This document shows positions 1-64,000 of a stretch of 64,000 nt of DNA, piece by piece. Numbering within the stretch: the stretch's first letter is position 1; each line of letters begins with the position of its first letter. The notes under the pieces were generated by a model. It had not been told where the DNA came from. It saw only the letters and a program-made list of their open reading frames with translations, and searched no databases. The translations under genes and the position numbers were made by a program. Source of the stretch: Rhodopseudomonas pseudopalustris (lineage in GTDB: Bacteria > Pseudomonadota > Alphaproteobacteria > Rhizobiales > Xanthobacteraceae); the NCBI RefSeq assembly GCF_900110435.1, contig NZ_FODT01000004.1, positions 248,001-312,000 on the forward strand, given 5' to 3'.

Positions 1-1
1 G

Positions 2-73
2 CCGGTCACGGGGCAGATGTCGGACCGGCTGGTGCGTGAACTCGCCGTGGTGACGGGTCGCCCGATCGACTAA
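2..73 (+). CDS. C-terminal end of a gene cut by the window edge
   Basis: An open frame enters from the left edge and stops with TAA at 71-73. It encodes 23 residues ending RLVRELAVVTGRPID. The tail has the look of the end of a peptidoglycan-binding-like repeat (TGxMSDRLVREL), but that is only an impression from a very short stretch. I do not assign a function. An interspersed repeat follows immediately, as it does after several other genes here. Confidence 0.5.
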   Translation, partial: PVTGQMSDRLVRELAVVTGRPID

Positions 74-85
74 CTCTCCGCGGCC

Positions 86-156
86 TGCTCTGGATTGTTG
101 CTCTGGCACGCTTTTCTTTACGCGAAGCTGTATCCAACTCGCTCGAAAACGCTGTA
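86..156 (+). repeat. Interspersed repeat copy 1 (3' module only)
   Basis: The stretch acgcttttctttacgcgaag followed by a tatccaactcgctcgaaaacgct-like block matches the right half of the longer repeats at 1757, 12186, 18030 and 54969. The left palindromic module (ttctgat...atcagaa) is missing or degenerate in this copy. Confidence 0.6.
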
Positions 157-167
157 AGCCTCGCTCC

Positions 168-515
168 ATGAGACTGAAGAGTTCAATTTGGGTGTCGGCC
201 TATCTGCGCCGGTGCCAGTCCGAGGGCGTATTCGGCGCGGTGAGCCGGCGTGGCGCCGAGGAAGCGGGCGCGGTGTTCGTCAAGGTCGTGCTGCCCGACC
301 GCACCGCTATGCTTTACGTACCTGCGCCGCAGACCGCTTACGACGACAGCCGGCCGTTCGAGCGCGTTTTCGTGCCGGTGTCGCCGCAGCCGCAGGCCGA
401 AGCCGCGGTGGACGAGCGTCTCGCCAAGGAAATCCGGTTCGATCCGGATGTCTGGATCGTCGAGACCGAGGACCGCGCCGGACGGCACTTCCTCGATCTC
501 GCCAAGCAGAGCTAG
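168..515 (+). CDS. DUF1491 family protein
   Basis: A 115-residue protein of unknown function. The sequence begins MRLKSSIWVSAYLRRCQ and contains a GAVFVKVVLPDRTAMLYVPAP strand-rich core. Near the C-terminus is the segment DPDVWIVETEDRAGRHFLDL. This matches the DUF1491 family, usually about 110-120 residues and conserved in Alphaproteobacteria, so the length looks complete. It has no signal peptide or membrane segment and is probably cytosolic. It stands alone, converging on the DUF2336 gene across a palindromic repeat. Family assignment is from memory of the motif pattern and function is unknown. Confidence 0.8.
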   Translation: MRLKSSIWVSAYLRRCQSEGVFGAVSRRGAEEAGAVFVKVVLPDRTAMLYVPAPQTAYDDSRPFERVFVPVSPQPQAEAAVDERLAKEIRFDPDVWIVETEDRAGRHFLDLAKQS

Positions 516-547
516 GGCGGCTCCGAGCGAACTGAGAAATCTGGCGT

Positions 548-650
548 CTATAGCGTTTTCGAGCGAAGTGGATACCGGTACGCGTCAAGAAAACGCGTCA
601 GAATAAAGAGTAGCTCAGGTTCTGATTCTATCAGAACCGGAGAAGCTCTA
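548..650 (-). repeat. Interspersed repeat copy 2 (reverse orientation)
   Basis: This is a full-length copy of the roughly 100-bp repeat in inverted orientation. The block tagcgttttcgagcgaagtg is followed by the palindrome ggttctgat / atcagaacc and closes with agaagctcta. It lies between the convergent DUF1491 and DUF2336 genes, and its outer edge supplies the TAG stop codon of the DUF2336 gene at 648-650. Confidence 0.75.
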
Positions 651-1619
651 GCGATCGGTGCCGGTGCGTGTCGGCATCGCCGATCCCGGCTGCACCGCTG
701 GGCGGCCGCTTTGCGGCGTCGCGGCGCGGGCGCGATGGCGTTCGTCGTCATACAGCGCGGAGCGATACTTCGCGCGCGCTGTCGCGACGGTGGCGCCGCG
801 CCAGGCCGCCAACATGATCAGTGCGGTGCGTTCGCCGAGACGATCGTACAGCCGCGACAGACGATAGACCCGGTCGACCGACGCGCCGAGTTCCGGGTCG
901 AGGAACATCAGCACCTGCTCGAATACCGGACCCGGCATGTCGAGCGCCTTCATCGCGCACGCCAGCGGTTCGCCGCTGCTATCGGCCACCACTCGCTCGG
1001 CGGTGTTGGTCGACAGGATCAGCGCATCGCCGAGTTCGCGGGTGAAGTTCTCGGCGTCCGACGCATAAGCCGCCATGTGCAGCGTCTCGATCGCGCGCGC
1101 CGCCCGCGGCGCGTAGATCCGCGCTGCCGGACGCAGCGGCGCCTCGGCGAGATTGTGCAGGATCAGCGTGCGCTCCCGGGTGGACGCTGCGAAGAACATC
1201 TCGTTGAGCTGCGCGGCGTCTTCAGGCTGCATCTGCAGGCTCGCCGCGCGCTGCTCGGCGTCGGTCGGCGGACGCGCCGACCGGGCAGGTGGCTCGAAGG
1301 ATGCGACGTCGATCTTTGCGGCCTGCGGCACGCGCTGCTCGGCCGATGTCCGCAACGCCAGCCGCATCGCGATCGCGGGCGGCGTGTGCGGATAGATCGA
1401 CAGCCGCGCGCGCACCACCGCACGCGTCGCGTCGTCGACCTCGTCGATCAGCCGCGACGTCAGTTCGACGAATTGCTGCTCTTCTTCGCGGGTATGTGAG
1501 GCGCTCTGCACATACAGATCCGTCAGGACCCGCAGCAACGTCGGCCGAATGTCGACGCCCTCGCGATGCGAGAGCGCCATCAGACCGTCGAATCCGGGAA
1601 ATGGTGCAGGTGTGATCAT
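648..1619 (-). CDS. DUF2336 domain-containing protein
   Basis: A 323-residue protein starting MITPAPFPGFDGLMALSHREG. The first half, about residues 10-150, has the helical pattern of DUF2336 (FVELTSRLIDEVDDATRAVVRARLSIYPHTPPAIAMRLAL). This family is restricted mainly to Alphaproteobacteria and has HEAT-like helices. No signal peptide or membrane helix is visible. The C-terminus runs into the interspersed repeat, which provides the stop codon, so the last few residues may not be ancestral. The cellular role is not known; relatives have been linked loosely to regulation. Confidence 0.75.
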   Translation of the reverse strand: MITPAPFPGFDGLMALSHREGVDIRPTLLRVLTDLYVQSASHTREEEQQFVELTSRLIDEVDDATRAVVRARLSIYPHTPPAIAMRLALRTSAEQRVPQAAKIDVASFEPPARSARPPTDAEQRAASLQMQPEDAAQLNEMFFAASTRERTLILHNLAEAPLRPAARIYAPRAARAIETLHMAAYASDAENFTRELGDALILSTNTAERVVADSSGEPLACAMKALDMPGPVFEQVLMFLDPELGASVDRVYRLSRLYDRLGERTALIMLAAWRGATVATARAKYRSALYDDERHRARAATPQSGRPAVQPGSAMPTRTGTDR

Positions 1620-1756
1620 GGCGTCGCAAAGCAGGACAACTACGACAAACCTACCGCGCCGAGTTTAATGGCGCGTTAAGTAAAATCCTTCGTTAAGGCG
1701 GATGACGCGCTCGAGGTCAGGCGTGCGGCGGAGCGCGACTGCTTCTGACGTCACTA

Positions 1757-1860
1757 AAGCTATTTCGGTTCTGATTGAATCAGAACCGAAGCTCTAACTT
1801 GATGTTCCGACGCATTTTCCTGACGCGGGCCGGCATCCACTTCGCTCGAAAACGCTATAG
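1757..1860 (+). repeat. Interspersed repeat copy 3
   Basis: A full copy with a left module cggttctgattgaatcagaa (near-perfect palindrome), then agctctaacttgatg, then gacgcattttcctgacgcg and the tail cttcgctcgaaaacgct. It sits at the 3' side of the polysaccharide deacetylase gene. The rest of the 1620-1869 gap shows no coding potential. Confidence 0.75.
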
Positions 1861-1869
1861 ATGTCGTGC

Positions 1870-2916
1870 TTACTTCGCGTTGCCGCCGACGGTGCGGATC
1901 ACGTTGCCGATCGGCCGCGCATTGCTGACGGCCGGCTGCGCAGGGGCGACCTGTGCGTCGTATTCCGGCAGCGTGTTCACTTTGTCCTTGGCGGTGATGA
2001 ACACGATCTTGTAGCCGCCGGCCTTGAGCTGCGCGAGCAACTCGGGCAGCGCCTGCGCGGTCGATTGCTGGAAATCGTGCATCAGCAGGATGCCCTTGCC
2101 GGCCTTCTTCAGCTTGGTCATCACCGCGGTGATCAGTTGATCCGGCTTGTGGATGCGGAAATCCTCGGAGTCGATGTCGATCGAGAACGTCGCGATGTTG
2201 CGCTCGCCGAGATAGGCCTTGAGATCATGCGTCTGCCGAAGCTGCGGAAAGCGGAAGAACGGCGAGGTCGGCTGCCCGGCCGAGAGCGCGACGCCGCTGA
2301 TGCCCTTTTCAATCTCGGTCTTGGCGTCCGCAAACGGCTTGGTCGCGAGATTGACGTGCGACCAGGTGTGCGAACCCACGGTGTGGCCCGCGGCCACGAC
2401 CTGCTTGAGGATCGCAGGATGCCAGCTGGCATGTTTGCCGATCGGGAAGAACACCGCCTTGACGCACTGCGCCGCCAACGCCGCGAGAACCGCCGGCGTG
2501 TTCACTGGCCACGGACCGTCGTCGAAGGTCAGCGCGACTTCGCCGGGCTGCAGGAAGTCGTAGTCGCGATATTGCGACATGCCGAGACCCGGTCCGCCAT
2601 TGGTGTCGATCTCGACGGTGCGCGAGATGCCGAGCGCGTCTGGATTGTTGCAGGCTTGGACAGGCGCGGGGGCCGGCGCAGGCGCAGGCATCGCTGCGGG
2701 CTCCCTGGCGACGGCGGGCTGAATTGTCGGCGCCGGCGCCTTGGACGACTCGGAGGTCGGGGTCGGCCAGCGCGACGCGATCGCGCCGGTGGTGAGTTCG
2801 GAGGAGGCCGCAACAGTCTGCGCGCTCGGGGCCGAGAAATAAGCGCGTCCCGCACCGAGGCCAACCAGAACGGCCAGGGCACTGCAGCCTGCCGTCAACG
2901 CCACAACTTTACGCAT
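1870..2916 (-). CDS. Exported polysaccharide deacetylase (CE4-type)
   Basis: A 348-residue NodB-type deacetylase, expected to remove N- or O-acetyl groups from a cell-surface polysaccharide or peptidoglycan outside the inner membrane. The CE4 motifs are visible in order: TFDDGPWP (motif 1, catalytic Asp and metal Asp), SHTWSH (motif 2, metal-binding His pair), FFRFP (motif 3) and ILLMHD near the end. An N-terminal hydrophobic signal or anchor (MRKVVALTAGCSALAVLVGLG) is followed by a Pro/Ala-rich linker. The start at 2916 is preceded by GGGAG at good spacing; a longer in-frame reading lacks this and overlaps the neighbouring gene. The substrate cannot be deduced. Confidence 0.85.
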   Translation of the reverse strand: MRKVVALTAGCSALAVLVGLGAGRAYFSAPSAQTVAASSELTTGAIASRWPTPTSESSKAPAPTIQPAVAREPAAMPAPAPAPAPVQACNNPDALGISRTVEIDTNGGPGLGMSQYRDYDFLQPGEVALTFDDGPWPVNTPAVLAALAAQCVKAVFFPIGKHASWHPAILKQVVAAGHTVGSHTWSHVNLATKPFADAKTEIEKGISGVALSAGQPTSPFFRFPQLRQTHDLKAYLGERNIATFSIDIDSEDFRIHKPDQLITAVMTKLKKAGKGILLMHDFQQSTAQALPELLAQLKAGGYKIVFITAKDKVNTLPEYDAQVAPAQPAVSNARPIGNVIRTVGGNAK

Positions 2917-2995
2917 ACTCAACTCCCGAACCTGATTTCCGCTCGCAAACTTCAACTTGCTCGGAAAATGGTTAAGCTCGGGTTTGCTTCGCCAC

Positions 2996-3511
2996 CTAGC
3001 GGCGCGACTTCGTTCGTTTTTGGAAGGACTTCTTCGCCTGGGCCCGGGAACTCCGGGCCGCAGGTTTGGAACGTGCAGCTGGCTTCTCGGCGGTGTCGCC
3101 GGGCTGGGTCGAGGCGAACGAATGGCGCAGGCCGTCGAGATTGCTGCCGATCTCTCCGACCTGCTCCGACAGCTTCTTGGTTTCCGAGCGCTGCGCCGCG
3201 ACGAGGAGCTGGATCGCGCGAAGCTGGTCCTGAACGGCCTGCAACTGGTCGATCGACTCCTGTTGCGACATCTCCAGGCCCTTGGCCTTTTCCATGATCT
3301 GTTCGGAGGTTTGTGCAACCCGCGCCTGGACCTGACGGCCGGCGGCGACGCGCTCAGTTTCGGGTGTCATGCCGGTGGCCACCCGCCACAGGAAGATTGC
3401 GCCGATGCCGGAAATGATCAGCACCAAGGCTGCTGCCGCGATGGCGATCGGCTGCGCGCCGATCGTCGCCATGGCGCGGGACCGGAAGTCTGACGGCGGA
3501 ATCTCGGTCAT
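2996..3511 (-). CDS. Membrane-anchored coiled-coil protein, unknown
   Basis: About 171 residues starting MTEIPPSDFRSRAM. One transmembrane helix (IAIAAAALVLIISGIGAIFLW) is followed by a long heptad-like region (QTSEQIMEKAKGLEMSQQESIDQLQAVQDQLRAI onward) and a basic Lys/Arg/Ser/Ala-rich tail. The topology suggests a single-pass inner-membrane protein with a soluble coiled coil. I do not recognise a named family. It lies 79 bp upstream of the deacetylase on the same strand and could be cotranscribed with it. An upstream extension to 3652 is open, but the ATG at 3511 gives the natural short cytosolic N-terminus. Confidence 0.6.
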   Translation of the reverse strand: MTEIPPSDFRSRAMATIGAQPIAIAAAALVLIISGIGAIFLWRVATGMTPETERVAAGRQVQARVAQTSEQIMEKAKGLEMSQQESIDQLQAVQDQLRAIQLLVAAQRSETKKLSEQVGEIGSNLDGLRHSFASTQPGDTAEKPAARSKPAARSSRAQAKKSFQKRTKSRR

Positions 3512-3681
3512 GGACGTCACAAGCCTCGCGTCCGTGTGAAGTTCCCCACCCACCGCGACAAAATAGCATTTTGCGCGTGGGAGCTGCAACCGCCTGGGGC
3601 TCTCCATTAACACTGCATTAACCATAACGGGACTTAATGAGTCGCATCCCACCAGATCAGGAAGGGCTGTGAGAGGTCGAA

Positions 3682-3882
3682 ATGGGCACCATCATTGAAT
3701 TTCCGGCGAACGCGGCATCGCGGAGGTCGGGCTCAACTATGGTCCCCCCGCCGGACCACCACGCGAAGGTTCTGATCCTGCCGGTGGTCCGGATCGAACG
3801 CCATGCCGAGACCCGTGACGACGGCGGGCCGGGGCAGGGTGATGCGCCGCGCCGCCCCCGCCGCCGTCGCGTTCGATCCTGA
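3682..3882 (+). CDS. Small conserved-looking hypothetical protein
   Basis: 66 residues starting MGTIIEFPANAASRRS, with a polar body and an Arg-rich C-terminus (RRPRRRRVRS). A GAGAGG ribosome-binding site sits just upstream. It is in front of the lipoprotein gene at 3897, with a 14-bp gap and the same strand, so the two may form an operon. No domain is recognised and the protein is probably cytosolic and basic. Confidence 0.5.
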   Translation: MGTIIEFPANAASRRSGSTMVPPPDHHAKVLILPVVRIERHAETRDDGGPGQGDAPRRPRRRRVRS

Positions 3883-3896
3883 AACCGGTCATTGCA

Positions 3897-4673
3897 ATGC
3901 GGACGATCAGCAAACCGGCTTTGGTCCGGGATGATCGCGTCCGGCTTCCAGTCCTGTTGTTCGCGCTGCTCGGCGTGACCCTCGGCGGCTGCGCCGGAGG
4001 TGATTTCGGTCGAACCCGGGGGGATTTCGTCACAGACGACATGCATCGCTGGGTCGGCATCGAGGCGACCGGAAGCGTTGGCGCACGGCCGTCCGACTTC
4101 CAGCTCACCGACGAAGAGCGCACGCTGCGCGACATGGCCTATCCGCTGATCGAGCCGCCACGGCAGCGGCCGGCATGGAAGACCGTGTTCGGCGACTATC
4201 AGCCGATCGCAGCACCCTGGCGGCAGGCACCGCCGTTTGATCGCACCGCTTACGGCAAGATGCTGGTCGACGAGCCGCATCGCTCGCACACCTCGCGCTA
4301 CGCCGCGCTAAGCGAGGACATCCGCAACGACCTGACGCGATTCGAGCCGTTCAAATTCACCGCGATGCGGGTGATCGAACTCGACCGCAAGCGCAACGCG
4401 GCGCTGAAATACATCTCCGACCTGTCGCCGCGCGAGCGCGCCGATGCGATCGGCCGGATGGAGGAGAACGCGCTGATCGTGCAGTGGGTGCAGCAGTGCC
4501 TCCACCGCCGGGTCGCGTCCTATCGCTGGGGGCTGGAGCGGCTGGTGATCATGGCCCCGGACACGCTCGCCGCCGATGCCGACCGCCTGATCGTCGAGCT
4601 CGAGGCGCAGGCGTCGAACCTGTCAGTCCCGGCGGGGCCGGCGAGGGGGCATGTGCTCAAAGTCGGCGGCTGA
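3897..4673 (+). CDS. Hypothetical lipoprotein
   Basis: 258 residues. A signal sequence (VRLPVLLFALLGVTLGGCAGG) ends in a lipobox LGGC, predicting lipidation near residue 32 and a periplasmic location. The mature part is charged and includes helical segments (SPRERADAIGRMEENALIVQWVQQCL). No enzymatic motif is visible. It faces the DUF1254 gene convergently. The upstream Shine-Dalgarno is weak, so the exact start is uncertain. Confidence 0.65.
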   Translation: MRTISKPALVRDDRVRLPVLLFALLGVTLGGCAGGDFGRTRGDFVTDDMHRWVGIEATGSVGARPSDFQLTDEERTLRDMAYPLIEPPRQRPAWKTVFGDYQPIAAPWRQAPPFDRTAYGKMLVDEPHRSHTSRYAALSEDIRNDLTRFEPFKFTAMRVIELDRKRNAALKYISDLSPRERADAIGRMEENALIVQWVQQCLHRRVASYRWGLERLVIMAPDTLAADADRLIVELEAQASNLSVPAGPARGHVLKVGG

Positions 4674-4686
4674 GCACGCAATCTCC

Positions 4687-5250
4687 TCACGACTTCGCCT
4701 GCGGCTCGGGCTGCACCTTGCAGCTCGCCGAACTCAGCGCCGCGCGCGCCTGCGGCATCAGGCCGGGCTCCGAGGCCAGCGCTTTCATTACGATCAGACC
4801 CGTAGTACTCGGCGAGTCGATGATCAGCCGGTCGGCGGCGGTGACGTCTTCGTCTTCCGGCAGATTGCCGTGTTGCTCCGTAGTCATCAGGTCGAGTTCG
4901 ATGATCTTGCGGCCGGCGGAGCGGTCGTTGATCGCGTAATAGGCGACCTCGCTGCGGGTGTAGAACGACACAGCGGTGTAGGCCTGGCTGATCGGAACAG
5001 TGAGTTTCAAGGGACCGTTCGACAGATCGTAGCGGCACACTGCGACGGCGAAGGCCGGATCGAGGAACGGCAGCGGCGCGTTGTCCGGCGACGTCTGTGG
5101 GAGTTGCGAAACCTCGTTGACCTTGGTCAGCGGCGTGAGCCGCGCATAGGCGTCCTGGCTCGCGATCCGCGGCAGCGCCAGCACGCTGACGAGATGCACG
5201 ATGCCGCCGAGCACGATGCCTGCGATGATGGTGGTCAGGAGCCGGATCAT
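4687..5250 (-). CDS. DUF1254-type small membrane-anchored protein
   Basis: 187 residues with an N-terminal transmembrane segment (IIAGIVLGGIVHLVSVLALP) and an exported beta-rich body containing the pattern AVCRYDLSNGPLKLTVP and YTAVSFYTRSEVAYYAIND. This resembles DUF1254 proteins. It overlaps the upstream DUF1214 gene by 4 bp (ATGA), so the two are translationally coupled and probably act together. No catalytic residues can be assigned. Confidence 0.65.
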   Translation of the reverse strand: MIRLLTTIIAGIVLGGIVHLVSVLALPRIASQDAYARLTPLTKVNEVSQLPQTSPDNAPLPFLDPAFAVAVCRYDLSNGPLKLTVPISQAYTAVSFYTRSEVAYYAINDRSAGRKIIELDLMTTEQHGNLPEDEDVTAADRLIIDSPSTTGLIVMKALASEPGLMPQARAALSSASCKVQPEPQAKS

Positions 5251-5825
5251 GGGCAGCCCAGTGTGGCGATCGTCGGCATCGGCGCGTCGCGCTTGGTGCG
5301 GGTCGCGACGCCGACCGGTGTGTCGTAGAGCCGAAGCACCAGCATGTAGCGATCGACGCCGCCGGTCGGCAGCCAGTTGCCGGATCGCGACCGCGCCGCG
5401 ACGCGGATCTTGAACTCGCCGTCGGCGGCGCGCAGAATTTCCTGGCTGGTGAAGCCGTAGCGCTCGAGGCTGTTGGCGATCAGATAGCCGCGCGGATCGT
5501 AAAGCGTCAGAGTCCAGAATCGCGCCGCCGGCGTGACGCCGCTGACCTCGACGTCGCAGCGGCCGTCGAGCGGGCGCTTGCTGTCATCGGCCGTGGCGAT
5601 GAAGGCGATGCCGTCGCCGGCGCCGATCGGTAATTCGCCGCTGCGCGCGATCGCGGCGCGGGCATAAGGATCAATCTCGGCCGTGCCGGCGCGCGGCCGT
5701 GCGGTCCACGCGCCGATCGTCAGCGTGCCGAAATCGGTGCCGCGCGTCGCCGTCATCCAGGTCGCGCCGACGCCGACGCCCGCAGCGATGATCAGCGCCA
5801 GCAAAGTGAAGAAGATCAGCCGCAC
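5247..5825 (-). CDS. DUF1214 domain-containing exported protein
   Basis: 192 residues with an N-terminal membrane segment (LIFFTLLALIIAAGVGVGATW). The body includes DVEVSGVTPAARFWTLTLYD and RGYLIANSLERYGFTS, typical of DUF1214 (RFWSLTxYD...). DUF1214 and DUF1254 modules commonly occur together, and here they are split over two coupled genes (4-bp ATGA overlap). Conserved Asp/Arg/Tyr residues are visible but the biochemical role is unknown. Confidence 0.7.
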   Translation of the reverse strand: MRLIFFTLLALIIAAGVGVGATWMTATRGTDFGTLTIGAWTARPRAGTAEIDPYARAAIARSGELPIGAGDGIAFIATADDSKRPLDGRCDVEVSGVTPAARFWTLTLYDPRGYLIANSLERYGFTSQEILRAADGEFKIRVAARSRSGNWLPTGGVDRYMLVLRLYDTPVGVATRTKRDAPMPTIATLGCP

Positions 5826-5856
5826 GTTGCAATTGTCCTTGCGCTTCCCGCGGCCT

Positions 5857-8154
5857 TCAGTTCTTGCGCGGTCCGGATGCCGGCGCTCCGCCTGGCGACG
5901 CCGCCGCGAAGTTGTCCGGGAATCCGACAGTGGTCGACGACACCGGCTTGCCGGGCTCGGTCTTGTCTATCGCCTTCGCCGCGTCGTCGAGCATCTTTTC
6001 CAAGCGCGCCAGAATGTCCGCGCCGCGCCGCGTCAGCACCGGCGGCGGCGCCGGCTTGGCGTCGTCATCGGCAGCGCGCGCATTGGCCTGGGCCGGCGAG
6101 GCAGGAAGCCTGGTGCCCATGCCTACGCCGGCCAGCTCGGAGACCTCGACGCCCTGATGCGCCGCGATCATGATGTCGCGCCAGGTCTGCGCCGGCAGCG
6201 AGCCGCCGGTCATCCGGTTCGTCGGCGAGTAGTCGTCGTTGCCGTACCACACCGCGCAGCTGAAATTGCCGGTGTAGCCGACGAACCAGGCGTCGCGATA
6301 AGCATTCGTGGTTCCGGTCTTGCCCGCGGTCGGAATGCCGTCGAGCGCGGCGCGCCGCGCGGTGCCTTCGCTGACGACGTGACTCATCATGCCGGCCATG
6401 TCGGCGGCGACCGAAGCGGGGATCGCCTGTCGCGGCTTCGGGCCGTCACGATCGAACCGCCATACCAGATCGCCGGCGCCGGTGCGGACTTCCAGCACCG
6501 CATGCGGCGTCGGCGCCTTGCCCTTGTTCGGGAAGGTCGCGTAGGCGACGGCGTGTTCGAGCACGGTGACTTCGGTCGAGCCGATCGGCAGCGACGGGGT
6601 GTCGATCAGCGGCGCCTTGATGCCGAAGCGGCGCGCGACTTCGACGATCTTGGCGCGGCCGGCCTTCGGCCCGGCCTTGCCGCCGAGCGTGATCGAGAGC
6701 TTCACCGGCACGACATTGATCGAGCGCGTGATCGCCTGCGTCAGCGTCACCGAGCCGGAGTAAGAGTGGCCGTAGTTTTGCGGGCACCAGTTGCCGATGC
6801 AGACCGGGCCGTCGACCACGATCGAGGTGGGCTTGAAGCCGTTGAGCAGCGCCGTCGTGTAGACATACGGCTTGAACGACGAGCCGGGCTGGCGATAGGC
6901 GTCGACCGCGCGGTTGAACTGGCTGGAGCCGTAGTCGCGGCCGCCGACCATGGCGCGCACGCCGCCGTCGAGATCGGACAGCACGGTCGCCGCCTGGGTG
7001 GCGTGATAATCGCGGCCGAACTGGCGAAGCTGGTTTTCGATCGCGGCCTCGGCCGCGCGTTGCACGTTCGTGTCGATCGTGGTGCGCACCACGAACACGC
7101 GCTCGGTGTAGGATTTCGGGAACGTCTCGACGACCTTGCGGACTTCGTCGAACGCCCAGTCGAGATAGTAGTTCGGCGAATTCTCGTCGCGGCGATCGAC
7201 CACCGAAGCGGGATTGCGCCGCGCGCCGAACACCTGGCCCTCGGTCATGAAGCCGGCGTCGACCAGATTGTCGAGCACCACATTGGCGCGGGCGCGGGCG
7301 GCGGGCAGGTTGATGTGCGGCGCGAATTTGGTCGGCGCCTTGAACAGGCCGGCCAGCATCGCGGCCTCGGCGAGGTTCACGTCGCGCACCGATTTGTTGA
7401 AGTAGAAATGCGCCGCGCCGTCGGCGCCGAAGGTGCCGCCGCCCATGTAAGCGCGGTCGAGATAGAGCTTGAGAATCTCGTTCTTGCTGAGTCGCGTCTC
7501 GAGCCAGATCGCGAGGAAGGCCTCGTTGACCTTGCGCTCAAGCGTGCGTTCGTTCGACAGAAACAGGTTCTTGGCGAGTTGCTGCGAGATCGACGAGCCG
7601 CCCTGGCGCACCCCGCCGGCCTGCGCGTTGGTGACCAGCGCGCGCGCGGTGCCGGCGATGTCGATGCCGAAGTGATCGTAGAAGCGGCGGTCCTCGGTGG
7701 CGAGCGTCGCCTTGATCAGACTGTCGGGGAAATCTTCCAGCGGGATCGAGTCGTTGTGCTTGATGCCGCGGCTGCCGATCGGATTGCCGTAGCGATCGAG
7801 GAAGGTGACGGCGAGGTCGGATTTCTTCAGCCAGTCCTCGTCGGCGGTTTCGCGGAACGCCGGCTGCGCCAGCGCGAGCAGAACTAACAACCCGCCGGCG
7901 CCGATCGTGGCGGCTTCCGACAGCGGTTCGATGAACACCCAGCGCTTCCAGCGACCGACATAGAAACGGTCCATGAACGTGGAGAAGCGCTCCCACAATT
8001 CGCGGATGCCGACCGCGGAGGAGAACAGCGTCGAGTCGATCCGCGCGTCGAAATCCAGAAGCCGGTTCCGGATTCGCTGCTTCCAACGGTCTGGCAGAAT
8101 CTTCGGCACCGGGCTTTGACCAATCGCGTAAGGACGCCGGGCAGGGCGCCTCAA
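5857..8154 (-). CDS. Class A penicillin-binding protein (PBP1A family)
   Basis: 765 residues. A bifunctional peptidoglycan synthase that polymerises lipid II (GT51 domain) and cross-links stem peptides (transpeptidase). A cytosolic basic N-terminus is followed by one transmembrane helix near residues 85-105. The GT51 motif ATEDRRFYDHFGID with the catalytic Glu lies near residue 153. The transpeptidase active site SSFK (in QPGSSFKPY) lies near residue 422 and the KTGTTN box near residue 612. The C-terminus is Pro/Ala-rich. The length and motif order are complete. The gene stands alone; the 297-bp gap to the divergent ATPase operon holds its promoter region. Confidence 0.93.
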   Translation of the reverse strand: MRRPARRPYAIGQSPVPKILPDRWKQRIRNRLLDFDARIDSTLFSSAVGIRELWERFSTFMDRFYVGRWKRWVFIEPLSEAATIGAGGLLVLLALAQPAFRETADEDWLKKSDLAVTFLDRYGNPIGSRGIKHNDSIPLEDFPDSLIKATLATEDRRFYDHFGIDIAGTARALVTNAQAGGVRQGGSSISQQLAKNLFLSNERTLERKVNEAFLAIWLETRLSKNEILKLYLDRAYMGGGTFGADGAAHFYFNKSVRDVNLAEAAMLAGLFKAPTKFAPHINLPAARARANVVLDNLVDAGFMTEGQVFGARRNPASVVDRRDENSPNYYLDWAFDEVRKVVETFPKSYTERVFVVRTTIDTNVQRAAEAAIENQLRQFGRDYHATQAATVLSDLDGGVRAMVGGRDYGSSQFNRAVDAYRQPGSSFKPYVYTTALLNGFKPTSIVVDGPVCIGNWCPQNYGHSYSGSVTLTQAITRSINVVPVKLSITLGGKAGPKAGRAKIVEVARRFGIKAPLIDTPSLPIGSTEVTVLEHAVAYATFPNKGKAPTPHAVLEVRTGAGDLVWRFDRDGPKPRQAIPASVAADMAGMMSHVVSEGTARRAALDGIPTAGKTGTTNAYRDAWFVGYTGNFSCAVWYGNDDYSPTNRMTGGSLPAQTWRDIMIAAHQGVEVSELAGVGMGTRLPASPAQANARAADDDAKPAPPPVLTRRGADILARLEKMLDDAAKAIDKTEPGKPVSSTTVGFPDNFAAASPGGAPASGPRKN

Positions 8155-8382
8155 TCCGTCTTGCGGCAGCGTTGCGGCAAACCCAAGGCGCTTGCGGCAA
8201 TCCTGAGGAATCTCCCTCCTTGTAGCCGAGGGCCGCCTCTACACCAATGGCCGCGCAGGGAATTTTCAGGGATCATCGCAGGCGACGCGTTCAAACTCGC
8301 CGACTCCGGCCCGGCCTGATGGGGGCCGCGAATTGTTGGAGCCACTGGTGTCGAGGTACGCAGGGTTTTGAGGAATTATCAA

Positions 8383-8410
8383 TTGACGAATAAATTCATT
8401 TATGAATAAA
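8383..8410 (+). promoter_or_regulatory. AT-rich promoter/operator region of the ATPase operon
   Basis: In otherwise GC-rich DNA, positions 8375-8440 are strikingly AT-rich. A TTGACG -35-like hexamer lies at 8383-8388. A dyad ATTCAT-TT-ATGAAT lies at 8394-8407, and GAATAAAT is repeated directly in the same stretch. The dyad overlaps where a -10 element would fall, so it could be an operator. This is inferred from sequence only. Confidence 0.4.
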
Positions 8411-8451
8411 TCGGCCTATTGCGTAGTTTATTTTTGAAGTTAGGGGCTGTC

Positions 8452-9585
8452 ATGGCTCATCGCGACAATGAGGTCAGCGAAATTGTTCGGCTGCTCGAAT
8501 CCGGGAAGAGCATCCAGATGCTCGCGCCGCGACGCGTCGGCAAAACCTGGCTGATGCGCGACGTCGAGCGGCAGCTGGCGCCGCACGGCTGGCTCACGAT
8601 CTTTTGCGACGTCGAAGGGATGGGCAGCGAGGACGAATTTCTTCGCGACCTCTGCAGGAAGATCGAGGATGCGGGCACGGTCAAATTGCGCGTGCTCGAA
8701 CAGATCAAGCATCGGCTCGGACAATTGATGTCCGCAACGTTCGAGGGCAACCTCGCCAATGCGATCGGCCGTGTCGACGTCAAGCAGTTCTCGGACGCTT
8801 TGGTCGGTTCGCTTCACGACAACCATCCGAAGGTTTTGATTCTCGTCGATGAAATTTCGCTGTTGGTATCAGCGTTGATCGCGAAGTCTCCGGAATCGGC
8901 CAAGGCCTTCTTGTATCACTTGCGGAAGCTGAACCAATCCTATCCGAATGTTCGGTGGTTGCTGACGGGATCGATCGGACTCGATGTGGTCGCGCGGCGG
9001 TGGGAGCTCGGCGGCGCGCTGCTCGATCTTGCAATCTTTCCGCTCGAACCGTTCTCGGCGAAGGAAGCCCGCGCCTATATCGACGCCTTATGCGCCGAGC
9101 GTCGGGTGCGGTGGCATTTCGTGCTCGATGACCCGAGCTTCGATCACCTCGCGGAGCAACTGGGCTGGCTGTCGCCCTATTATCTCGACATGATCGCCGA
9201 TCGCATCAACGTGCAAACGCAGGACGCCGGAGGCGTTGCCGTTCCGACAAAAGCCGACATCGATCGCGCTTTCGAGGAATTGCTGGGGCCATCGTATCGC
9301 AACTACTTCGCCGCCTGGGAAGAGCACCTCAACAAGAACTTCCCGAAGCCCGAAAGCGAGCTGCTGTATGCGATCCTCGATTGCTGTTGCGTTCGCCCCG
9401 ATGGCGAGACCGAGGCGACCATCCTTGCCTCGGTCGGCCGGAATTATCCTTCGCTGTCGCGCCGCAACCTGATGAATCTGTTGTCCGCGCTGGTCCATGA
9501 CGGCTTCGTCGCCGAAGTCGGCGACCGCTGGCGGTTCCGCTCCGGCCTGCTGCGGCGCTATTGGATGAAGTACATCTGCACATGA
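8452..9585 (+). CDS. P-loop ATPase (archaeal-ATPase / STAND-like), first of a coupled pair
   Basis: 377 residues. The Walker A motif APRRVGKT is at residues 25-32 and the Walker B motif KVLILVDEIS is near residue 130. A sensor-like LLTGSIGL follows, and the C-terminal part looks like a winged helix (SRRNLMNLLSALVHDGFVAEVGDRWRFRSGLLRRYW). This layout matches the archaeal-type ATPase / MNS-STAND clade. The ATG at 8452 has AGGGG upstream; an alternative TTG at 8419 has no ribosome site. The stop overlaps the next ATG (ATGA), so the two ATPases are coupled. The role is unknown. Paired P-loop ATPases of this clade are often found in conflict or defence systems, but that is inference here. Confidence 0.75.
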   Translation: MAHRDNEVSEIVRLLESGKSIQMLAPRRVGKTWLMRDVERQLAPHGWLTIFCDVEGMGSEDEFLRDLCRKIEDAGTVKLRVLEQIKHRLGQLMSATFEGNLANAIGRVDVKQFSDALVGSLHDNHPKVLILVDEISLLVSALIAKSPESAKAFLYHLRKLNQSYPNVRWLLTGSIGLDVVARRWELGGALLDLAIFPLEPFSAKEARAYIDALCAERRVRWHFVLDDPSFDHLAEQLGWLSPYYLDMIADRINVQTQDAGGVAVPTKADIDRAFEELLGPSYRNYFAAWEEHLNKNFPKPESELLYAILDCCCVRPDGETEATILASVGRNYPSLSRRNLMNLLSALVHDGFVAEVGDRWRFRSGLLRRYWMKYICT

Positions 9586-11603
9586 GCAATCTCGGCATCG
9601 CCATCTACGATCCGCGTCGGCTCGATCCCGAAACCTTCCTCAAAGGCTTCGTGGCGCGGGGCGATTTCGTCGACTTCCTGCTCGACAAGCTTCGCCGGAT
9701 GCCGGAGCTCGGCGAGCATTTTCTGATCGTCGGCCCGCGCGGCATCGGCAAGACCAGCCTGCTGCGGCGTCTCGCGATCGGGATCTCGGAGGAGCCCGCG
9801 CTGCGCGCGCGCTTCATTCCGCTGAGTTTTCGCGAGGAGCAGTACAATGTCCGCGCGCTCGATGCGTTCTGGAGAAACTGCGCCGAGTCGCTCGCCGAAT
9901 GGTGCGAGGATCAAGGCCGGCAGGAGATCGCCGACGATATCGACCGCAGCCTGTCGCGCGCGGAATGGCACGAGTCGAACTCCGCGGTTCAGGCTTTCCT
10001 CGCTCTGTGCGAGCGGCTCGGCGGCCGGCCGGTGCTGTTCGTCGACAATCTCGATCTGATCCTCGACGCGCTGTCGCCGCAGCAGAACTGGGAGCTGCGG
10101 CGCACGCTGCAGGCACCCGGCGGACCGATCGTATTCGGCGCCGCCACGCAGATGCTGCGACAGAGCGCCGACCGCGACGCGGCGTTCTACGAGTTCTTTC
10201 ACCCGCACATGTTGCATCCACTCTCCGAAAGCGAGTTGCGGCACTGCATGCCCCGGCTGGCGCAAGCGCGCGGCGATTTGGGCAAGCCGGTCCTCGATGT
10301 GCTCGACCGCGAGCCGGAACGTATCCGCACGCTGCACAATCTGACCGGCGGCAATCCGCGGGTGCTGACGCTGGTCTATCAACTGCTCGAGCGCAGCGAG
10401 AGCGACAGCGTGTTCCGCGATCTCGAAGTGCTGCTCGATCAGTTGACGCCCTATTACAAGGCGCGGATCGAGGACTACCAGACCGATCTGCAGCGCGCGG
10501 TGATCGACGCCATCGCACTGCACTGGCATCCGATCACGTCGAGCCGCCTGAGCGACATCACCGCGGTCGAGGTCACCACGATCTCGTCGCAGCTCAATCG
10601 GCTGAAGAATGACGGGCTGATCGAGGAGGTCGAGACTTCCGGCGCGCGCGCCGGCTATCAGCTCGTCGAGCGGTTCTTCAACATCTGGTATTTGATACGC
10701 CACGGCACCCGCCGTACCCGGCAGAAGATCGCCTGGTTGACTGCGTTTCTGAGCAGTTTCTATGCACCGGCCGAGCTGATGAAGATGAAGGCTGAGCTGA
10801 TCGCCGGCGGGAGCGCGTCGCTGCATCCGTTCTATCGTGAGGCGCTGGAGGCTGCCGGTGAGGAGAGTGGGAGCTTGGCGCGGGCTGCAGTGCCAGAGCC
10901 CTCTGTCGAGACATCGCAAATTGGGAAGTCGAGCGATCTGTTTAGAGAGGCGGAGCACATTGTCCGCCATTGGGTCGAGCGCGATCAGACGAATTATGAC
11001 GGTTGGTCCTTGCTCGGTAGTATCCTTGCAGACCATTCTGGACATCCCGCCGAAGCCGAGGCTGCTTATCGGAAGGCAATGACGATCTCCGGCGATCGAG
11101 TGATCGCAGAGGCCAATCTGGCGTGGCTACTTCTCGCCTCGGGCCGGTTGTCGGAAATCGCCTCGCTCGAATCCGCGCTGACCAAGCTCGATCCGGTCGG
11201 CCGCGCGCTGCTCGATGCGGCGCGCGCGCTCGTGCAAGACAATTTCGGCGACGCGACGGGGCATTTGCAGCAGGCGTTGAACGGCGATCAGGAGCAACTG
11301 AACGCGACCTTCTCCGACGATCTGCTTCGATTGCTCCGGATCGCGGCGCAGCGCGGCTATGGCGAGAAGCTGATCGAATGGTTCAACCAGTCCGGGCAGG
11401 CGGATCGGCGGGCGCCGGTCTATGCGGCCTTCGTCGCTTTCGTGCGCGGCGAGCGGTTCCTGCTGGACTTCAGCCCGGAGATCCGTAAACCGGCCGAGTC
11501 GATTTTCCGCTGGCTGAACTCACGTTCGGACAGATCCCCGTCAACTCCCGACAAGCCCGCGCGGAAACGTGGCAGGCCGCCGCGCAAACGCCAGACCGCA
11601 TGA
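9582..11603 (+). CDS. P-loop ATPase with winged helix and TPR-like C-terminus
   Basis: 673 residues. The Walker A motif [11 protein letters not shown] is at residues 51-61 and the Walker B motif [13 protein letters not shown] is near residue 150. [11 protein letters not shown] motif (sensor 2-like) follows. A winged-helix segment ([25 protein letters not shown]) is near residues 325-350. TPR-like helical repeats run over roughly residues 460-610 ([15 protein letters not shown]...). A basic AT-hook-like tail ends [12 protein letters not shown]. The combination suggests a signalling ATPase that assembles partners and may touch DNA. It is coupled to genes on both sides by ATGA overlaps. The start at 9582 is chosen for the coupling. 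Confidence 0.75.
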
Positions 11604-12109
11604 CAAAGCCGCAAAAAATCTCCGACCAGGACGGTTTCTTCTGGAAAACCAAAACGTTGGAAGAGATGTCCGCGGCCGAGTGGGAGAGCCTGTGCGACGG
11701 CTGCGCGCGCTGCTGCCTGGAGAAGCTCGAGGACGAGGACACCGGGCGGATCTATTTCACCCATGTCGGCTGCCGGCTGCTCGATGGCCAGTCGTGCGGG
11801 TGCCGGGACTATGCGAATCGGTCGGACCGGGTGCCGGACTGCGTCCGGCTCTCGCCGGAGAATGTCCGCACGCTGAGCTGGCTGCCGCCGAGCTGCGGCT
11901 ATCGCCTCGTCGCCGAGGGGCGCGATCTGTATTGGTGGCATCCGCTGATCTCCGGCGACCCGAACACGGTCCATGACGCCGGCGTCTCGGTGCGCGGGCG
12001 GGTCGAGGCGAGCGAATCGGAGATTCCGGTCGAGGACCTCGAAGACCACATCGTGTCGTGGCCGGCGCTGCTGCCGCGGCGCGCCAAGCTGAAGAAGCGG
12101 CCGGCGTGA
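11600..12109 (+). CDS. YcgN/UPF0260-type cysteine cluster protein
   Basis: 169 residues. The signature [19 protein letters not shown] followed by [18 protein letters not shown] and VPDCVRLSP matches the UPF0260 (YcgN) family of small cytosolic cysteine-cluster proteins of about 150 residues. The cysteines probably hold a metal or Fe-S centre. The family is usually a stand-alone housekeeping gene. Its ATGA coupling to an ATPase gene makes this a three-gene operon, which may be fortuitous. Function is uncertain in all species. Confidence 0.85.
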
Positions 12110-12185
12110 GGTGAGCGTTCGCGCCTCTCTTGGCCGGCGGCGACGCGATGCGCCGCTCTGCAACGTGCTGATGGGTAGAACTCGT

Positions 12186-12290
12186 AGCGCTCTTCTGCTT
12201 CCGATCGAATCGGTACCGGAGCTCAACTTGATGTTGTGACGCGTCTTCTTCACGCGAAGCGGTGTCCGCTGCGCACGAAAACGCGACAGG
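12186..12290 (+). repeat. Interspersed repeat copy 4
   Basis: A diverged full copy: gcttccgatcgaatcggtac (left palindrome), ggagctcaacttgatg, gacgcgtcttcttcacgcg, then cgcacgaaaacgcg. It lies just after the YcgN gene. The remaining 12110-12530 gap contains this repeat, a candidate small RNA with terminator, and no convincing open frame. Confidence 0.7.
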
Positions 12291-12379
12291 TTCCCACGCA
12301 CCGGTTCCGCACCTCCGTAAAACTACGGCTCGGGACTATCCTAAATAGTACACACGCGCCGATTGTGAGACAAAGGTGA

Positions 12380-12469
12380 CATCCGCGGTGCAGTGCGTCG
12401 CGGTCCCCTTCCTTGGGGCGTTTCCTCCCTTGACTTGGCCCGGGCGCCGATTGGCGACCGGGCCTTTTT
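12380..12469 (+). ncRNA. Candidate small RNA ending in a strong intrinsic terminator
   Basis: A CCCC-TTCCTT-GGGG hairpin (12405-12418) is followed by a single-stranded pyrimidine run TTTCCTCCCTT and then a strong terminator. The CCTCCC run could pair with Shine-Dalgarno sequences, a feature of alphaproteobacterial anti-SD small RNAs. The 5' end is a guess and no clear promoter is visible. No protein-coding gene ends on this strand within 270 bp, so the terminator needs another transcript to serve. Confidence 0.35.
12437..12469 (+). terminator. Rho-independent terminator
   Basis: GGCCCGG (12437-12443) pairs perfectly with CCGGGCC (12458-12464). An inner CGCC-GATT-GGCG stem-loop (12445-12456) stacks on it after one mismatch. 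TTTTT follows at 12465-12469. It also lies beyond the end of the convergent amide hydrolase gene. Confidence 0.8.
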
Positions 12470-12530
12470 ATGTGCTGGTTTTTAGGTGCTGGTTTGGCGA
12501 TGAGGCAGCGCATCGTGTCGCGCGATGACT

Positions 12531-13598
12531 TCACAGCCCGAGAAATTTGAACGGCGGACTGACCTTGAACTGATCATTGACCACGCCCGAAAAGGTGTTG
12601 GTCTGGTTGGCGCCGAGGTCGAGCTTCTTGACCGCGCCTTTGTCGGCGGAAAAATCGATCCGGGTGAGGTCGACCCAGAACACGTTCGGGGTCAGCGCGG
12701 ATTCGAAGAAGTAGAGCTTGCGCTTGTGGTCGACGACGGTGCGCCAGCGCGTCGAGGAGATGTTCGGCTGATCGGGCGTGGTGATGCCGTAAGGCACCGA
12801 GGCGTTGCGGATCACGCCGAACACGCTGGCGATCGCTTCGACCGGGTTTTCCGCCTTCGGGATCGCGTCGACATAGAACGACGCGCGGGCGAAGCGGTCG
12901 GCCGCGCGGTTGGTGCCGGGTAGCATCACGGTGCCGCCGATCTGCTTCCAATAGGCGTTGAGCGCGAGCTGCTGATCGAAGGTCGGCGAATTGGTCATCA
13001 CCTGATATTGCCGGCCGTGATGGATCACCTGCTGGCCATCGATATATTCGATGATGGCGCTGTCGCCGGTCGAATCCGACAGCGACAGATGTACTGTGGC
13101 CAGCCGGTTCTCGTCGGGCAACTGGGCTGTGACGACGGTGAACGGCTGTTTCGCCAGCGCCTCGACCGCCTCCTGCACGGTGCCGAAACTATCGAGCACA
13201 TATTGTGGCCACAGCGACAGCGCGAGACCCGGCTTGCTGCCGTCGAGTTTCGGATAGGTCGATTCCGCGAGCCACAGCACGTTCGCGACCAGTCCGGCCT
13301 CGTTGACGCCGTCCGAGGTCGCGATGTCATAGGCCGAGGCGATCACGCTGCCGTAACGCGCGGTCCATTGCAGCGAGTTCGGCCCGGCCTCGCCGGAGCG
13401 CTTGATACCGCGCGGCAAGATCCAGAGATTGGTGCCGATGTCGCGCGACCAGTCCATCGAGCGGGCGGTGATCACCTGATTGTCGGCGCCGAGATAGACC
13501 AGACGGGTGCACGCCTGCGCCACCGGCGGAAGCAGGGCGCCTCCGATCAGAAGCGCTGCGGCGGATGCGGTGACGAAACGACGCCTGAACGGGACCAT
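12531..13598 (-). CDS. Exported linear amide C-N hydrolase (choloylglycine hydrolase / penicillin V acylase family)
   Basis: 355 residues. The signal peptide (RRRFVTASAAALLIGGALLPPVAQA) is followed directly by Cys in QACTRLVYLG. In this Ntn-hydrolase family that cysteine becomes the N-terminal nucleophile after processing. Other family features visible are ITARSMDWSRD (second active-site region) and SDGVNEAGLVANVLWL. It hydrolyses linear amide bonds in the periplasm; bile salts, penicillin V and acyl-homoserine lactones are known substrates of relatives, and the substrate here cannot be told. It is monocistronic, with a strong terminator just past its 3' end on the other strand. Confidence 0.88.
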   Translation of the reverse strand: MVPFRRRFVTASAAALLIGGALLPPVAQACTRLVYLGADNQVITARSMDWSRDIGTNLWILPRGIKRSGEAGPNSLQWTARYGSVIASAYDIATSDGVNEAGLVANVLWLAESTYPKLDGSKPGLALSLWPQYVLDSFGTVQEAVEALAKQPFTVVTAQLPDENRLATVHLSLSDSTGDSAIIEYIDGQQVIHHGRQYQVMTNSPTFDQQLALNAYWKQIGGTVMLPGTNRAADRFARASFYVDAIPKAENPVEAIASVFGVIRNASVPYGITTPDQPNISSTRWRTVVDHKRKLYFFESALTPNVFWVDLTRIDFSADKGAVKKLDLGANQTNTFSGVVNDQFKVSPPFKFLGL

Positions 13599-13894
13599 GG
13601 CTGCGACTCCGATGACGGGTTGAGTTCATCCGGTCGAACAGGAGAACGGCTGGGGTGACGATTGATCCCGCGCCGTTCGCTGCATCGCCGGTTCAACGAG
13701 CGTTGCACGACAGTGCGACAAATCAATGCGCCAGAACAGTGATCGTTAAGGATTCGTCGATGCGTTCGGCGAAGGACGCTATGATCGAGCGGATCAGCGG
13801 GCGCGCTGCTGCCCGATCCCTTCGCCGGACATTGCCCGGACCGGTTCTGAACTCAATCGCGGCCCGTGCGCGAATCCTGCTCTCGTTTCTCGAT

Positions 13895-13946
13895 GGAGCA
13901 TGATGTTTTCCGAAAACCGGCATCCACTTTTCGGGATCATGCTCTA
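13895..13946 (+). repeat. GAGCATGAT...ATCATGCTC palindromic repeat
   Basis: Perfect 9-bp arms GAGCATGAT (13896-13904) and ATCATGCTC (13936-13944) enclose tttccgaaaaccgg and catccacttttcgg. This is a common intergenic palindrome of Rhodopseudomonas and Bradyrhizobium. The remainder of the 386-bp gap 13599-13984 shows no credible gene. Confidence 0.8.
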
Positions 13947-13984
13947 AGCTTCGCGCACGACGAGTCCTGTTGGAGGATGTCCTG

Positions 13985-14281
13985 ATGTTCGCGCTTGCGC
14001 GCCTCGCGGCGAGGGTTGCCGCCGCGGCGATGCTGTCGGTCCCCGCTGTTGCGCAGGCGCAGACCGCCCCGGAGGCGGGAGCGGCCAAGCCTAAGCCATC
14101 GGCCGCGGCGCAGGCCAAGCCTGCGACGGCTGCCGACCCGAAAGCCGCGCCGAAGAAGGAGCCGAAGACGATGACGCGGCGGCAGGAGATCGAGCATGCG
14201 ATCGACACCCGCACGGTGCCGTCGCGCTACCGCAGCTCGGTTCCGAAAGAGTATCAGAAGTACATCCCGTTTGCGAAATAG
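13985..14281 (+). CDS. Small secreted hypothetical protein
   Basis: 98 residues starting MFALARLAARV, with a signal peptide ending AVAQAQT. An Ala/Lys/Pro-rich mature N-terminus (AAKPKPSAAAQAKPATAADPKAAPKKEPK) follows. The C-terminus TVPSRYRSSVPKEYQKYIPF looks conserved. A GGAGG site stands upstream of the ATG. It is predicted periplasmic and has no known domain. Confidence 0.6.
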   Translation: MFALARLAARVAAAAMLSVPAVAQAQTAPEAGAAKPKPSAAAQAKPATAADPKAAPKKEPKTMTRRQEIEHAIDTRTVPSRYRSSVPKEYQKYIPFAK

Positions 14282-14495
14282 CGGCGAGACGCCGTGGTCC
14301 GAAATCGGCTGTCGCACGGCATCGGCTATTCCGTGCTGCGGGAGATTTCAGCGGATGTTGGGCCGCGCCGCGCGCCACCCCTGCGTATGCGAACCACCCA
14401 TGCGCCGGAATGGCTGTTTGGTCGGCATTTGATGCGCTATTGAAGTTCAATAGCGATCTCCCCGCATTGTCAGCCCGACGAGATTTCACGTCCGC

Positions 14496-16091
14496 ATGAG
14501 CATGTCCGAGCATCAAAGCCGCGAACCTGCCGGCCGGCCCTTGTCGCCCGACGAAGCGGCGGCGGAACTCTCGCACAGCTCCACGGACGTGATCGATCTC
14601 GGCCATGCGCCGCCGCTGGCGCCGTCGGCGCCGCTGACCACGGACGAGGTCCGCACCATCCTGTTGAGCCTGTTGCTGGCGATGTTCCTCGCCGCGCTCG
14701 ACCAGACCATCGTGGCGACCGCGTTGCCGACGATCGGGCGGCAGTTCGGCGACGTCGAGAATCTGTCCTGGGTGATCACCGCCTATCTGTTGTCGTCGAC
14801 CGCGGTGGCGCCGGTGTTCGGCAGCCTCTGCGATATCTACGGCCGCCGCGCCACGATCATCGCGGTGCTCAGCCTGTTCATCGCCGGCTCGGTGATGTGC
14901 GCCTTGGCGCCGAGCGTTCTGGTGCTGATCCTCGGCCGCGCGTTGCAGGGGCTGGGCGGCGGCGGGATCATGCCGGTGGTGCAGACGGTGATCTCCGACG
15001 TGGTCAGCCCACGCGAGCGCGGCAAGTATCAGGCGTATTTCTCCGGCGTCTGGGTGGCGGCGGGAATCGGCGGCCCGGTGCTCGGCGGGGCCTTCGCCGA
15101 GCATCTGCACTGGTCGATGATCTTCTGGATCAATCTGCCGCTGTCGATCGGCGCGCTGGCGCTGCTGCTGCCGAAGATGGCGAAGATTCCGGTGTATCAC
15201 CGCCGTCGCAAGGTCGACTGGCTCGGCGGCGTGCTGCTGATGGCCTCGGCGCTGGCGGTGATGCTGGTGCTGACCTGGGGCGGCACGCGGTTTTCGTGGC
15301 TGTCGCCGGTGATCCTGGCGCTCGCCGGCGGCGCGGTGCTGTTCGCGGCGAGTTTCATCTGGCACGCGCTGCGCGAGCCGGAGCCGTTCCTGCCGCTGCA
15401 ATTGATGGGCGGCACGGTGGTGCCGTGGGCGATGGCGGCGGGCGGCTTCGCGATGGGCGCGATGATCGGGCTCACCGTGCACATCCCGCTGTATTACGAG
15501 GCGGTGTATCACCTCAGCGCCAGCGCCTCGGGTCTGGCGCTGATCCCGATCGCCGCGGTCTCGGTGTTCGGCGCGGCGTTCACCGGCCGCGCCATGACGC
15601 ATCTCGATCATTACAAGCGCATCGCGATCATCGGCACCGGCTTCTCGGCGCTGATGGCGGCGGCGATCGCGCTGCTGACGCCGTTGCCGCTGTGGGCGTT
15701 CCTGACGCTGCTGTCGCTGTTCTCGCTCGGCCTCGGCACGGTGTTTCCGGTCAGCATGGTGTCGATCCAGAACGCGGTGCCGCGACCGCAGATCGGCACC
15801 GCCACCGGCGCGATGAACTTCTTCCGCGCGCTGATGTCGTCGTTCACGGTGGCGGCGTTCACCGCGGTGCTGCTGATCACGTTCGGCGGCGAGATCCAGC
15901 TCGGCGGCGTCGAGCATCGCCACGCGGTCGGCAGCGTCGCCTCCACCGACATGGTGGCGGCGTTCCGCTGGGTGTTCGCCGCGGCGGCATTGATGCTGGC
16001 CGGCTCGGCGATCTGCGTCGCGATCATGGAGGAGCGCCGGCTCGCCGGCCCGGACAACACACCGCCGCCGCCGCTGGAGCTGGCGGAGTAG
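14496..16091 (+). CDS. MFS drug:H+ antiporter, DHA2 (EmrB/QacA) family
   Basis: 531 residues with an acidic cytosolic N-terminus of about 55 residues, then about 14 hydrophobic helices. Family motifs include ALDQTIVATALPTIG (first helix, DHA2-type), GSLCDIYGRR (motif A) and GRALQGLGGGGIMPVVQTVISD. It should export toxic organic compounds using the proton gradient. It is complete in length. No adjacent regulator or periplasmic adaptor is visible, so it may act alone. Confidence 0.9.
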   Translation: MSMSEHQSREPAGRPLSPDEAAAELSHSSTDVIDLGHAPPLAPSAPLTTDEVRTILLSLLLAMFLAALDQTIVATALPTIGRQFGDVENLSWVITAYLLSSTAVAPVFGSLCDIYGRRATIIAVLSLFIAGSVMCALAPSVLVLILGRALQGLGGGGIMPVVQTVISDVVSPRERGKYQAYFSGVWVAAGIGGPVLGGAFAEHLHWSMIFWINLPLSIGALALLLPKMAKIPVYHRRRKVDWLGGVLLMASALAVMLVLTWGGTRFSWLSPVILALAGGAVLFAASFIWHALREPEPFLPLQLMGGTVVPWAMAAGGFAMGAMIGLTVHIPLYYEAVYHLSASASGLALIPIAAVSVFGAAFTGRAMTHLDHYKRIAIIGTGFSALMAAAIALLTPLPLWAFLTLLSLFSLGLGTVFPVSMVSIQNAVPRPQIGTATGAMNFFRALMSSFTVAAFTAVLLITFGGEIQLGGVEHRHAVGSVASTDMVAAFRWVFAAAALMLAGSAICVAIMEERRLAGPDNTPPPPLELAE

Positions 16092-16266
16092 GGCGGCCCG
16101 GCCGCCGCGACCGATCCGCAGCCTCGCGGAATTCCGACATTCTTTGTCAAAAATGATTAGTCTGCCGCAGAACCGCCTTTCGGGGGTCGCAGGGCGCTCG
16201 ACAATGGCGCGCATCACGCGCGCCGGCTGAGACCAACGGAATGACAGTAGCGGATGGCAGCACCGG

Positions 16267-17670
16267 ATGACCGCGATGGCATCGCCTGACGGCGGCGACT
16301 CCCTGCGCAAGCGACGCAGGCGCAACCGCGCCCGGCTGATGCTGGCGACGGTGCTGACCGTGGTCGGGCTCGTGGCCGGCGCGCTCGGCGTGCTGCTTTA
16401 CGAGCTGCGGCCGGTGACGCTGCGGATCGCGGTCGGGCCGCAGGGCAGCGACGACATCAAGCTGATCCAGGCTCTGGCGCAGACCTTCGCGCGCGACCGC
16501 AGCTCGGTGCGGCTGACGCCGGTGGTCACCGACGGCGCGACGCCGAGTCTGGGCGAATGGACCAAGGGCAACGCCGACCTCGCCGTCACCCGCGGCGATC
16601 TCGATCTGCCGACCGACGCGCAATCGGTCGCGATCCTGCGCAAGAACGTCGTGACGCTGTGGTCGGTGCCCGGCAAGAGCAAGAAATCCGGCACGGTGAA
16701 AAGCATTGCCGATCTCGCCGGCCGCAAGGTCGGCGTCATCGGCCGCACCCCGGCCAACGTCAAGCTGCTCCAGGTTATCCTGTCCGAGTCGGGCGTGGCG
16801 CCGGACAAGGTGCAGACCGAGCAATTCGCCACCACGGCGATCGCCGAGATGGCGCGCGACGAGTCGCTTGCCGCTTATCTGGCGGTCGGGCCGCTCGACA
16901 GCAAGACCACGGCGGAAGCGATCGCCGCCACCGCGAAGGCCCGCGGCGAGCCACGCTTCCTGCCGATCGATGTCGGCGACTCGATCGCCAAGAAGTATCC
17001 GATCTACGATTCCGAGGAGATCCCCGGCAGCACCTTCTCGACCGCGCCGGCGCGGCCGGAGGACAAGGTCGACACCGTCAGCGTCAACCATCTGATCATC
17101 GCCAAGCGCGCGCTGTCGAGCGTCACCGTCGCGCAGCTCACCCGGCAGATCTTCGCCGCGCGGCAGCAGCTCGCGCGCGAACTGCCGACCGCCGGCAAGA
17201 TCGAGGCGCCCGACACCGACAAGGCCGCAGCGCTGCCGGCGCATCGCGGCGCCGCCGCCTTCATCGACGGCACCGAGCGCACCTTCATGGAGCGCAACAG
17301 CGACTACATCTGGGGCCTGGTGGTGCTGCTGTCCGGACTCGGCTCGGCCGGCGCGTGGTTTCGGTCCTACGTCACCCGCGACGAACGCGCCGCAAGCGCC
17401 AGGATGCGCGACCGCGCGCTGGCGATGGTCGCGAAGGCGCGCAAGGCCAATTCGCTCGACGAACTCGACCACATGCAGCACGAGATCGATCGCATCGTAC
17501 GCGACATGCTGGATTGCTACGACGACGGCGCGATCGACGATCTGGCGCCATTCAATCTGGTGCTCGATCAGTTCCACAACGCTCTGGTCGATCGGCGCAA
17601 GACGCTGACGATGCCGAGCGCCGGCATTGCGCCGTCGCACCCCGAAACCGTCGGCGTCCCGGGCGACTAG
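16267..17670 (+). CDS. Membrane-tethered TAXI-family solute-binding protein
   Basis: 467 residues. A basic N-terminus and transmembrane helix (LATVLTVVGLVAGALGVLLY) lead into a periplasmic TAXI-type binding domain, about residues 55-340, with the typical LRIAVGPQGSDD start and IADLAGRKVGVIG. A second transmembrane helix (YIWGLVVLLSGLGSAGAWF) follows near residue 345. A charged, helical cytosolic tail of about 100 residues comes last. Ordinary TAXI proteins are free periplasmic TRAP receptors. Here no TRAP permease gene is nearby and the two-helix anchoring suggests a sensor or membrane-bound role. Confidence 0.8.
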   Translation: MTAMASPDGGDSLRKRRRRNRARLMLATVLTVVGLVAGALGVLLYELRPVTLRIAVGPQGSDDIKLIQALAQTFARDRSSVRLTPVVTDGATPSLGEWTKGNADLAVTRGDLDLPTDAQSVAILRKNVVTLWSVPGKSKKSGTVKSIADLAGRKVGVIGRTPANVKLLQVILSESGVAPDKVQTEQFATTAIAEMARDESLAAYLAVGPLDSKTTAEAIAATAKARGEPRFLPIDVGDSIAKKYPIYDSEEIPGSTFSTAPARPEDKVDTVSVNHLIIAKRALSSVTVAQLTRQIFAARQQLARELPTAGKIEAPDTDKAAALPAHRGAAAFIDGTERTFMERNSDYIWGLVVLLSGLGSAGAWFRSYVTRDERAASARMRDRALAMVAKARKANSLDELDHMQHEIDRIVRDMLDCYDDGAIDDLAPFNLVLDQFHNALVDRRKTLTMPSAGIAPSHPETVGVPGD

Positions 17671-17849
17671 CGGACGGTCGCGGCGGGCGACGTCGCCAAA
17701 GGGCCTCTGCAGGCGGCCCTGCGACCTTCGACGGACGCTGTGCCTGGATGGAACCGTGTCAACGCTCCGGTAACTAATCCCCCGTAGTTTTCCGTTCCGG
17801 CGCGGAAGGAACCGCGCCTGCCCGCATTCGGGCGAGCCAGGAGAAGACG

Positions 17850-18017
17850 ATGCTGCGACGGCTGATTTCGCGATTCGTCTCCGACACCAGCGGCGCCACC
17901 GCGATCGAATACGCAATTCTCGCCGTCGGCATCAGCATCGTCATCATCGGCGTGGTCAACGGCCTCGGCACCAAGCTGAACTCCAGCTATGACTCGGTCA
18001 GCTCCGCGATCAAGTAA
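17850..18017 (+). CDS. flp: Flp/Fap-type pilin (orphan)
   Basis: 55 residues starting MLRRLISRFVSDTSG, followed by the type IVb pilin motif SG|ATAIEYAILA. Prepilin peptidase would cut after Gly; Glu at +5 and Tyr at +6 are both present. The hydrophobic helix AILAVGISIVIIGVVNGLG follows. An AGGAGA site stands just upstream of the ATG. Flp pilins form bundled Tad pili, but no tad/cpa assembly genes are in this window. It would need assembly genes elsewhere. Confidence 0.85.
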   Translation: MLRRLISRFVSDTSGATAIEYAILAVGISIVIIGVVNGLGTKLNSSYDSVSSAIK

Positions 18018-18029
18018 CCGCGCAGCGTG

Positions 18030-18122
18030 AGAGCTTTTCAGGCTCCGATCGAATCCGAACCAGAGCTCTCGATTGTTACTTCGACGCGTCGTCGTCACGC
18101 GAACCGGCGCCGCCTTCGCGCG
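18030..18122 (+). repeat. Interspersed repeat copy 5
   Basis: A diverged copy: gagcttttcaggctccgatc, gaatccgaaccagagctctc, gacgcgtcgtcgtcacgcgaa, ending ttcgcgcgac. It begins 13 bp after the pilin stop codon, consistent with a 3'-end position. Confidence 0.65.
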
Positions 18123-18288
18123 ACAGCGCCGTCAGTCGCCCGGCGTTGCGCGGCGATCGGTGGCGAAGCTGTGGCCGATGGTTAAGCGGCGCTGACAATG
18201 GCGGCGGCAATCCTCGCGATTTCGCGACGGCAATTTTCAGACCCGGCCATTATCAACGCTTCCGCAAACAAGAATGTGCGGGGGCACG

Positions 18289-18423
18289 ATGCAGCAGATC
18301 GAACTTCATCCCGGTCCGTTCGGCCGACTGACCAAGGGCGACATCCTGGCTTCGCTGGCGATGGCCGGAATCGCGCTGCTGCTCACGCCGGTGATCGGCC
18401 TGCTGGTGCTGCTGATCGTCTGA
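18289..18423 (+). CDS. Small single-pass membrane protein
   Basis: 44 residues, MQQIELHPGPFGRLTKGDIL followed by a hydrophobic segment ASLAMAGIALLLTPVIGLLVLLIV reaching the C-terminus. A GGGG ribosome site lies upstream. No family is recognised and it may be a short stress- or assembly-related membrane peptide. Confidence 0.45.
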   Translation: MQQIELHPGPFGRLTKGDILASLAMAGIALLLTPVIGLLVLLIV

Positions 18424-18480
18424 TCGTCTGACGCGCGGCCGCCGGCGGCGGTCTCGGAACCTGTCGCAGGAAAATAGTCC

Positions 18481-18509
18481 TTGACAGCGTGACGCTGCCG
18501 CAGTAGGGT
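18481..18509 (+). promoter_or_regulatory. Candidate sigma70-type promoter
   Basis: A perfect TTGACA at 18481-18486 is followed after 17 bp by TAGGGT (18504-18509, weak -10). The next gene on this strand is the small membrane protein at 18720, with the GTA cluster beyond it. The -35 is strong and the -10 poor. Confidence 0.35.
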
Positions 18510-18719
18510 TCGGACATGCTCCAGAGTTGGGTTCGCGGGACGGCGGCGTCCAGCTCCGACGAATCAGCTCCGCACCCACGAACTCCTTGAATCATCGGCA
18601 AATCACTGCGTCGCGCGCTGCCGCGCCCTTGGTGCCGCGCAGGAACATCACAGGTGATGATGCGTTGGCCGTTCGAGGATGCCGCTCAAGGCATCGGGAC
18701 GATCAGCAGGAGGGCAGCC

Positions 18720-18887
18720 ATGGTCATCAAGGAAGAGGACCGCGTCGTTGAAACGACAGCGACCGAAGCAAGGCAGGGAGAGCGTGGCTCGTCCGTGCTG
18801 GCGCTGCTGATGGTGAGCACAGGCCTTGCCGTCCTCATTCTCGGCGTGATCTGGTTCGTCTGGTTCCGCGTCGAAGGCGTCGGCTGA
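18720..18887 (+). CDS. Small single-pass membrane protein upstream of the GTA cluster
   Basis: 55 residues: a charged N-terminus (MVIKEEDRVVETTATEARQGERG) and one transmembrane helix (SVLALLMVSTGLAVLILGVIWFVWF). AGGAGG stands at good spacing before the ATG. No family is recognised. It lies about 100 bp before the TerS gene on the same strand. Confidence 0.55.
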   Translation: MVIKEEDRVVETTATEARQGERGSSVLALLMVSTGLAVLILGVIWFVWFRVEGVG

Positions 18888-18990
18888 GGACGCGCTGACG
18901 CACATTCGACGATTGCGTTGATCCGAACGACGCTCAACGCCACGACACGCAACGCCTGATGCGGCTGATGTCCGCAGGGATAATCATGAC

Positions 18991-19866
18991 ATGACGACGC
19001 AGCGATCCGCCCGGCCGGGAGCAAAACCGGCGCGGGCTGGACGTGTGAGTCTCGCCGCGAAACCGGCCAAGGCCGCCGGATCGACGGCCGGGAAGGCTAA
19101 ACCGACCGCCAAGGCGGTCACGACCGAGACGACGAAGAAAACGATCTCAGCAAAGACGTCGGTCAAGGCTGCGAAGGCGACGAAGCCTGCGAAGTCGGTC
19201 AAAGCTCCGAAGGCGACCAAACCTGCGACGGCGATCAAGTCGGCAAAGTCGACCAAATCTGCCGGGACGTCGGCGCGTAAGAAGTCGGCGATCAAGCCGA
19301 CGCCGGCCGAACTCAGCGACCCGAAAGCGAACGGCGACGCAAACGTCGCCAAGCGCAATGCGACGCTGCAGCGCGTGACGTTTCGCGGCGATCTGCGCAG
19401 CGTGCCGACCGACCCCGGCGACGCGCAGGCGATCGATGGTCTCGCGCAGCAGATTGCGCGGCAGGACGCTGCGCACGCGGCCGCCGACAGCCCGGCGCGG
19501 CCTTCGGCGCGCAAGAAACGCAGCGCCGTGGAGCGCCTCGACGATCCCGAGCCCGCCGCCGGGCTGGTGCTGATCGATCGGGTCTCGCAATCGATCGAGC
19601 GCGAACTCTGCGCGATCGAGAAAATCATCGGCGTTCGCCCCAAGAAAGGCGAGCGCACCGAAACCGAACGGCGCGCGCGCACGCTGGCGTCGCTCGCCCG
19701 TACACTCGCCGAAGTGCGCAGATTGCGCAGCGACGAGGAGCGCAAGAGGCCGCTCGATGACGACGCCATCCCCCGAGACCTCGACGAGTTACGGCGCGCG
19801 CTTTCGCGACGACTGGAACAGATGGTCGCCAGCGCAACGCAACTACTTGCTGCAGGGGATGAGTGA
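18991..19866 (+). CDS. GTA small terminase (g1-like) with histone-H1-like N-terminal tail
   Basis: 291 residues. The C-terminal portion, about residues 175-290 (LIDRVSQSIERELCAIEKIIG ... RRARTLASLARTLAEVRRL), has the helical pattern of GTA TerS proteins. The first roughly 100 residues are Lys/Ala/Thr/Pro-rich repeats (KAAKATKPAKSVKAPKATKP), like the tail of histone H1. No internal Met occurs before the last 20 residues, so the tail cannot be skipped by a downstream ATG. It overlaps the TerL gene by 110 bp. TerS selects or engages DNA for packaging; GTA TerS binds DNA with little sequence preference, which a basic tail would suit. Confidence 0.7.
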   Translation: MTTQRSARPGAKPARAGRVSLAAKPAKAAGSTAGKAKPTAKAVTTETTKKTISAKTSVKAAKATKPAKSVKAPKATKPATAIKSAKSTKSAGTSARKKSAIKPTPAELSDPKANGDANVAKRNATLQRVTFRGDLRSVPTDPGDAQAIDGLAQQIARQDAAHAAADSPARPSARKKRSAVERLDDPEPAAGLVLIDRVSQSIERELCAIEKIIGVRPKKGERTETERRARTLASLARTLAEVRRLRSDEERKRPLDDDAIPRDLDELRRALSRRLEQMVASATQLLAAGDE

Positions 19867-21130
19867 GGCCGAGCTGGCGTTTCTCGACGCGCAATGGGAC
19901 GTGTTCGCCCATGATCATCAGCGCCCGCCGGAGCTTGCGCCGAACGGCCGGCCCTGGCTGACCTGGCTGATGATCGGCGGCCGCGGCGCCGGCAAGACCC
20001 GCGGCGGCGCCGAATGGGTCCGCTGCCAGGCGCTCGGGCTTCCGCCGTTTGCGAGCGTCCCGGCGGCGCGGATCGCGCTGGTCGGCGAGACCGAGCACGA
20101 CGTCCGCGAGGTGATGATCGAAGGCGTGTCCGGGCTGCTCGCGGTGCATCCGCCGGATCAGCGGCCGAACTGGCTGCCCTCGCGCAAGCGACTGGAATGG
20201 AGCAACGGCGCAGTGGCGCAGGCGTTCTCCGCCGACGATCCGGAGAGTCTGCGCGGGCCGCAATTTTCCTGCGCGTGGTCCGACGAGATGGCGAAGTGGC
20301 GCTATGCGGAGGCGGCGTTCGACATGCTGCAATTCGGACTGCGGCTCGGCGCGCAGCCGCGGCAATTGATCACCACGACGCCGCGGCCGAGCACGCTGCT
20401 GAAGCGATTGCTCGGCGATGCGTCGGCGGTGACGACGCGGGCGCCGACCCGCGCCAACGCGCTGAACCTTGCGCCGACATTCCTGCAAGCCGTGATGGCG
20501 CGCTACGCCGGCACCCGGCTCGGGCGTCAGGAACTCGACGGCGAACTGATCGAGGAGCGGCCGGACGCGCTGTGGTCGCGCGCGCTGATCGAAGCCTGCC
20601 GCGTCGCCGACGCGCCGCCGCTGCAGCGCCTCGTCGTCGCCGTCGACCCGCCGGTGTCGTCGGGCAAGCGCGCAGATTGCTGCGGCATCGTCGCCGCCGG
20701 CATTGCGGAGAGCGGCGTCGTCTATGTGCTGGCCGACGACAGCGTGGCGGCGGCGACGCCGTCGCTGTGGGCCAACAAGGCGATCGCGCTGTGGCGCAGG
20801 CTCTGCGCCGACGCGCTGGTGGTGGAGATCAACCAGGGCGGCGAGATGGTGAAGACGGTGATCGGCGAAGTCGACGGCAGCGTGCCGGTGACGCCGGTGC
20901 GCGCGTTCCGCGGCAAGTGGCTGCGCGCCGAGCCGGTCGCGACGCTGTACGAGCAGGGCCGCGTCAAACACGCCGGCTGCTTCGCCGCGCTCGAGGACGA
21001 AATGTGCGATTTCGGCGCTTCGGGATTGTCGAACGGCCGCTCGCCCGACCGCCTCGACGCGATGGTCTGGGCCGTCACGACGCTGGCCTTCACGCCGCGC
21101 GCGGCCGAGCCGCGGATCAGGATGTTTTGA
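19757..21130 (+). CDS. GTA large terminase (g2)
   Basis: 457 residues. The packaging motor that pumps DNA into the head and cuts it. The ATPase domain has the Walker A motif GGRGAGKTRGGAEW near residues 75-88 and the Walker B region FSCAWSDEMAKW. The C-terminal nuclease domain begins around VVAVDPPVSSGKRADCCGIV, with metal-binding Asp residues, and ends SPDRLDAMVWAVTTL. The ATG at 19757 has AAGAGG upstream. It lies inside the TerS gene, giving a 110-bp overlap; the first 35 residues also look protein-like, so I keep this start. Confidence 0.92.
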   Translation: MTTPSPETSTSYGARFRDDWNRWSPAQRNYLLQGMSEAELAFLDAQWDVFAHDHQRPPELAPNGRPWLTWLMIGGRGAGKTRGGAEWVRCQALGLPPFASVPAARIALVGETEHDVREVMIEGVSGLLAVHPPDQRPNWLPSRKRLEWSNGAVAQAFSADDPESLRGPQFSCAWSDEMAKWRYAEAAFDMLQFGLRLGAQPRQLITTTPRPSTLLKRLLGDASAVTTRAPTRANALNLAPTFLQAVMARYAGTRLGRQELDGELIEERPDALWSRALIEACRVADAPPLQRLVVAVDPPVSSGKRADCCGIVAAGIAESGVVYVLADDSVAAATPSLWANKAIALWRRLCADALVVEINQGGEMVKTVIGEVDGSVPVTPVRAFRGKWLRAEPVATLYEQGRVKHAGCFAALEDEMCDFGASGLSNGRSPDRLDAMVWAVTTLAFTPRAAEPRIRMF

Positions 21131-21180
21131 ACGGAGCTGATGCGGATCCCGGTTTCTACCGTGGTCCAAAGAGAACCGGC

Positions 21181-21227
21181 GCCCCGGATCTGCGAAGCGG
21201 TACTTCGTACCGCGTCGCGTCCGGGGC
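21181..21227. repeat. Hairpin element left of the GIY-YIG gene
   Basis: Outer arms CCCCGGA (21182-21188) and TCCGGGG (21220-21226) enclose the inner stem GCGGTAC-TTC-GTACCGC. It stands between the TerL stop and the 3' end of the GIY-YIG gene. A second, different nested hairpin lies on the other side of that gene. Confidence 0.65.
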
Positions 21228-21234
21228 ACGTAGA

Positions 21235-21522
21235 TCACAGATCGTTCGATAGATCGCGCCAATCTGGATTGAGTTTTTCGATCAGCGCGATCTTCCAGTC
21301 ACGGCGCCAACGCTTGAGCACATGTTCGCGGGTGCGTGCTTCGAGAATCGAAGAATATTCTTCAACGTGCACCAATATCTTGATGTTGTATTTCTTGGTG
21401 AAGCCATCTGCGGCGCCGGCTTTATGCTCTGCGATCCTGCGCGGCAGGTCGTTCGTGACGCCGACATACAGCGTGCCGCGATAGCGGCTGGCGAGGATGT
21501 AGACGTCGTACGACCGGCTCAT
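21235..21522 (-). CDS. GIY-YIG nuclease family protein
   Basis: 95 residues starting MSRSYDVYILASRYRGTLYVGVTNDLPRR. The GIY-YIG core is visible as YDVYILAS...LYVGVTNDL, then RIAEHKAG, with EYSSILEARTREHVLKRW carrying the conserved Glu and the catalytic Arg region. This is the stand-alone YhbQ/UPF0213-like type of single-domain nuclease. It lies antisense between the GTA terminase and portal genes, bracketed by hairpins, and interrupts the usual g2-g3 adjacency. A longer N-terminus to 21573 is open but lacks family similarity. Confidence 0.85.
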   Translation of the reverse strand: MSRSYDVYILASRYRGTLYVGVTNDLPRRIAEHKAGAADGFTKKYNIKILVHVEEYSSILEARTREHVLKRWRRDWKIALIEKLNPDWRDLSNDL

Positions 21523-21555
21523 CGTGGCGCGCTCCAAACGCCCAATAGTGCCCGT

Positions 21556-21603
21556 GTCCCGCGCGCGGCGCAATGCGCAAGCGTTGCGCCGCAGATGCGG
21601 GAC
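21556..21603. repeat. Nested hairpin element right of the GIY-YIG gene
   Basis: Outer arms GTCCCGC (21556-21562) and GCGGGAC (21597-21603) enclose inner arms GCGGCGCAA (21565-21573) and TTGCGCCGC (21584-21592). It lies upstream of the GIY-YIG start and about 60 bp before the portal gene. Confidence 0.65.
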
Positions 21604-21661
21604 CCCGGTTCTTGGATGAAATCAAACTAACAACCGGGGCACGAAGGAAACGGAGTCCGCC

Positions 21662-22837
21662 ATGCTCGATCGTCTGAAGGCTTTTCTCGCCCCGCCCGAA
21701 GCCAAGGCTTCGCGGACCGCGCAATTGCTGGCGTTTCAGGGGGGAGGGCAGCCGCGCTGGACGCTGCGGGACTACGCGGCGCTGGCGCGCGAGGGTTATC
21801 TGTCGAATGCGATCGTGCATCGCTCGGTGCGGCTGATCGCCGAGAACGCGGCGGCTTGCACCTTCCTGGTGTTCGACGGCGCGCAGGAGAAAGACGCGCA
21901 TCCGCTGGCGCAGCTGATCGCGCGGCCCAATCCGCGGCAGGACGGTGCCGCGCTGTTCGAGACGCTGTATGCGCATCTGCTGCTCGCCGGAAACGCCTAT
22001 GTCGAGGCGGTGGCGCTGGGCGACTCCGTGCATGAACTCTATGCGCTGCGGCCGGACCGGATCAAGGTCGCGCCCGGGCCGGACGGCTGGGCCGAGGCCT
22101 ATGACTACAGCGTCGGCGGCCGCAGCGTGCGGTTCGATCAGCACGCGCCGGGCGTGCCGCCGATCCTGCATCTGACGTTCTTCCATCCGCTCGACGATCA
22201 CTACGGCCTCGCGCCGCTGGAAGCCGCCGCCGTGGCGGTCGACACCCACAACGCCGCGGCGCGCTGGAACAAGGCGCTGCTCGACAATTCGGCGCGGCCC
22301 TCCGGCGCGCTGGTGTATTCCGGGCCGGAGGGCGCGCTGCTGAGCGACGCGCAGTTCGATCGGCTGAAGCGCGAATTGGAGACCACCTATGAGGGCGCCG
22401 CCAATGCCGGCCGGCCGCTGCTGCTCGAAGGCGGGCTGGACTGGAAGGCGATGGCGCTGACGCCGAAGGATATGGACTTTCTCGAGGCCAAGCACGCCGC
22501 GGCGCGCGAGATCGCGCTCGCTTTCGGCGTGCCGCCGATGCTGCTCGGCATTCCCGGCGACAACACCTACGCGAACTATCAGGAAGCCAACCGCTGCTTC
22601 TTCCGCCAGAGCGTGCTGCCGCTGGCGACCCGCGTCGGCAATGCGCTGGCGCAGTGGCTCGCGCCGCAATTCGGCGACGGCGTGCGGCTGGTGATCGACA
22701 CCGACCGGATCGACGCGCTGTCCGCCGACCGCGCCGCGCTGTGGGAGCGCGTCAGCAGCGCGCCGTTCCTGACGCTCAACGAAAAACGCGAAGCGGTCGG
22801 CTACGCCCCGATCGCGGGCGGCGACCGGCTGGGGTGA
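21662..22837 (+). CDS. GTA portal protein (g3, HK97-type)
   Basis: 391 residues. It forms the ring at the capsid vertex through which DNA enters. HK97-type portal features include YLSNAIVHRSVRLIAENAA, LIARPNPRQDG, LLLAGNAYVEAV, HPLDDHYGLAPLEAAAVAVD and IALAFGVPPMLLGIPGDNTYANYQEANRCFF. The length matches GTA portals of about 390-400. The ATG is preceded by GAAACGGAG. Confidence 0.93.
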   Translation: MLDRLKAFLAPPEAKASRTAQLLAFQGGGQPRWTLRDYAALAREGYLSNAIVHRSVRLIAENAAACTFLVFDGAQEKDAHPLAQLIARPNPRQDGAALFETLYAHLLLAGNAYVEAVALGDSVHELYALRPDRIKVAPGPDGWAEAYDYSVGGRSVRFDQHAPGVPPILHLTFFHPLDDHYGLAPLEAAAVAVDTHNAAARWNKALLDNSARPSGALVYSGPEGALLSDAQFDRLKRELETTYEGAANAGRPLLLEGGLDWKAMALTPKDMDFLEAKHAAAREIALAFGVPPMLLGIPGDNTYANYQEANRCFFRQSVLPLATRVGNALAQWLAPQFGDGVRLVIDTDRIDALSADRAALWERVSSAPFLTLNEKREAVGYAPIAGGDRLG

Positions 22838-22877
22838 GGGCGGCGCCCGACGGCGCCATCGCGATGCGAGGCTGCCG

Positions 22878-23096
22878 ATGTCCGATCTGATCAAGATTTT
22901 CACCGAGCGCGGCGACCTCGCTCATCTGGCCTTGCTGCTGTGGGCCTGCGCGGCCTCGGCGGGGCTGTGGTTCAGCTTGCGCGAGATGGCGGCGGCGTCG
23001 CGGCGGTTCGACGATTTCGTCCACGCGCTCGAACTGTTCAACCGTCGCGCGCGGCGTCGCCGTGCGCCGGACGAGATCGGCCGCGATCACGATTAG
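22878..23096 (+). CDS. GTA g3.5-position small membrane protein
   Basis: 72 residues: one transmembrane segment (LAHLALLLWACAASAGLWFSL) and a basic C-terminus (NRRARRRRAPDEIG). It occupies the position of orfg3.5 between portal and protease in RcGTA. Function is unknown and the positional match is the main evidence for its link to the GTA. Confidence 0.6.
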   Translation: MSDLIKIFTERGDLAHLALLLWACAASAGLWFSLREMAAASRRFDDFVHALELFNRRARRRRAPDEIGRDHD

Positions 23097-23105
23097 GAGC
23101 CCGCG

Positions 23106-23288
23106 ATGGACAGATTGCACCAGGTACTGAGCGCGATCCGCACCGAGACCAAGTCGGCCAAGAACCCCGCCAGCGTGTTCCGCGAATTCCTCAGCCATGT
23201 CGATCAGGCGCAGCGCAAGCCGCCGGCCAAACGCCCGCGCCTCAAGGCCGCCGCCCCGCGCCGCCGCGCGGCGAAGCGGACGAAGTAA
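23106..23288 (+). CDS. Small basic protein in the GTA cluster
   Basis: 60 residues, MDRLHQVLSAIRTETKSAKN with a helical N-terminus and a very basic tail (KRPRLKAAAPRRRAAKRTK). It begins 9 bp after the preceding small gene with a GGAG site. The basic tail could contact DNA. No family is recognised. Confidence 0.5.
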   Translation: MDRLHQVLSAIRTETKSAKNPASVFREFLSHVDQAQRKPPAKRPRLKAAAPRRRAAKRTK

Positions 23289-23316
23289 TCGAGTGGCGCG
23301 TGCAGCGCCTTCTTCA

Positions 23317-23339
23317 CCTCCCCCTCCAGGGGAGGGGGG
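23317..23339. repeat. Short G/C palindrome (cctcccc...ggggagg)
   Basis: CTCCCCCTCC-AGGGGAGGGGG forms a hairpin between the small basic gene and the protease gene. It is related in type to the ctcccgcaag-centred palindromes at 34512, 37496 and 39080. Confidence 0.5.
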
Positions 23340-23476
23340 TCGTCGCAAAAATCGCAATGTCTCGTCTGCGATCGCCTCCCTGCGGGGACGGTGAGGCGCC
23401 GCCGTGCACGCCGTGCCGTCCGGCGACGCAGCCCATTCAACTCACTTCTGATTCATTCACTCTCACGAGGCCGCCG

Positions 23477-24133
23477 ATGCTTGCCCCGATGTCCGATCCG
23501 GTTTCGCCGCCGTCGCGGCTGTCGCTGTCGAGCGACGGCTCGGTCGAGGGCTATGCCAGCCTGTTCGGCGAGATCGACCAGGCGCGCGACATGGTGATGC
23601 CCGGCGCGTTCACGCAGACGCTGAAGAGCCGCGGCCTGCGAAAAATCCCGATGCTGTTTCAGCACGATCCCAGCGAGCCGGTCGGGGTCTGGCTCGAACT
23701 CGCCGAGGATTTTCGCGGGTTGCGCGCCCGCGGCCGGCTGATCCCCGACGTCGCGCGCGGGCGCGAGCTGCTGGCGCTGCTACGCGAAGGCGCGATCGAC
23801 GGGCTGTCGATCGGCTATCGCACCGTGCGAGGCATCATCGATCCGAAGACCCGGGTGCGGCGGCTGTATCAGGTCGACCTCTGGGAAATCTCGATCGTCA
23901 CCTTTCCGCTGCTGAATGGCGCGCGCGTTTCGACCGTCAAGCAAACGCCGCGTCAGTCGCTGCAGCGTCGCGCCGCGGAAGCGGCGTGGCGGGGCGTGCA
24001 GAACGCAGCATCGGAATCGGCCAGCGCCGCGGATGCACCGGCGCTGCCGACGCGGCGCGGGCGGACGGCTTTGACGCTGTCCTCCCGCGCCGATCGCAAA
24101 CAGGCGTTGGCAAGAGTCAGCCGGAGCCGATGA
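23477..24133 (+). CDS. GTA prohead protease (g4, HK97 family U35)
   Basis: 218 residues. A serine protease that matures the capsid during assembly. The catalytic His lies in PMLFQHDPSEPVGVW, and the catalytic Ser region is AIDGLSIGYR. LWEISIVTFPLLNGA is also typical of the family. The start at 23477 has ACGAGG 6 bp upstream. The C-terminus has an Ala/Ser-rich extension. In RcGTA the capsid gene follows directly; here two non-structural genes intervene. Confidence 0.92.
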   Translation: MLAPMSDPVSPPSRLSLSSDGSVEGYASLFGEIDQARDMVMPGAFTQTLKSRGLRKIPMLFQHDPSEPVGVWLELAEDFRGLRARGRLIPDVARGRELLALLREGAIDGLSIGYRTVRGIIDPKTRVRRLYQVDLWEISIVTFPLLNGARVSTVKQTPRQSLQRRAAEAAWRGVQNAASESASAADAPALPTRRGRTALTLSSRADRKQALARVSRSR

Positions 24134-24221
24134 GGGGATTTCCAGCGTCTCCTCGCAAAGGTCGCGAGGGACGGGCGCCGCTCGCACAGACCATCATTTG
24201 CCAATCATCGAGGCACAACCG

Positions 24222-24962
24222 ATGCAGGGCTCTGCCGGGACCTATGCCGCGCATCAGCGCGCGCGCTTCATGCAATCCGATGCGGCGCGCTGGATGCGCC
24301 CGGACGCAGAACGTTGGATCAGGTCGGACATCGCGCGTTTTCTCGCGCCGGGGACAGATCCGGCATCCATCTTCCCCGCGCTCGACTGCAAATACAGTCC
24401 GAGCCAGCCGCGGGTGCCGGCGGGAAACTCGGATGGCGGGCAGTGGACGAATGGCGGCCCAAGCGCCCGGTGGGCCGTCAATCCGACGGATGTCGACGAT
24501 CGACAGGATGTGCAACGGGCCGCTGACGTTCAACTGGCTCAGGTCGGGAGTTCCGTCACTGACGCAGATGGGCTTCCCTACTACGCAACCGGCGGCCATC
24601 ACGAAATGCCGAGAGGAGTCTACACGAAGTGGGAGTTGCGACCCGAGACTGAACGGGTATTCAATCGATCAACAACTGGATCGCTTGCTACGGGGACCCG
24701 TATCGAGACGGACCAAGGCCTGCTACGGGGCCATTACTGGGACGGACCGAATGGAGCCCATGCCAGGTACAACAACGCCGTTCAGGAGCTGAGTGAGCGC
24801 TTCATGTCGGAGAATCGACTAACATCAGAGATGATGACGCCTGATCATGCCCGGCAGCTCCTGACACGCATCCGAGACTCCGATATTCCGGAGATCAGAG
24901 ATTACAACCGTGCGATCCGGATGCTGCGGCGCATATTCCGATTGGGCAGGGGACGCGAGTAG
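24222..24962 (+). CDS. Predicted polymorphic toxin with PAG-GGQW linker, between protease and capsid
   Basis: 246 residues. Residues 13-44 are four imperfect 8-residue repeats (RARFMQSD, AARWMRPD, AERWIRSD, IARFLAPG). Then comes the linker SQPRVPAGNSDGGQWT (61-76), a pattern I know in front of variable C-terminal domains in Rhizobiales proteins. The C-terminal domain has GGHHEMP (124-130), His171, His180 and RYNNAV (182-187), suggesting an HNH-like nuclease fold, but the family is not certain. A small gene with immunity-like features follows, then a terminator. The ATG at 24222 has GAGG 8 bp upstream. Codon use is less GC-biased than in the structural genes, suggesting transfer. Confidence 0.6.
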   Translation: MQGSAGTYAAHQRARFMQSDAARWMRPDAERWIRSDIARFLAPGTDPASIFPALDCKYSPSQPRVPAGNSDGGQWTNGGPSARWAVNPTDVDDRQDVQRAADVQLAQVGSSVTDADGLPYYATGGHHEMPRGVYTKWELRPETERVFNRSTTGSLATGTRIETDQGLLRGHYWDGPNGAHARYNNAVQELSERFMSENRLTSEMMTPDHARQLLTRIRDSDIPEIRDYNRAIRMLRRIFRLGRGRE

Positions 24963-24990
24963 CCGAGCAGGCAGTAAGGGATGGGCGTCG

Positions 24991-25371
24991 ATGACGGACG
25001 AGGAATTTCTGAGGGTTTGGAATGAGCTGCGTGATCGCGTCATTGCCTATCTCGAGAGCCTCGGGAAGACCATTGATGCGTTCGGCGACAAGGATTTCTG
25101 GGTGGTTGACGACGATTTCGGCCTGTTTCTTGTCCAGGTCGAGATCATGGACCTCGATCTGTTGCAGCCGCAAGTCATCTACGGACTTCGTGACCTGCTC
25201 AACGGATATCCGGAATTCGCAATCACCGTTGCGGTCGTCGCGCCACGCGGGATCGATTGGCCGCGCATGGGCATTTCGCTTGTCAAAGGCCAGATCGTCG
25301 ACGGCTTGAAGCGCTGGGCGCTGCCGCCCGCTTATCAGCACCTGCACTACGAGGGATCGCGGCCGGACTAG
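24991..25371 (+). CDS. Predicted immunity protein partner of the upstream toxin
   Basis: 126 residues starting MTDEEFLRVWNELRDRVIAYL: small, acidic and cytosolic with no signal peptide. The body alternates strands and helices (FGLFLVQVEIMDLDLLQPQVIYGLRDLL; YPEFAITVAVVAPRGIDWP). It starts 28 bp after the toxin gene with AAGGG upstream and is followed by an intrinsic terminator, so the two make a self-contained cassette. Assignment as immunity rests on position, size and charge; I do not recognise the family. Confidence 0.5.
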   Translation: MTDEEFLRVWNELRDRVIAYLESLGKTIDAFGDKDFWVVDDDFGLFLVQVEIMDLDLLQPQVIYGLRDLLNGYPEFAITVAVVAPRGIDWPRMGISLVKGQIVDGLKRWALPPAYQHLHYEGSRPD

Positions 25372-25417
25372 GCGGCGGCATCGCCCGTCGCTCACCGCCT
25401 CCGTCCCTAGATCGTTC

Positions 25418-25450
25418 AACGCCGTGGCCTTCCGCCGCGGCGTTTTCGTT
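25418..25450 (+). terminator. Rho-independent terminator before the capsid gene
   Basis: AACGCCG (25418-25424) pairs with CGGCGTT (25438-25444), followed by TTCGTT. It stands between the toxin/immunity cassette and the capsid gene, and would reduce read-through into g5 from upstream unless the cluster transcript is antiterminated. Confidence 0.6.
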
Positions 25451-25486
25451 TGCGCGCCTTCCCGACATCCCACCCAGGAGAACCAG

Positions 25487-26743
25487 ATGGACTACGAGAT
25501 CGCCACCACTGCGCCGGAAACCAAGGCCGGCTTCGCCCCCGCCGATCGCGACGCGCATGACGAGCTGCTGCGCGCTCATGAGGAGTTCAAATCGGCCAAT
25601 GATGAGCGGCTCGCCGCACTCGAGCGTCGCCGCGGCGACGTGTTGCTGGAGGAGAAGGTCGATCGCATTTCGGACGCGATCGACGCGCGGCTGAAGCGGA
25701 TCGAGGACTTTGCGCTGAAGCAGGCGCGGCCGCAGCTCGATGGTCGCCGCGTCGAGACGATCGGCGCCAGCCGCGAGCACAAGAGCGCGTTCGAGGCGTA
25801 CATCCGTTCTGGCGATGCGTCGCCGCTGCGGCAGATCGAGACCAAGGCGCTGTCGGTCGGCTCCAATCCGGACGGCGGATATCTGGTGCCGGAGGAGCTG
25901 GAGCGCAGCATCGCGGCGCGGCTCGGTGCGATCTCACCGATCCGCAGCCTGGCCTCGGTGCGGCAGATCTCCGGCAGCGTCTACAAGAAGCCGTTCATGA
26001 CCGCGGGTCCTGCGACCGGCTGGGTCGGCGAGACCGCGGCGCGGCCGCAGACCAGTTCGCCGACGCTCGATGCGCTGTCGTTCCCGGCGATGGAGCTGTA
26101 TGCGATGCCGGCCGCGACCGCGACGCTGCTCGACGATGCCGCGGTCAATCTCGACGACTGGCTCACCGGCGAGATCGACACCGTGTTCGCCGAGCAGGAG
26201 GGCGCCGCCTTCGTCTCCGGCGACGGGATCAACAAACCGAAAGGCTTTCTCGCCGCGCCGACGGTGGCGAACGCCGCCTGGAGCTGGGGCAATCTCGGCT
26301 TCGTCGCCACCGGCGCCGCCGGCGCATTCCCCGCCAGCAATCCGTCCGACGTGCTGATCGACCTGATGTTCGCGCTGAAGCCGGGCTACCGGCAGAACGC
26401 CAGCTTCGTGATGAACCGGCGGACGCAAGCCGCGATCCGCAAGTTCAAGGACAATAACGGCGTCTATCTATGGCAGCCGCCGGCCACCGCCTCGGGCCGC
26501 GCCAGCCTGATCGGCTTCCCGCTGGCCGACGCCGAGGACATGCCGGACATCGCCGCCAATTCGCTCGCCATCGCCTTCGGCGATTTCCGCCGCGGCTATT
26601 TGATCGTCGACCGCCAGGGCGTCCGCGTCCTGCGCGACCCGTATTCCGCCAAGCCCTACGTGCTGTTCTACACGACGAAGCGCGTCGGCGGCGGCGTGCA
26701 GGATTTCGACGCGATCAAGGTGTTGAAGTTCGGGGGGAGTTGA
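25487..26743 (+). CDS. GTA major capsid protein (g5, HK97 fold)
   Basis: 418 residues. It forms the icosahedral head. The N-terminal region, about residues 1-110, is a charged coiled-coil delta domain that the prohead protease should remove. The HK97 core begins near KALSVGSNPDGGYLVPEEL. Hallmarks include GWVGETAARPQTSSP, ELYAMPAATATLLDDAAVN, SGDGINKPKGFL and GFPLADAEDMPDIAANSLAIAFGDF. CCAGGAGAACCAG upstream supplies the ribosome site. Residues 349-400 are duplicated, with mutations, at 28236-28391. Confidence 0.93.
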   Translation: MDYEIATTAPETKAGFAPADRDAHDELLRAHEEFKSANDERLAALERRRGDVLLEEKVDRISDAIDARLKRIEDFALKQARPQLDGRRVETIGASREHKSAFEAYIRSGDASPLRQIETKALSVGSNPDGGYLVPEELERSIAARLGAISPIRSLASVRQISGSVYKKPFMTAGPATGWVGETAARPQTSSPTLDALSFPAMELYAMPAATATLLDDAAVNLDDWLTGEIDTVFAEQEGAAFVSGDGINKPKGFLAAPTVANAAWSWGNLGFVATGAAGAFPASNPSDVLIDLMFALKPGYRQNASFVMNRRTQAAIRKFKDNNGVYLWQPPATASGRASLIGFPLADAEDMPDIAANSLAIAFGDFRRGYLIVDRQGVRVLRDPYSAKPYVLFYTTKRVGGGVQDFDAIKVLKFGGS

Positions 26744-26846
26744 CGCACGGCGTCCGATCTCCCTCTTTCGCTTGCGGGGGAGGGCCGGGGTGGGACCCCC
26801 CGCCCACGGCGCTGCGATCGGACGGTCAGGTTAGGCGCGCAGTCTC

Positions 26847-26916
26847 GTAGCCCGGATAAGCGAAGCGCCATCCGGGACGCAGCCACCAGCAAAATGCTGC
26901 GCTCATGGCGGGCTAC
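26847..26916. repeat. GTAGCCCG...CGGGCTAC palindromic element
   Basis: Outer arms GTAGCCCG (26847-26854) and CGGGCTAC (26909-26916) enclose a ccggataagcgaagcgccat / atccggga core, a common intergenic repeat of this bacterial group. It separates the convergent capsid and SLOG-like genes. Confidence 0.7.
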
Positions 26917-26945
26917 GCTACGGCGGGGCCGCTCGCATGACTTGA

Positions 26946-27503
26946 TCAGATCGCCAACGAAAGCTGCTTCTGCGACAGACCTTGCAGTCGCGCGCCGAGC
27001 CCGATCTTGTCCTCGGCCTTGGCGCGCGCGTGATCCGACATCATCGTCAGTAGATGCTGCAATCCCGCGACATCGCCGACGGTCACGAAATCCTTCATCT
27101 TGTTGACGAACACCACCGACTTCTTGTCGCGATCGAGGAGTTCGACGACGTTGCTCAGCGTGCCGGTGCTCTTGCTGTCCCAGATCATCAGGCCGACGTC
27201 GCTGAAGTGGGCCATTTCCAGATCTTTCGCGGTGAAGTACGCGCGACTGCCGGGCGCCGCCTTTGGATGCACGGATTTCACCGGCCATCCGCCGACATTG
27301 TTGCGCGGTTCGTCTCCGCTGCAATACACCGTCACGCGCAGCGCGTCATTCTCCGCCAGGCAAGCCTGAATCGACGTGTCGGCACCATCCGCATCGCCGA
27401 CGACGACATCGAGGTCGGAAGCCGCGATGGTCGCGATGCGCTGCTTGACCTTGGCGTCGAGGCGGCTGATCGAAATCGAACCTGCGATGAAGACCGTGGT
27501 CAC
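26946..27503 (-). CDS. SLOG-like (DprA/YspA-type Rossmann) nucleotide-binding protein
   Basis: 185 residues. N-terminal TVFIAGSISIS and the loop VVVGDADGADTSIQACLA (GDADGAD at residues 36-42) fit the nucleotide-binding pattern of SLOG/DUF2493 proteins. The later part (DVGLMIWDSKSTGTLSNVVELLDRDKKSVVFVN) completes the Rossmann-like alternation. The start is GTG at 27503, which overlaps the stop of the upstream PRTase gene (GTGA), so the two are coupled. SLOG domains bind or process nucleotide signals and are frequent in phage-defence operons. The precise family is inferred from motif shape only. Confidence 0.6.
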   Translation of the reverse strand: MTTVFIAGSISISRLDAKVKQRIATIAASDLDVVVGDADGADTSIQACLAENDALRVTVYCSGDEPRNNVGGWPVKSVHPKAAPGSRAYFTAKDLEMAHFSDVGLMIWDSKSTGTLSNVVELLDRDKKSVVFVNKMKDFVTVGDVAGLQHLLTMMSDHARAKAEDKIGLGARLQGLSQKQLSLAI

Positions 27504-28099
27504 GAGTTGCGTCCCTGTGTGATTGCGCCGGCGTAGATCTTTCCGATCTTCGGATAGGTGCGTAACGCGGCGCAGACGGCTTCCATCGAAGCGCCAGTAT
27601 TGAACAAATCGTCGAGCAGCAGCACGTTCCATTTGCCCTCGGCGGGGATGACATCATTTACCGTGAAACGGCCGGCGAGGGCAGCCGCTTTCTCGTCTTT
27701 CGTGGTCAAATTCTTGAGCTGCGGCGCACCCGCAGGAGCAGCCGCTTTGGCCACGACCGTCTCGTACATAGGAATATTTGCCAGCCGCCCAAGTTCCCGG
27801 GCGATCTCCGTCACGGGTTGCCGCGCGCGCGCCGCGGAGGCCGGCATCGGAACGATCAGGCCGACATCAGGAAGCAGCGGTAGCAGCGATATGCGCAGCT
27901 GCTCCGCGAGTGGCTGCACTTGCACCCAATCATTTCGGTATTTGAGCTGGAATAGCGCTTCGCCTGGCTCCGATCTCGTGTTGTCGAACCGGTCATGCCC
28001 ATGTTCGTCTTTTCCGAGATGGATGCTTGAAATGATGTGTTTGTGGAGCGCGTAGCCCAAATCCCAGTTGCCCGTTAAAGGGCGAAGCGCGACCCGCAT
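27500..28099 (-). CDS. ComF-like phosphoribosyltransferase
   Basis: 199 residues starting MRVALRPLTGNWDLGYALHKH. The PRPP-binding loop NVLLLDDLFNTGASM (about residues 156-170) is the type I phosphoribosyltransferase signature. VGLIVPMPASAARARQPVTEIARELGRL resembles the ComF family upstream of that loop. The N-terminal 70 residues (KYRNDWVQVQPLAEQL) are ComF-like without a zinc finger. It is the first gene of a two-gene operon with the SLOG-like gene. A PRTase and a nucleotide-sensing partner suggest a nucleotide-based stress or defence pathway; no such function is proven. Confidence 0.7.
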   Translation of the reverse strand: MRVALRPLTGNWDLGYALHKHIISSIHLGKDEHGHDRFDNTRSEPGEALFQLKYRNDWVQVQPLAEQLRISLLPLLPDVGLIVPMPASAARARQPVTEIARELGRLANIPMYETVVAKAAAPAGAPQLKNLTTKDEKAAALAGRFTVNDVIPAEGKWNVLLLDDLFNTGASMEAVCAALRTYPKIGKIYAGAITQGRNS

Positions 28100-28217
28100 T
28101 TCTCTATTTCCTAAGAACAGCCATAAGCGGCGTTGCGCTGCCAATGCGACCCTAGGTAGATAGCGCTGATTGTTGTCGCGATGGCAAGACGGGACCTTGC
28201 CGGACACAGCAGCGAGC

Positions 28218-28392
28218 GGCTTCGCGCCGGTCGAGGCAGAGGATATGCCGTACATCGCCGCCAATTCGCTCGCGATCGCCTTCGGCGATTTCCGCCGCGG
28301 CTATTTGATCGTCGACCGCCGAGGCGTCCGCGTCCTGCGCGTCCCGTATACCGCCAAGTCCACTATGCTGTTCTACTCGACGAAGCGCGTAG
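28218..28392 (+). pseudogene. Duplicated 3' fragment of the GTA capsid gene
   Basis: Positions 28236-28391 align codon for codon with 26531-26686 of the capsid gene (residues 349-400). By eye 141 of 156 bases match, including a perfect run covering FGDFRRGYLIVDR. Most differences change amino acids (for example DMPD to DMPY, RQG to RRG, RDP to RVP), consistent with relaxed selection. The fragment has no capsid N-terminus and its frame runs out shortly after. Confidence 0.85.
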
Positions 28393-28393
28393 T

Positions 28394-28564
28394 CTTGTCA
28401 GTATCCCGAAACTGAAGCACGATCAGATCACGGGATGGTATATGACGCCAAATGTCGACTTTGATGGATTGACTCCGAGGCAGTATCTCAAGGGAAAGAG
28501 TTGGGACGAAAGACGTCGTTTGGGAATGGATGCGTTGATCAAATTCAAGGTGCTGGCGCCATGA
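28394..28564 (+). pseudogene. C-terminal remnant of a toxin-like protein
   Basis: Directly after the capsid fragment an open frame encodes SIPKLKHDQITGWYMTPNV then DFDGLTPRQYLKGKSWDERR and RLGMDALIKFKVLAP. It has no proper start at its N-terminus. The TPN...GLTPRQYL pattern resembles the C-terminal part of MbcA/ParS-type proteins, though I cannot name the family. It overlaps the DUF2019 gene by 4 bp. An ATG at 28442 with GGGA upstream could allow a 40-residue product. Confidence 0.5.
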
Positions 28565-28932
28565 GGGCTTATCAATTGACGAGAGCGAGCACTGATGAGC
28601 TGGTCGCCTATTTCGCCGAGGTCGTGGTTGGCCAAGATGAGGCGCTGCTGGGAGGCCAGCGAGCGCGTTTCAACCGGCTGTTCGCAGAGATGATGGCGAT
28701 CTCCAATGAATTGAAGAGTCGTGACGGCGATCAACGGAGCGCGTTGCTCGCTCTCTTTCAGTATCCCAACATGCAGGTACGCGTGCAGGCCGCAAAGTTG
28801 ACCCTCGCTGTCGCGCCCATCGAGGCTCGCAAGCAGCTCGAAGCGATTGCAGAGACGCAATGGTTTCCACAAGCCGGCGACGCCGGCATGAGCCTGTCCA
28901 ACCTCGATCGGGGCATCTTTCGGGCAGGCTAG
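28561..28932 (+). CDS. DUF2019 protein (probable immunity or antitoxin partner)
   Basis: 123 residues. The sequence ELVAYFAEVVVGQDEALLGG ... FNRLFAEMMAISNELK ... DQRSALLALFQYPNMQVRVQ ... FPQAGDAGMSLSNLDRGIF closely follows the DUF2019 pattern of a small helical, HEAT-like protein. DUF2019 genes commonly sit just after toxin-like genes in polymorphic toxin loci. The ATGA overlap with the truncated upstream frame suggests a once-complete pair whose toxin half was lost. Confidence 0.75.
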   Translation: MRAYQLTRASTDELVAYFAEVVVGQDEALLGGQRARFNRLFAEMMAISNELKSRDGDQRSALLALFQYPNMQVRVQAAKLTLAVAPIEARKQLEAIAETQWFPQAGDAGMSLSNLDRGIFRAG

Positions 28933-29123
28933 ACCGGCTGCTCAGCTGAGCGGCATCGGAAGGGCTCAATGCCCTGGCGTTTCATGGGTGACCGCTTCGT
29001 TGCGGCCGGACCATCTCCCCGTCGTAGCGCAGGTCGGGAACGAATATGCTAGGCAAGATTTTGCACCAGCGGCGTCGCATCGGCGCGATCGGGAGCGAAT
29101 CGACATTGGGGAGACATCGGACC

Positions 29124-29366
29124 ATGACGCATGTGATCCGGCTTTCGGCCGTGCTGCCCGCGGCGCTCGTCGTTCTTGCGGTGTCCGGCGTCGGCGAGGC
29201 GTTCGCGCGCGGCGGGGCGGCGAGCATCATGGACTCGCCGGGCTATCAGCGCCGGCTGAAGGAATCCCGCGAGCAATTGCAGCAGCCTTACACCACCCCG
29301 CCTGCGGTGTATCCGCGCCGCAAGCTCGGGCCGTATCAGCGCACCAGGCCCATCCCCAGGGGGTGA
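29124..29366 (+). CDS. Small secreted hypothetical protein
   Basis: 80 residues. The signal peptide is VIRLSAVLPAALVVLAVSGVGEAFA. The mature part is short and polar with repeated Tyr/Pro/Arg (SPGYQRRLKESREQLQQPY, YPRRKLGPYQRTRPIPRG). No domain is known. A weak GGGGAGA site lies upstream. Its relation to the GTA is unclear; it may be a bystander in the g5-g6 interval. Confidence 0.5.
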   Translation: MTHVIRLSAVLPAALVVLAVSGVGEAFARGGAASIMDSPGYQRRLKESREQLQQPYTTPPAVYPRRKLGPYQRTRPIPRG

Positions 29367-29465
29367 GCGGTCGTGATGCGGTCGACGCGCGCTGCTCGGC
29401 TGTGATCTCGGGTTGCGTCGCGGGTTGCTCGTGCGCGGTCGACGGCGCAGGCGCGCGACAGCGTC

Positions 29466-29783
29466 TCAGCAGTAGCCGTGCCAGCCGCAGGCGTAGGGCA
29501 GGCGGCCGTAGATCGCCAGCGGCGCGGTGCCGTAATAATTGAAGTAGTAATAGGAATTCGGCTTGCCGTAATAGCCGTTGACCAGCGGCGGGATGTCGAC
29601 CTCCGGTGCATAGACCGGCGAGCCGGTGACGATCGCCCGCGGCGGCGGCACCTCGGCGACGATTCGGCCCCGCTGAACGGGCTCCGCGAAGATCTCGCCG
29701 ATCCGGCCGCGCGCGGGCAGATCCGCGGCGCGCGCGGGCGCTGCGGCGGTCAGCGCGAGGAACAGAACGGCAAGGCGCAGCAT
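29466..29783 (-). CDS. Small secreted Tyr-rich hypothetical protein
   Basis: 105 residues: signal peptide MLRLAVLFLALTAAAPARAA, then a segment with VTGSPVYAPEVDIPPLVNGYYGK and a Tyr-rich stretch (NSYYYFNYYGTAPL) ending in YACGWHGYC. It is probably an exported protein with one disulphide. It is oriented opposite to the GTA genes. No family is named with confidence. Confidence 0.55.
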   Translation of the reverse strand: MLRLAVLFLALTAAAPARAADLPARGRIGEIFAEPVQRGRIVAEVPPPRAIVTGSPVYAPEVDIPPLVNGYYGKPNSYYYFNYYGTAPLAIYGRLPYACGWHGYC

Positions 29784-30037
29784 CACAGGACTCCGGTTTC
29801 CGGCCGCATCGTGGCGCAACATGGTTAACAAAGATTAACGATCGGGCGACGCCGCGATGCGCAGCGGGCGGCGCAGGGTGATGCGGCGAGGGGCGGTGCT
29901 TGTCGGCATCCTTCGAGGCGCGCTGCGCTCGCATCTCAGGTGGACGCCTTTGAGGCGCGCAAATGCGTGCAAAAGGTTGACGCTGCGAGGCGCAGCAGTG
30001 TGCGCATCAGGAGCGCCTGTGCGACGGCTGTGCTTGG

Positions 30038-30802
30038 CTATGGCGGCAGCGCGGCGCCCCAGCTGCGGGCGGTCGAGACGATCCAGTCGCGATACAGCGT
30101 CAGCGGCGTGACGCCGGTGAGGCCGCCGCAGCCGCTGGCATTGGCGGCGCCGGTCGACCACGACACTACGCCGATAATGACGGCGCGGCCGTTCTGCTCC
30201 TGCAGCGCGGGTCCGCCGGAATCGCCGGTGCAGGCTCCCAGGCCGTCGCGCGCATTATGGGTGGCCGGATCGACCAGGCGGATCTGCAGCCGGCCCGGAC
30301 GGCCGGTGGCGATCAGTTGCGCGCTCCGCACCACGCCGCCGCTGCGGCCGTCGCCGCGCTGCGCGACGCCGATGCCGGCGATGGTGAAGCTCTGCCCCGC
30401 CGCCAAAGGATCGCCCGGCGCGCCGATCGGCAGCGGCGTCTTGCCGGGCAGCGGAGCCGCGAGCTGCAGCAGCGCGACGTCGGCGCTGGCGCGATTGGCC
30501 TCGATCGCCCGCCGATCGAATTGCGGATGCGCGGCGACGCGGCGGATGTCGCGCAGCTGCGGCCGCCGCTCTGCGTCGAGCTGCACGATCTTGTAGTCCG
30601 CGCCGGGGCCGACGCAATGCGCCGCGCTCAGCACCAGATCGGGCGCGATCAGCGCGCCGGAACAGAAATTGCCGCGCGAGCCGACGATGGTGACGACGGC
30701 GCGGCCGATGCCATCGTCGCTCTCGCGCGCGCCGCCGACCATCGCGGCGGCGGGGGTGGCGAGGGCGGTCAGCAGCAGGATCAGTTTCAAGGTGCGGATC
30801 AT
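30038..30802 (-). CDS. Exported trypsin-like serine protease
   Basis: 254 residues. The signal peptide MIRTLKLILLLTALATPAAA is followed by MVGGARES (trypsin-like mature start IVGG-like). The catalytic triad is visible: His in LSAAHCVG, Asp in ASADVALLQLA and Ser in GDSGGPALQE. Cysteines in NFCSGA...AAHC and GLGACTGDSGG...GCGG give the chymotrypsin-fold disulphides. This S1 protease would act in the periplasm or outside. It sits antisense, 62 bp from g6, in the capsid-connector gap. Confidence 0.88.
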   Translation of the reverse strand: MIRTLKLILLLTALATPAAAMVGGARESDDGIGRAVVTIVGSRGNFCSGALIAPDLVLSAAHCVGPGADYKIVQLDAERRPQLRDIRRVAAHPQFDRRAIEANRASADVALLQLAAPLPGKTPLPIGAPGDPLAAGQSFTIAGIGVAQRGDGRSGGVVRSAQLIATGRPGRLQIRLVDPATHNARDGLGACTGDSGGPALQEQNGRAVIIGVVSWSTGAANASGCGGLTGVTPLTLYRDWIVSTARSWGAALPP

Positions 30803-30864
30803 GGCGGGCTTCAAGAGCCTCGCCGCCGCGGCGCTGTCAACCGGACGATATCGGAGGGATGAGC

Positions 30865-31434
30865 ATGTCGGCGATGTTGCTGGCGGGACCGGCGGTGGAG
30901 CCGTGGACGGTTGCCGAGTTGAAAGCGTTCCTGCGGGTCGCGCACGATGACGACGATGCGGTGATCGCGGCGCTACTCGCCGCGGCGCGCGGCCAGATCG
31001 AGGCGATGACGCGGCGCGCGCTGCTGGCGCAACGCTGGCGCGTTTTGCGCGACGGCTGGCCGGACGACGGCCGCATCGCGCTGCGGATCGGGCCGCTGCG
31101 GAGCCTGACCGCGGCGGTGGTGTTCGATGCGCAGGGCGTCGCGCATCCGATCGGTCTCGATTGTTTCGTGATCGACGCTGCGAACGGCGTGATCGCCGCG
31201 CCGGCGTGGTCGCTGCCGCAGCCGGGGCGCAGCCTTGCGGGGATCGCGCTCGACGTCGAGCTGGGTTATGGCGCGGTTGGGTCGGACGTCCCGGAGCTGC
31301 TGCGCCATGCGGTGCGGACGCTGGTGGCGCATTGGTACGAGAACCGCGGGCTCGCCGCGATCGGCGCCAGCGTGGCGATGCTGCCGGGCAGCGTCGCGGC
31401 GATGATCGCGAGCTTCCGGGTGCTGTCGCTATGA
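30865..31434 (+). CDS. GTA head-tail connector (g6, phage gp6-like)
   Basis: 189 residues. An adaptor that sits under the portal. The N-terminus PWTVAELKAFLRVAHDDDDAVIAALLAAAR is the typical gp6-like start, and DVPELLRHAVRTLVAHWYENRG is also characteristic. The ATG at 30865 lies 6 bp past GGAGGG; an ATG at 30859 would touch that site directly, so the later start is preferred. The stop overlaps g7 by 4 bp. Confidence 0.87.
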   Translation: MSAMLLAGPAVEPWTVAELKAFLRVAHDDDDAVIAALLAAARGQIEAMTRRALLAQRWRVLRDGWPDDGRIALRIGPLRSLTAAVVFDAQGVAHPIGLDCFVIDAANGVIAAPAWSLPQPGRSLAGIALDVELGYGAVGSDVPELLRHAVRTLVAHWYENRGLAAIGASVAMLPGSVAAMIASFRVLSL

Positions 31435-31760
31435 TCGATCCGGGGAAATTGAACACACGGCTGACGCTCGAGACGCCGGTCGAAAGCGGCGACGGGCAGG
31501 GCGGCGTGGTGCGCAGCTTCGCGCCGCAGAATGTGGTGTGGGCGCAGCTCGCGCCGCGCGCCGCGCGCGAGGGCGTCACGGCGGACGCCGACGGCGCGGT
31601 GCTGCGCATCACGATCACGCTGCGCGGCGGCGTCGCGCTGACGCGGGCGCATCGGCTGGTCGACGGCGCGAAGATCTATCGCATCATCGCCTGGCGCGAG
31701 CGTGATCACGGCGCGCTGATCGAGATCGACGCGGAGCTTCATCAGTCACCGTCATCCTGA
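31431..31760 (+). CDS. GTA head-tail joining protein (g7)
   Basis: 109 residues: GKLNTRLTLETPVESGDGQGGVVRSFAPQNVVWAQLAP and KIYRIIAWRERDHGALIEI are typical of small head-completion/stopper proteins of the gp10/HK97 joining family. It is coupled to g6 by an ATGA overlap. Confidence 0.85.
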   Translation: MIDPGKLNTRLTLETPVESGDGQGGVVRSFAPQNVVWAQLAPRAAREGVTADADGAVLRITITLRGGVALTRAHRLVDGAKIYRIIAWRERDHGALIEIDAELHQSPSS

Positions 31761-31832
31761 CGAGCCTGGCTCAGCCGCTCGCCGCGCTCGCATCGCCGGA
31801 TGACGGGCGCATTGCCATCGAGGACCTTCGCC

Positions 31833-32243
31833 ATGCCCACTGCGACCACCGCGCTGCGCGCGGCCATTCATCGCGCGCTGACCACCGACAGCGGCCTCGT
31901 CGCCGCGCTCGGCGGGGCGCGGGTCTATGACGAGCCGCCGCGCGACGCGGCGTTTCCCTACGTCACGCTCGGCGAGGCGCGGATCAGCGACGTCTCCGCC
32001 GACGACGGGCCGACCCAGGAGCATCAGCTCACGCTGCACGCCTGGTCGCGGCAGGGCGGGCACAAGGAAGCGCATGTCATCACCGGTGCGCTGCTGCAGG
32101 CGCTCGACGACGCGGCACTGTCGCCCGCCGGCCATCGCCTGGTGAATCTGCGTTTTGCGATCGCCGACATCCGCCGCGAGGCCGACGGCCGCACCTATCA
32201 CGCATCGGTGCGGTTCCGCGCCGTGACCGAACCCGCGAACTGA
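31833..32243 (+). CDS. GTA g8 (DUF3168 tail terminator-like)
   Basis: 136 residues. ALRAAIHRALTTDSGLVAAL ... RVYDEPPRDAAFPYVTLGEA ... HQLTLHAWSRQGGHKEA follows the DUF3168 pattern. These proteins cap the tail tube at the head-tail interface. The ATG at 31833 with GAGGA upstream gives a natural start. Confidence 0.85.
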   Translation: MPTATTALRAAIHRALTTDSGLVAALGGARVYDEPPRDAAFPYVTLGEARISDVSADDGPTQEHQLTLHAWSRQGGHKEAHVITGALLQALDDAALSPAGHRLVNLRFAIADIRREADGRTYHASVRFRAVTEPAN

Positions 32244-32256
32244 TCGGAGGACAGCC

Positions 32257-32664
32257 ATGGGCGCACAGAAGGGCAAGGATCTGCTGATCAAGATCCACGA
32301 CGGCGCGACCTACGTCGCCGTCGCCGGCTTGCGCAGCCGCAAGATCGCGTTCAACGCCGAGCTGGTCGACATCACCCACGCCGAATCCGCCGATCGCTGG
32401 CGCGAGCTTCTGGCCGGCGCCGGCATCCGCCGCGCCTCGATCTCCGGCCGCGGCCTGTTCAAGGACGCCGCCTCCGACGCGCTGGTACGGCAGGCGTTCT
32501 TCAACGGGCTGATCAGCGATTGTCAGGTGATCGTTCCCGACTTCGGCACGATCAGCGGACCGTTCCAGATCGCCGGCCTCGAATTCGCCGGCGAGCACAA
32601 TGGCGAGGTGACGTTCGACGTCACGCTGGAGAGCGCCGGCGCGCTCGGCTTTGCAACCTTGTGA
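32257..32664 (+). CDS. GTA major tail protein (g9, TP901-1-like)
   Basis: 135 residues starting MGAQKGKDLLIKIHDGATYVAVAGL. The pattern RSRKIAFNAELVDITHAES and SGRGLFKDAASDALVR is that of phage major tail (tube) proteins of the TP901-1 type. It builds the short GTA tail tube. A GGAGGA site precedes the ATG. Confidence 0.9.
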   Translation: MGAQKGKDLLIKIHDGATYVAVAGLRSRKIAFNAELVDITHAESADRWRELLAGAGIRRASISGRGLFKDAASDALVRQAFFNGLISDCQVIVPDFGTISGPFQIAGLEFAGEHNGEVTFDVTLESAGALGFATL

Positions 32665-32671
32665 GGACGCT

Positions 32672-32989
32672 ATGGCCAACAAACATCGCGGTGAGATCGA
32701 AGCGGAGATCGGCGGCCAGCGCCGCACGCTGGTGCTGACGCTCGGCGCGCTGGCGGAGCTCGAGAGCGCGTTCGGCGCCGACGATCTGGTGGCGCTGGCG
32801 CAGCGCTTCGGCAGCGGACATCTGTCGGCGCGCGATCTCGCGCGGATCATCGGGGCGGGGCTGCGCGGCGCAGGCGAGGCGGTCGGCGACGACGAGGTCG
32901 CGGCGATGACGGTCGCGGGAGGCGCCACCGGCTATGCGATGATCGCGGCCGAACTGATCGCCGCGACCTTCGGCGAAGCGGCGCGATGA
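32672..32989 (+). CDS. GTA g10 (tail assembly protein)
   Basis: 105 residues: MANKHRGEIEAEIGGQRRTLVLTLGALAELESAFG. This matches the GTA gp10 / gene transfer agent family protein, thought to take part in tail assembly as a chaperone-like factor. It overlaps g10.1 by 4 bp. Confidence 0.82.
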   Translation: MANKHRGEIEAEIGGQRRTLVLTLGALAELESAFGADDLVALAQRFGSGHLSARDLARIIGAGLRGAGEAVGDDEVAAMTVAGGATGYAMIAAELIAATFGEAAR

Positions 32990-33183
32990 CGCCGTTTCCG
33001 TGGAGCGAGGCGATGCAGTTCGGCTTCGGCGTCCTGCGGCTGTCGTCGGATCAGTTCTGGCGGATGACCCCGCGCGAACTGGCGTCGGCCATCGTCGCGG
33101 TGCGGGGCCGCGTCGTAGCGCCGCTCGATCGCGGCGGGCTCGACGATTTGCTGCGGCGCTATCCCGACCAGCGAGGAGGATGA
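32986..33183 (+). CDS. GTA g10.1 (phage tail assembly chaperone-like, rcc01693 family)
   Basis: 65 residues, MTPFPWSEAMQFGFGVLRLSS then PREFWRMTP-like segment (DQFWRMTPRELASAI). The WxxAMxxGFGVLRLSPxxFWxMTPREL pattern is characteristic of the small GTA protein between gp10 and gp11. It is coupled on both sides by short overlap or spacing. Confidence 0.85.
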   Translation: MTPFPWSEAMQFGFGVLRLSSDQFWRMTPRELASAIVAVRGRVVAPLDRGGLDDLLRRYPDQRGG

Positions 33184-33185
33184 CG

Positions 33186-33752
33186 ATGATCGACGACGCC
33201 AACGCGCTCGATGCGGCGCAGACGCTCGACGCGCTGAACCTCAAGACCCAGGCGCTCGCCAGCGGCGCTCACAGTTTCGCACGGGCGATGAGCGCGGCGT
33301 TCGCGTCGTCGATCACCGGCGGCAAGCAGTTCGACGACGTGCTGAAGTCGCTCGCCTTGCGGATCTCCGATCTCGCGGTGAAGATGGCGTTCAAGCCGCT
33401 CGAGAACAGTCTGGCGACCGGCCTGCAAGGCCTGTTTTCGGGGCTGTTCGGCGGCGACGTCAAGGCGGCCAACGGCGCGGTCAAGCCGTTCGCATCGGGC
33501 GGGGTGATCGGCACGCCGACTTACTTCCCGATGATCGGCGGCGGCGTCGGCCTCGCCGGCGAGGCGGGGCCGGAAGCGATCATGCCGCTTCAGCGCGGAC
33601 CGGACGGCAGGCTCGGCGTCGCGAGCCATGGCGGCGGCAGCGTGGTCAACATCCAGATCGCGACGCCCGACGCCGACAGCTTTCGCCGTTCGGAGACCTA
33701 CGTCACCGGCCAGATCGCCCGGGCGGTTGCGCGCGGGCGGCGCGGGCTTTGA
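33186..33752 (+). CDS. GTA g11 (short tail tape measure protein)
   Basis: 188 residues. A C-terminal FASGGVIGTPTYFPMIGGG followed by GEAGPEAIMPLQRGPDGRLG is the hallmark of phage tape-measure C-termini. The N-terminal part (FARAMSAAFASSITGGKQFDDVLKSLALRI) is helical. GTA tape measures are short, matching a stubby tail. GAGGAGG lies 6 bp before the ATG at 33186; an overlapping ATG at 33180 is less well spaced. Confidence 0.88.
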   Translation: MIDDANALDAAQTLDALNLKTQALASGAHSFARAMSAAFASSITGGKQFDDVLKSLALRISDLAVKMAFKPLENSLATGLQGLFSGLFGGDVKAANGAVKPFASGGVIGTPTYFPMIGGGVGLAGEAGPEAIMPLQRGPDGRLGVASHGGGSVVNIQIATPDADSFRRSETYVTGQIARAVARGRRGL

Positions 33753-33839
33753 TCGACGATACACGACGCGGCCGTGCTACGAGGCCTGTTTTTCGGGCGC
33801 GCGCCTCGGCATCACGGCTCCTCTGTTGCGAGCAACGCC

Positions 33840-34475
33840 ATGACCGCATTTCATGAAGTCCTGTTTCCGCTCGATGTCGCGCTGAAAAGCGCGGGCGGGC
33901 CGGAGCGGCGGACCGAGATCGTGTCGTTCGGCTCCGGCCGCGAGCAGCGCAACGCGCGCTGGGCGGAGTCGCGGCGACGCTACGATGCGGGCTACGGCGT
34001 CAAGACGCTGGAGGCGTTGCAGGCGGTGGTGGCGTTCTTCGAGGAGCGGCGCGGCCAGCTCTTTGGCTTCCGCTGGCGCGACCGGCTCGACAGTTCGTCG
34101 GCGGCGCCTGGGCATCCGCCGTCGCCGCTCGATCAGGGTATCGGCATCGGCGACGGCGTCACTGCGAACTACCAACTGGTGAAGAGCTACGGCGCGGGTT
34201 TCGAGCCCTATGCGCGGCGGATCACGAAGCCGGTGGCAGGCTCGGTGCGCGTCGCGGTCGGCGGTGTCGAGGCGGCGGGCGGCTTCACCGTCGATGCGAC
34301 GCGCGGGGTGGTGACGTTCGCCGCCGGCCGCATTCCGCCGCCGGGCGCGGCGGTGACGGCGGGTTATCAGTTCGACGTGCCGGTGCGGTTCGACACCGAT
34401 TATCTCGAAGTCGATCTGTCGGCGTTCGCGGCCGGCGCGATCCCGAACATCCCGGTGATCGAGATCAGGGTGTGA
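33840..34475 (+). CDS. GTA g12 (DUF2460, distal tail protein)
   Basis: 211 residues starting MTAFHEVLFPLDVALKSAGG. DUF2460 features are RRTEIVSFGSGREQRNARWA, LFGFRWRDRLD, and ITKPVAGSVRVAVGG. It forms the distal tail ring that links tube and baseplate hub. The normal g12-g13 junction is interrupted here by a 3-kb insertion downstream. Confidence 0.9.
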   Translation: MTAFHEVLFPLDVALKSAGGPERRTEIVSFGSGREQRNARWAESRRRYDAGYGVKTLEALQAVVAFFEERRGQLFGFRWRDRLDSSSAAPGHPPSPLDQGIGIGDGVTANYQLVKSYGAGFEPYARRITKPVAGSVRVAVGGVEAAGGFTVDATRGVVTFAAGRIPPPGAAVTAGYQFDVPVRFDTDYLEVDLSAFAAGAIPNIPVIEIRV

Positions 34476-34511
34476 CGTCACGCTCTACGGGAGCGGGGAG
34501 GCGCCTCTCAT

Positions 34512-34533
34512 CTTCTCCCGCAAGGGGAGAGGG
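34512..34533. repeat. Left 22-bp direct repeat bounding an insertion
   Basis: The sequence begins CTTCTCCCGCAAGG and ends GGAGAGGG. An identical 22-bp copy occurs at 37496-37517. The element is itself a near-palindrome of the ctcccgcaag type common in intergenic DNA here, so recombination between copies is plausible. The rest of the gap to 34787 is AT-richer and holds only the promoter/operator described at 34728. Confidence 0.75.
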
Positions 34534-34727
34534 GGTGATGTTACGGGTTTGTTTCTCTTCAGATTTGTCCACGCTCAAGGCCTGCTCAGGGTCTATCCAG
34601 CCCATGGAGAGTCAAGGATTTGGGCCCTGATGCGCTTTGGCTTGAGCGGGGCTTTCCCGATCACACGGCTCTCGAAAAATCGGGCTGCGAGGCAACGCCG
34701 CAAGCAACCACCCCAGAAATCAAACAC

Positions 34728-34756
34728 TTGATTCATTCATTCAAATGAATTAAATC
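34728..34756 (+). promoter_or_regulatory. Promoter with embedded palindromic operator (probable TetR site)
   Basis: TTGATT (34728-34733) and TAAATC (34751-34756) are -35/-10-like with a 17-bp spacer. The spacer contains the perfect 16-bp palindrome ATTCATTCAAATGAAT (34735-34750). Outer arms CTTGATT and AATCAAG (34727-34759) extend the dyad. A TetR-family repressor bound here would block transcription of the M24 gene 30 bp downstream, and the TetR gene with it. Confidence 0.5.
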
Positions 34757-34787
34757 AAGCGAAGTTCAGTGCTTCTATGAGGATGCC

Positions 34788-36149
34788 ATGAAACGACGAG
34801 AATTTTTGGGACTGTCCGCGGCAGCCATGCTGAGCAATCTGCCCGTGGCCGATGCCAACAACACAACTCCAGCTATGGATGCTACTTCATCGAACCTGCA
34901 CCTAGACAAGGCGCCACGTCTTTCGATGACCGAACGCGACCGGCGCTGGAAGATGGCGCGCGACATTATGAAGGCGGCAGGTGTCGAGGGGCTCATTGTC
35001 TATGGAGACAGGGAATCCTCCGCTCCGGCCCCCTTCTCTCCCGACAGCTATTTTACCAATGATCGGTTGGGGTCCATCGTCGTGTTTAAAGGAGACGAAC
35101 CACCGGTGGTGCTTGCGTTTGCCCCGATGGCTGTCTCCGATCACATGCAGGCCCGTCTGCGAGGCGACCAACAGTGGCTCGAGCCAAAGCAGATCTTTGT
35201 CGGCAAAAGCGGCGCTCACCTAGTTTCCCTCCTCGATCGCATTGGCCTGACAGGAAAGATCGGCGTGATCGGCCTGGAACCCTATCCACCCTTCTATTTC
35301 GACGGGGCCATTCCCTTCGGTATATGGAATGCCGTCCGGGAAGCCTTTCCAAAGGCCGAGTTCAAGCCGGTATATCGCGAATACTTTATGTTGACCGCCG
35401 CGCACAGTGCGGAGGAACTGGCTCTCATCCGGCATGCCGCTGGCATCGGCGAAAAGATGTGCGAAGCGATGAGGGTAGCGACGAAGCCTGGCGCGTCCGA
35501 AGCCGATATCGTGGCCGCGACTACAGCGGAATGCCTGCGCAATGCCGGCTTTACCGCGGAGGTGCTTTTCGGATCCGGAAGGGAATTCATCGGCTGGGGT
35601 CCCGCCCCCTGGACCTATCGCGCCCAACCGCCCAGAATCATCGAAGAGGGAGACGTGGTGCTTGCAGAGGTTTTCGCCTTCTACGGCATGTACGAAACCC
35701 AGCATCAACCCGCCATAACCGTGGGAAAGGCGCATCCGGAGTTTGAACGGGCTGCAGCCGTTGCGAGAGCCTGTTACGAAGAGGGGCTGCAGGCTCTGCG
35801 TCCCGGACGCACGTTCGGCGAAGTGGTGGAGATCATGGAAGCCCCCCTGATCGCCTCTGGCGGTTGGCATGTCCATCCCCTGATCCACAGCATCAATCCT
35901 TACGGTCCGATCGGCTTTGGTTCGGCTCCCGGGCCGGAATCCCTGCCCGAAGCATCGGCATACGGCTCGATCGGACGCCTTCCCACGACCTGGCGCGATC
36001 TGCCGCTGCAGGAAGGCATGTCTTTCGCCTTCGAAACGAATTGTGCGTTTGGCAGGCATCTGGCAAATCTGGGTGGTACTGTTCTTGTCGGCTCGGACGG
36101 GGGCATTGAGCTCAACAGCAACTCGACCAACGTGATGAGAGCAGGTTGA
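34788..36149 (+). CDS. Exported M24-family (creatinase / Xaa-Pro aminopeptidase-like) protein
   Basis: 453 residues. The N-terminus MKRREFLGLSAAAML is a twin-arginine-type signal. A creatinase N-terminal domain (about residues 45-190) is followed by the pita-bread fold: AHSAEELALIRHAAGIGEKM, GASEADIVAATTAECL, EEGDVVLAEVFAFYG, GMSFAFETNCAFG. In the positions of the two metal-binding Asp residues of aminopeptidases the sequence reads LAEVFA and ETQHQPAI, so the dinuclear metal site seems lost, as in creatinase. The substrate is unknown. It is followed 55 bp later by a TetR regulator on the same strand. Confidence 0.8.
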   Translation: MKRREFLGLSAAAMLSNLPVADANNTTPAMDATSSNLHLDKAPRLSMTERDRRWKMARDIMKAAGVEGLIVYGDRESSAPAPFSPDSYFTNDRLGSIVVFKGDEPPVVLAFAPMAVSDHMQARLRGDQQWLEPKQIFVGKSGAHLVSLLDRIGLTGKIGVIGLEPYPPFYFDGAIPFGIWNAVREAFPKAEFKPVYREYFMLTAAHSAEELALIRHAAGIGEKMCEAMRVATKPGASEADIVAATTAECLRNAGFTAEVLFGSGREFIGWGPAPWTYRAQPPRIIEEGDVVLAEVFAFYGMYETQHQPAITVGKAHPEFERAAAVARACYEEGLQALRPGRTFGEVVEIMEAPLIASGGWHVHPLIHSINPYGPIGFGSAPGPESLPEASAYGSIGRLPTTWRDLPLQEGMSFAFETNCAFGRHLANLGGTVLVGSDGGIELNSNSTNVMRAG

Positions 36150-36204
36150 CACGAGTCTGACGCCTGGTCGAACCCACGGCCAGGCTTCAGGCGAGACACC
36201 AGAC

Positions 36205-36885
36205 ATGAAGATAAGCAGCGGCATCGAGATACAGAACAAATCTTCGGAAGCGACGCGCGAGAGACTGATTGAGGCAGGCCTAAAGCTCTTTGCCGAGCTC
36301 GGTATGGACGGCGTGCGAACACGCGCGCTGGCCGAGGTTGCAGGGGTCAATCAGTCGGCAATACCCTATCATTTCGGCAGCAAGGACGGCGTCTACAGAG
36401 CGGTGATTGAAGAAATCGCCAGGGAAATCGCAGATGGGTTGGCCGCTACTGGCCTGCTGCAGATGTCCGCCGCGGAGGGCAAAACAATGTCGCGAGATCG
36501 ATGCCTGAAAAACCTCCGCGCCTTGATCCGAGCCTTCACTATTCTGATTCTATCGCCAGGCCGATCTACGGACCGCACCCTTCTGATCGTCAGGGAGCAG
36601 CTTCGACCGACAGAAAACTTCAATCACCTTTTCAAAAGCTTCATTGAGCCGATACACAAGACCGTGGGCAGCATAGTTGCCCGACTGAACGATGATCGTG
36701 CCGACAGTGAGGTCACGATAATACGGGCACATGCGATCATCGGCCAAGTTCTATCGTTTGCTGTAGCTCAACACTCCTATCTGATGCGATCGAAGAATTC
36801 CAAACTGTCGCTCGACAAGGTGGAAGAAATTGCCGATGTCATATCTGAAATGGCAGTAGTATCTGCGGACTTCAGCGGGCGCTAA
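36205..36885 (+). CDS. TetR/AcrR family transcriptional regulator
   Basis: 226 residues. The helix-turn-helix domain spans about residues 14-60: SEATRERLIEAGLKLFAELG, TRALAEVAGVNQSAIPYHFGSKDGVYRAVI. The ligand-binding C-terminal domain includes LIVREQLRPTENFNHLF, like CerR/YbiH-type TetR proteins (MIREQ...). It probably represses its own operon with the M24 gene through the palindrome at 34735. Its codon use is lower in GC than in flanking GTA genes. Confidence 0.85.
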   Translation: MKISSGIEIQNKSSEATRERLIEAGLKLFAELGMDGVRTRALAEVAGVNQSAIPYHFGSKDGVYRAVIEEIAREIADGLAATGLLQMSAAEGKTMSRDRCLKNLRALIRAFTILILSPGRSTDRTLLIVREQLRPTENFNHLFKSFIEPIHKTVGSIVARLNDDRADSEVTIIRAHAIIGQVLSFAVAQHSYLMRSKNSKLSLDKVEEIADVISEMAVVSADFSGR

Positions 36886-37028
36886 GAACAACGCGGCCTT
36901 CAATAACCGCAAGCCTGCGGGATCCTGCGATTTGCAGGTTAGCGTCTCGGCAGAGCCCGTCTCGCATCGACAACGGCGAGCCAGAACAGCCGGAGCATTC
37001 GGTTCCGGAATCAGGTTGCCATCCCATC

Positions 37029-37325
37029 CTGCGGGACACGTTCGGGGTCGAGATCGGGATCGACTTCGCCTCGCTTCTGGTCGGCGGCGAGGGCTTCGCC
37101 GTCGACGCCAGCCTGATCAAGGCCGACGCCAACCGCCGACGTTGCGTGCCCGGCGACGGAGGCCTGCGGTCCGAGGCCGCCAGCCGCGCTATCGACGAGT
37201 ATCTGGCCGTGCTGGACGACGCGGCCTTCGGCGGCGCGACCTCGGTGACGCCCAAGTTCATCTCACCGGCCGATCCGGCCTCGCGCTGGACTGGCGCCAA
37301 CAAGGGCCTGGCCTTCTTCGCCTAG
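37029..37325 (+). pseudogene. IS1182-family transposase fragment
   Basis: The frame reads LVGGEGFAVDASLIKADANR near positions 37077-37136, then IDEYLAVLDDAAFGGATSVT, PKFISPADPASRWTGANKG and LAFFA before a TAG stop. This matches the middle of IS1182-type transposases (VDASLIKADA with a catalytic Asp, then SPADPxxxWT). The N-terminal and C-terminal thirds are missing, so it is a remnant. It marks past IS activity at the insertion. Confidence 0.8.
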
Positions 37326-37495
37326 CCGCATCCCTGCGAAGCGACGTGATGCCAAAATACGCAACCATCGGTCATGGTCGCGATGTGAGCGGGGCGTAGA
37401 GGGAGCGAGGAATATCCCCCTCCCGACTGCACAGCCTCGACACAGCTCATCTAGGGTCGAAAATTCCTAGGTAAAATGGTGGGTTGGTAAGCCTC

Positions 37496-37517
37496 CTTCT
37501 CCCGCAAGGGGAGAGGG
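37496..37517. repeat. Right 22-bp direct repeat bounding the insertion
   Basis: Identical over 22 bp to 34512-34533 and 19 bp before the g13 start. The 37326-37495 stretch before it shows no gene. Confidence 0.75.
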
Positions 37518-37536
37518 AACAAACAGGTGATCGTCC

Positions 37537-38460
37537 ATGCGCGCGATTCCATCCGCCCTGCAGGCCAAGCTCAACTCAGGCGTGACCACGCTGGCGGAGT
37601 GTTGGATCGTGCGGCGGCGCGACGGCGCGGTGCTGGGCTTCACCGATCACGATCGTGATCTGATCGTCGACGGCGTGGTCTGCCGGGCGGGCACCGGTTT
37701 CGCCGCATCGGAAGCGTCGCAGCGGTTCGATCTGTCGGTCGACGGCGCGGAGATTTCCGGCGCGCTGTCCGACGATCTGTTGAGTGAGGCCGATCTCGCC
37801 GCGGGACGCTACGATGCCGCGACGATCGAGACCTGGCTGGTCGACTGGAGCGATCCGATGCTGCGCGTGCTGATCGCGCGCGGCGCGCTCGGCGAGGTGC
37901 GGCGCGAGGGACAGGCTTTCACCGCAGAACTCCGCGGGCTTGCCGATCTGTTGTCGCAGGAAAGCGGCCGGCTCTACACCGCGAGTTGCGGCGCCGATCT
38001 CGGCGACGGCCGCTGCCGCGTCGATCTCGCCAGCGCGGCGTGGCGCGGCGCAGGCAGCGTCGCGGCCGCGTTCGGAACGTCGACCGTCGCGGTGTCCGGA
38101 CTGGAAGGCTACGCGCCGGGATTGTTCAGCGCCGGACGACTGAGCTGGATCAGCGGCGCCAATGCCGGCTGCGCGATCGAGATCAAGCAGCATCGCATCG
38201 TGGCCGGCGAGGTGCGGCTGTCGCTGTGGCAGGCGATGGCCGAGCCGATCGCGGCCGGCGATGGCTTCGTGGTCACGGCCGGCTGTGACAAGCAGTTTTC
38301 GACCTGTCGCGATTGCTTCGGCAACGCCGTCAATTTTCGCGGCTTCCCGCAGATCCCCGGCAATGATTTCGTCGTGAGCTATCCGGTGCCCGGCACGCCC
38401 GGACATGGCGGCGGCTCGATCGGTGGTGGCGGCGGCGGCGGGGGCGGCGGCATCGGCTAA
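37537..38460 (+). CDS. GTA g13 (DUF2163, baseplate hub protein)
   Basis: 307 residues. N-terminal TTLAECWIVRRRDGAVLGFTDHDRDL is the DUF2163 start. The C-terminal part has a cysteine-rich segment CDKQFSTCRDCFGNAVNFRGFPQIPG (four Cys here, three of them C-x6-C-x2-C) typical of GTA gp13 hubs, which bind an Fe-S cluster in RcGTA. It ends in a Gly-rich tail. The complete length fits the family. Confidence 0.9.
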   Translation: MRAIPSALQAKLNSGVTTLAECWIVRRRDGAVLGFTDHDRDLIVDGVVCRAGTGFAASEASQRFDLSVDGAEISGALSDDLLSEADLAAGRYDAATIETWLVDWSDPMLRVLIARGALGEVRREGQAFTAELRGLADLLSQESGRLYTASCGADLGDGRCRVDLASAAWRGAGSVAAAFGTSTVAVSGLEGYAPGLFSAGRLSWISGANAGCAIEIKQHRIVAGEVRLSLWQAMAEPIAAGDGFVVTAGCDKQFSTCRDCFGNAVNFRGFPQIPGNDFVVSYPVPGTPGHGGGSIGGGGGGGGGGIG

Positions 38461-38500
38461 GCGCGCCGGCTGCGATCCTGATTTCACGGACGAGATCACC

Positions 38501-38944
38501 ATGGACAGAGTTCTCACCCGCGACGCTCTGGTCGCCGAGGCGCGGGGCTGGGTCGGCACGCGCTATCGGCATCAGGCCTCGCTCAAGGGCGTCGGCTGCG
38601 ATTGCCTGGGGCTGGTACGCGGCGTCTGGCGCGGCTGCATCGGCGACGAACCCGAGGCGCCGCCGCCTTACGCGCCGGATTGGGCGGAAGCGCGCGGAGA
38701 GGAGGCGCTTGCGGACGCGGCGCTGCGGCACCTGCGACCGATCGCGCGCGAGGCGTTCGGCGCCGGCGACGTGCTGCTGTTTCGCTGGACCGAGAGCTGC
38801 GTCGCCAAGCACGTCGCGATCGCGAGTTCGGCGACGACGATGATCCATGCCCATGACGGCGCCGCGGTCTGCGAGATCGCGATCGCGCCGTGGTGGCGGC
38901 GGCGGCTGGCGTATGCGTTCAGCTTTCCGGGGATGGTGGAGTGA
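38501..38944 (+). CDS. GTA g14 (NlpC/P60 peptidase)
   Basis: 147 residues. A cell-wall peptidase that opens the recipient peptidoglycan during DNA delivery. The catalytic Cys lies in KGVGCDCLGLVRGVW and the catalytic His in VAKHVAIASS. RGWVGTRYRHQASLKG precedes the Cys as in the family. The ATG at 38501 follows a weak Shine-Dalgarno. It sits between g13 and g15 as in RcGTA. Confidence 0.9.
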   Translation: MDRVLTRDALVAEARGWVGTRYRHQASLKGVGCDCLGLVRGVWRGCIGDEPEAPPPYAPDWAEARGEEALADAALRHLRPIAREAFGAGDVLLFRWTESCVAKHVAIASSATTMIHAHDGAAVCEIAIAPWWRRRLAYAFSFPGMVE

Positions 38945-38984
38945 TAGCGGGGCATCATCGTCACTCCGCCACGCGTAGCCGAGC

Positions 38985-39120
38985 CTTGCTTAACCTCTCT
39001 TGCTTGCGGGGGAGGTCGGATCGCGAAGCGATCCGGGTTGGGGAGGGGCTCTCGGCGGGTAGCTGATCAGTGTTCGGCTCGCCCTCACCCCAGCCCTCTC
39101 CCGCAAGCGGGAGAGGGGGT
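38985..39120. repeat. Cluster of ctcccgcaag-type palindromes
   Basis: A half-copy ttgcttgcgggggagg (38990-39005), a gatcgcgaagcgatc dyad (39009-39023) and a nearly perfect ccctctcccgcaagcggg / gagaggg palindrome around 39094-39117. It fills most of the 259-bp g14-g15 gap, which holds no gene. Confidence 0.7.
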
Positions 39121-39203
39121 GCGCTGCGGCTGTTGTTCGGTCGTGGCTTTCATTTTTCCTGATCGCGTCCTTGGCGCTGATCTCTCACACGAAGTAACAA
39201 TCC

Positions 39204-42200
39204 ATGGCAGCCCTCGTCCTCTCCATCGCCGGCGGCGCGGTCGGCGCGCTGTTCGGGCCGGTCGGCGCGATTGCCGGGCGGATCGCCGGCGCGCTCGCCG
39301 GCAGTATGCTCGACCACGCGCTGCTCGGCGGCGGCGACCGCAACGTCGAAGGGCCTCGGCTCGCCGATCTCGACATCATGGCGTCGACCGAAGGCGCGCC
39401 GATCCCGCGCGTCTATGGTCGGGCGCGGCTGGCAGGCCAGGTGATCTGGGCGACGCAGCTCGAGGAAGTGATTTCGAACGAACAGAGTTCATCGGGCGGT
39501 AAAGGCTTCGGCGGCCCGACCACCACGACGACGACCTACGCGTATTTCGCCAATTTCGCGGTCGGGCTGTGCGAGGGGCCGATCGGCCGCGTCGCGCGGA
39601 TCTGGGCCGACGGCAAGCCGCTCGACCTGTCGGGCCTCAATGTCCGCGTTCATCGCGGCAGTGAGGACCAGAGCCCGGATGATCTGATCGTCGCGAAACA
39701 GGGCGCCGGCCATGCGCCGGCCTATCGCGGGCTCGCTTATGTGGTGTTCGAGCGACTGCCGCTGGCTGCCTACGGCAACCGGATTCCGCAACTCTCGTTC
39801 GAGATCGTCCGGCCGATCGGCGGGCTGGAAGCGATGCTGCGCGCGGTGACGCTGATCCCCAGCACCACGGAATTCGGCTACGAGCCGTCGACGCGGGTGC
39901 AGATCTCCGGCAAAGGCAGCACGATGCCGGAAAACCGCCATGTCGCGCACGCCGCCTCCGACGTCGTCGACTCGCTCGACGAATTGCAGGGCGTATGCCC
40001 GCGGCTCGAACGCGTGGCCGTGGTGGTGGCGTGGTTCGGCTCCGATCTGCGCGCCGGGCAATGCTCGGTGCGGCCCGGCGTCGAGAGCCGCGATAAATGG
40101 GTCGATCGCGCGATCTGGTCCGTCGCCGGCGCGACCCGCGCCGACGCCTGGCTGGTGTCGCAGGTCGACGGCCGGCCGGCGTTCGGCGGCACGCCGTCGG
40201 ACGACAGCGTGGTGCATCTGATCGGCGAGCTGAAAGCGCGCGGGCTGAAGGTCACCTTCTATCCGTTCGTGATGATGGACGTGCCGGCCGGCAACGGCCT
40301 GCCGAATCCGTGGACCGGCGCTGCGCCGCAGCCGCCTTATCCCTGGCGCGGCCGCATCAGCTGCGATCCGGCGCCCGGGCAGGCGGGATCGCCGCAAGGC
40401 ACCGCGGCCGCGGCGGCGCAGGTCGAAAGCTTCTTCGCCGGTGGGACGTGGAATTATCGCCGGATGATCCTGCACTACGCGCAACTCTGCGCGGCCGCAG
40501 GCGGCGTCGATGCGTTTCTGATCGGCTCGGAGCTGCGTGCGCTGACGCGGGTGCGCTCGGGCCCGGGCGTCTATCCGGCGGTGCAGCATCTCGTCGCGCT
40601 GGCCAGCGACGTCAAGGCGATCGTCGGCGGCGGCACGCTCGTCACCTATGGCGCGGACTGGACCGAATACGGCGCCGACGTCGTCACCGCCGACGCCTCG
40701 GAGGTGCGGTTTCCGCTCGATCCGCTGTGGGGGTCGCCTGCGATCGACGCGATCGGGATCGATTACTACGCGCCGCTCGCCGACTGGCGCGACGACGCCG
40801 GTCATCTCGACGCAGCGGCGGCCACCTCGACCTATGACCGCGCCTATCTCGATCGCAACGTGTTCGGCGGCGAGGCGTTCGACTGGTACTACCCGGACGA
40901 TGCCGCGCGCGCCGCCCAAAGCCGCGCGCCGATCACCGACGGTCTCGGCAAGCCGTGGACCTTCCGGGTCAAGGACATCCGGAATTTCTGGTCGCAGCCG
41001 CATTATGAACGCGTCGGCGGCGCAGAGCTGACATCGCCGACGGCGTGGGCGCCGATGAGCAAGCCGGTGTGGCTGACCGAGGTCGGCTGCCCCGCGGTCG
41101 ACAAGGGCGCCAACCAGCCGAGCGTGTTTCCCGATCCGAAATCCAGCGAGAACTTCGCGCCGTATTTCTCCAGCGGCGACCGCGACGATCTGATCCAGCG
41201 CCGCTATCTCGAGACCATCATCGCGGCGTTCGATCCCGTATTCGGCGCGAGCGAGGCGCGCAATCCGGTGTCGCCGGTCTATGGCGGCCGCATGGTCGAT
41301 CCGTCCGCGATCCATCTGTGGACCTGGGATGCGCGGCCCTATCCGGTGTTTCCGGCCGCGCACGAGGTGTGGAGCGACGCGCCGAACTGGCAGATCGGGC
41401 ATTGGCTGACCGGACGGCTCGGCGGCGCGCCGCTCGATGCGCTGGTGGCGCGGCTGTTGTCCGACAGCGGCGTCGGCGGCGTCGATTCCAGCGCGCTGCA
41501 GGAGTGTTGCGACGGCTATGTGGTCGACCGGCCGATGACGCCGCGGGCGATGATCGAGCCGCTGGCGATGGCCTATGCGTTCGACGCCACCGCCGCGGAC
41601 GGTACGCTTCGTTTCGTGCAGCGCGGCGGCGCGCCGGTTGTCGAACTCGACGAGGACGATCTGGTGCTGCCGGACAGAGCGGCGCTGTCGCGGCTGACGC
41701 GCGCGCAGGAGACCGAACTGCCGCGCGAGGTCGCGTTCGGCTTCTCGGATGCGATTGCGGATTATCGCCGCTCGGCGGCGGCGTCGCGCCGGCTGGTCGG
41801 CGGCGCGGCCCGCATCGTTCACGCCGATCTCGCGGTGGTGACCGACGACGCCGCGGCGGCGCGGCGCGCCGAAATCTTTCTGCAGGACCTGTGGGCCGGG
41901 CGCGAGACCGCGAGCTTCGCGCTCGGGCTGTCGCATCTGTCGCTCGCGCCCGGCGACGTCGTGGCGCTGACGCTGAACGGCCGGCGGCGGCTGTTCGAGA
42001 TCGGCGAATTGGTCGACACGACCTCGCGCGCGGTCAAGGCGCGCAGCATCGATCCGGAAGTATTCGCGCTGCCGCAGCGGGCGCCGCGCCTCGGCGCGCC
42101 GCAAATCCCCGCGGCGCTCGGGCCGGCGCATGTCGTGGCGCTCGATCTGCCGGTGATCGACGCCGCTGCGCCGGAGGTGCTGACGCGGCTCGCGGTGTTC

Positions 42201-43055
42201 GCCAATCCCTGGCCCGGCGCGGAGCTTATCTACGCCTCCGACGACGGCGCGAGCTACCAGCCGCTGGCGAGCGCGACCGCGCGCGCGATCCTCGGCGAGA
42301 CGCTCGATCCGTTGCCGCGCGGGCCGCTCGGGTTGTGGGACCGCCGCAATCGCGTGCGGGTGCGGATCTATGGCGGCGCGTTGTCGTCGCTGTCGGACGC
42401 CAGCGTGCTCAATGGCGGCAACGCGGCGGCGGTGCAGAATCCCGACGGCGAATGGGAGGTCCTGCAATTCGCCAATGCCGAACTGGTCGACGGCAACATT
42501 TATGCATTGTCGCGGCTGCTGCGCGGCCAGGCCGGCAGCGAGCAGGCGATGCGCGATTCGTTGCCCGCGGCTGCGCCATTCGTGCTGCTCGACAGCCATC
42601 TGGTGCAGCTGGCGCGCGGCGTCGACGCGCTCGGGCGGCCGCTGCAACTCCGCGTCGTCGGTGCGGGCCGCAGCCATGACGATCCGAGCGCAACGGCGCT
42701 GGCGGTGACGCCGGGCCCGACCGCGCTGCGGCCATTCGCGCCGGTGCACCTGAAGGCCGTGCGCACGACCGCCGGCATCGCGCTGAGCTGGATCCGCCGC
42801 ACCCGGATCGGCGGCGATGGCTGGAGCGGGGAGGCGCCGCTCGGCGAGGAGTCCGAGGCCTATGCGCTCGACATTCTCGCGCCGAGCGGGGCGGTCGTCC
42901 GCTCGATCACGACCGCTGCGCCGCAAGCGCTCTACACGACCGCCGACGAGATCGCCGATTTCGGCGCGCCGCAAACCGCGCTGCGCATCCGCGTCGCGCA
43001 GCTTTCCGCCACCGTCGGTCCGGGCTTCGCCGCCGACGCCACGCTCGCGCTGTAG
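39204..43055 (+). CDS. GTA g15 (large tail-tip/host-interaction protein, TIM-barrel-like)
   Basis: 1283 residues. The N-terminus is a Gly/Ala-rich hydrophobic segment (GGAVGALFGPVGAIAGRIAGALAG) as in gp15 (megatron) proteins. A central GTA TIM-barrel-like, glycoside-hydrolase-like region spans about residues 270-750 (RVAVVVAWFGSDLRAGQCSV, GIDYYAPLADWRDD, KPVWLTEVGCPAVDKGAN). C-terminal phage-tail-3 and FN3-like parts follow. It forms the tip complex that contacts the recipient. The length equals that of family members (about 1300). Confidence 0.92.
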   Translation: MAALVLSIAGGAVGALFGPVGAIAGRIAGALAGSMLDHALLGGGDRNVEGPRLADLDIMASTEGAPIPRVYGRARLAGQVIWATQLEEVISNEQSSSGGKGFGGPTTTTTTYAYFANFAVGLCEGPIGRVARIWADGKPLDLSGLNVRVHRGSEDQSPDDLIVAKQGAGHAPAYRGLAYVVFERLPLAAYGNRIPQLSFEIVRPIGGLEAMLRAVTLIPSTTEFGYEPSTRVQISGKGSTMPENRHVAHAASDVVDSLDELQGVCPRLERVAVVVAWFGSDLRAGQCSVRPGVESRDKWVDRAIWSVAGATRADAWLVSQVDGRPAFGGTPSDDSVVHLIGELKARGLKVTFYPFVMMDVPAGNGLPNPWTGAAPQPPYPWRGRISCDPAPGQAGSPQGTAAAAAQVESFFAGGTWNYRRMILHYAQLCAAAGGVDAFLIGSELRALTRVRSGPGVYPAVQHLVALASDVKAIVGGGTLVTYGADWTEYGADVVTADASEVRFPLDPLWGSPAIDAIGIDYYAPLADWRDDAGHLDAAAATSTYDRAYLDRNVFGGEAFDWYYPDDAARAAQSRAPITDGLGKPWTFRVKDIRNFWSQPHYERVGGAELTSPTAWAPMSKPVWLTEVGCPAVDKGANQPSVFPDPKSSENFAPYFSSGDRDDLIQRRYLETIIAAFDPVFGASEARNPVSPVYGGRMVDPSAIHLWTWDARPYPVFPAAHEVWSDAPNWQIGHWLTGRLGGAPLDALVARLLSDSGVGGVDSSALQECCDGYVVDRPMTPRAMIEPLAMAYAFDATAADGTLRFVQRGGAPVVELDEDDLVLPDRAALSRLTRAQETELPREVAFGFSDAIADYRRSAAASRRLVGGAARIVHADLAVVTDDAAAARRAEIFLQDLWAGRETASFALGLSHLSLAPGDVVALTLNGRRRLFEIGELVDTTSRAVKARSIDPEVFALPQRAPRLGAPQIPAALGPAHVVALDLPVIDAAAPEVLTRLAVFANPWPGAELIYASDDGASYQPLASATARAILGETLDPLPRGPLGLWDRRNRVRVRIYGGALSSLSDASVLNGGNAAAVQNPDGEWEVLQFANAELVDGNIYALSRLLRGQAGSEQAMRDSLPAAAPFVLLDSHLVQLARGVDALGRPLQLRVVGAGRSHDDPSATALAVTPGPTALRPFAPVHLKAVRTTAGIALSWIRRTRIGGDGWSGEAPLGEESEAYALDILAPSGAVVRSITTAAPQALYTTADEIADFGAPQTALRIRVAQLSATVGPGFAADATLAL

Positions 43056-43067
43056 AAAGGCTTCGCC

Positions 43068-44702
43068 ATGACCGTCACCGCCAATCTCGGATTGCCCTTC
43101 ATCGCGGCGAGCCAGGCGCAGAAGCACGTCACCCACAACGAGGCGCTGTTCAGCCTCGACGGCCAGGTTCAACTCGCCGTGCTGTCGGCGGCGCTGGCGA
43201 CGCCGCCGGCCTCGCCGGACGATGGCGAGCGCTGGATCGTGCCGGCCGGCGCGAGCGGCGCGTGGGCCGGGAAAGCCGCGCAGATCGCGGCCTGGTACGA
43301 CGGCGGCTGGCGGTTCTTCGCGCCCCGGCCGGGTTGGCTCGCCTACAATCTCGCGACGCAGACGCTGCTGGCGTGGACCGGCGCAGCCTGGGTGAACGCG
43401 CTGGCGGCGTTTCAGAACCTGCCGATGTTCGGCCTCAATACCACCGCCGATGCGAGCAATCGGCTTGCGGTGAAATCCGACGGCGTGCTGTTCGGCAATG
43501 ACGACGTCACCCCGGGCAGCGGCGACGTCCGCGTCACATTGAACAAGAGCGACGCGGCGAAAGACGCCGGGCTGACGCTGCAGAATAGTTGGAGCACGCG
43601 GGCGCAGCTCGGGCTGCTCGGCGACGACAATTTCCACATCAAGGTCAGCGCAAACGGCTCTGCGTTCACCGATGCGATCCAGATCGACAGGACCACCGGC
43701 AATGTCGGCATCCGCACCGCGCCGAGCAGCGGCGGCAATGCGTTGCAGGTCGCCGGCTCGAACGCATTGTTCAGCAACAGCGCCGGCGGGTTCTCCTTCA
43801 CCTTCAGCAAGGCCGCCACGGCCCACGACGCCGCTTTGTATCTGCAGACCAACTACAGCACCAAGGCGCTGTTCGGCCTGCTCGGGCTCGACGATTTTTC
43901 GCTGAAGGTGACGCCGGACGCCGCGAATTACTACGCAGGACTTCGGGCGTGGTCGGCGCTGCACGGCCGGCTCGACATCAAGGATGCGCGGCGCAGGCAG
44001 CCGATGCATTGGTCGCCGCGGCCGGGCAGCACCATGCTCGACAGCATCGGGCTTGGCGCGTCGATCACCGGCGCCGCGACCGCGGTGTCGCCGTCGTCGG
44101 GCAATCTGTTTCTGTCGGCCCCGCGGCTCGATTTCAACTCCGCCGCCACGGCCGGCGCCAGCGCTGGCGTCAACGGATCGGCGCTGACGTTGTGGCGCGG
44201 CAACGGCGGCGGTCTCGGCGGTTTCTATCTGCTGATGCGGTTCGGCATCGAGACGTTCCAGTCGAATTGCCGGCTGTTCGCCGGGCTGGTCGGCTCCGCT
44301 GGCGCGATCGGCAACGTCAATCCGAGCACGTTGTCGAACCTGATCGGCGTCGGCTTCGATTCCGGCGACGCGACGCTGTCGCTGATCAGCAATGACGGCA
44401 GCGGCGCAGCGACCAAGACGGGCCTCGGCGCCGGCTTTCCGACCACCGGCGGACAAGACCTGTACGAACTGCTGCTGTCGGCCGAGCCGAACGGCAGTGA
44501 GGTTCGCTACCGCGTCGAGCGGCTGAATTCCGGCGACGTCGCCAGCGGCGTTGTGACGACCAATCTGCCCGTCAACACGCAGTTTCTGACGCCGCATCTG
44601 TGGATGAACAACGGCACCAGCGCCGGCGCGGTCAGCGTGGCGCTGGTGCAGATGTATTGCGAGCCGGCGGCGTTGCTCGGCTCGCGCGGACTGATCGGTT
44701 AG
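43068..44702 (+). CDS. DUF2793 fibre/spike-like protein
   Basis: 544 residues. The N-terminal 100 residues (LGLPFIAASQAQKHVTHNEALFSLDGQVQLAVLS, GERWIVPAGASGAWAGKAAQIAAW) are DUF2793, which in GTA and phages marks tail or head fibres. The rest is beta-rich with repeats of ALYLQTNYSTKALFGLLGLD type and a lectin-like C-terminal part. It starts 12 bp after g15 and probably attaches particles to cells. Confidence 0.85.
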   Translation: MTVTANLGLPFIAASQAQKHVTHNEALFSLDGQVQLAVLSAALATPPASPDDGERWIVPAGASGAWAGKAAQIAAWYDGGWRFFAPRPGWLAYNLATQTLLAWTGAAWVNALAAFQNLPMFGLNTTADASNRLAVKSDGVLFGNDDVTPGSGDVRVTLNKSDAAKDAGLTLQNSWSTRAQLGLLGDDNFHIKVSANGSAFTDAIQIDRTTGNVGIRTAPSSGGNALQVAGSNALFSNSAGGFSFTFSKAATAHDAALYLQTNYSTKALFGLLGLDDFSLKVTPDAANYYAGLRAWSALHGRLDIKDARRRQPMHWSPRPGSTMLDSIGLGASITGAATAVSPSSGNLFLSAPRLDFNSAATAGASAGVNGSALTLWRGNGGGLGGFYLLMRFGIETFQSNCRLFAGLVGSAGAIGNVNPSTLSNLIGVGFDSGDATLSLISNDGSGAATKTGLGAGFPTTGGQDLYELLLSAEPNGSEVRYRVERLNSGDVASGVVTTNLPVNTQFLTPHLWMNNGTSAGAVSVALVQMYCEPAALLGSRGLIG

Positions 44703-44823
44703 TCGCCTCCAAATTCCATTCCGTCAGTGCGAGCGAAGCGACGCGATCCGGGGCGCCGTGCCGGACCCTGGACAGCGTCGCCGCTTCGCTTCGCGCAATG
44801 ACGGCTGAAGCTCTGGGTGTCCC

Positions 44824-45561
44824 ATGAAAATCGACGAAGCGATGCTGCGGCGGATGTGGCCGCAGGGCGATTGCCGTGTCGCCGGATTGACCAGCGGCGT
44901 CGCCGCGGCCTCGGCCAGCGTGTTCGCGCGCTACGCGATCACCACGCCGCAATTGGTCGCGCATGTGATGGCGCAGATCAGTCACGAATGCGGCGCCGGC
45001 CGCGACGTGGTCGAGAATCTGAACTACACGGCGGCGCGGATGATGCAGGTGTGGCCGACGCGTTTCCGGACGCTGGAAAGCGCCGCGCCTTACGCGCACG
45101 ATCCGCGCGCGCTCGCCAACAAGGTCTACAACGGCCGGATGGGCAATCGGCCGGGCTCCGACGACGGCTGGAATTTCCGCGGCCGCGGCGCGGCGCAGAC
45201 CACCGGCCGCGAGGGCTATGCGCGGCTCGCCAAGGCGACCGGGCTCGACCTGCTACGGCAGCCGGATCTCGTCAATCAGCCGCAGCACTTCCTTGCGTGC
45301 GGCGTCGCCGATTTCATCGCCTGCGGCTGCCTGCCTTACGCGCAGGCCGACGACGTCGTCGGCGTCACCCGCAGGCTCAACGGCGGCACGATCGGGCTCG
45401 CACAGCGCAAGGCGTGGCTGGCGAAATGGCAGGCGGCGCTTCGCGACGCCCCGCGCGTCGCATCGCCGCCGGTCGCGCCCGCGCTGCCGCAGCCGCAAGC
45501 CGGAGCGTCTCGCTTTCAGACATTGATCGCCGCGCTGGTCGCGGCCTGCAAAAGGAGCTGA
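44824..45561 (+). CDS. GH19 endolysin
   Basis: 245 residues. A GH19-type lysozyme-like domain: VMAQISHECGAGRDVVENL (catalytic Glu in HECG), ARMMQVWPTRF, LANKVYNGRMGN, WNFRGRGAAQTTGREGY. It cleaves peptidoglycan glycan strands to release particles. The N-terminus has no signal peptide, so it depends on the holin encoded next. A Pro-rich linker leads to the C-terminus. The pair completes the GTA lysis module. Confidence 0.9.
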   Translation: MKIDEAMLRRMWPQGDCRVAGLTSGVAAASASVFARYAITTPQLVAHVMAQISHECGAGRDVVENLNYTAARMMQVWPTRFRTLESAAPYAHDPRALANKVYNGRMGNRPGSDDGWNFRGRGAAQTTGREGYARLAKATGLDLLRQPDLVNQPQHFLACGVADFIACGCLPYAQADDVVGVTRRLNGGTIGLAQRKAWLAKWQAALRDAPRVASPPVAPALPQPQAGASRFQTLIAALVAACKRS

Positions 45562-45563
45562 CC

Positions 45564-46136
45564 ATGGAATGGGGTGATCTCGCCAAACAGGTGATCACGC
45601 TCGGCGCGCCGATGCTCGGCTCGGCGCTCGGCGGCCCGCTCGGCGGCGCGGCCGGGAAGATCCTGTCCGAGGTGCTGGGCGCAGAATCGCCGACGCCCGC
45701 CGCGGTGCAGAGTTCGCTGCCCGCCGCCGATCCGGACAGGATCGCGGAGGCGGAGGCGCGCTGGGCCGAGGCGATCCGCGCCGAGGCCGAGACCCAGCGC
45801 ACCGCGATCAGCGAGACCAACGCCACGATCCGCGCCGAGATCGCATCGAACGATGCGATCCAGCGCTGGTGGCGGCCGGCCTATGCCTGGGAGTTGACGC
45901 TGGAATGCGCGGCGCTGTGGGTCGTGCTGGTGCACGAATTCTGGACCGGCGACATCCAGACCATCAACGCCCTGATCGGCGCCACCGCGCTGCTGGCGAC
46001 CTATTGGGCTTTCCGGTTCGGCGTGCTAGGCGTCTATGTCAGTGGCCGGACCCGCGAAAAGGTCTGCGCTGCAACCGGGCAGGACAGCCCCGGCGTGGTC
46101 GAGAAGCTGGTGAAAGCGGTTGTTAAGAAAAAGTAA
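45564..46136 (+). CDS. GTA-release holin (3-TM type)
   Basis: 190 residues starting MEWGDLAKQVITLGAPMLGSALGGPLGGAAG, then a charged helical middle (RIAEAEARWAEAIRAEAETQ) and two hydrophobic helices near residues 110-150 (CAALWVVLVHEFW; INALIGATALLATYWAFRFGVLG). This is the layout of the holin of 3TMs for gene-transfer release. It forms membrane lesions for endolysin exit. AAAGGAG stands before the ATG, 2 bp after the endolysin stop. Confidence 0.87.
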   Translation: MEWGDLAKQVITLGAPMLGSALGGPLGGAAGKILSEVLGAESPTPAAVQSSLPAADPDRIAEAEARWAEAIRAEAETQRTAISETNATIRAEIASNDAIQRWWRPAYAWELTLECAALWVVLVHEFWTGDIQTINALIGATALLATYWAFRFGVLGVYVSGRTREKVCAATGQDSPGVVEKLVKAVVKKK

Positions 46137-46231
46137 CGCGTGAGGCGGTGTTGTTCATCGCGTATTCACGCCGTCGCCGCTCATCTTCACGCAGGTAACA
46201 ACGCCAGTGAATCGAAAGAGCGGAGTTCAAG

Positions 46232-46906
46232 GTGCGGCTGCTCGTCGTCGAAGATGATCCCGATCTCAACCGCCAGCTCACCACCGCGTTGACCGACGCC
46301 GGCTATGTGGTGGACCGCGCCTTCGACGGCGAGGAAGGGCATTTCCTCGGCGATACCGAACCCTATGATGCGGTGGTGCTGGACATCGGCCTGCCGAAGA
46401 TGGACGGCATTTCCGTGCTGGAGGCCTGGCGGCGCAACGCCCGCGCGATGCCGGTGCTGATCCTCACCGCGCGCGACCGCTGGAGCGACAAGGTGCAGGG
46501 CTTCGACGCCGGCGCCGACGATTATGTCGCCAAGCCGTTCCACCTCGAAGAGGTGCTGGCGCGGATCCGCGCGCTGCTGCGCCGGAGCGCCGGCCACGCC
46601 CAGTCCGAACTGACCTGCGGCCCGGTGGCGCTCGACACCCGCACCGGCCGCGTCAGCGTCCGCGGCCATCCGGTCAAGCTGACCTCGCACGAGTACCGGC
46701 TGCTCGCCTATTTGATGCACCATTCCGGCCGGGTGGTGTCGCGCACCGAACTGGTCGAGCATCTCTACGACCAGGATTTCGACCGCGACAGCAACACCAT
46801 CGAGGTGTTCGTCGGCCGCATCCGCAAGAAGCTCGACGTCGATATCATCCAGACCGTGCGCGGCCTCGGCTATCTGCTGACGCCGCCGCCGGCCGACGCC
46901 CATTAG
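46232..46906 (+). CDS. feuP: OmpR-type response regulator FeuP
   Basis: 224 residues. Receiver domain: LLVVEDDPDLN (acidic pocket), AVVLDIGLPKMDG (phospho-Asp), LILTARDRWSDKVQGFDAGADDYVAKPF (conserved Thr and Lys). A winged-helix DNA-binding domain follows, KLTSHEYRLLAYLMHHSGRVVSRTELVEHLYDQDFDRDSNTIEVFVGRIRKKL. The HLYDQDFDRDSNTIEVFVGR stretch is diagnostic of rhizobial FeuP. The start is GTG at 46232. In rhizobia FeuPQ responds to osmotic or cell-envelope conditions. The kinase gene follows after 53 bp. Confidence 0.85.
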   Translation: MRLLVVEDDPDLNRQLTTALTDAGYVVDRAFDGEEGHFLGDTEPYDAVVLDIGLPKMDGISVLEAWRRNARAMPVLILTARDRWSDKVQGFDAGADDYVAKPFHLEEVLARIRALLRRSAGHAQSELTCGPVALDTRTGRVSVRGHPVKLTSHEYRLLAYLMHHSGRVVSRTELVEHLYDQDFDRDSNTIEVFVGRIRKKLDVDIIQTVRGLGYLLTPPPADAH

Positions 46907-46959
46907 CGACCGCCCGTGACAGCCAGGCGGGGCAGGGTGTCGTCGCAGAAGCCGGGCTG

Positions 46960-48357
46960 ATGGCGAGCCCGGCCGTTCTCGTCAAACCGCCGCGCCGTAG
47001 TGGCAGCTCGCTCGCCACGCGACTGTTTTTGTCGGCGACCGCCTGGGTGGTGGTGATCCTGGCGATCACCGGCATCGTGCTGTCCTCGGTGTATCGGCAG
47101 GCGTCCGAGCGCGCGTTCGATCGCCGGCTCAATCTCTATTTGCGCACCATCATCGCCGAAGTCGCGACGCCCGAAGCCGCGCCGGACCAGTTCCAGTCGA
47201 TCGGCGAGCCGCTGTTCGATCTGCCGCTGTCGGGCTGGTACTGGCAGATCGTCCGCACCGACACCGACAAGATCGATCCGCGCGCCTCGCGTTCGCTATG
47301 GGACCGCAAGCTGCCGAAGCTCGAGGACCAGGGCGTCGAACTCGGCGCGTCCGGTGTCCGTCAAGGCTATGTCGAGGGACCGGAAGGCCAGACCCTGCGC
47401 ATGGTCGAGCGCCCGGTCGATCTCGGCGCCGACGGCAAATTCGTCGTGACGGTGGCCGGCGACGGCAGCGAAATCTTCGAGGAAACAAGGACCTTCGACT
47501 ATTACCTCGCCGGCACCTTCATCGCGCTGTCGATCGGGCTGGTGCTGACCACGATCTTTCAGGTCCGGTTCGGCCTCGCGCCGCTGAAACGGATCTCCGA
47601 CTCGATCGCCGACATCCGCTCCGGCCGCGCCGAGCGGCTCGAAGGCAAGTTCCCGGTCGAGATCGCGCCACTGGCCCGCGAGACCAACGCACTGATCGAG
47701 GCCAATCGCGAGATCGTCGAACGCTCGCGCACCCATGTCGGCAATCTCGCCCATGCGATCAAAACGCCGCTCTCGGTGCTGGTCAACGAAGCCGCCGCGC
47801 GGAGTGGCGATCCGTTCGCCGCCAAGGTGCTGGAGCAGGCCGAAATCATGCGCAGCCAGGTCACGCATCATCTGGAGCGGGCGCGGATCGCAGCACGGCT
47901 GACCGTGGTCGGCACTGTCACCGAGGTCGAACCGGTGATCGAGGCGCTGCGCCGGACGATGGAGAAGATCCATCGCGACCGCGACATCCTGGTCCGCTCC
48001 GAGGTCGCCAGCGGCCTCAAATTCCGCGGTGAAAAACAGGACCTCGAGGAGATGGTCGGCAATCTGGTCGACAATGCGTGCAAATGGGCGGTGAGCCGGG
48101 TGTTCATCGACGTGACCGCCGAGCGCGGCCCGACGCCGCTGGTCCGCATCATCGTCGACGATGACGGTCGCGGCCTGTCGGCGGCGGAGCGGGCCCAGGC
48201 CGCCCGCCGTGGTCAGCGGCTCGACGAGAGCAAGCCGGGCTCCGGCCTCGGGCTCGCGATTGTCGTCGATCTTGCAGCACTTTACGGCGGCGAGCTGAAG
48301 CTCGCTCACGCCCCGATCGGCGGCCTGCGGGCCGAACTGAGGTTGCCTGCGGCGTAA
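46960..48357 (+). CDS. feuQ: Sensor histidine kinase FeuQ
   Basis: 465 residues. Two transmembrane helices (near residues 28-48 and 180-200) flank a periplasmic sensor domain. HAMP follows (FGLAPLKRISDSIADIRSGRAERL), then the dimerisation helix with the phospho-acceptor His in VGNLAHAIKTPLSVL near residue 264. The ATPase domain has the N box VGNLVDNACKWA and the G box GSGLGLAI. It partners the FeuP regulator upstream. Confidence 0.85.
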   Translation: MASPAVLVKPPRRSGSSLATRLFLSATAWVVVILAITGIVLSSVYRQASERAFDRRLNLYLRTIIAEVATPEAAPDQFQSIGEPLFDLPLSGWYWQIVRTDTDKIDPRASRSLWDRKLPKLEDQGVELGASGVRQGYVEGPEGQTLRMVERPVDLGADGKFVVTVAGDGSEIFEETRTFDYYLAGTFIALSIGLVLTTIFQVRFGLAPLKRISDSIADIRSGRAERLEGKFPVEIAPLARETNALIEANREIVERSRTHVGNLAHAIKTPLSVLVNEAAARSGDPFAAKVLEQAEIMRSQVTHHLERARIAARLTVVGTVTEVEPVIEALRRTMEKIHRDRDILVRSEVASGLKFRGEKQDLEEMVGNLVDNACKWAVSRVFIDVTAERGPTPLVRIIVDDDGRGLSAAERAQAARRGQRLDESKPGSGLGLAIVVDLAALYGGELKLAHAPIGGLRAELRLPAA

Positions 48358-48460
48358 CGAACCAGCCACTGCCACAGCATCGCCCAATTTTGCCGCTCCT
48401 TTGCCACGCGCGTTAGGATTTTCGGGGTAGGATCCTGCCGCAAATCGATTGGGGACCGGA

Positions 48461-48982
48461 ATGAAGCTTGCGACGTCGTGCTCCGCGAAGCCTTGCGCTT
48501 TGACGCCTTGCGCTGTGAAGCCGTTTGCCTCCAAGCGGTCGGCTGCGCTGCTGTTGCTGGCCGCGCTGGCGCTGGCGGGCTGCGATCGCACCACCAACCT
48601 TGCGGCGCGGGTCGATTCCTTCACCAGCAATGTCGGGTCGGATTTCGGTCGATCCGGCGACGGCGCTGCCGCCGCGGTGGACAGCGCCGCGATGGGCGGC
48701 CTGATCGGCACCAAGATCGGCGCGTTGCTGAACGCCGAGGATCGCCGGCTGGCCTATGCGGCCGAGCTGGAAGCGCTCGATCACGGCGAGTCCGGTGCGC
48801 CGGTTCCGTGGAAAAATCCGTCCTCCGGCCGCTACGGCAACATCGTGCCGGGTCCGGCCTACGCCAAGCAGGGCGCGACCTGTCGCGGGTTCTCACATAC
48901 CGTGACTGTCGGTGGCCAACTCGAGATCGCGCGCGCGACCGCCTGCCGGATGCAGGACGGCGCCTGGACGGCAGCAGGTTAA
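48461..48982 (+). CDS. Surface lipoprotein (17-kDa antigen / RT0821-like)
   Basis: 173 residues. Signal and lipobox SKRSAALLLLAALALAGCDR predict an outer-membrane-type lipoprotein. A Gly/Ala region (MGGLIGTKIGALLNAEDRRLAYAAELEALD) and the C-terminal CRGFSHTVTVGGQLEIARATACRMQDGAW resemble the RT0821/Lpp0805 surface protein family. It is monocistronic after feuQ. Start ATG at 48461 has GGGGA upstream. Confidence 0.75.
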   Translation: MKLATSCSAKPCALTPCAVKPFASKRSAALLLLAALALAGCDRTTNLAARVDSFTSNVGSDFGRSGDGAAAAVDSAAMGGLIGTKIGALLNAEDRRLAYAAELEALDHGESGAPVPWKNPSSGRYGNIVPGPAYAKQGATCRGFSHTVTVGGQLEIARATACRMQDGAWTAAG

Positions 48983-49194
48983 CAGCGCCGCGCGGAAGTC
49001 TGCCAAAATCCCGATTTTCAAGTATCGCCAATTAGTTGCGACGTTCGGTTGCGATTGATGTGGAGCCTGAATCCGGTTCGGCATTTGTCTGCCTCAACTC
49101 CTTCTTAACACCGCCCCTGTTATCTCTGAGGACAGCGCCTTGGCGGGCACGTCGTGCGGCGGGCGCGATCGCAAGCTTGCAGATTATCGGGCGC

Positions 49195-50595
49195 ATGAGC
49201 CAGACACCGACCGAACGGCTGAGGGAGTACCTCGCCCAGCTCCCGCCTCAGTCGCAGGCGCTGCTGATGCGGGAGTTCGAGCGTGCGCTGGAGCGTGGCG
49301 AGGAGGTCGCCGTGGCCAGCTTCGTGCTCGAAGAGCTGCGCAAGATCGTCCGCGGTTCCGATGAAGAATCCGCGCCGCGGACCGACGATCCGGCGCGGCT
49401 GATGTTCCGCTCGCTCGAGCCGTTTCTGATCGACAATAACCAGCAGCCTCGGCCGGGCCAGATCCGCCGCGCGTCGCTGAGCTCGATCTGGCAATGGCTG
49501 GTGAGCGAGGGAATCCCCACGCCAGTCCGGGAATTCGAAGCCGACCTGATCAGGTTGCGCAAGGGCTCCGCCGTCGAGATCGACGCGCTGGTGCGCAAGT
49601 TGCAGGCCGTGGCGGCCGAGGCGATCGACAAGGTGATCAATCCGGAGCCGGGGATCGACCGGCAGCGCGCGATGGCGCGGGTCGGGCCGCCATCGGCGGT
49701 CGAGGATCTGCCGGCGATCGGCGCGGTGCTCAAGAACCGCGAGGCGCTCGAAACCTTCGACGCCAAGCTGTCGTCGAATCTCAGGGCGTTCGGCGACTCG
49801 CAGGTCACGTCGATGATTGCGTCGCTCAACGTTCCGGCGCTGCAAACCCCGACCATGCTGCCGTTCGCGCTGACGATGATCCTCGCCCACCTGACCCAGC
49901 CGTGGCAGATCGTCCGGCTGGCGCTCAAAGTCGCCGGCTCCGACGACGAGATCAGGGTCGCCGCCACGCCCTATGGCGTCGCCGTCACCATGGCGATCCA
50001 CGACGTCGCCCAGCTCACCGCCGACCTGCGGGACGAGATCAAGCGGGGCCATTACAGCAATGTCGCCGAGAAACTGAAACTGGTCCATGACGGCGTGCGC
50101 GGGCTGCGGACCGAACTCGATATCCGCAGCGACTCGACCTGGGGCAAGCGGCTCGCGGCGATCCGCGTCGACATTTCCAACGCGCTGAAATCCGAGATCG
50201 AAAGCGTTCCGGGCCGTGTGCGCCGGTTGCTGCGGCAACGGCCCGACAAGGACATCTCGGCCAACAGCCGGATCGACCAGACCGAGGTCGATGAAGCCGC
50301 GGCGCTGATCGACTTCGTTGCGATCTGTCGCAACTACGCGAGCGAACTGGCGATCAACGAGATGACGCTGCGGACCTATTCCGAGCTGCAGCAATATGTC
50401 GAGAAGTCCACCGAGGCGCTGGTGCAGTCGCTGCGCGGCTGCGATCCGCGGGTGCGGCCGTTCCGGCACATGCAGGCGCTTGCCGCGATCCGGTTCTGCG
50501 AGGTGCTGTTCGGCCACGACTATGCCCAGCTGATGCGCCGGGCGGTGGAAAGCGCGATGGTCGTGGTCGACCGCAAGCCGGCCCGGGCGGGGTAA
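49195..50595 (+). CDS. Conserved hypothetical protein, helical
   Basis: 466 residues starting MSQTPTERLREYLAQLPPQSQALL. The protein is helix-rich, with no signal peptide and no clear transmembrane segment. The longest recognisable stretches are LIDNNQQPRPGQIRRASLSSIW and SQVTSMIASLNVPALQTPTMLPFALTMI. No named domain is visible to me. A GTG-initiated extension to 49036 is open but contains low-complexity sequence and is rejected. It ends just before the FixK-type box of the ccm operon. Confidence 0.65.
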   Translation: MSQTPTERLREYLAQLPPQSQALLMREFERALERGEEVAVASFVLEELRKIVRGSDEESAPRTDDPARLMFRSLEPFLIDNNQQPRPGQIRRASLSSIWQWLVSEGIPTPVREFEADLIRLRKGSAVEIDALVRKLQAVAAEAIDKVINPEPGIDRQRAMARVGPPSAVEDLPAIGAVLKNREALETFDAKLSSNLRAFGDSQVTSMIASLNVPALQTPTMLPFALTMILAHLTQPWQIVRLALKVAGSDDEIRVAATPYGVAVTMAIHDVAQLTADLRDEIKRGHYSNVAEKLKLVHDGVRGLRTELDIRSDSTWGKRLAAIRVDISNALKSEIESVPGRVRRLLRQRPDKDISANSRIDQTEVDEAAALIDFVAICRNYASELAINEMTLRTYSELQQYVEKSTEALVQSLRGCDPRVRPFRHMQALAAIRFCEVLFGHDYAQLMRRAVESAMVVVDRKPARAG

Positions 50596-50605
50596 ACCCC
50601 GGCGC

Positions 50606-50619
50606 TTGATTCACATCAA
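50606..50619 (+). promoter_or_regulatory. Perfect FixK/FNR box upstream of ccmI
   Basis: TTGATTCACATCAA is a perfect TTGAT-N4-ATCAA inverted repeat. It lies 11 bp after the preceding stop codon and about 137 bp before the ccmI start, placing it to activate the ccmI-E-F-H operon under low oxygen. In Rhodopseudomonas and Bradyrhizobium, FixK/FnrL-type regulators bind this sequence. Confidence 0.75.
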
Positions 50620-50756
50620 GTTTGAACCCGGCAAGGCCGGTATCCGGTGTCGCAAATGTCAATTGCGCCCGCGCTCCGGCCATGGTGTAACCCGCCCGGA
50701 TTATGAACGCGCCGCAGTCCCGCGTTGGCGCATTATCACCCGGAACCCCCAATCTT

Positions 50757-51860
50757 ATGGCGCTCTGGTTTGTGTTCGCGATCATGACGGCCATCGCGGC
50801 GTTCGCGGTGTTGTGGCCGCTCGGGCGCGGCGTCCGGACGCTGCGCGAAGGCACCGAGGCCAACGTCTACAAGGACCAGCTCGCCGAGGTCGATCGCGAC
50901 GCCGAAGCCGGGCTGATCGGCGCCCCCGAAGCATCCGCCGCGCGCGTCGAGATCGGACGCCGGTTGCTCGCCAGCGCCGAGGTCGAACGCCCGGCTTTGT
51001 TCACAACGAGCCGCGGGCTGCGGCGGGGCGTCGCGGTGTTCGCGCTGATCGGCCTGCCGGCGCTTGCGCTGGCGGTATATCTGCCGCTCGGCTCGCCGAT
51101 GCAGGGCGACGATCCGCTGGCGCAGCGCACCAAGACCGCGGCGGCGTCGCAGCCGCTCGAGAATCTGGTGGCGCAGGTCGAGGCGCATCTCGAGAAGAAC
51201 CCGACCGACGGCCGCGGCTGGACCGTGCTGGCGCCGGTGCTCTTCAAGCTCAGCCGCTTCGAGGACGCCGCGCGCGCCTACCGCAATTCGATCAACTACG
51301 CCGGCGAGACAGCGGATCGGCGCGCCGATCTCGGCGAGGTGCTGTCGATGGCGGCGGGCGGCGTGATCACCGCCGAGGCCAAGTCGGAATTCGAGCGCGC
51401 GGTGAAGCTGAACGCCGACGACCCGAAGGCGCGCTACTTCCTCGGCCTCGCCGCCGAGCAGGACGGCCGGCCGAAGGATGCCGCGGCGATCTGGCGGGCG
51501 ATGCTGGAGAAGGCGCCGGCCGAGGCGCCGTGGAAGCCGATGCTGCAGGCGCAGCTCGCGCGCCTCGAGGGAACGCCGTTGCCGGCGTTGCCGGACGACA
51601 CGATCGCATCGGCGCAAGGCATGAGCGAGGGCGACCGCAACGCGATGATCCGCGGCATGGTCGACAAGCTCGCCGCCCGGTTGCAGCAGAACGGCGACGA
51701 CGTCGAGGGATGGCTGCGGCTGGTGCGCGCCTACATGGTGCTCGGCGACGCCGACAAGGCCAGGAGCGCGCAGGCGCAGGCGCGGCAGGCGGTGGCCGGC
51801 AACGCCGAGCGGCTCAAGCAGCTCAATGACGGGCTCAAGAACCTCGGGCTCGACGGATGA
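50757..51860 (+). CDS. ccmI: Cytochrome c biogenesis protein CcmI (CycH)
   Basis: 367 residues. Two N-terminal transmembrane helices ([40 protein letters not shown]) flank a short cytosolic loop containing [19 protein letters not shown] periplasmic TPR domain follows ([45 protein letters not shown]). It hands apocytochrome c to the CcmF/H haem lyase. It is the first gene of the ccm operon. An upstream in-frame ATG at 50703 would add 18 residues unlike other CycH proteins. Confidence 0.92.
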
Positions 51861-51984
51861 GGGCGCGCCCGGTTCGCATGCCCTTTTCCGACAAAATCAT
51901 CCGGCTATCATTGCGCGGGGGCGAGGCGCACAGTTCGGGCGTATCGCGACGCCGGCACTCAGGACGCCGACAAGAAGGCTGACC

Positions 51985-52479
51985 ATGACGCGTAAACAGC
52001 GGCGATTGTTGATGATCGGTGGCGCGGGCGTCGTGCTCGTCGTTGCGGTGGGCCTGGTGCTGAACGCGATGCGCGGTTCCATCGTGTTCTTCTCGACGCC
52101 GAAGATGGTGTCCGAACAGCAGATCGGCGCCGGCACGCGCTTCCGGCTCGGCGGCGTGGTCGAACCCGGCTCGCTGCACCGCGGCGATCAGCTTGCGGTG
52201 TCGTTCAAGGTGTCGGACGGCGCCGCCACCGTGCCGGTGGCGTTCAAGGGCATTCTGCCGGATCTGTTCCGCGAGGGGCAGGGCGTGATCGCCGAGGGCG
52301 CGCTCGACACCGCCGGCGTGTTCAAGGCCGACACCGTGCTCGCCAAGCACGACGAGACCTACATGCCGAAGGAAGTGGCCGACGCGCTGAAGAAGCAGGG
52401 CCACTGGAAGGACGATTACGAGAAGAAGCCGCCCGGCGCCTCGGGGGCCTCCGCCGACGCCGCGGGGCCGTCGCGATGA
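51985..52479 (+). CDS. ccmE: Cytochrome c maturation haem chaperone CcmE (CycJ)
   Basis: 164 residues. A membrane-anchored ([19 protein letters not shown]) periplasmic OB-fold protein that carries haem covalently. The haem-binding motif [12 protein letters not shown] has the conserved His and Tyr. The start ATG at 51985 matches CcmE N-termini (MTRKQRRL). It overlaps ccmF by 4 bp (ATGA). Confidence 0.95.
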
Positions 52480-54458
52480 TCGCCGAAGCGGGGCACTACG
52501 CGCTGGTGCTGGCGCTTGCGCTGGCGTTGATCCAGTCGACCGTGCCGATCCTCGGCGCGCGGCTGAACGACGGCGGCCTGATGAATGTCGCGCGCTCCAC
52601 GGCGCTCGCACAATTCGCCTTCGTCGCGGCGTCGTTCGGCGCGCTGGTTTATCTCAACGTCACCTCGGACTTCTCGGTTCTCAATGTCTACGAGAACTCG
52701 CATTCGGCAAAGCCGCTGCTCTACAAGATCACCGGCGTGTGGGGAAACCACGAAGGCTCGATGCTGCTGTGGGTCGCGATCCTGGCGCTGTTCGGCGGTC
52801 TGGTCGCTGCATTCGGCAACAATCTGCCGCTGTCGCTGCGCGCCCATGTGCTGGCGGTGCAGGCCTGGGTCGCCAGTGCGTTCTATCTGTTCATCCTGAT
52901 CACCTCGAACCCGTTCCTGCGGATTCCCAATCCGCCGATCGAGGGGCGTGACCTCAATCCGGTGTTGCAGGACATCGGCCTCGCGGTGCATCCGCCGCTG
53001 CTCTATCTCGGCTATGTCGGCTTCTCGATCTCGTTCTCCTTCGCCGCCGCTGCGCTGCTCGAAGGCCGGCTCGACGCCGCCTGGGCGCGCTGGGTGCGGC
53101 CGTGGACGCTGATGGCGTGGATCTTCCTGACACTCGGCATCGCGATGGGCTCGTATTGGGCTTACTACGAACTCGGCTGGGGCGGTTGGTGGTTCTGGGA
53201 CCCGGTCGAGAACGCTTCGCTGATGCCCTGGCTCGCCGGCACCGCGCTGCTGCATTCGGCGCTGGTGATGGAGAAGCGCAACGCGCTGAAGGTCTGGACC
53301 ATCCTCCTCGCGATCCTGACGTTCTCGCTGTCGCTGCTCGGCACCTTCCTGGTGCGCTCCGGCGTCTTGACCTCGGTGCACACCTTCGCCACCGATCCGT
53401 CGCGCGGCGTGTTCATCCTGGTAATTCTTTGCGTCTTCATCGGCGGCAGTCTTGCGCTGTTCGCCTGGCGCGCTTCGGCGTTGAAGCAGGGCGGGCTGTT
53501 CGCACCGATCTCCCGCGAGGGCGCGCTGGTGCTGAACAATCTGTTCCTCACCACCGCCTGCGCCACGGTGTTCGTCGGCACGCTGTATCCCTTGGCGCTC
53601 GAAGTCGTCACCGGTGACAAAATCTCGGTCGGCGCGCCGTTCTTCAATCTCACCTTCGGGCCGCTGTTCGTGCCGCTGATGCTGGCGATGCCGTTCGGGC
53701 CGCTGCTGGCGTGGAAGCGCGGCGACATCGTCGGCGCGGCGCAGCGGCTGATCGCGGCCGGCGTCGTGGCGCTGCTGACGGTCGCCCTGGTCTGGGCCTG
53801 GACCACCGGCGGCCCGGTGCTGGCGCCGCTGGCGATCGGGCTCGCGGTGTTCGTGATCGCGGGCGCGCTTGCCGACATCGCCGAACGCATCGGACTGTTC
53901 CGCAACCCGCTGTCGATCTCCACGCGCCGTGCGCGCGGGCTGCCGCGCTCGGCCTGGGGCACGATGTTCGCCCATGCCGGCGTCGGCATGGCGCTGATCG
54001 GCATCGTCTGCGAGACCACCTGGAACAGTGAGCATATCGCCGCGATGAAGGAGGGCGATACAGCGCGGATCGCCGGCTACGAACTCAAATTCGAAGGCGC
54101 GATGCAGCGCCAGGGGCCGAATTTTCGCGAATTGGAGACGCGCTTCTCGATCAGCGAGGGCGGCCAGCCGGTCGGCGTCATGACGCCGTCGAAGCGCAGC
54201 TTCACCACCCGCGGCACCTCGACCACCGAGGCGGCACTGCTGACCCGTGGCTTCAGCCAGCTTTACGTCTCGCTCGGCGAGATCGACGCCGCGGGCGCGG
54301 TGACGGTGCGGATCTATCACAAGCCGATGGTGCTGCTGATCTGGTTCGGCCCGCTGCTGATGGCGTTCGGCGGCCTGTTGTCGCTGTCCGACCGCCGCCT
54401 GCGCGTCGGTGCACCGAAACCGGCCAAGCCGCAGCGTACGCTGCAGCCGGCGGAGTAG
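52476..54458 (+). CDS. ccmF: Cytochrome c haem lyase subunit CcmF (CycK)
   Basis: 660 residues with about 15 hydrophobic helices. The haem-handling Trp-rich motif [18 protein letters not shown] is present, together with [13 protein letters not shown] and conserved histidines such as in [16 protein letters not shown]-like ([15 protein letters not shown]). It attaches haem to apocytochrome c with CcmI and CcmH. It is translationally coupled to ccmE. The length is standard. Confidence 0.96.
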
Positions 54459-54472
54459 GGCGGAGGCCGGAG

Positions 54473-54970
54473 ATGAGAAAACTGCTTGCTATCGTTTCGA
54501 TCGTGATCGCGTCGGCCTTCGCCGCGCCACTGGCGCATGCGGTGCAGCCCGACGAGGTGATGGCCGATCCGGCGCAGGAATCCCGGGCGCGGGAGTTGTC
54601 GCGCGAGTTGCGCTGCATGGTCTGTCAGAACCAGTCGATCGACGATTCCGATGCGACGCTCGCCAAGGATCTGCGGCTCCTGGTGCGGGAGCGGATCGCG
54701 GCCGGCGACAGCAACAACCAGGTGCTGGACTATCTGGTGGCGCGCTACGGCGAATTCGTGCTGCTGAAGCCGCGGTTCGAGTTGCACACCTTGGTGCTGT
54801 GGCTGGTGATGCCACTTGTGCTGATCGGCGGCGGGCTGGCGCTGTGGCTGAACGTGCGTCGGCGCGCCCGCAATGCACCTCGGGCGCTGGACACAGCGCA
54901 GCCGCTCACTGCCGATGAGCAGGCAAGGCTGGACCGGCTGATGGCTGATGGGTCGGCAAGGTCCGACTAG
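54473..54970 (+). CDS. ccmH: Cytochrome c maturation thiol-reductase CcmH (CycL)
   Basis: 165 residues. The signal peptide (LLAIVSIVIASAFAAPLAHA) is followed by the redox motif LRCMVCQNQSIDDSD (CxxC) and a C-terminal transmembrane helix (LHTLVLWLVMPLVLIGGGLALWL). It reduces the haem-binding cysteines of apocytochromes. It is the last gene of ccmI-E-F-H. Start ATG at 54473 has GGAGG upstream. Confidence 0.95.
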   Translation: MRKLLAIVSIVIASAFAAPLAHAVQPDEVMADPAQESRARELSRELRCMVCQNQSIDDSDATLAKDLRLLVRERIAAGDSNNQVLDYLVARYGEFVLLKPRFELHTLVLWLVMPLVLIGGGLALWLNVRRRARNAPRALDTAQPLTADEQARLDRLMADGSARSD

Positions 54971-55068
54971 AGCTTTTCCGGTTCTGATCAAATCAGAACC
55001 GGAGCTCTGACTTCTTGGTCTGACGCGTTTTCTTCACGCGAACCGGTTTCCACTTCGCTCTAAAATCG
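54969..55068 (+). repeat. Interspersed repeat copy 6 (best preserved)
   Basis: agagcttttccggttctgat opens a perfect ggttctgat / atcagaacc palindrome, then ggagctctgacttcttgg, then gacgcgttttcttcacgcga and a cacttcgctctaaaa tail. It separates the convergent ccmH and DUF389 genes and overlaps the last codons of each. Confidence 0.8.
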
Positions 55069-56118
55069 CGACCCGCTTACGCGGCCAAAGGACACCTGAC
55101 CATCGCGGGTCATTTCCTGGATCGGCACGCTGCGGACATGAAGGACGATGTCGCGGCCTGTCACCTCGTCGATTTTTGCATTCAGACGGGCAACGGTCTC
55201 GGCGGTCAGGAACTCGGGGGTTCTGACCACGGCGAACGCCAGTCGCTTGCCGGCTTCCGTGGTCAGTCGGACTTCGATCACCCGGGCGCCCGGCTGCGTG
55301 ATCAGGCCCTCCTCGAGAACCCGCTGCACACTGCTTCGCACTGAACTCTCGTCAATATTCCTCCTGAAGGCATCGACGAGGTAGGTCCCAAGCACTGCCA
55401 GCACGATCAGCGGCACCAGGCGGGCCGACCAGGTCGCGCGAAACGACGGCCCGACGGTTTGAGCGCGGTGGCCTATCACCAGGAACACGGCCATGGCTGC
55501 TGCGGAGATCGCCGTGAGATTGGTCAGGAACAGCACGAAGGCGCCGCCGGCGAGCTGGAAATAGCCGCGGGCGATCAGGATGCCGCAGGCGGTGAGCGGC
55601 GGACAGAGCGCGGTCGCGATCGCGACGCCGACCACGGCGCCGCTGATCCGGCGCGATGCGGCCGCGTAGGCGCCGGCTGCGCCGCCGACGAGCGCGATCA
55701 TCATATCGAGCAGGTTGGGCGTGGTGCGCGCCAGCAATTGCTCGCTGATCGGCACGTTGTCGTGCAACCACCCGATTCCCGTGCCGATCGCCAGCACCCA
55801 CACGACGCCGACGATCTCGGTCGCCAGCGCGCCCGCGAGCATCCTGACGTCGAGTTCAGCGAGTGCCAGCCCAATCCCCAGAATCGGACCGTAGAGCATC
55901 GCGATCAGCATCGCGCCGATGACGACCGCCTCCGAATTGGCCAGCAGCCCGTAGCCGGCGATCAGCGTCGCCGCCGCATTCATCAGCAGGTAGCTGATCG
56001 ACAGCTGGGCACCGGCGGCGACAGCCTGCCGCGTCTCGGAGAGGTCGAAAAACGCCTCACGATCGATCGGCAACAGCTTGAGAGCCGCGCCGGCAAAGGA
56101 TTGTGGAGTCTCGGACAT
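55060..56118 (-). CDS. DUF389 family membrane protein
   Basis: 352 residues with several transmembrane helices in the N-terminal 240 residues. It shows the DUF389 pattern: AQLSISYLLMNAAATLIAGYG, NSEAVVIGAMLIAMLYGPILGIGLAL and VGVAIATALCPPLTACGILIARG. The C-terminal 100 residues form a soluble domain (RVIEVRLTTEAGKRLAFAVVR). It may be a transporter or sensor; the family function is unknown. ATG at 56118 is chosen over an upstream TTG. Confidence 0.8.
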   Translation of the reverse strand: MSETPQSFAGAALKLLPIDREAFFDLSETRQAVAAGAQLSISYLLMNAAATLIAGYGLLANSEAVVIGAMLIAMLYGPILGIGLALAELDVRMLAGALATEIVGVVWVLAIGTGIGWLHDNVPISEQLLARTTPNLLDMMIALVGGAAGAYAAASRRISGAVVGVAIATALCPPLTACGILIARGYFQLAGGAFVLFLTNLTAISAAAMAVFLVIGHRAQTVGPSFRATWSARLVPLIVLAVLGTYLVDAFRRNIDESSVRSSVQRVLEEGLITQPGARVIEVRLTTEAGKRLAFAVVRTPEFLTAETVARLNAKIDEVTGRDIVLHVRSVPIQEMTRDGQVSFGRVSGSRF

Positions 56119-56171
56119 GGTTGGCGCGATCAAAATCCAGACATCAGAAAACGTCGTTCACTGCCCGGCCT

Positions 56172-58208
56172 TCACCAGATCCGGACGCGACTGTCCTGCG
56201 GCAGATAGAGTTTGTCGCCATCCTTCACGCCGAAGGCTGCGTACCACGCGTCGACGTTGCGCAGCGCGCCGTTGACGCGGAATTCGCTCGGGCTGTGTGC
56301 ATCCGAGAGCAGGTTCTGGCGGGCCTGGTCCGGAGTCGTGAAATCCCGCCAAACCTGCGCCCAGGACAGGAAGAAGCGCTGGTCACCGGTGAAGCCGTCG
56401 ATCACCGGCGCCTTGCCGCCATGCTCCTGATCGACGAGCATCCGATACGCCTCATGGGCGATCGTAATGCCGCCGAGATCCCCGATGTTCTCGCCCAGCG
56501 TCAGTTCGCCGTTCACCCGCATGCCCGGAAGCGGCGAGTAGCCGCTGAACTGCTGCACCAGCACGGCGGTTCGTTTGTTGAATTCCGCGCGTGATACCTC
56601 CGTCCACCAGTTGCGCAGCGCGCCGGTCGCGTCGGACTGGCTGCCCTGATCGTCGAACGCGTGGCCGAGCTCATGGCCGATCACGGCGCCGATCGCACCG
56701 TAATTGACGGCGTCGTCGGCATTCGGATCGAAGAACGGCGGCTGCAGAATGCCCGCGGGGAAGGTAATCGAATTCATCTGCGGACTGTAGCCGGCGTTGA
56801 TGTCGGTGGCCGGATAGCTCCACTGCCATTCGCGGCGTTTCTCGCCGAGCTTGGCGATGGCGTCTGCCCGGGCGAACGCCTCGGCCTTGCGCCGGTTGCC
56901 GACCAGATCGGTCGGGTCGAACGCGACCGACGACCAGTCGCGCCAGCGGTCCGGATAGCCGACATGTTTGACGATCGCCTCGAGCTTGACGATCGCCGCC
57001 TTGCGCGTCGCCTGGTCCATCCAGGGATTGGCGTCGAGCCGCTTGTGGAAGGCTGCGCGGATGTTGGCGATCATCCGGTCCATCTTGGCGCGATAGTTTT
57101 CCGGGAAATAGGCCTTGGCATAGGCCCGGCCGAAGATCTCGCCGAATGTCGACGTCACGAAAGTCTGGGCGCGTTTCTCGAGCGCTTCCTGCTCGGGGAC
57201 GCCGTGAAGCCGTGTGCTGTTGAAGGCGAAGCTGGCCCGATCCAGTTCCTCGGTCAGGTTGGGGGCAAAATCATCGACGAGGTGGAAGGCGAGATAGGAT
57301 TTGATGGATTCGATATCCGTCGCCTTGAAGATCTCGGCGCTCTTCTGGATCGCCGTGTCCGTCGTCAGCACCAGCTCGGTCGGCCGGCTGAAGCCGGCCG
57401 CCTCAAGATAGATCTGCCACGGGAACGCAGGCGCGTAGGCCTGAAGCTCGGCGATCGACAGCAGCCGATAGCTCTTCACCGGGTCGCGTTGTTCGGGCGC
57501 GGTCCACTGCGCCTCGGCGAGACGGGTCTCGAAGGCGAGGATGGCCTTCGCCCGATCGCCGCCATCGGCAACGCCGACGCGTTTGAAGATGTCGGCGACA
57601 TAGGCCAGATAGGCGGCGCGATGGCCGTCGAAGGGCTCGCCGGCGGTGAGGTAGTATTCACGGCTGGGCAGGCCGAGGCCGGCCTGCATTGCGCCGATCA
57701 CATAGCGTTCCGGCTTCTTGTCGTCGGTGACGACACCGATATCGATCGGTGACTTGAAGAACGGCTGGCCCTGCAGCCGGGCGGCGTCCTCGTGGGTCTT
57801 GATCGCCCAGATCGAGTCGAGATCGCTCTTGATCGGCGACAGGCCGCGCTGGTTGCGCCCAGCCACGTCGATATAGCTCCTGTACAGCGCTGCGATCTTG
57901 GCCTCGTCGCTGCCCGGGGCTGGCGTCGAAACGAGGATGCCGTCGATCAGCTTCTGAAGCTGTCCCTGCGTGCGCTGATAGGCATCCACGAAGGAATTTG
58001 CATATGCCATTCCCGGCGGCGGCGCGGCGGTCTTGAGCCAGCCTTCGTTGACGTAGCGATAGAAGTCGTCACCGGGCCGGACCGTCGCGGAAATCGTCTG
58101 GGTCTCGACCCCCCAGTTCCCGAGCACCGGCTTGTCTCCCGCGCGCGCAGGCGCGGTGAGGGTCACTATCGGGGAGATCACGAACAACACGAAAGCGAGG
58201 CGGCGCAT
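56172..58208 (-). CDS. Exported M13 family metallopeptidase (PepO/neprilysin-like)
   Basis: 678 residues. The signal peptide is MRRLAFVLFVISPIVTLTAPARA. The zinc site HELGH (in VIGHELGHAFDDQG, near residue 507) and the third-ligand motif LGENIGDLGGITIAHEAY mark the M13 peptidase domain. The C-terminus ends in VRIW; M13 enzymes typically end in a short xW motif of this kind. It degrades small peptides in the periplasm. The complete length fits the family. It overlaps no neighbour and is preceded by a divergent gap. Confidence 0.92.
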   Translation of the reverse strand: MRRLAFVLFVISPIVTLTAPARAGDKPVLGNWGVETQTISATVRPGDDFYRYVNEGWLKTAAPPPGMAYANSFVDAYQRTQGQLQKLIDGILVSTPAPGSDEAKIAALYRSYIDVAGRNQRGLSPIKSDLDSIWAIKTHEDAARLQGQPFFKSPIDIGVVTDDKKPERYVIGAMQAGLGLPSREYYLTAGEPFDGHRAAYLAYVADIFKRVGVADGGDRAKAILAFETRLAEAQWTAPEQRDPVKSYRLLSIAELQAYAPAFPWQIYLEAAGFSRPTELVLTTDTAIQKSAEIFKATDIESIKSYLAFHLVDDFAPNLTEELDRASFAFNSTRLHGVPEQEALEKRAQTFVTSTFGEIFGRAYAKAYFPENYRAKMDRMIANIRAAFHKRLDANPWMDQATRKAAIVKLEAIVKHVGYPDRWRDWSSVAFDPTDLVGNRRKAEAFARADAIAKLGEKRREWQWSYPATDINAGYSPQMNSITFPAGILQPPFFDPNADDAVNYGAIGAVIGHELGHAFDDQGSQSDATGALRNWWTEVSRAEFNKRTAVLVQQFSGYSPLPGMRVNGELTLGENIGDLGGITIAHEAYRMLVDQEHGGKAPVIDGFTGDQRFFLSWAQVWRDFTTPDQARQNLLSDAHSPSEFRVNGALRNVDAWYAAFGVKDGDKLYLPQDSRVRIW

Positions 58209-58355
58209 GATGAACTCCAGATCGTTGAAACCGCGGCCTTCAGCGCCTTCCGATCGCATCATCGGAGGTGGTGATGGCCATTCTGAAATCAGACAGCCTT
58301 GAAACAGGGGCGGAGCTGTGAGGATGCCTCGACCGCCGCAGATTGCGATGCGCGC

Positions 58356-59006
58356 TTATTCTCCGTCCGGGGTCATGGCCATGATGTGGTCGAAGCTGCC
58401 GTCCGCCTTGAAGATGCAGCGCAGCTTCTTGATTCCGTCTGCCTGTTTGTCGGCGGTCCCGTCGATTTCTGAGCCACGGGGGGAGGTCCGGACCGGGCCG
58501 ACAGCGATCCGTCGCTGGTCGACGCCATACATGCCGGCCGCCTCGGCCTTGCAGACATCCTGCTTGATACGGTCGGAGACGCCTGCAGAGACACCGCCCG
58601 GTGCGCCGGTGAGTTCGACCGAGAGCTGATAGCGGCAGACCTCGTTGCGTCGAGCCGCATTGCGCATCAGGTAGACCTGCACCCGGTAAGTGCCCGCTTT
58701 GGTCCGCTCAACGCCGAACTCATTGCCGGCGGTTGATCCGATATGAGCCGCTTCAGCGGCGCCCGGCTCGAAAACGTTGAAGTAGCAGGATCGATTCGAC
58801 GGCGCGAAGAGCACCTGCATGGTTTGTCCGGCTCCGGCCGCGACGAGGTGATTGACACCGTTCCGCCCCGAGATCTTGCCGGCCACTTTTGTAGCGGTCG
58901 CGCCCTGCGGGAAAGTCAGCTTCCGCTCCGCGTCGCCGGCGCTCGCGGAGCCGACTGCGAGACCGAGAAGCATCGTAGTGACGATGAGGTGTCGCGACGT
59001 CAGCAT
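58356..59006 (-). CDS. Secreted hypothetical protein
   Basis: 216 residues. Signal peptide: MLTSRHLIVTTMLLGLAVGSASA. The body has a jelly-roll-like segment (GQTMQVLFAPSNRSCYFNVF, TYRVQVYLMRNAARRNEVCRYQLSVEL), reminiscent of periplasmic lysozyme inhibitors or DNA breaking-rejoining-labelled proteins, then a second short domain ending GSFDHIMAMTPDGE. Four Cys suggest disulphides. I do not assign a function. Confidence 0.6.
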   Translation of the reverse strand: MLTSRHLIVTTMLLGLAVGSASAGDAERKLTFPQGATATKVAGKISGRNGVNHLVAAGAGQTMQVLFAPSNRSCYFNVFEPGAAEAAHIGSTAGNEFGVERTKAGTYRVQVYLMRNAARRNEVCRYQLSVELTGAPGGVSAGVSDRIKQDVCKAEAAGMYGVDQRRIAVGPVRTSPRGSEIDGTADKQADGIKKLRCIFKADGSFDHIMAMTPDGE

Positions 59007-59407
59007 GAATGGCTCGATCCAACTTTTGTCGAGGCATTCTGACGGAGGCGAGTTCGGCGCACAAGAGAGGGCGAGATCAGCTTGCTCGTGTGCAAGCGAA
59101 ACACCATGCCGCCAGCGACTCAGACGAGAGTTCTGACAGCAAGTCGATCGTTGTGAATAGCGCCTAGGAAATCTACGAGGTTCGGCGAATGACAGGCGAA
59201 GGCGGCTGATCTGACAGCTTGCCGAGCGAGCGATCCGGCGACATCACTGAAGTGCGGGACGTTCTGGTCGCGCGCGACGGCGAATTCGCGCTGCGGCAAG
59301 CCCGGATCGAGCAGAGGGCAGACGGAAGTACTATTCCGGCGGCGTTGAATAGACAGGTAACACTTGCATCGTGACGGGCTTCACGGCGTCTGCCGGGTCA
59401 GGATGAT
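59007..59407. other. 401-bp intergenic region without a clear gene
   Basis: Bounded by divergent genes. No open frame with a Shine-Dalgarno or family similarity, no long palindrome and no recognised repeat. Both promoters for the flanking genes must lie here. Confidence 0.6.
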
Positions 59408-59899
59408 ATGATGCAGGATCTATTGGCGAGTGCAGGTGTCGCGGTGGCGGCATGGTTTGCCGTCTATTTCGTCGGCAAGCCGGTCGTCGCGCTTCAGGAG
59501 AATCGGCTCGAGGCACTGAAAGTTGCCGAGCGCTACTACAACGTCGACATGAGTGCGAGCGAAGACGAGCGGGACGCCGCCTTGAAAGCTCTGTTCGAGG
59601 TCGGCACGGCGCTTCGCACGCTGCACCGGGGCTGGTCGACCGCCGTCAGGCTGTGGTGCTGGGTCTGGAGATACGATCTGGATCTCGCCGCTCAGGCCGT
59701 GTTCGGACTCGCCGAGGGCCCACGCGGCAAGATTTCGATTGCGCCGGAAATCCGGAAGAACACCCTCGACGCGCTCTACGTCGCGCTCGGTGCGCACAAG
59801 CACCTCTCGTCGGAAACCGTTCAGGCGATCAGGCGAATGATCGCGCAGACGCAAGCAGCCGGGCGCCAGACCACCAGCGCGAGCGGCTCACTGTCGTAA
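59408..59899 (+). CDS. Membrane-anchored hypothetical protein
   Basis: 163 residues. One N-terminal transmembrane helix (LLASAGVAVAAWFAVYFVGKP) precedes a soluble helical body (LEALKVAERYYNVDMSASEDERDAALKALFEVG; WSTAVRLWCWVWRYDLDLA). No named domain. It converges on the ferritin-like gene. Two consecutive ATG codons make the exact start ambiguous by one residue. Confidence 0.55.
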   Translation: MMQDLLASAGVAVAAWFAVYFVGKPVVALQENRLEALKVAERYYNVDMSASEDERDAALKALFEVGTALRTLHRGWSTAVRLWCWVWRYDLDLAAQAVFGLAEGPRGKISIAPEIRKNTLDALYVALGAHKHLSSETVQAIRRMIAQTQAAGRQTTSASGSLS

Positions 59900-59937
59900 T
59901 CGGACCAGACGAAGGGCGTCGCTGACGGGCCGCGCCC

Positions 59938-60426
59938 TCAGAACGGGACGATCTCCATCGGCAGCGGCTTGCCGGCCTTGTGCAGGGCGATCCAGCGATG
60001 CAGCTCGGCGACGTGGCCGCTTTCCTCGGCGACGAACTCTTGCGCCAGAGCCTTGATCTCCGGATTGTCGGTGGTGTCGAGCACGTTCTTGTACCAATCG
60101 TAGGCGCCGGTCTCGGCTTCGAGCGCGATTTCCAGAGCGAGGTCGCGGCCGATGAAGGGGTCGGTACCCCAGATCGCCGCGGTTTCCGGGCTCTCGATCC
60201 CCGGCCATTTGAAATCGCCGGATTCCATCTCGGGGATGTCGCGGAAACCGGCGCGCGCCTGGGCGTCGGCCTGATGCATCCGTGAGTAGTCCGCGAGCTG
60301 CCGGAACAGCTTCGAGACTTCCTTGTTGCCGCAGGAGTCCATTGCGTCGGCGAGTTGACCGAACCGCAGCGCCGCTTCTTGCTCGAGGCGGATGGAGTGC
60401 GCCAGAAACTGTTCGACCGTTTCCAT
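59938..60426 (-). CDS. Ferritin-like diiron protein (rubrerythrin-type)
   Basis: 162 residues, a four-helix bundle with Glu/His ligand patterns: RLEQEAALRFGQLADAMD, SRMHQADAQAR, EIALEAETGAYDWYKN and FVAEESGHVAELHRWI (ExxH pairs). It resembles the ferritin-like domain of the adjacent fusion protein and is likely a paralogue. It is 68 bp downstream of that gene on the same strand and has no promoter of its own visible, so it belongs to the NifA/sigma54-type operon. The probable role is iron or peroxide handling. Confidence 0.8.
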   Translation of the reverse strand: METVEQFLAHSIRLEQEAALRFGQLADAMDSCGNKEVSKLFRQLADYSRMHQADAQARAGFRDIPEMESGDFKWPGIESPETAAIWGTDPFIGRDLALEIALEAETGAYDWYKNVLDTTDNPEIKALAQEFVAEESGHVAELHRWIALHKAGKPLPMEIVPF

Positions 60427-60494
60427 GTGATGATCCTTCGTTGTTCGGCCGCCGACGGGTCGACGGCGGCCGTCTCCATTGTCGGACGTTCTCG

Positions 60495-61400
60495 TCAGGC
60501 GTTTTCAGCCGCCCTGGCGTGCTTGAGCGACCATTCTTCCTGGGTGATCCAGGCTTCGAGGATGCGGACGTGCTCGGCTTCCTCGCCGACGAATTCCTTC
60601 GCCGCCGCCGCGACCTCAGGCGACTTGGTGGTGGCTTCGACCGCGCGATAGAACTCGTAGCCGCGGCGCTCGCCCTGCAGCGCCGCCTTCAGACCGCCGA
60701 GGCGGGTCATCGTCGTGTCGGACGCCCACACCGCGGCGCGCTCCGGCGTGGCGTGATCAGGCCACGCGTAATCCGGCGGCACCGACTTGCCGGGATCGAT
60801 ATTGCCGGCGCGCGACTTCACCTCGGCGAGATGCAACCGCGAGAAATCGGCGAGCTGCGCGAACAGCTTGGCTACGGCGCTGTTGCCGGCCTCCGCCATC
60901 GCCTTGGCGAGCTGGTCGTAGTGCAGGGCGGCGTCTTCCTCGACCTTTGCCGCGTAGCTGAAGAACTCCGGCAGCGTCGCGATCTCGAGGCCGCCCTTGA
61001 AGCGTGCGGCGGCGTGCGTGACGGCGAGTTTCTGCGGCTGGGTCTTGTCGCCTTCGAACCGCACCATGATGTCCTCGTTGCGAACGAAGCACTGGCAAGC
61101 GAGACGGTAGCGCGGCGGAATGTCGTTGACCTCGGCGTTGGCGATCTCGTCCTTGGAGATCTTGCCGAGCTGGCGCAGCACTTCCTTCTCCTTCTCGGTC
61201 AGCGCCACGGCGGACTTGGCCTTCGGATTGAAGTGCTCGACCTGCACCAGGCAGGAGCCGCATTCGCCGTCCTGGCAGTCGAACGGGATCGGAATCTTGT
61301 GTGCCTTGGCGACGGCGAGAATGGTGCCGCGATCGCCGGCGACGGCGTAGACGGTGACGTCCTTCGCCATCACGGGCGAAGAGAAGGTAATGTTGGCCAA
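60495..61400 (-). CDS. 2Fe-2S ferredoxin fused to a ferritin-like diiron domain
   Basis: 301 residues. Residues 12-110 form a plant-type [2Fe-2S] ferredoxin: Cys42, Cys47 and Cys50 in FDCQDGECGSCLVQ, with the fourth ligand in LACQCFVRN. The remainder is a ferritin-like four-helix domain (AKVEEDAALHYDQLAKAM, FSRLHLAEVKSR, GERRGYEFYRAVEA, FVGEEAEHVRILEAW). The start is TTG at 61400 preceded by AGGAG. The fusion suggests direct electron delivery to the diiron site. Sigma54 -24/-12 and TGT-N10-ACA elements upstream suggest expression during nitrogen fixation. Confidence 0.85.
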   Translation of the reverse strand: MANITFSSPVMAKDVTVYAVAGDRGTILAVAKAHKIPIPFDCQDGECGSCLVQVEHFNPKAKSAVALTEKEKEVLRQLGKISKDEIANAEVNDIPPRYRLACQCFVRNEDIMVRFEGDKTQPQKLAVTHAAARFKGGLEIATLPEFFSYAAKVEEDAALHYDQLAKAMAEAGNSAVAKLFAQLADFSRLHLAEVKSRAGNIDPGKSVPPDYAWPDHATPERAAVWASDTTMTRLGGLKAALQGERRGYEFYRAVEATTKSPEVAAAAKEFVGEEAEHVRILEAWITQEEWSLKHARAAENA

Positions 61401-61461
61401 GGCGCGCTCCTGTTAGCTGGGACCGGGATCGACGCCGCACGGCGTCCTTAGTGAGCGCCTT

Positions 61462-61477
61462 GGCAAGAAGCAGGCCA
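61462..61477 (-). promoter_or_regulatory. Candidate sigma54 -24/-12 promoter
   Basis: On the minus strand TGGCCTGCTTCTTGCC reads as TGGC-N8-TTGC with GG and GC separated by exactly 10 bp, the invariant sigma54 geometry. Transcription would start about 50 bp before the ferredoxin-ferritin gene. Confidence 0.55.
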
Positions 61478-61562
61478 TCGCAGATCGTTTGATAAATCAG
61501 GTAGTTGGTAGGTGCGCGGCGATCGCCGCCGCAATCGGCTGCCGATCGAACTCCGACACAAA

Positions 61563-61578
61563 TGTATGAGTGTTGACA
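61563..61578 (-). promoter_or_regulatory. Candidate NifA upstream activator site
   Basis: A TGT-N10-ACA element (minus strand TGTCAACACTCATACA) stands about 100 bp upstream of the -24/-12 promoter, within the usual NifA range. The central T of the fuller consensus is absent. The rest of the 61401-61750 gap contains the degP promoter region, with nothing else recognised. Confidence 0.45.
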
Positions 61579-61750
61579 AAACCGTGAGGGGCGGGCCGTC
61601 GCACGCGCGACCAAGCGTCGCGGCGGATTACCGCCAAGTTACAGAAGTTTAATTCGTCATCCAGCGCGCTGTAAGGCGCGAGCCCCCATCTTCAGACCCG
61701 TTGGTGCGATCGTTCGCCCCTCACAAATTCATGGTTCTGGAGCCCTTTGC

Positions 61751-63331
61751 ATGACCGACCGACATACCGATCTTCCCTCGCAGCCGTCCCACCAGCCGGA
61801 TCGCCGATCGCTGCTGTCAGCGCGCAAACTCGCGTTGATGGCCTCGGTGGTCGCCGGTCTCGGCGCGGGCGCGTTCGGCCTGTCGCAGACCTCGACGCCG
61901 GTCGATCTGTTCAGCACGCCGGCGCATGCGCAGGTCGGCAACAAGGTCAACCAGGCGCAGCAGCCGGTGGGCTTCGCCGATATCGTCGAGAAGGTGAAGC
62001 CGTCGGTGATCTCGGTGAAGGTCAACATCGCCGAGAAGACGGCGAAGAACGAGGATCGCGCCGAAGACTCGCCGTTTCAGCCGGGCTCCCCGATGGAGCG
62101 CTTCTTCCGCCGCTTCGGCGGTGAGATGCCCCCCGGTATGCGCGGCCATCGCGGCGGCGGCACGATGACCGGGCAGGGCTCGGGCTTCTTCATCTCGGCT
62201 GACGGCTACGCCGTGACCAACAATCACGTCGTCGACGGCGCCGACAAGGTCGAGGTCACCACCGACGACGGCAAGACCTACAAGGCCAAGGTCATCGGCA
62301 CCGACCAGCGCACCGATCTGGCGCTGATCAAGGCCGAGGGCCGCACCGACTTCCCGTTCGCCAAGCTGTCCGAGGGCAAGCCGCGGATCGGCGATTGGGT
62401 GCTCGCGGTCGGCAATCCGTTCGGCCTCGGCGGCACTGTCACCGCCGGCATCGTTTCGGCCTCCGGCCGCGACATCGGCAACGGTCCGTATGACGATTTC
62501 ATCCAGATCGACGCGCCGGTGAACAAGGGCAATTCCGGTGGCCCGGCGTTCGACACCAACGGCGAAGTGATGGGCGTCAACACCGCGATCTACTCGCCAT
62601 CCGGTGGCAGCGTCGGCATCGCGTTCTCGATCCCCGCCAGCACCGTCAAGACGGTGGTGCAGCAGCTCAAGGACAAGGGTTCGGTGAGCCGCGGCTGGAT
62701 TGGCGTGCAGATCCAGCCGGTGACGCCGGAGATCGCCGACAGCCTCGGTCTGAAGAAGCCCGACGGCGCGCTGGTCGCCGAGCCGCAGCCCAATGGTCCG
62801 GCGGCGAAGGCGGGCATCGAATCCGGCGACGTCATCACCGCAGTCAACGGCACGCCGGTGAAGGACGCGCGCGAACTCGCCCGAACCATCGGCGGCTTCG
62901 CGCCGGGCAATACGGTGAAGCTCACCGTGGTGCACAAGGGCGCGGACCGCGAGCTCAATTTGACGCTCGGCCAATTGCCGAACCAGGTCGAGGCCAAGGT
63001 GAATGATGGTGGCGACAATGGCAACAGTTCCAGCCGCGGCACCGAGGTGCCGAGGCTCGGCCTGACGGTCGCGCCGGCCAGTTCGGTCGCAGGCGCCGGC
63101 AAGGACGGCGTCGTCGTCACCGACGTCGATCCCAAGAGCGCCGCAGCCGACCGCGGCTTCAAGGAGGGCGATGTGATTCTCGAGGTCGCGGGCAAGAACG
63201 TGGCCAGCCCCGGCGATGTTCGCGAGGCGATCAACACCGCCAAGGCCGACAACAAGAACAGCGTGCTGATCCGGGTCCGCTCGGGTGGTTCGTCGCGCTT
63301 CGTCGCGGTGCCGATCTCCGCCAAGGGCTGA
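61751..63331 (+). CDS. degP: Periplasmic serine protease/chaperone DegP (HtrA)
   Basis: 526 residues. An N-terminal membrane signal (LALMASVVAGLGAGAFGLS) is followed by the protease domain with His near residue 158 (VTNNHVVDG), Asp near 188 (TDLALIKAE) and Ser near 261 (GNSGGPAFD). Two PDZ domains follow (GWIGVQIQPVTPEIADSLGL; PRLGLTVAPASSVAG). It degrades or refolds misfolded periplasmic proteins. In related genomes degP follows the cyc genes; here the two are separated by about 6.8 kb. Confidence 0.93.
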   Translation: MTDRHTDLPSQPSHQPDRRSLLSARKLALMASVVAGLGAGAFGLSQTSTPVDLFSTPAHAQVGNKVNQAQQPVGFADIVEKVKPSVISVKVNIAEKTAKNEDRAEDSPFQPGSPMERFFRRFGGEMPPGMRGHRGGGTMTGQGSGFFISADGYAVTNNHVVDGADKVEVTTDDGKTYKAKVIGTDQRTDLALIKAEGRTDFPFAKLSEGKPRIGDWVLAVGNPFGLGGTVTAGIVSASGRDIGNGPYDDFIQIDAPVNKGNSGGPAFDTNGEVMGVNTAIYSPSGGSVGIAFSIPASTVKTVVQQLKDKGSVSRGWIGVQIQPVTPEIADSLGLKKPDGALVAEPQPNGPAAKAGIESGDVITAVNGTPVKDARELARTIGGFAPGNTVKLTVVHKGADRELNLTLGQLPNQVEAKVNDGGDNGNSSSRGTEVPRLGLTVAPASSVAGAGKDGVVVTDVDPKSAAADRGFKEGDVILEVAGKNVASPGDVREAINTAKADNKNSVLIRVRSGGSSRFVAVPISAKG

Positions 63332-63571
63332 GCCCAGCGTCGAGCGGCCCGCGCCGGGTCGAGTTGGAGAGTGTCGCCGGCAATGTCGCCCCCGCTGGCG
63401 GCGCTTTCCGGGGGACGGGTGAACAGCCCGTCCCTGCTTATACCTTCCGTCCGGAGCAAGCCCCCCTCCGTCGGAAGGTCAGGCGGGCGGTGGAGTTTCC
63501 CCAGCTCCATCGCCCGCTTTCATGTTCAGAGGGCGCGTCCTGCCGCCTTGCATGGAGGTTGAAGTCCCGCC

Positions 63572-64000
63572 ATGGTGCGAGAAAGTCTGAAGCCCTTGAG
63601 CGAATCCGATGCCAATATGCGCCTGCTGATCATCGAGGATGACCGCGAATCCGCCGATTATCTGGTGAAGGCGTTTCGTGAAGTCGGCCACGTCGCCGAT
63701 CTCGCCAGTGACGGCGAAGAGGGCTTGGCGCTCGCCGACAGCGGCGATTACGACGTGCTGGTGGTCGATCGGATGTTGCCGAAGCGCGACGGCCTGTCGG
63801 TGATCGGCACGCTGCGCGAGAAAGGCAACCGCACGCCGGCGCTGATCCTGTCCGCGCTCGGCCAGGTCGACGACCGCATCAAGGGCCTGCGCGCCGGCGG
63901 CGACGACTATCTGCCGAAGCCCTACGCCTTCGCCGAACTTCTGGCGCGCGTCGAAGTTCTGTCGCGCCGCCATGGCGGCCCCGCCGAGGAGACCAGCTAC
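63572..64000 (+). CDS. OmpR-type response regulator, truncated at the window edge
   Basis: 143 residues visible. The receiver domain shows LLIIEDDRESADY, VLVVDRMLPKRDGL (phospho-Asp), LILSALGQVDDRIKGLRAGGDDYLPKPYAF (Lys near the end). The DNA-binding domain lies beyond the window. Either the ATG at 63572 (with GGAGG 13 bp upstream) or an in-frame ATG at 63617 (MRLLIIEDD, the usual start for this family) may be used. Confidence 0.85.
   Translation, partial: MVRESLKPLSESDANMRLLIIEDDRESADYLVKAFREVGHVADLASDGEEGLALADSGDYDVLVVDRMLPKRDGLSVIGTLREKGNRTPALILSALGQVDDRIKGLRAGGDDYLPKPYAFAELLARVEVLSRRHGGPAEETSY

What the first reader, a model, noticed from the sequence alone, without database searches (positions are those of the whole stretch)
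26946..28099. Coupled SLOG-like and ComF-like phosphoribosyltransferase genes: possible undescribed defence pair
The two genes overlap by 4 bp (GTGA), run against the GTA genes and lie in an island. One carries a GDADGAD nucleotide loop typical of SLOG proteins, the other a PRPP loop LLLDDLFNTGAS. A PRTase that makes or alters a nucleotide plus a SLOG sensor is a logical signalling pair, and I know no named system with exactly this layout.
Basis: inference. Interest (0 to 1): 0.75.

Follow-up and report, generated by a model that had tools for sequence, protein, structure and literature searches.

The report
Compact PRTase–SLOG toxin–antitoxin-like pair
Two tightly coupled small genes, wedged into a bacterium's gene-transfer-agent cluster, look like a stripped-down relative of known toxin–antitoxin anti-phage systems, with relatives on plasmids and prophages.

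Summary
In detail: a 199-aa ComF-like phosphoribosyltransferase (PRTase, 28099..27500) and a 185-aa SLOG-like protein (27503..26946) overlap by GTGA on the minus strand, between a GTA capsid gene and an 89%-identical 177-nt copy of its 3' part. The layout is not unnamed: PsyrTA/RqlHI and ShosTA pair a PRTase toxin with a DprA-like (SLOG) antitoxin. The PRTase profile matches PsyrT's PRTase domain (hhalign E 1.7e-10); the SLOG profile matches one ShosA (E 7.4e-6). Helicase and ShosA N-terminal part are absent, so it is neither system. A full-length PRTase lies directly upstream of the SLOG in 48 of 55 usable fetched loci. Some SLOG relatives carry a C-terminal HTH, in one group an 'addiction module antidote' domain. 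Relatives sit beside plasmid partition and TA genes, in P2-like prophages and next to CBASS. Both PRTases found without SLOG are broken (8 of 14 candidates unopened). Best reading: a compact PRTase-toxin/SLOG-antitoxin module, plausibly anti-phage. Toxicity, neutralisation and phage response are untested; structure prediction failed. Bonus: behind the GTA capsid gene of Rhodopseudomonas lies a variable cargo site (DarTG, HicA, methyltransferase, this pair).

The parts
27500..28099 (-). ComF-like phosphoribosyltransferase, 199 aa; predicted toxin/effector; PRPP-loop acidic pair at residues 163-164 (DDLFNTGAS)
   Evidence: Translation; Pfam PF00156 E 0.0048, below its cut-off; PADLOC PsyrT 6.6e-7, ShosT 6.7e-5; hhalign to PsyrT PRTase domain E 1.7e-10; D163, D164 and G169 invariant in 21 aligned sequences, window included
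26946..27503 (-). SLOG/DprA-like Rossmann-type protein, 185 aa, GTG start; predicted antitoxin/sensor
   Evidence: Translation; hhalign to ShosA core E 7.4e-6 over 129 columns, score above all 576 non-member control ORFs; 26 invariant columns in 23 aligned sequences, window included, among them G37 D38 A39 G41 D43, R68 N69 N70, K94 D95, D110, S113, G115 T116, N119
27500..27503 (-). 4-nt stop/start overlap GTGA (TGA of PRTase, GTG of SLOG): likely translational coupling
   Evidence: Sequence; gap of -4 to +14 nt in 47 of the 48 relatives with a full-length PRTase, -83 in L007
26509..26685 (+). 3' part of the GTA capsid gene, first copy of the direct repeat that flanks the insert
28214..28390 (+). 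partial second copy (89%) of the capsid gene 3' part: far boundary of the insert
   Evidence: Pfam Phage_capsid 1.7e-10 on window 28170-28412
25505..26743 (+). GTA major capsid gene (context)
   Evidence: TIGR01554 E 5.9e-122
28501..28932 (+). DUF2019 gene, neighbouring cargo (context)
   Evidence: PF09450 E 1.8e-43

Best explanation
The pair is a compact toxin–antitoxin module of the PRTase/DprA-like kind. Shown by sequence: a PRTase homologous to the PsyrT toxin domain with a conserved PRPP loop; a SLOG-like protein related to ShosA; tight coupling with the PRTase first; linkage conserved across phyla; mobile and defence contexts; asymmetric loss. [quoted passage not shown] Loss of the carrier, or a phage-made change sensed in the SLOG nucleotide pocket, would free the toxin and stop growth. 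In this window the pair rides as cargo in a variable site inside a GTA cluster.
For: PRTase to PsyrT: PADLOC 6.6e-7 here, 1.9e-17 and 2.6e-17 for relatives L013 and L008; hhalign 6e-12 and 1.7e-10. SLOG to ShosA 7.4e-6; 0 of 576 non-member control ORFs and 0 of 100 ShosA shuffles score as high, and three of the four best non-members are PsyrA (two) and DprA (one). SLOG relatives are fused at the C-terminus to HTH domains of two Pfam families: HTH_37 in L011, L015, L018, and PF21716/TIGR02684 'addiction module antidote' in L012, L013; that HTH_37 is common in HigA-type antitoxins is recalled. Linkage: full-length PRTase directly upstream in 48 of 55 usable loci. Loss asymmetry: SLOG open with no, partial or broken PRTase in L006, L009, L010, L012, L055, L056, L059; both PRTases found without SLOG are broken (L122 by IS1, L124 in two frames). 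Plasmid neighbours ParA/ParB, ParDE, RepA, recombinase. Literature: RqlI restrains RqlH toxicity, which needs the PRTase domain, and co-precipitates only when that domain is present (PMC4670107); a DprA + PRTase pair in the P2 hotspot protects against T7 and lambda (PMC9122126).
Against: No toxicity, binding or phage data for this family. [quoted passage not shown] SLOG to PsyrA is marginal (hhalign E 0.024) and to housekeeping DprA weaker (0.12, no better than the control value of 0.1); PRTase to ShosT by hhalign is not significant (0.063). ShosA was a single sequence. HTH_37 relatives hit antitoxin models in NCBIfam only below their cut-offs. The loss pattern rests on few cases: 8 of 14 candidate lone-PRTase plasmid records were not opened, and the broken genes in L009 (a MAG) and L124 could be sequencing errors. 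No solved structure is found by SLOG sequence. Structure prediction failed. No sigma-70-like promoter was seen, which says little in this genus.
Confidence: 0.73

Rival explanations
1. Two-gene signalling defence: the PRTase makes or alters a nucleotide and the SLOG protein senses it or is activated by it; no classical toxin–antitoxin relation.
For: Invariant polar residues of the SLOG protein (R68 N69 N70 K94 D95 D110 S113 N119) look like more than a bare scaffold; the PRTase keeps a canonical-looking DDxxxTG loop, whereas the consensus of seven PsyrT proteins reads DDxVDSRWT; relatives lie beside CBASS in L058.
Against: Some SLOG relatives carry HTH domains, one group an addiction-antidote type, and SLOG occurs without PRTase. 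I saw no third gene recurring beside the pair in the annotated regions read (by eye).
Confidence: 0.15
2. Enzymatic antidote, a sub-form of the TA reading: the PRTase writes a nucleotide adduct and the SLOG protein removes it, as DarG does for DarT (recalled); SLOG includes LOG phosphoribohydrolases (recalled).
For: Strict conservation of polar residues in SLOG; PMC4670107 offers a similar resolve-the-modification model for RqlHI (Fig 10 legend).
Against: The GTxxE glutamate that I recall for LOG enzymes is GTxxN here (N119 invariant). Direct binding is the mode with experimental support in RqlHI.
Confidence: 0.2
3. Competence or housekeeping ComF-type gene pair.
For: Records name many of these PRTases 'ComF family protein'; the genome's second PRTase hit, ComF-like by my reading, is a distant relative (31%, E 7.2e-6).
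Against: The window PRTase scores 14.9 bits against the TIGR00201 cut-off 233.55 and has a single cysteine, whereas the own-genome ComF-like protein has a cysteine-rich N-terminus. The SLOG partner is sporadic: 5 of 198 family genomes, 7 of 385 class genomes, 7 of 398 phylum genomes (own genome in each count, G223 in two; one class match, L024, only 27 residues long).
Confidence: 0.04
4. Decaying passenger without function in this strain.
For: The same site in G028 has an open SLOG and only a PRTase remnant.
Against: Both window genes are intact with dN/dS 0.14-0.24.
Confidence: 0.05

Closest known systems
PsyrTA / RqlHI (RecQ-helicase–PRTase toxin with DprA-like antitoxin)
   Same: PRTase domain homologous (hhalign E 1.7e-10); toxin gene first, antitoxin second, with 4-nt overlap in L106 and L109
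   Different: No helicase; PRTase is a stand-alone 199-aa protein; PRPP loop DDLFNTGAS instead of DDxVDSRWT; antitoxin 185 aa against 333 and 426 aa (L113, L106), profile link marginal (E 0.024)
ShosTA (PRTase toxin, DprA-like antitoxin)
   Same: Stand-alone PRTase plus SLOG/DprA-like partner; SLOG core aligns to ShosA 116-261 (E 7.4e-6); genes overlap by 4 nt in both
   Different: Gene order reversed in the one ShosTA locus found (L126: ShosA first); the first ~115 residues of ShosA are absent here; PRTase link by hhalign not significant (0.063)
ComF/ComFC competence PRTase
   Same: PRTase superfamily; label used in records
   Different: No cysteine-rich N-terminus, far below the family cut-off, mobile context
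DarTG
   Same: Two-gene toxin–antitoxin (recalled); occupies the same GTA site in another Rhodopseudomonas genome (L085)
   Different: DarT ADP-ribosyltransferase and macrodomain protein, unrelated to PRTase and SLOG

Membership tests
PsyrTA / RqlHI | Toxin PRTase domain of the PsyrT family | tested here: met
   PADLOC 6.6e-7 over PsyrT 574-684; hhalign E 1.7e-10 over 140 columns
PsyrTA / RqlHI | N-terminal RecQ-like helicase in the same protein | tested here: not met
   199 aa, PRTase region only
PsyrTA / RqlHI | DprA-like antitoxin gene directly downstream | tested here: inconclusive
   SLOG-like gene is downstream with 4-nt overlap, but profile match to PsyrA is E 0.024
ShosTA | DprA-like antitoxin of the ShosA family | tested here: inconclusive
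   Core matches one ShosA by hhalign E 7.4e-6; PADLOC gives no ShosA hit for the window protein and 0.038 for relative L013; N-terminal part absent
ShosTA | ShosT PRTase | tested here: inconclusive
   PADLOC 6.7e-5 but hhalign 0.063 to one ShosT
ShosTA | Gene order antitoxin then toxin, as in the one ShosTA locus found | tested here: not met
   L126
Type II-like toxin–antitoxin module (general) | Small coupled co-directional genes, conserved linkage | tested here: met
Type II-like toxin–antitoxin module (general) | Toxicity of one protein, neutralised by the other | not testable with these tools
   needs bench work
SLOG superfamily | Rossmannoid SLOG/DprA core | tested here: inconclusive
   Sequence-profile support and weak DprA/ShosA/ThsA hits in relatives; structure jobs failed
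ComF family (TIGR00201) | Curated score cut-off | tested here: not met
   14.9 bits against 233.55

The most novel reading that the evidence does not exclude
A separate, widespread family of minimal PRTase–SLOG toxin–antitoxin modules, whose SLOG antitoxin has acquired DNA-binding domains of two different HTH families, serves as cargo at a site behind the capsid gene of a gene transfer agent. There TA and restriction-type cassettes are exchanged through duplicated capsid 3' ends, so that the domesticated GTA cluster doubles as a defence island or is kept from loss by addiction.
Probability: 0.3. Interest if true: 0.75.

Novelty: new variant of a known kind. Interest (0 to 1): 0.55.

Why it matters
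The chemistry of PRTase toxins is left open in the passages read here. This family strips the problem to two proteins of about 190 residues each, without helicase, and has E. coli homologues in P2-like prophages and on plasmids. SLOG proteins fused to HTH domains, one of an addiction-antidote type, would tie the SLOG superfamily to direct toxin control. The GTA site gives a tractable place to ask why a domesticated phage remnant collects toxin–antitoxin and restriction-type genes.

Tried and rejected
Rejected: competence ComF (score far below cut-off, one cysteine only); housekeeping role (sporadic, mobile); the 228- and 254-aa longer ORFs as real starts. Led nowhere: Pfam, NCBIfam and PADLOC on the SLOG protein alone (no hit); PDB by sequence for SLOG (best E 0.3); promoter/terminator scan (0 and 1 found against shuffle means of 0.4 and 1.5); phage-record searches with both window proteins and one SLOG relative (none at E 1e-5). 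Family searches with the ShosA and PsyrT models rang in 234 of 249 and 249 of 249 genomes, presumably mostly on DprA and RecQ; full-length PsyrT loci were taken from the latter. One PHROG hit of the SLOG protein, phrog_289 'GTP-binding domain' 5.7e-8, was not followed. PMC6899734 on Bartonella GTA held nothing on the point (one passage).

Full report
What is there. On the minus strand a 199-aa PRTase (28099..27500) is followed by a 185-aa SLOG-like protein (27503..26946); the stop of the first and the start of the second share GTGA. The surrounding plus-strand genes are a gene transfer agent cluster: megatron NF048004, hub TIGR02218, distal tail TIGR02217, HK97-type capsid and portal, and a terminase-like gene at 19757-21130 (63% identical to a Pfam-supported terminase in L083). 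The pair lies between the intact capsid gene and a 177-nt, 89%-identical copy of the capsid gene's 3' part, in DNA of lower GC.

Family assignment. Alone, the SLOG protein matches no model in Pfam, NCBIfam or PADLOC at E up to 1. The PRTase matches PF00156 below its cut-off, PADLOC PsyrT at 6.6e-7 and ShosT at 6.7e-5; relatives L013 and L008 reach 1.9e-17 and 2.6e-17 to PsyrT. Profile comparisons give PRTase to PsyrT 6e-12 and 1.7e-10, to one ShosT 0.063, to two controls 0.24 and 0.39. SLOG gives 7.4e-6 to one ShosA (L126), 0.024 to PsyrA, 0.12 to twelve DprA proteins, and 0.1 and 0.73 to two controls, so the DprA value by itself is no better than a control. As a null, 600 mechanical ORFs from fetched loci were scored; 24 were members of the family itself, and none of the other 576 reached the ShosA score of 44.5. 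The best of them were 31.0 (an unrelated ORF), 29.2 (PsyrA, L113), 27.1 (DprA, L104) and 27.0 (PsyrA, L106). Of 100 shuffled ShosA sequences the best scored 29.7. Weak hits of relatives also point to SLOG proteins: DNA_processg_A 0.0075-0.0085, dprA 0.015 and 0.064, ShosA 0.038, ThsA 0.019. PMC7824862 (passages) places DprA in the SLOG superfamily. Structure could not be tested.

Conserved linkage. Relatives were fetched from genomes, plasmids and viral contigs. Of 59 loci I set aside the window's own copy (L001), a 27-residue fragment match (L024) and two where the contig ends at the SLOG gene (L031, L054). Of the remaining 55, 48 have a PRTase of at least 180 aa directly upstream, 47 with a gap of -4 to +14 nt and L007 with an overlap of 83 nt. 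The loci were chosen by their SLOG and some are near-identical, so they are not independent samples. The seven others are L006, L012, L055, L056, L059 (no PRTase found by tblastn) and L009, L010 (partial or truncated PRTase; L009 is a MAG, so a sequencing error is possible). In plasmids, 61 records match the PRTase and 92 the SLOG. I listed 60 of 61 and 67 of 92: 46 of the 60 PRTase records also appear in the SLOG lists, all within 1 kb. Of the 14 that do not, I opened 6: four have the SLOG next door and two do not: L122, where an IS1 lies on the end of the PRTase gene (a second place in that record was not read), and L124, where the PRTase match lies in two frames. Eight were not opened. 21 of the 67 listed SLOG records have no listed PRTase; the three I opened are Mesorhizobium, Shinella and Sphingobium plasmids with a solitary SLOG.

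Why antitoxin. In L011, L015 and L018 the SLOG carries a C-terminal HTH_37 domain (4.6e-19 to 6.6e-20); in L012 and L013 it carries PF21716/TIGR02684, 'probable addiction module antidote protein' (down to 3.9e-28). That HTH_37 is common in HigA-type antitoxins is recalled; in NCBIfam L015 and L018 touch the Y4mF antitoxin model only below its cut-off. Records already call several such proteins 'addiction module antidote protein'. Together with the loss pattern (SLOG without a full PRTase in seven loci, while the only two PRTases found without SLOG are broken), this fits toxin = PRTase, antitoxin = SLOG. The loss pattern is a small sample.

Contexts. Plasmids: beside ParA/ParB and RepC, recombinase and ParA/ParB, RepA, ParDE and ParA, a RepA regulator, nucleotidyltransferase, HNH and SIR2 genes, CBASS and VapC, type II restriction–modification. 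Viral contigs: 25 loci. No match in 50,697 phage records. E. coli: one pair type in 8 of 5426 genomes, another query in 33 of 5426 (21 with at least 80% cover). The two chromosomal copies I opened lie in prophages that I read as P2-like: one between portal and replication genes next to an AAA ATPase (L128), one near ogr (L127). Rousset et al. (PMC9122126, passages) describe a DprA + PRTase pair in a P2 hotspot that protects against T7 and lambda and note DprA homologues as antitoxins in shosTA, syrTA and rqlHI; PMC11878078 (passages) describes ShosTA the same way. Russell and Mulvey (PMC4670107, abstract and passages) show that the RqlH PRTase domain is required for toxicity, that RqlI restrains it and that co-precipitation needs that domain; the domain alone was not toxic there, which counts against my reading. 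Iyer et al. (PMC5512222, section 24 read) note solo PRTases in phage and plasmid contexts and leave the function open.

The GTA site. All 16 genomes of the genus searched carry the capsid gene, and 7 of 16 also show partial 3' copies of it. Of the 16, two contigs end at the capsid gene (G934, G170). In 13 of the other 14 the distance from capsid to the next conserved genes, read by me, ranges from under 0.1 kb (G089, G181) to nearly 10 kb (G931); in G028 the far side lies beyond the fetched stretch. Cargo includes DarTG (G931), a HicA toxin and a PDC-S28 helicase (G156), a C5 methyltransferase with a NOV_C protein (G125), QueC with a DUF6884/PDC-M57 protein (G108), HipA_2 with DUF3037 (G190), and this pair in four genomes: the window, G933, G930 and G028, the last with only a PRTase remnant. 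Only selected cargo ORFs were scanned (20 of 47 called by script in six loci, with Pfam; 10 with PADLOC).

Print. I found no paper on such a GTA site and none describing this compact pair as such; the library is open-access only, and most hits were seen as listings. A validated defence system with a PRTase appears in a figure legend of PMC13092281; I did not see what it is, so the pair may already be there.

Selection. Window comparisons give dN/dS 0.14, 0.24 and 0.22 for SLOG (L002, L003, L010) and 0.16 for PRTase (L002, L003).

Verdict. A compact variant of the PRTase/DprA-like toxin–antitoxin kind. It meets the PRTase test for PsyrT but fails the helicase test, and only its SLOG core resembles ShosA, with the gene order reversed, so I do not file it as either. 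Mechanistic steps beyond sequence are inference.

Noticed in passing
window 26743-30859; L079-L091: Interval behind the GTA capsid gene is a variable cargo site in Rhodopseudomonas, with partial capsid 3' ends and TA/restriction-type cargo.
   Followed up: partly
L083, L084, L085, L088, L089, L090, L082: In 7 of 14 readable genomes a terminase large-subunit gene lies after the cargo, downstream of the capsid gene, instead of upstream of portal as in the window (L082 partial; Pfam test on L083 only).
   Followed up: no
window 24198-25371: Two genes of unknown family just upstream of the capsid gene; the first contains a YSPSQPRVPAGNSDGGQWT stretch, and the pair looks to me like toxin plus immunity; relatives sit upstream of capsid in several other genomes.
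   Followed up: partly
window 28181-28932; L079: DUF2019 gene behind a fragment shared with other genomes; three DUF2019 matches in a row in L079.
   Followed up: no
window 34788-36885: A peptidase/hydrolase-like gene and a TetR-type regulator sit between the GTA distal tail gene and the hub gene.
   Followed up: no
L055 5001-5534; L056 5001-5537: Solitary SLOG relatives at a similar spot (DUF2493 ... SLOG ... DUF736) on Mesorhizobium and Shinella plasmids, possibly anti-addiction genes.
   Followed up: no
L085 6462-10823: 1454-aa ORF in the GTA cargo of G931 with no Pfam or PADLOC match at E 0.001.
   Followed up: no
L018 1211-5328: Nucleotidyltransferase, HNH and SIR2 genes directly upstream of the pair on a Sinorhizobium plasmid.
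   Followed up: no
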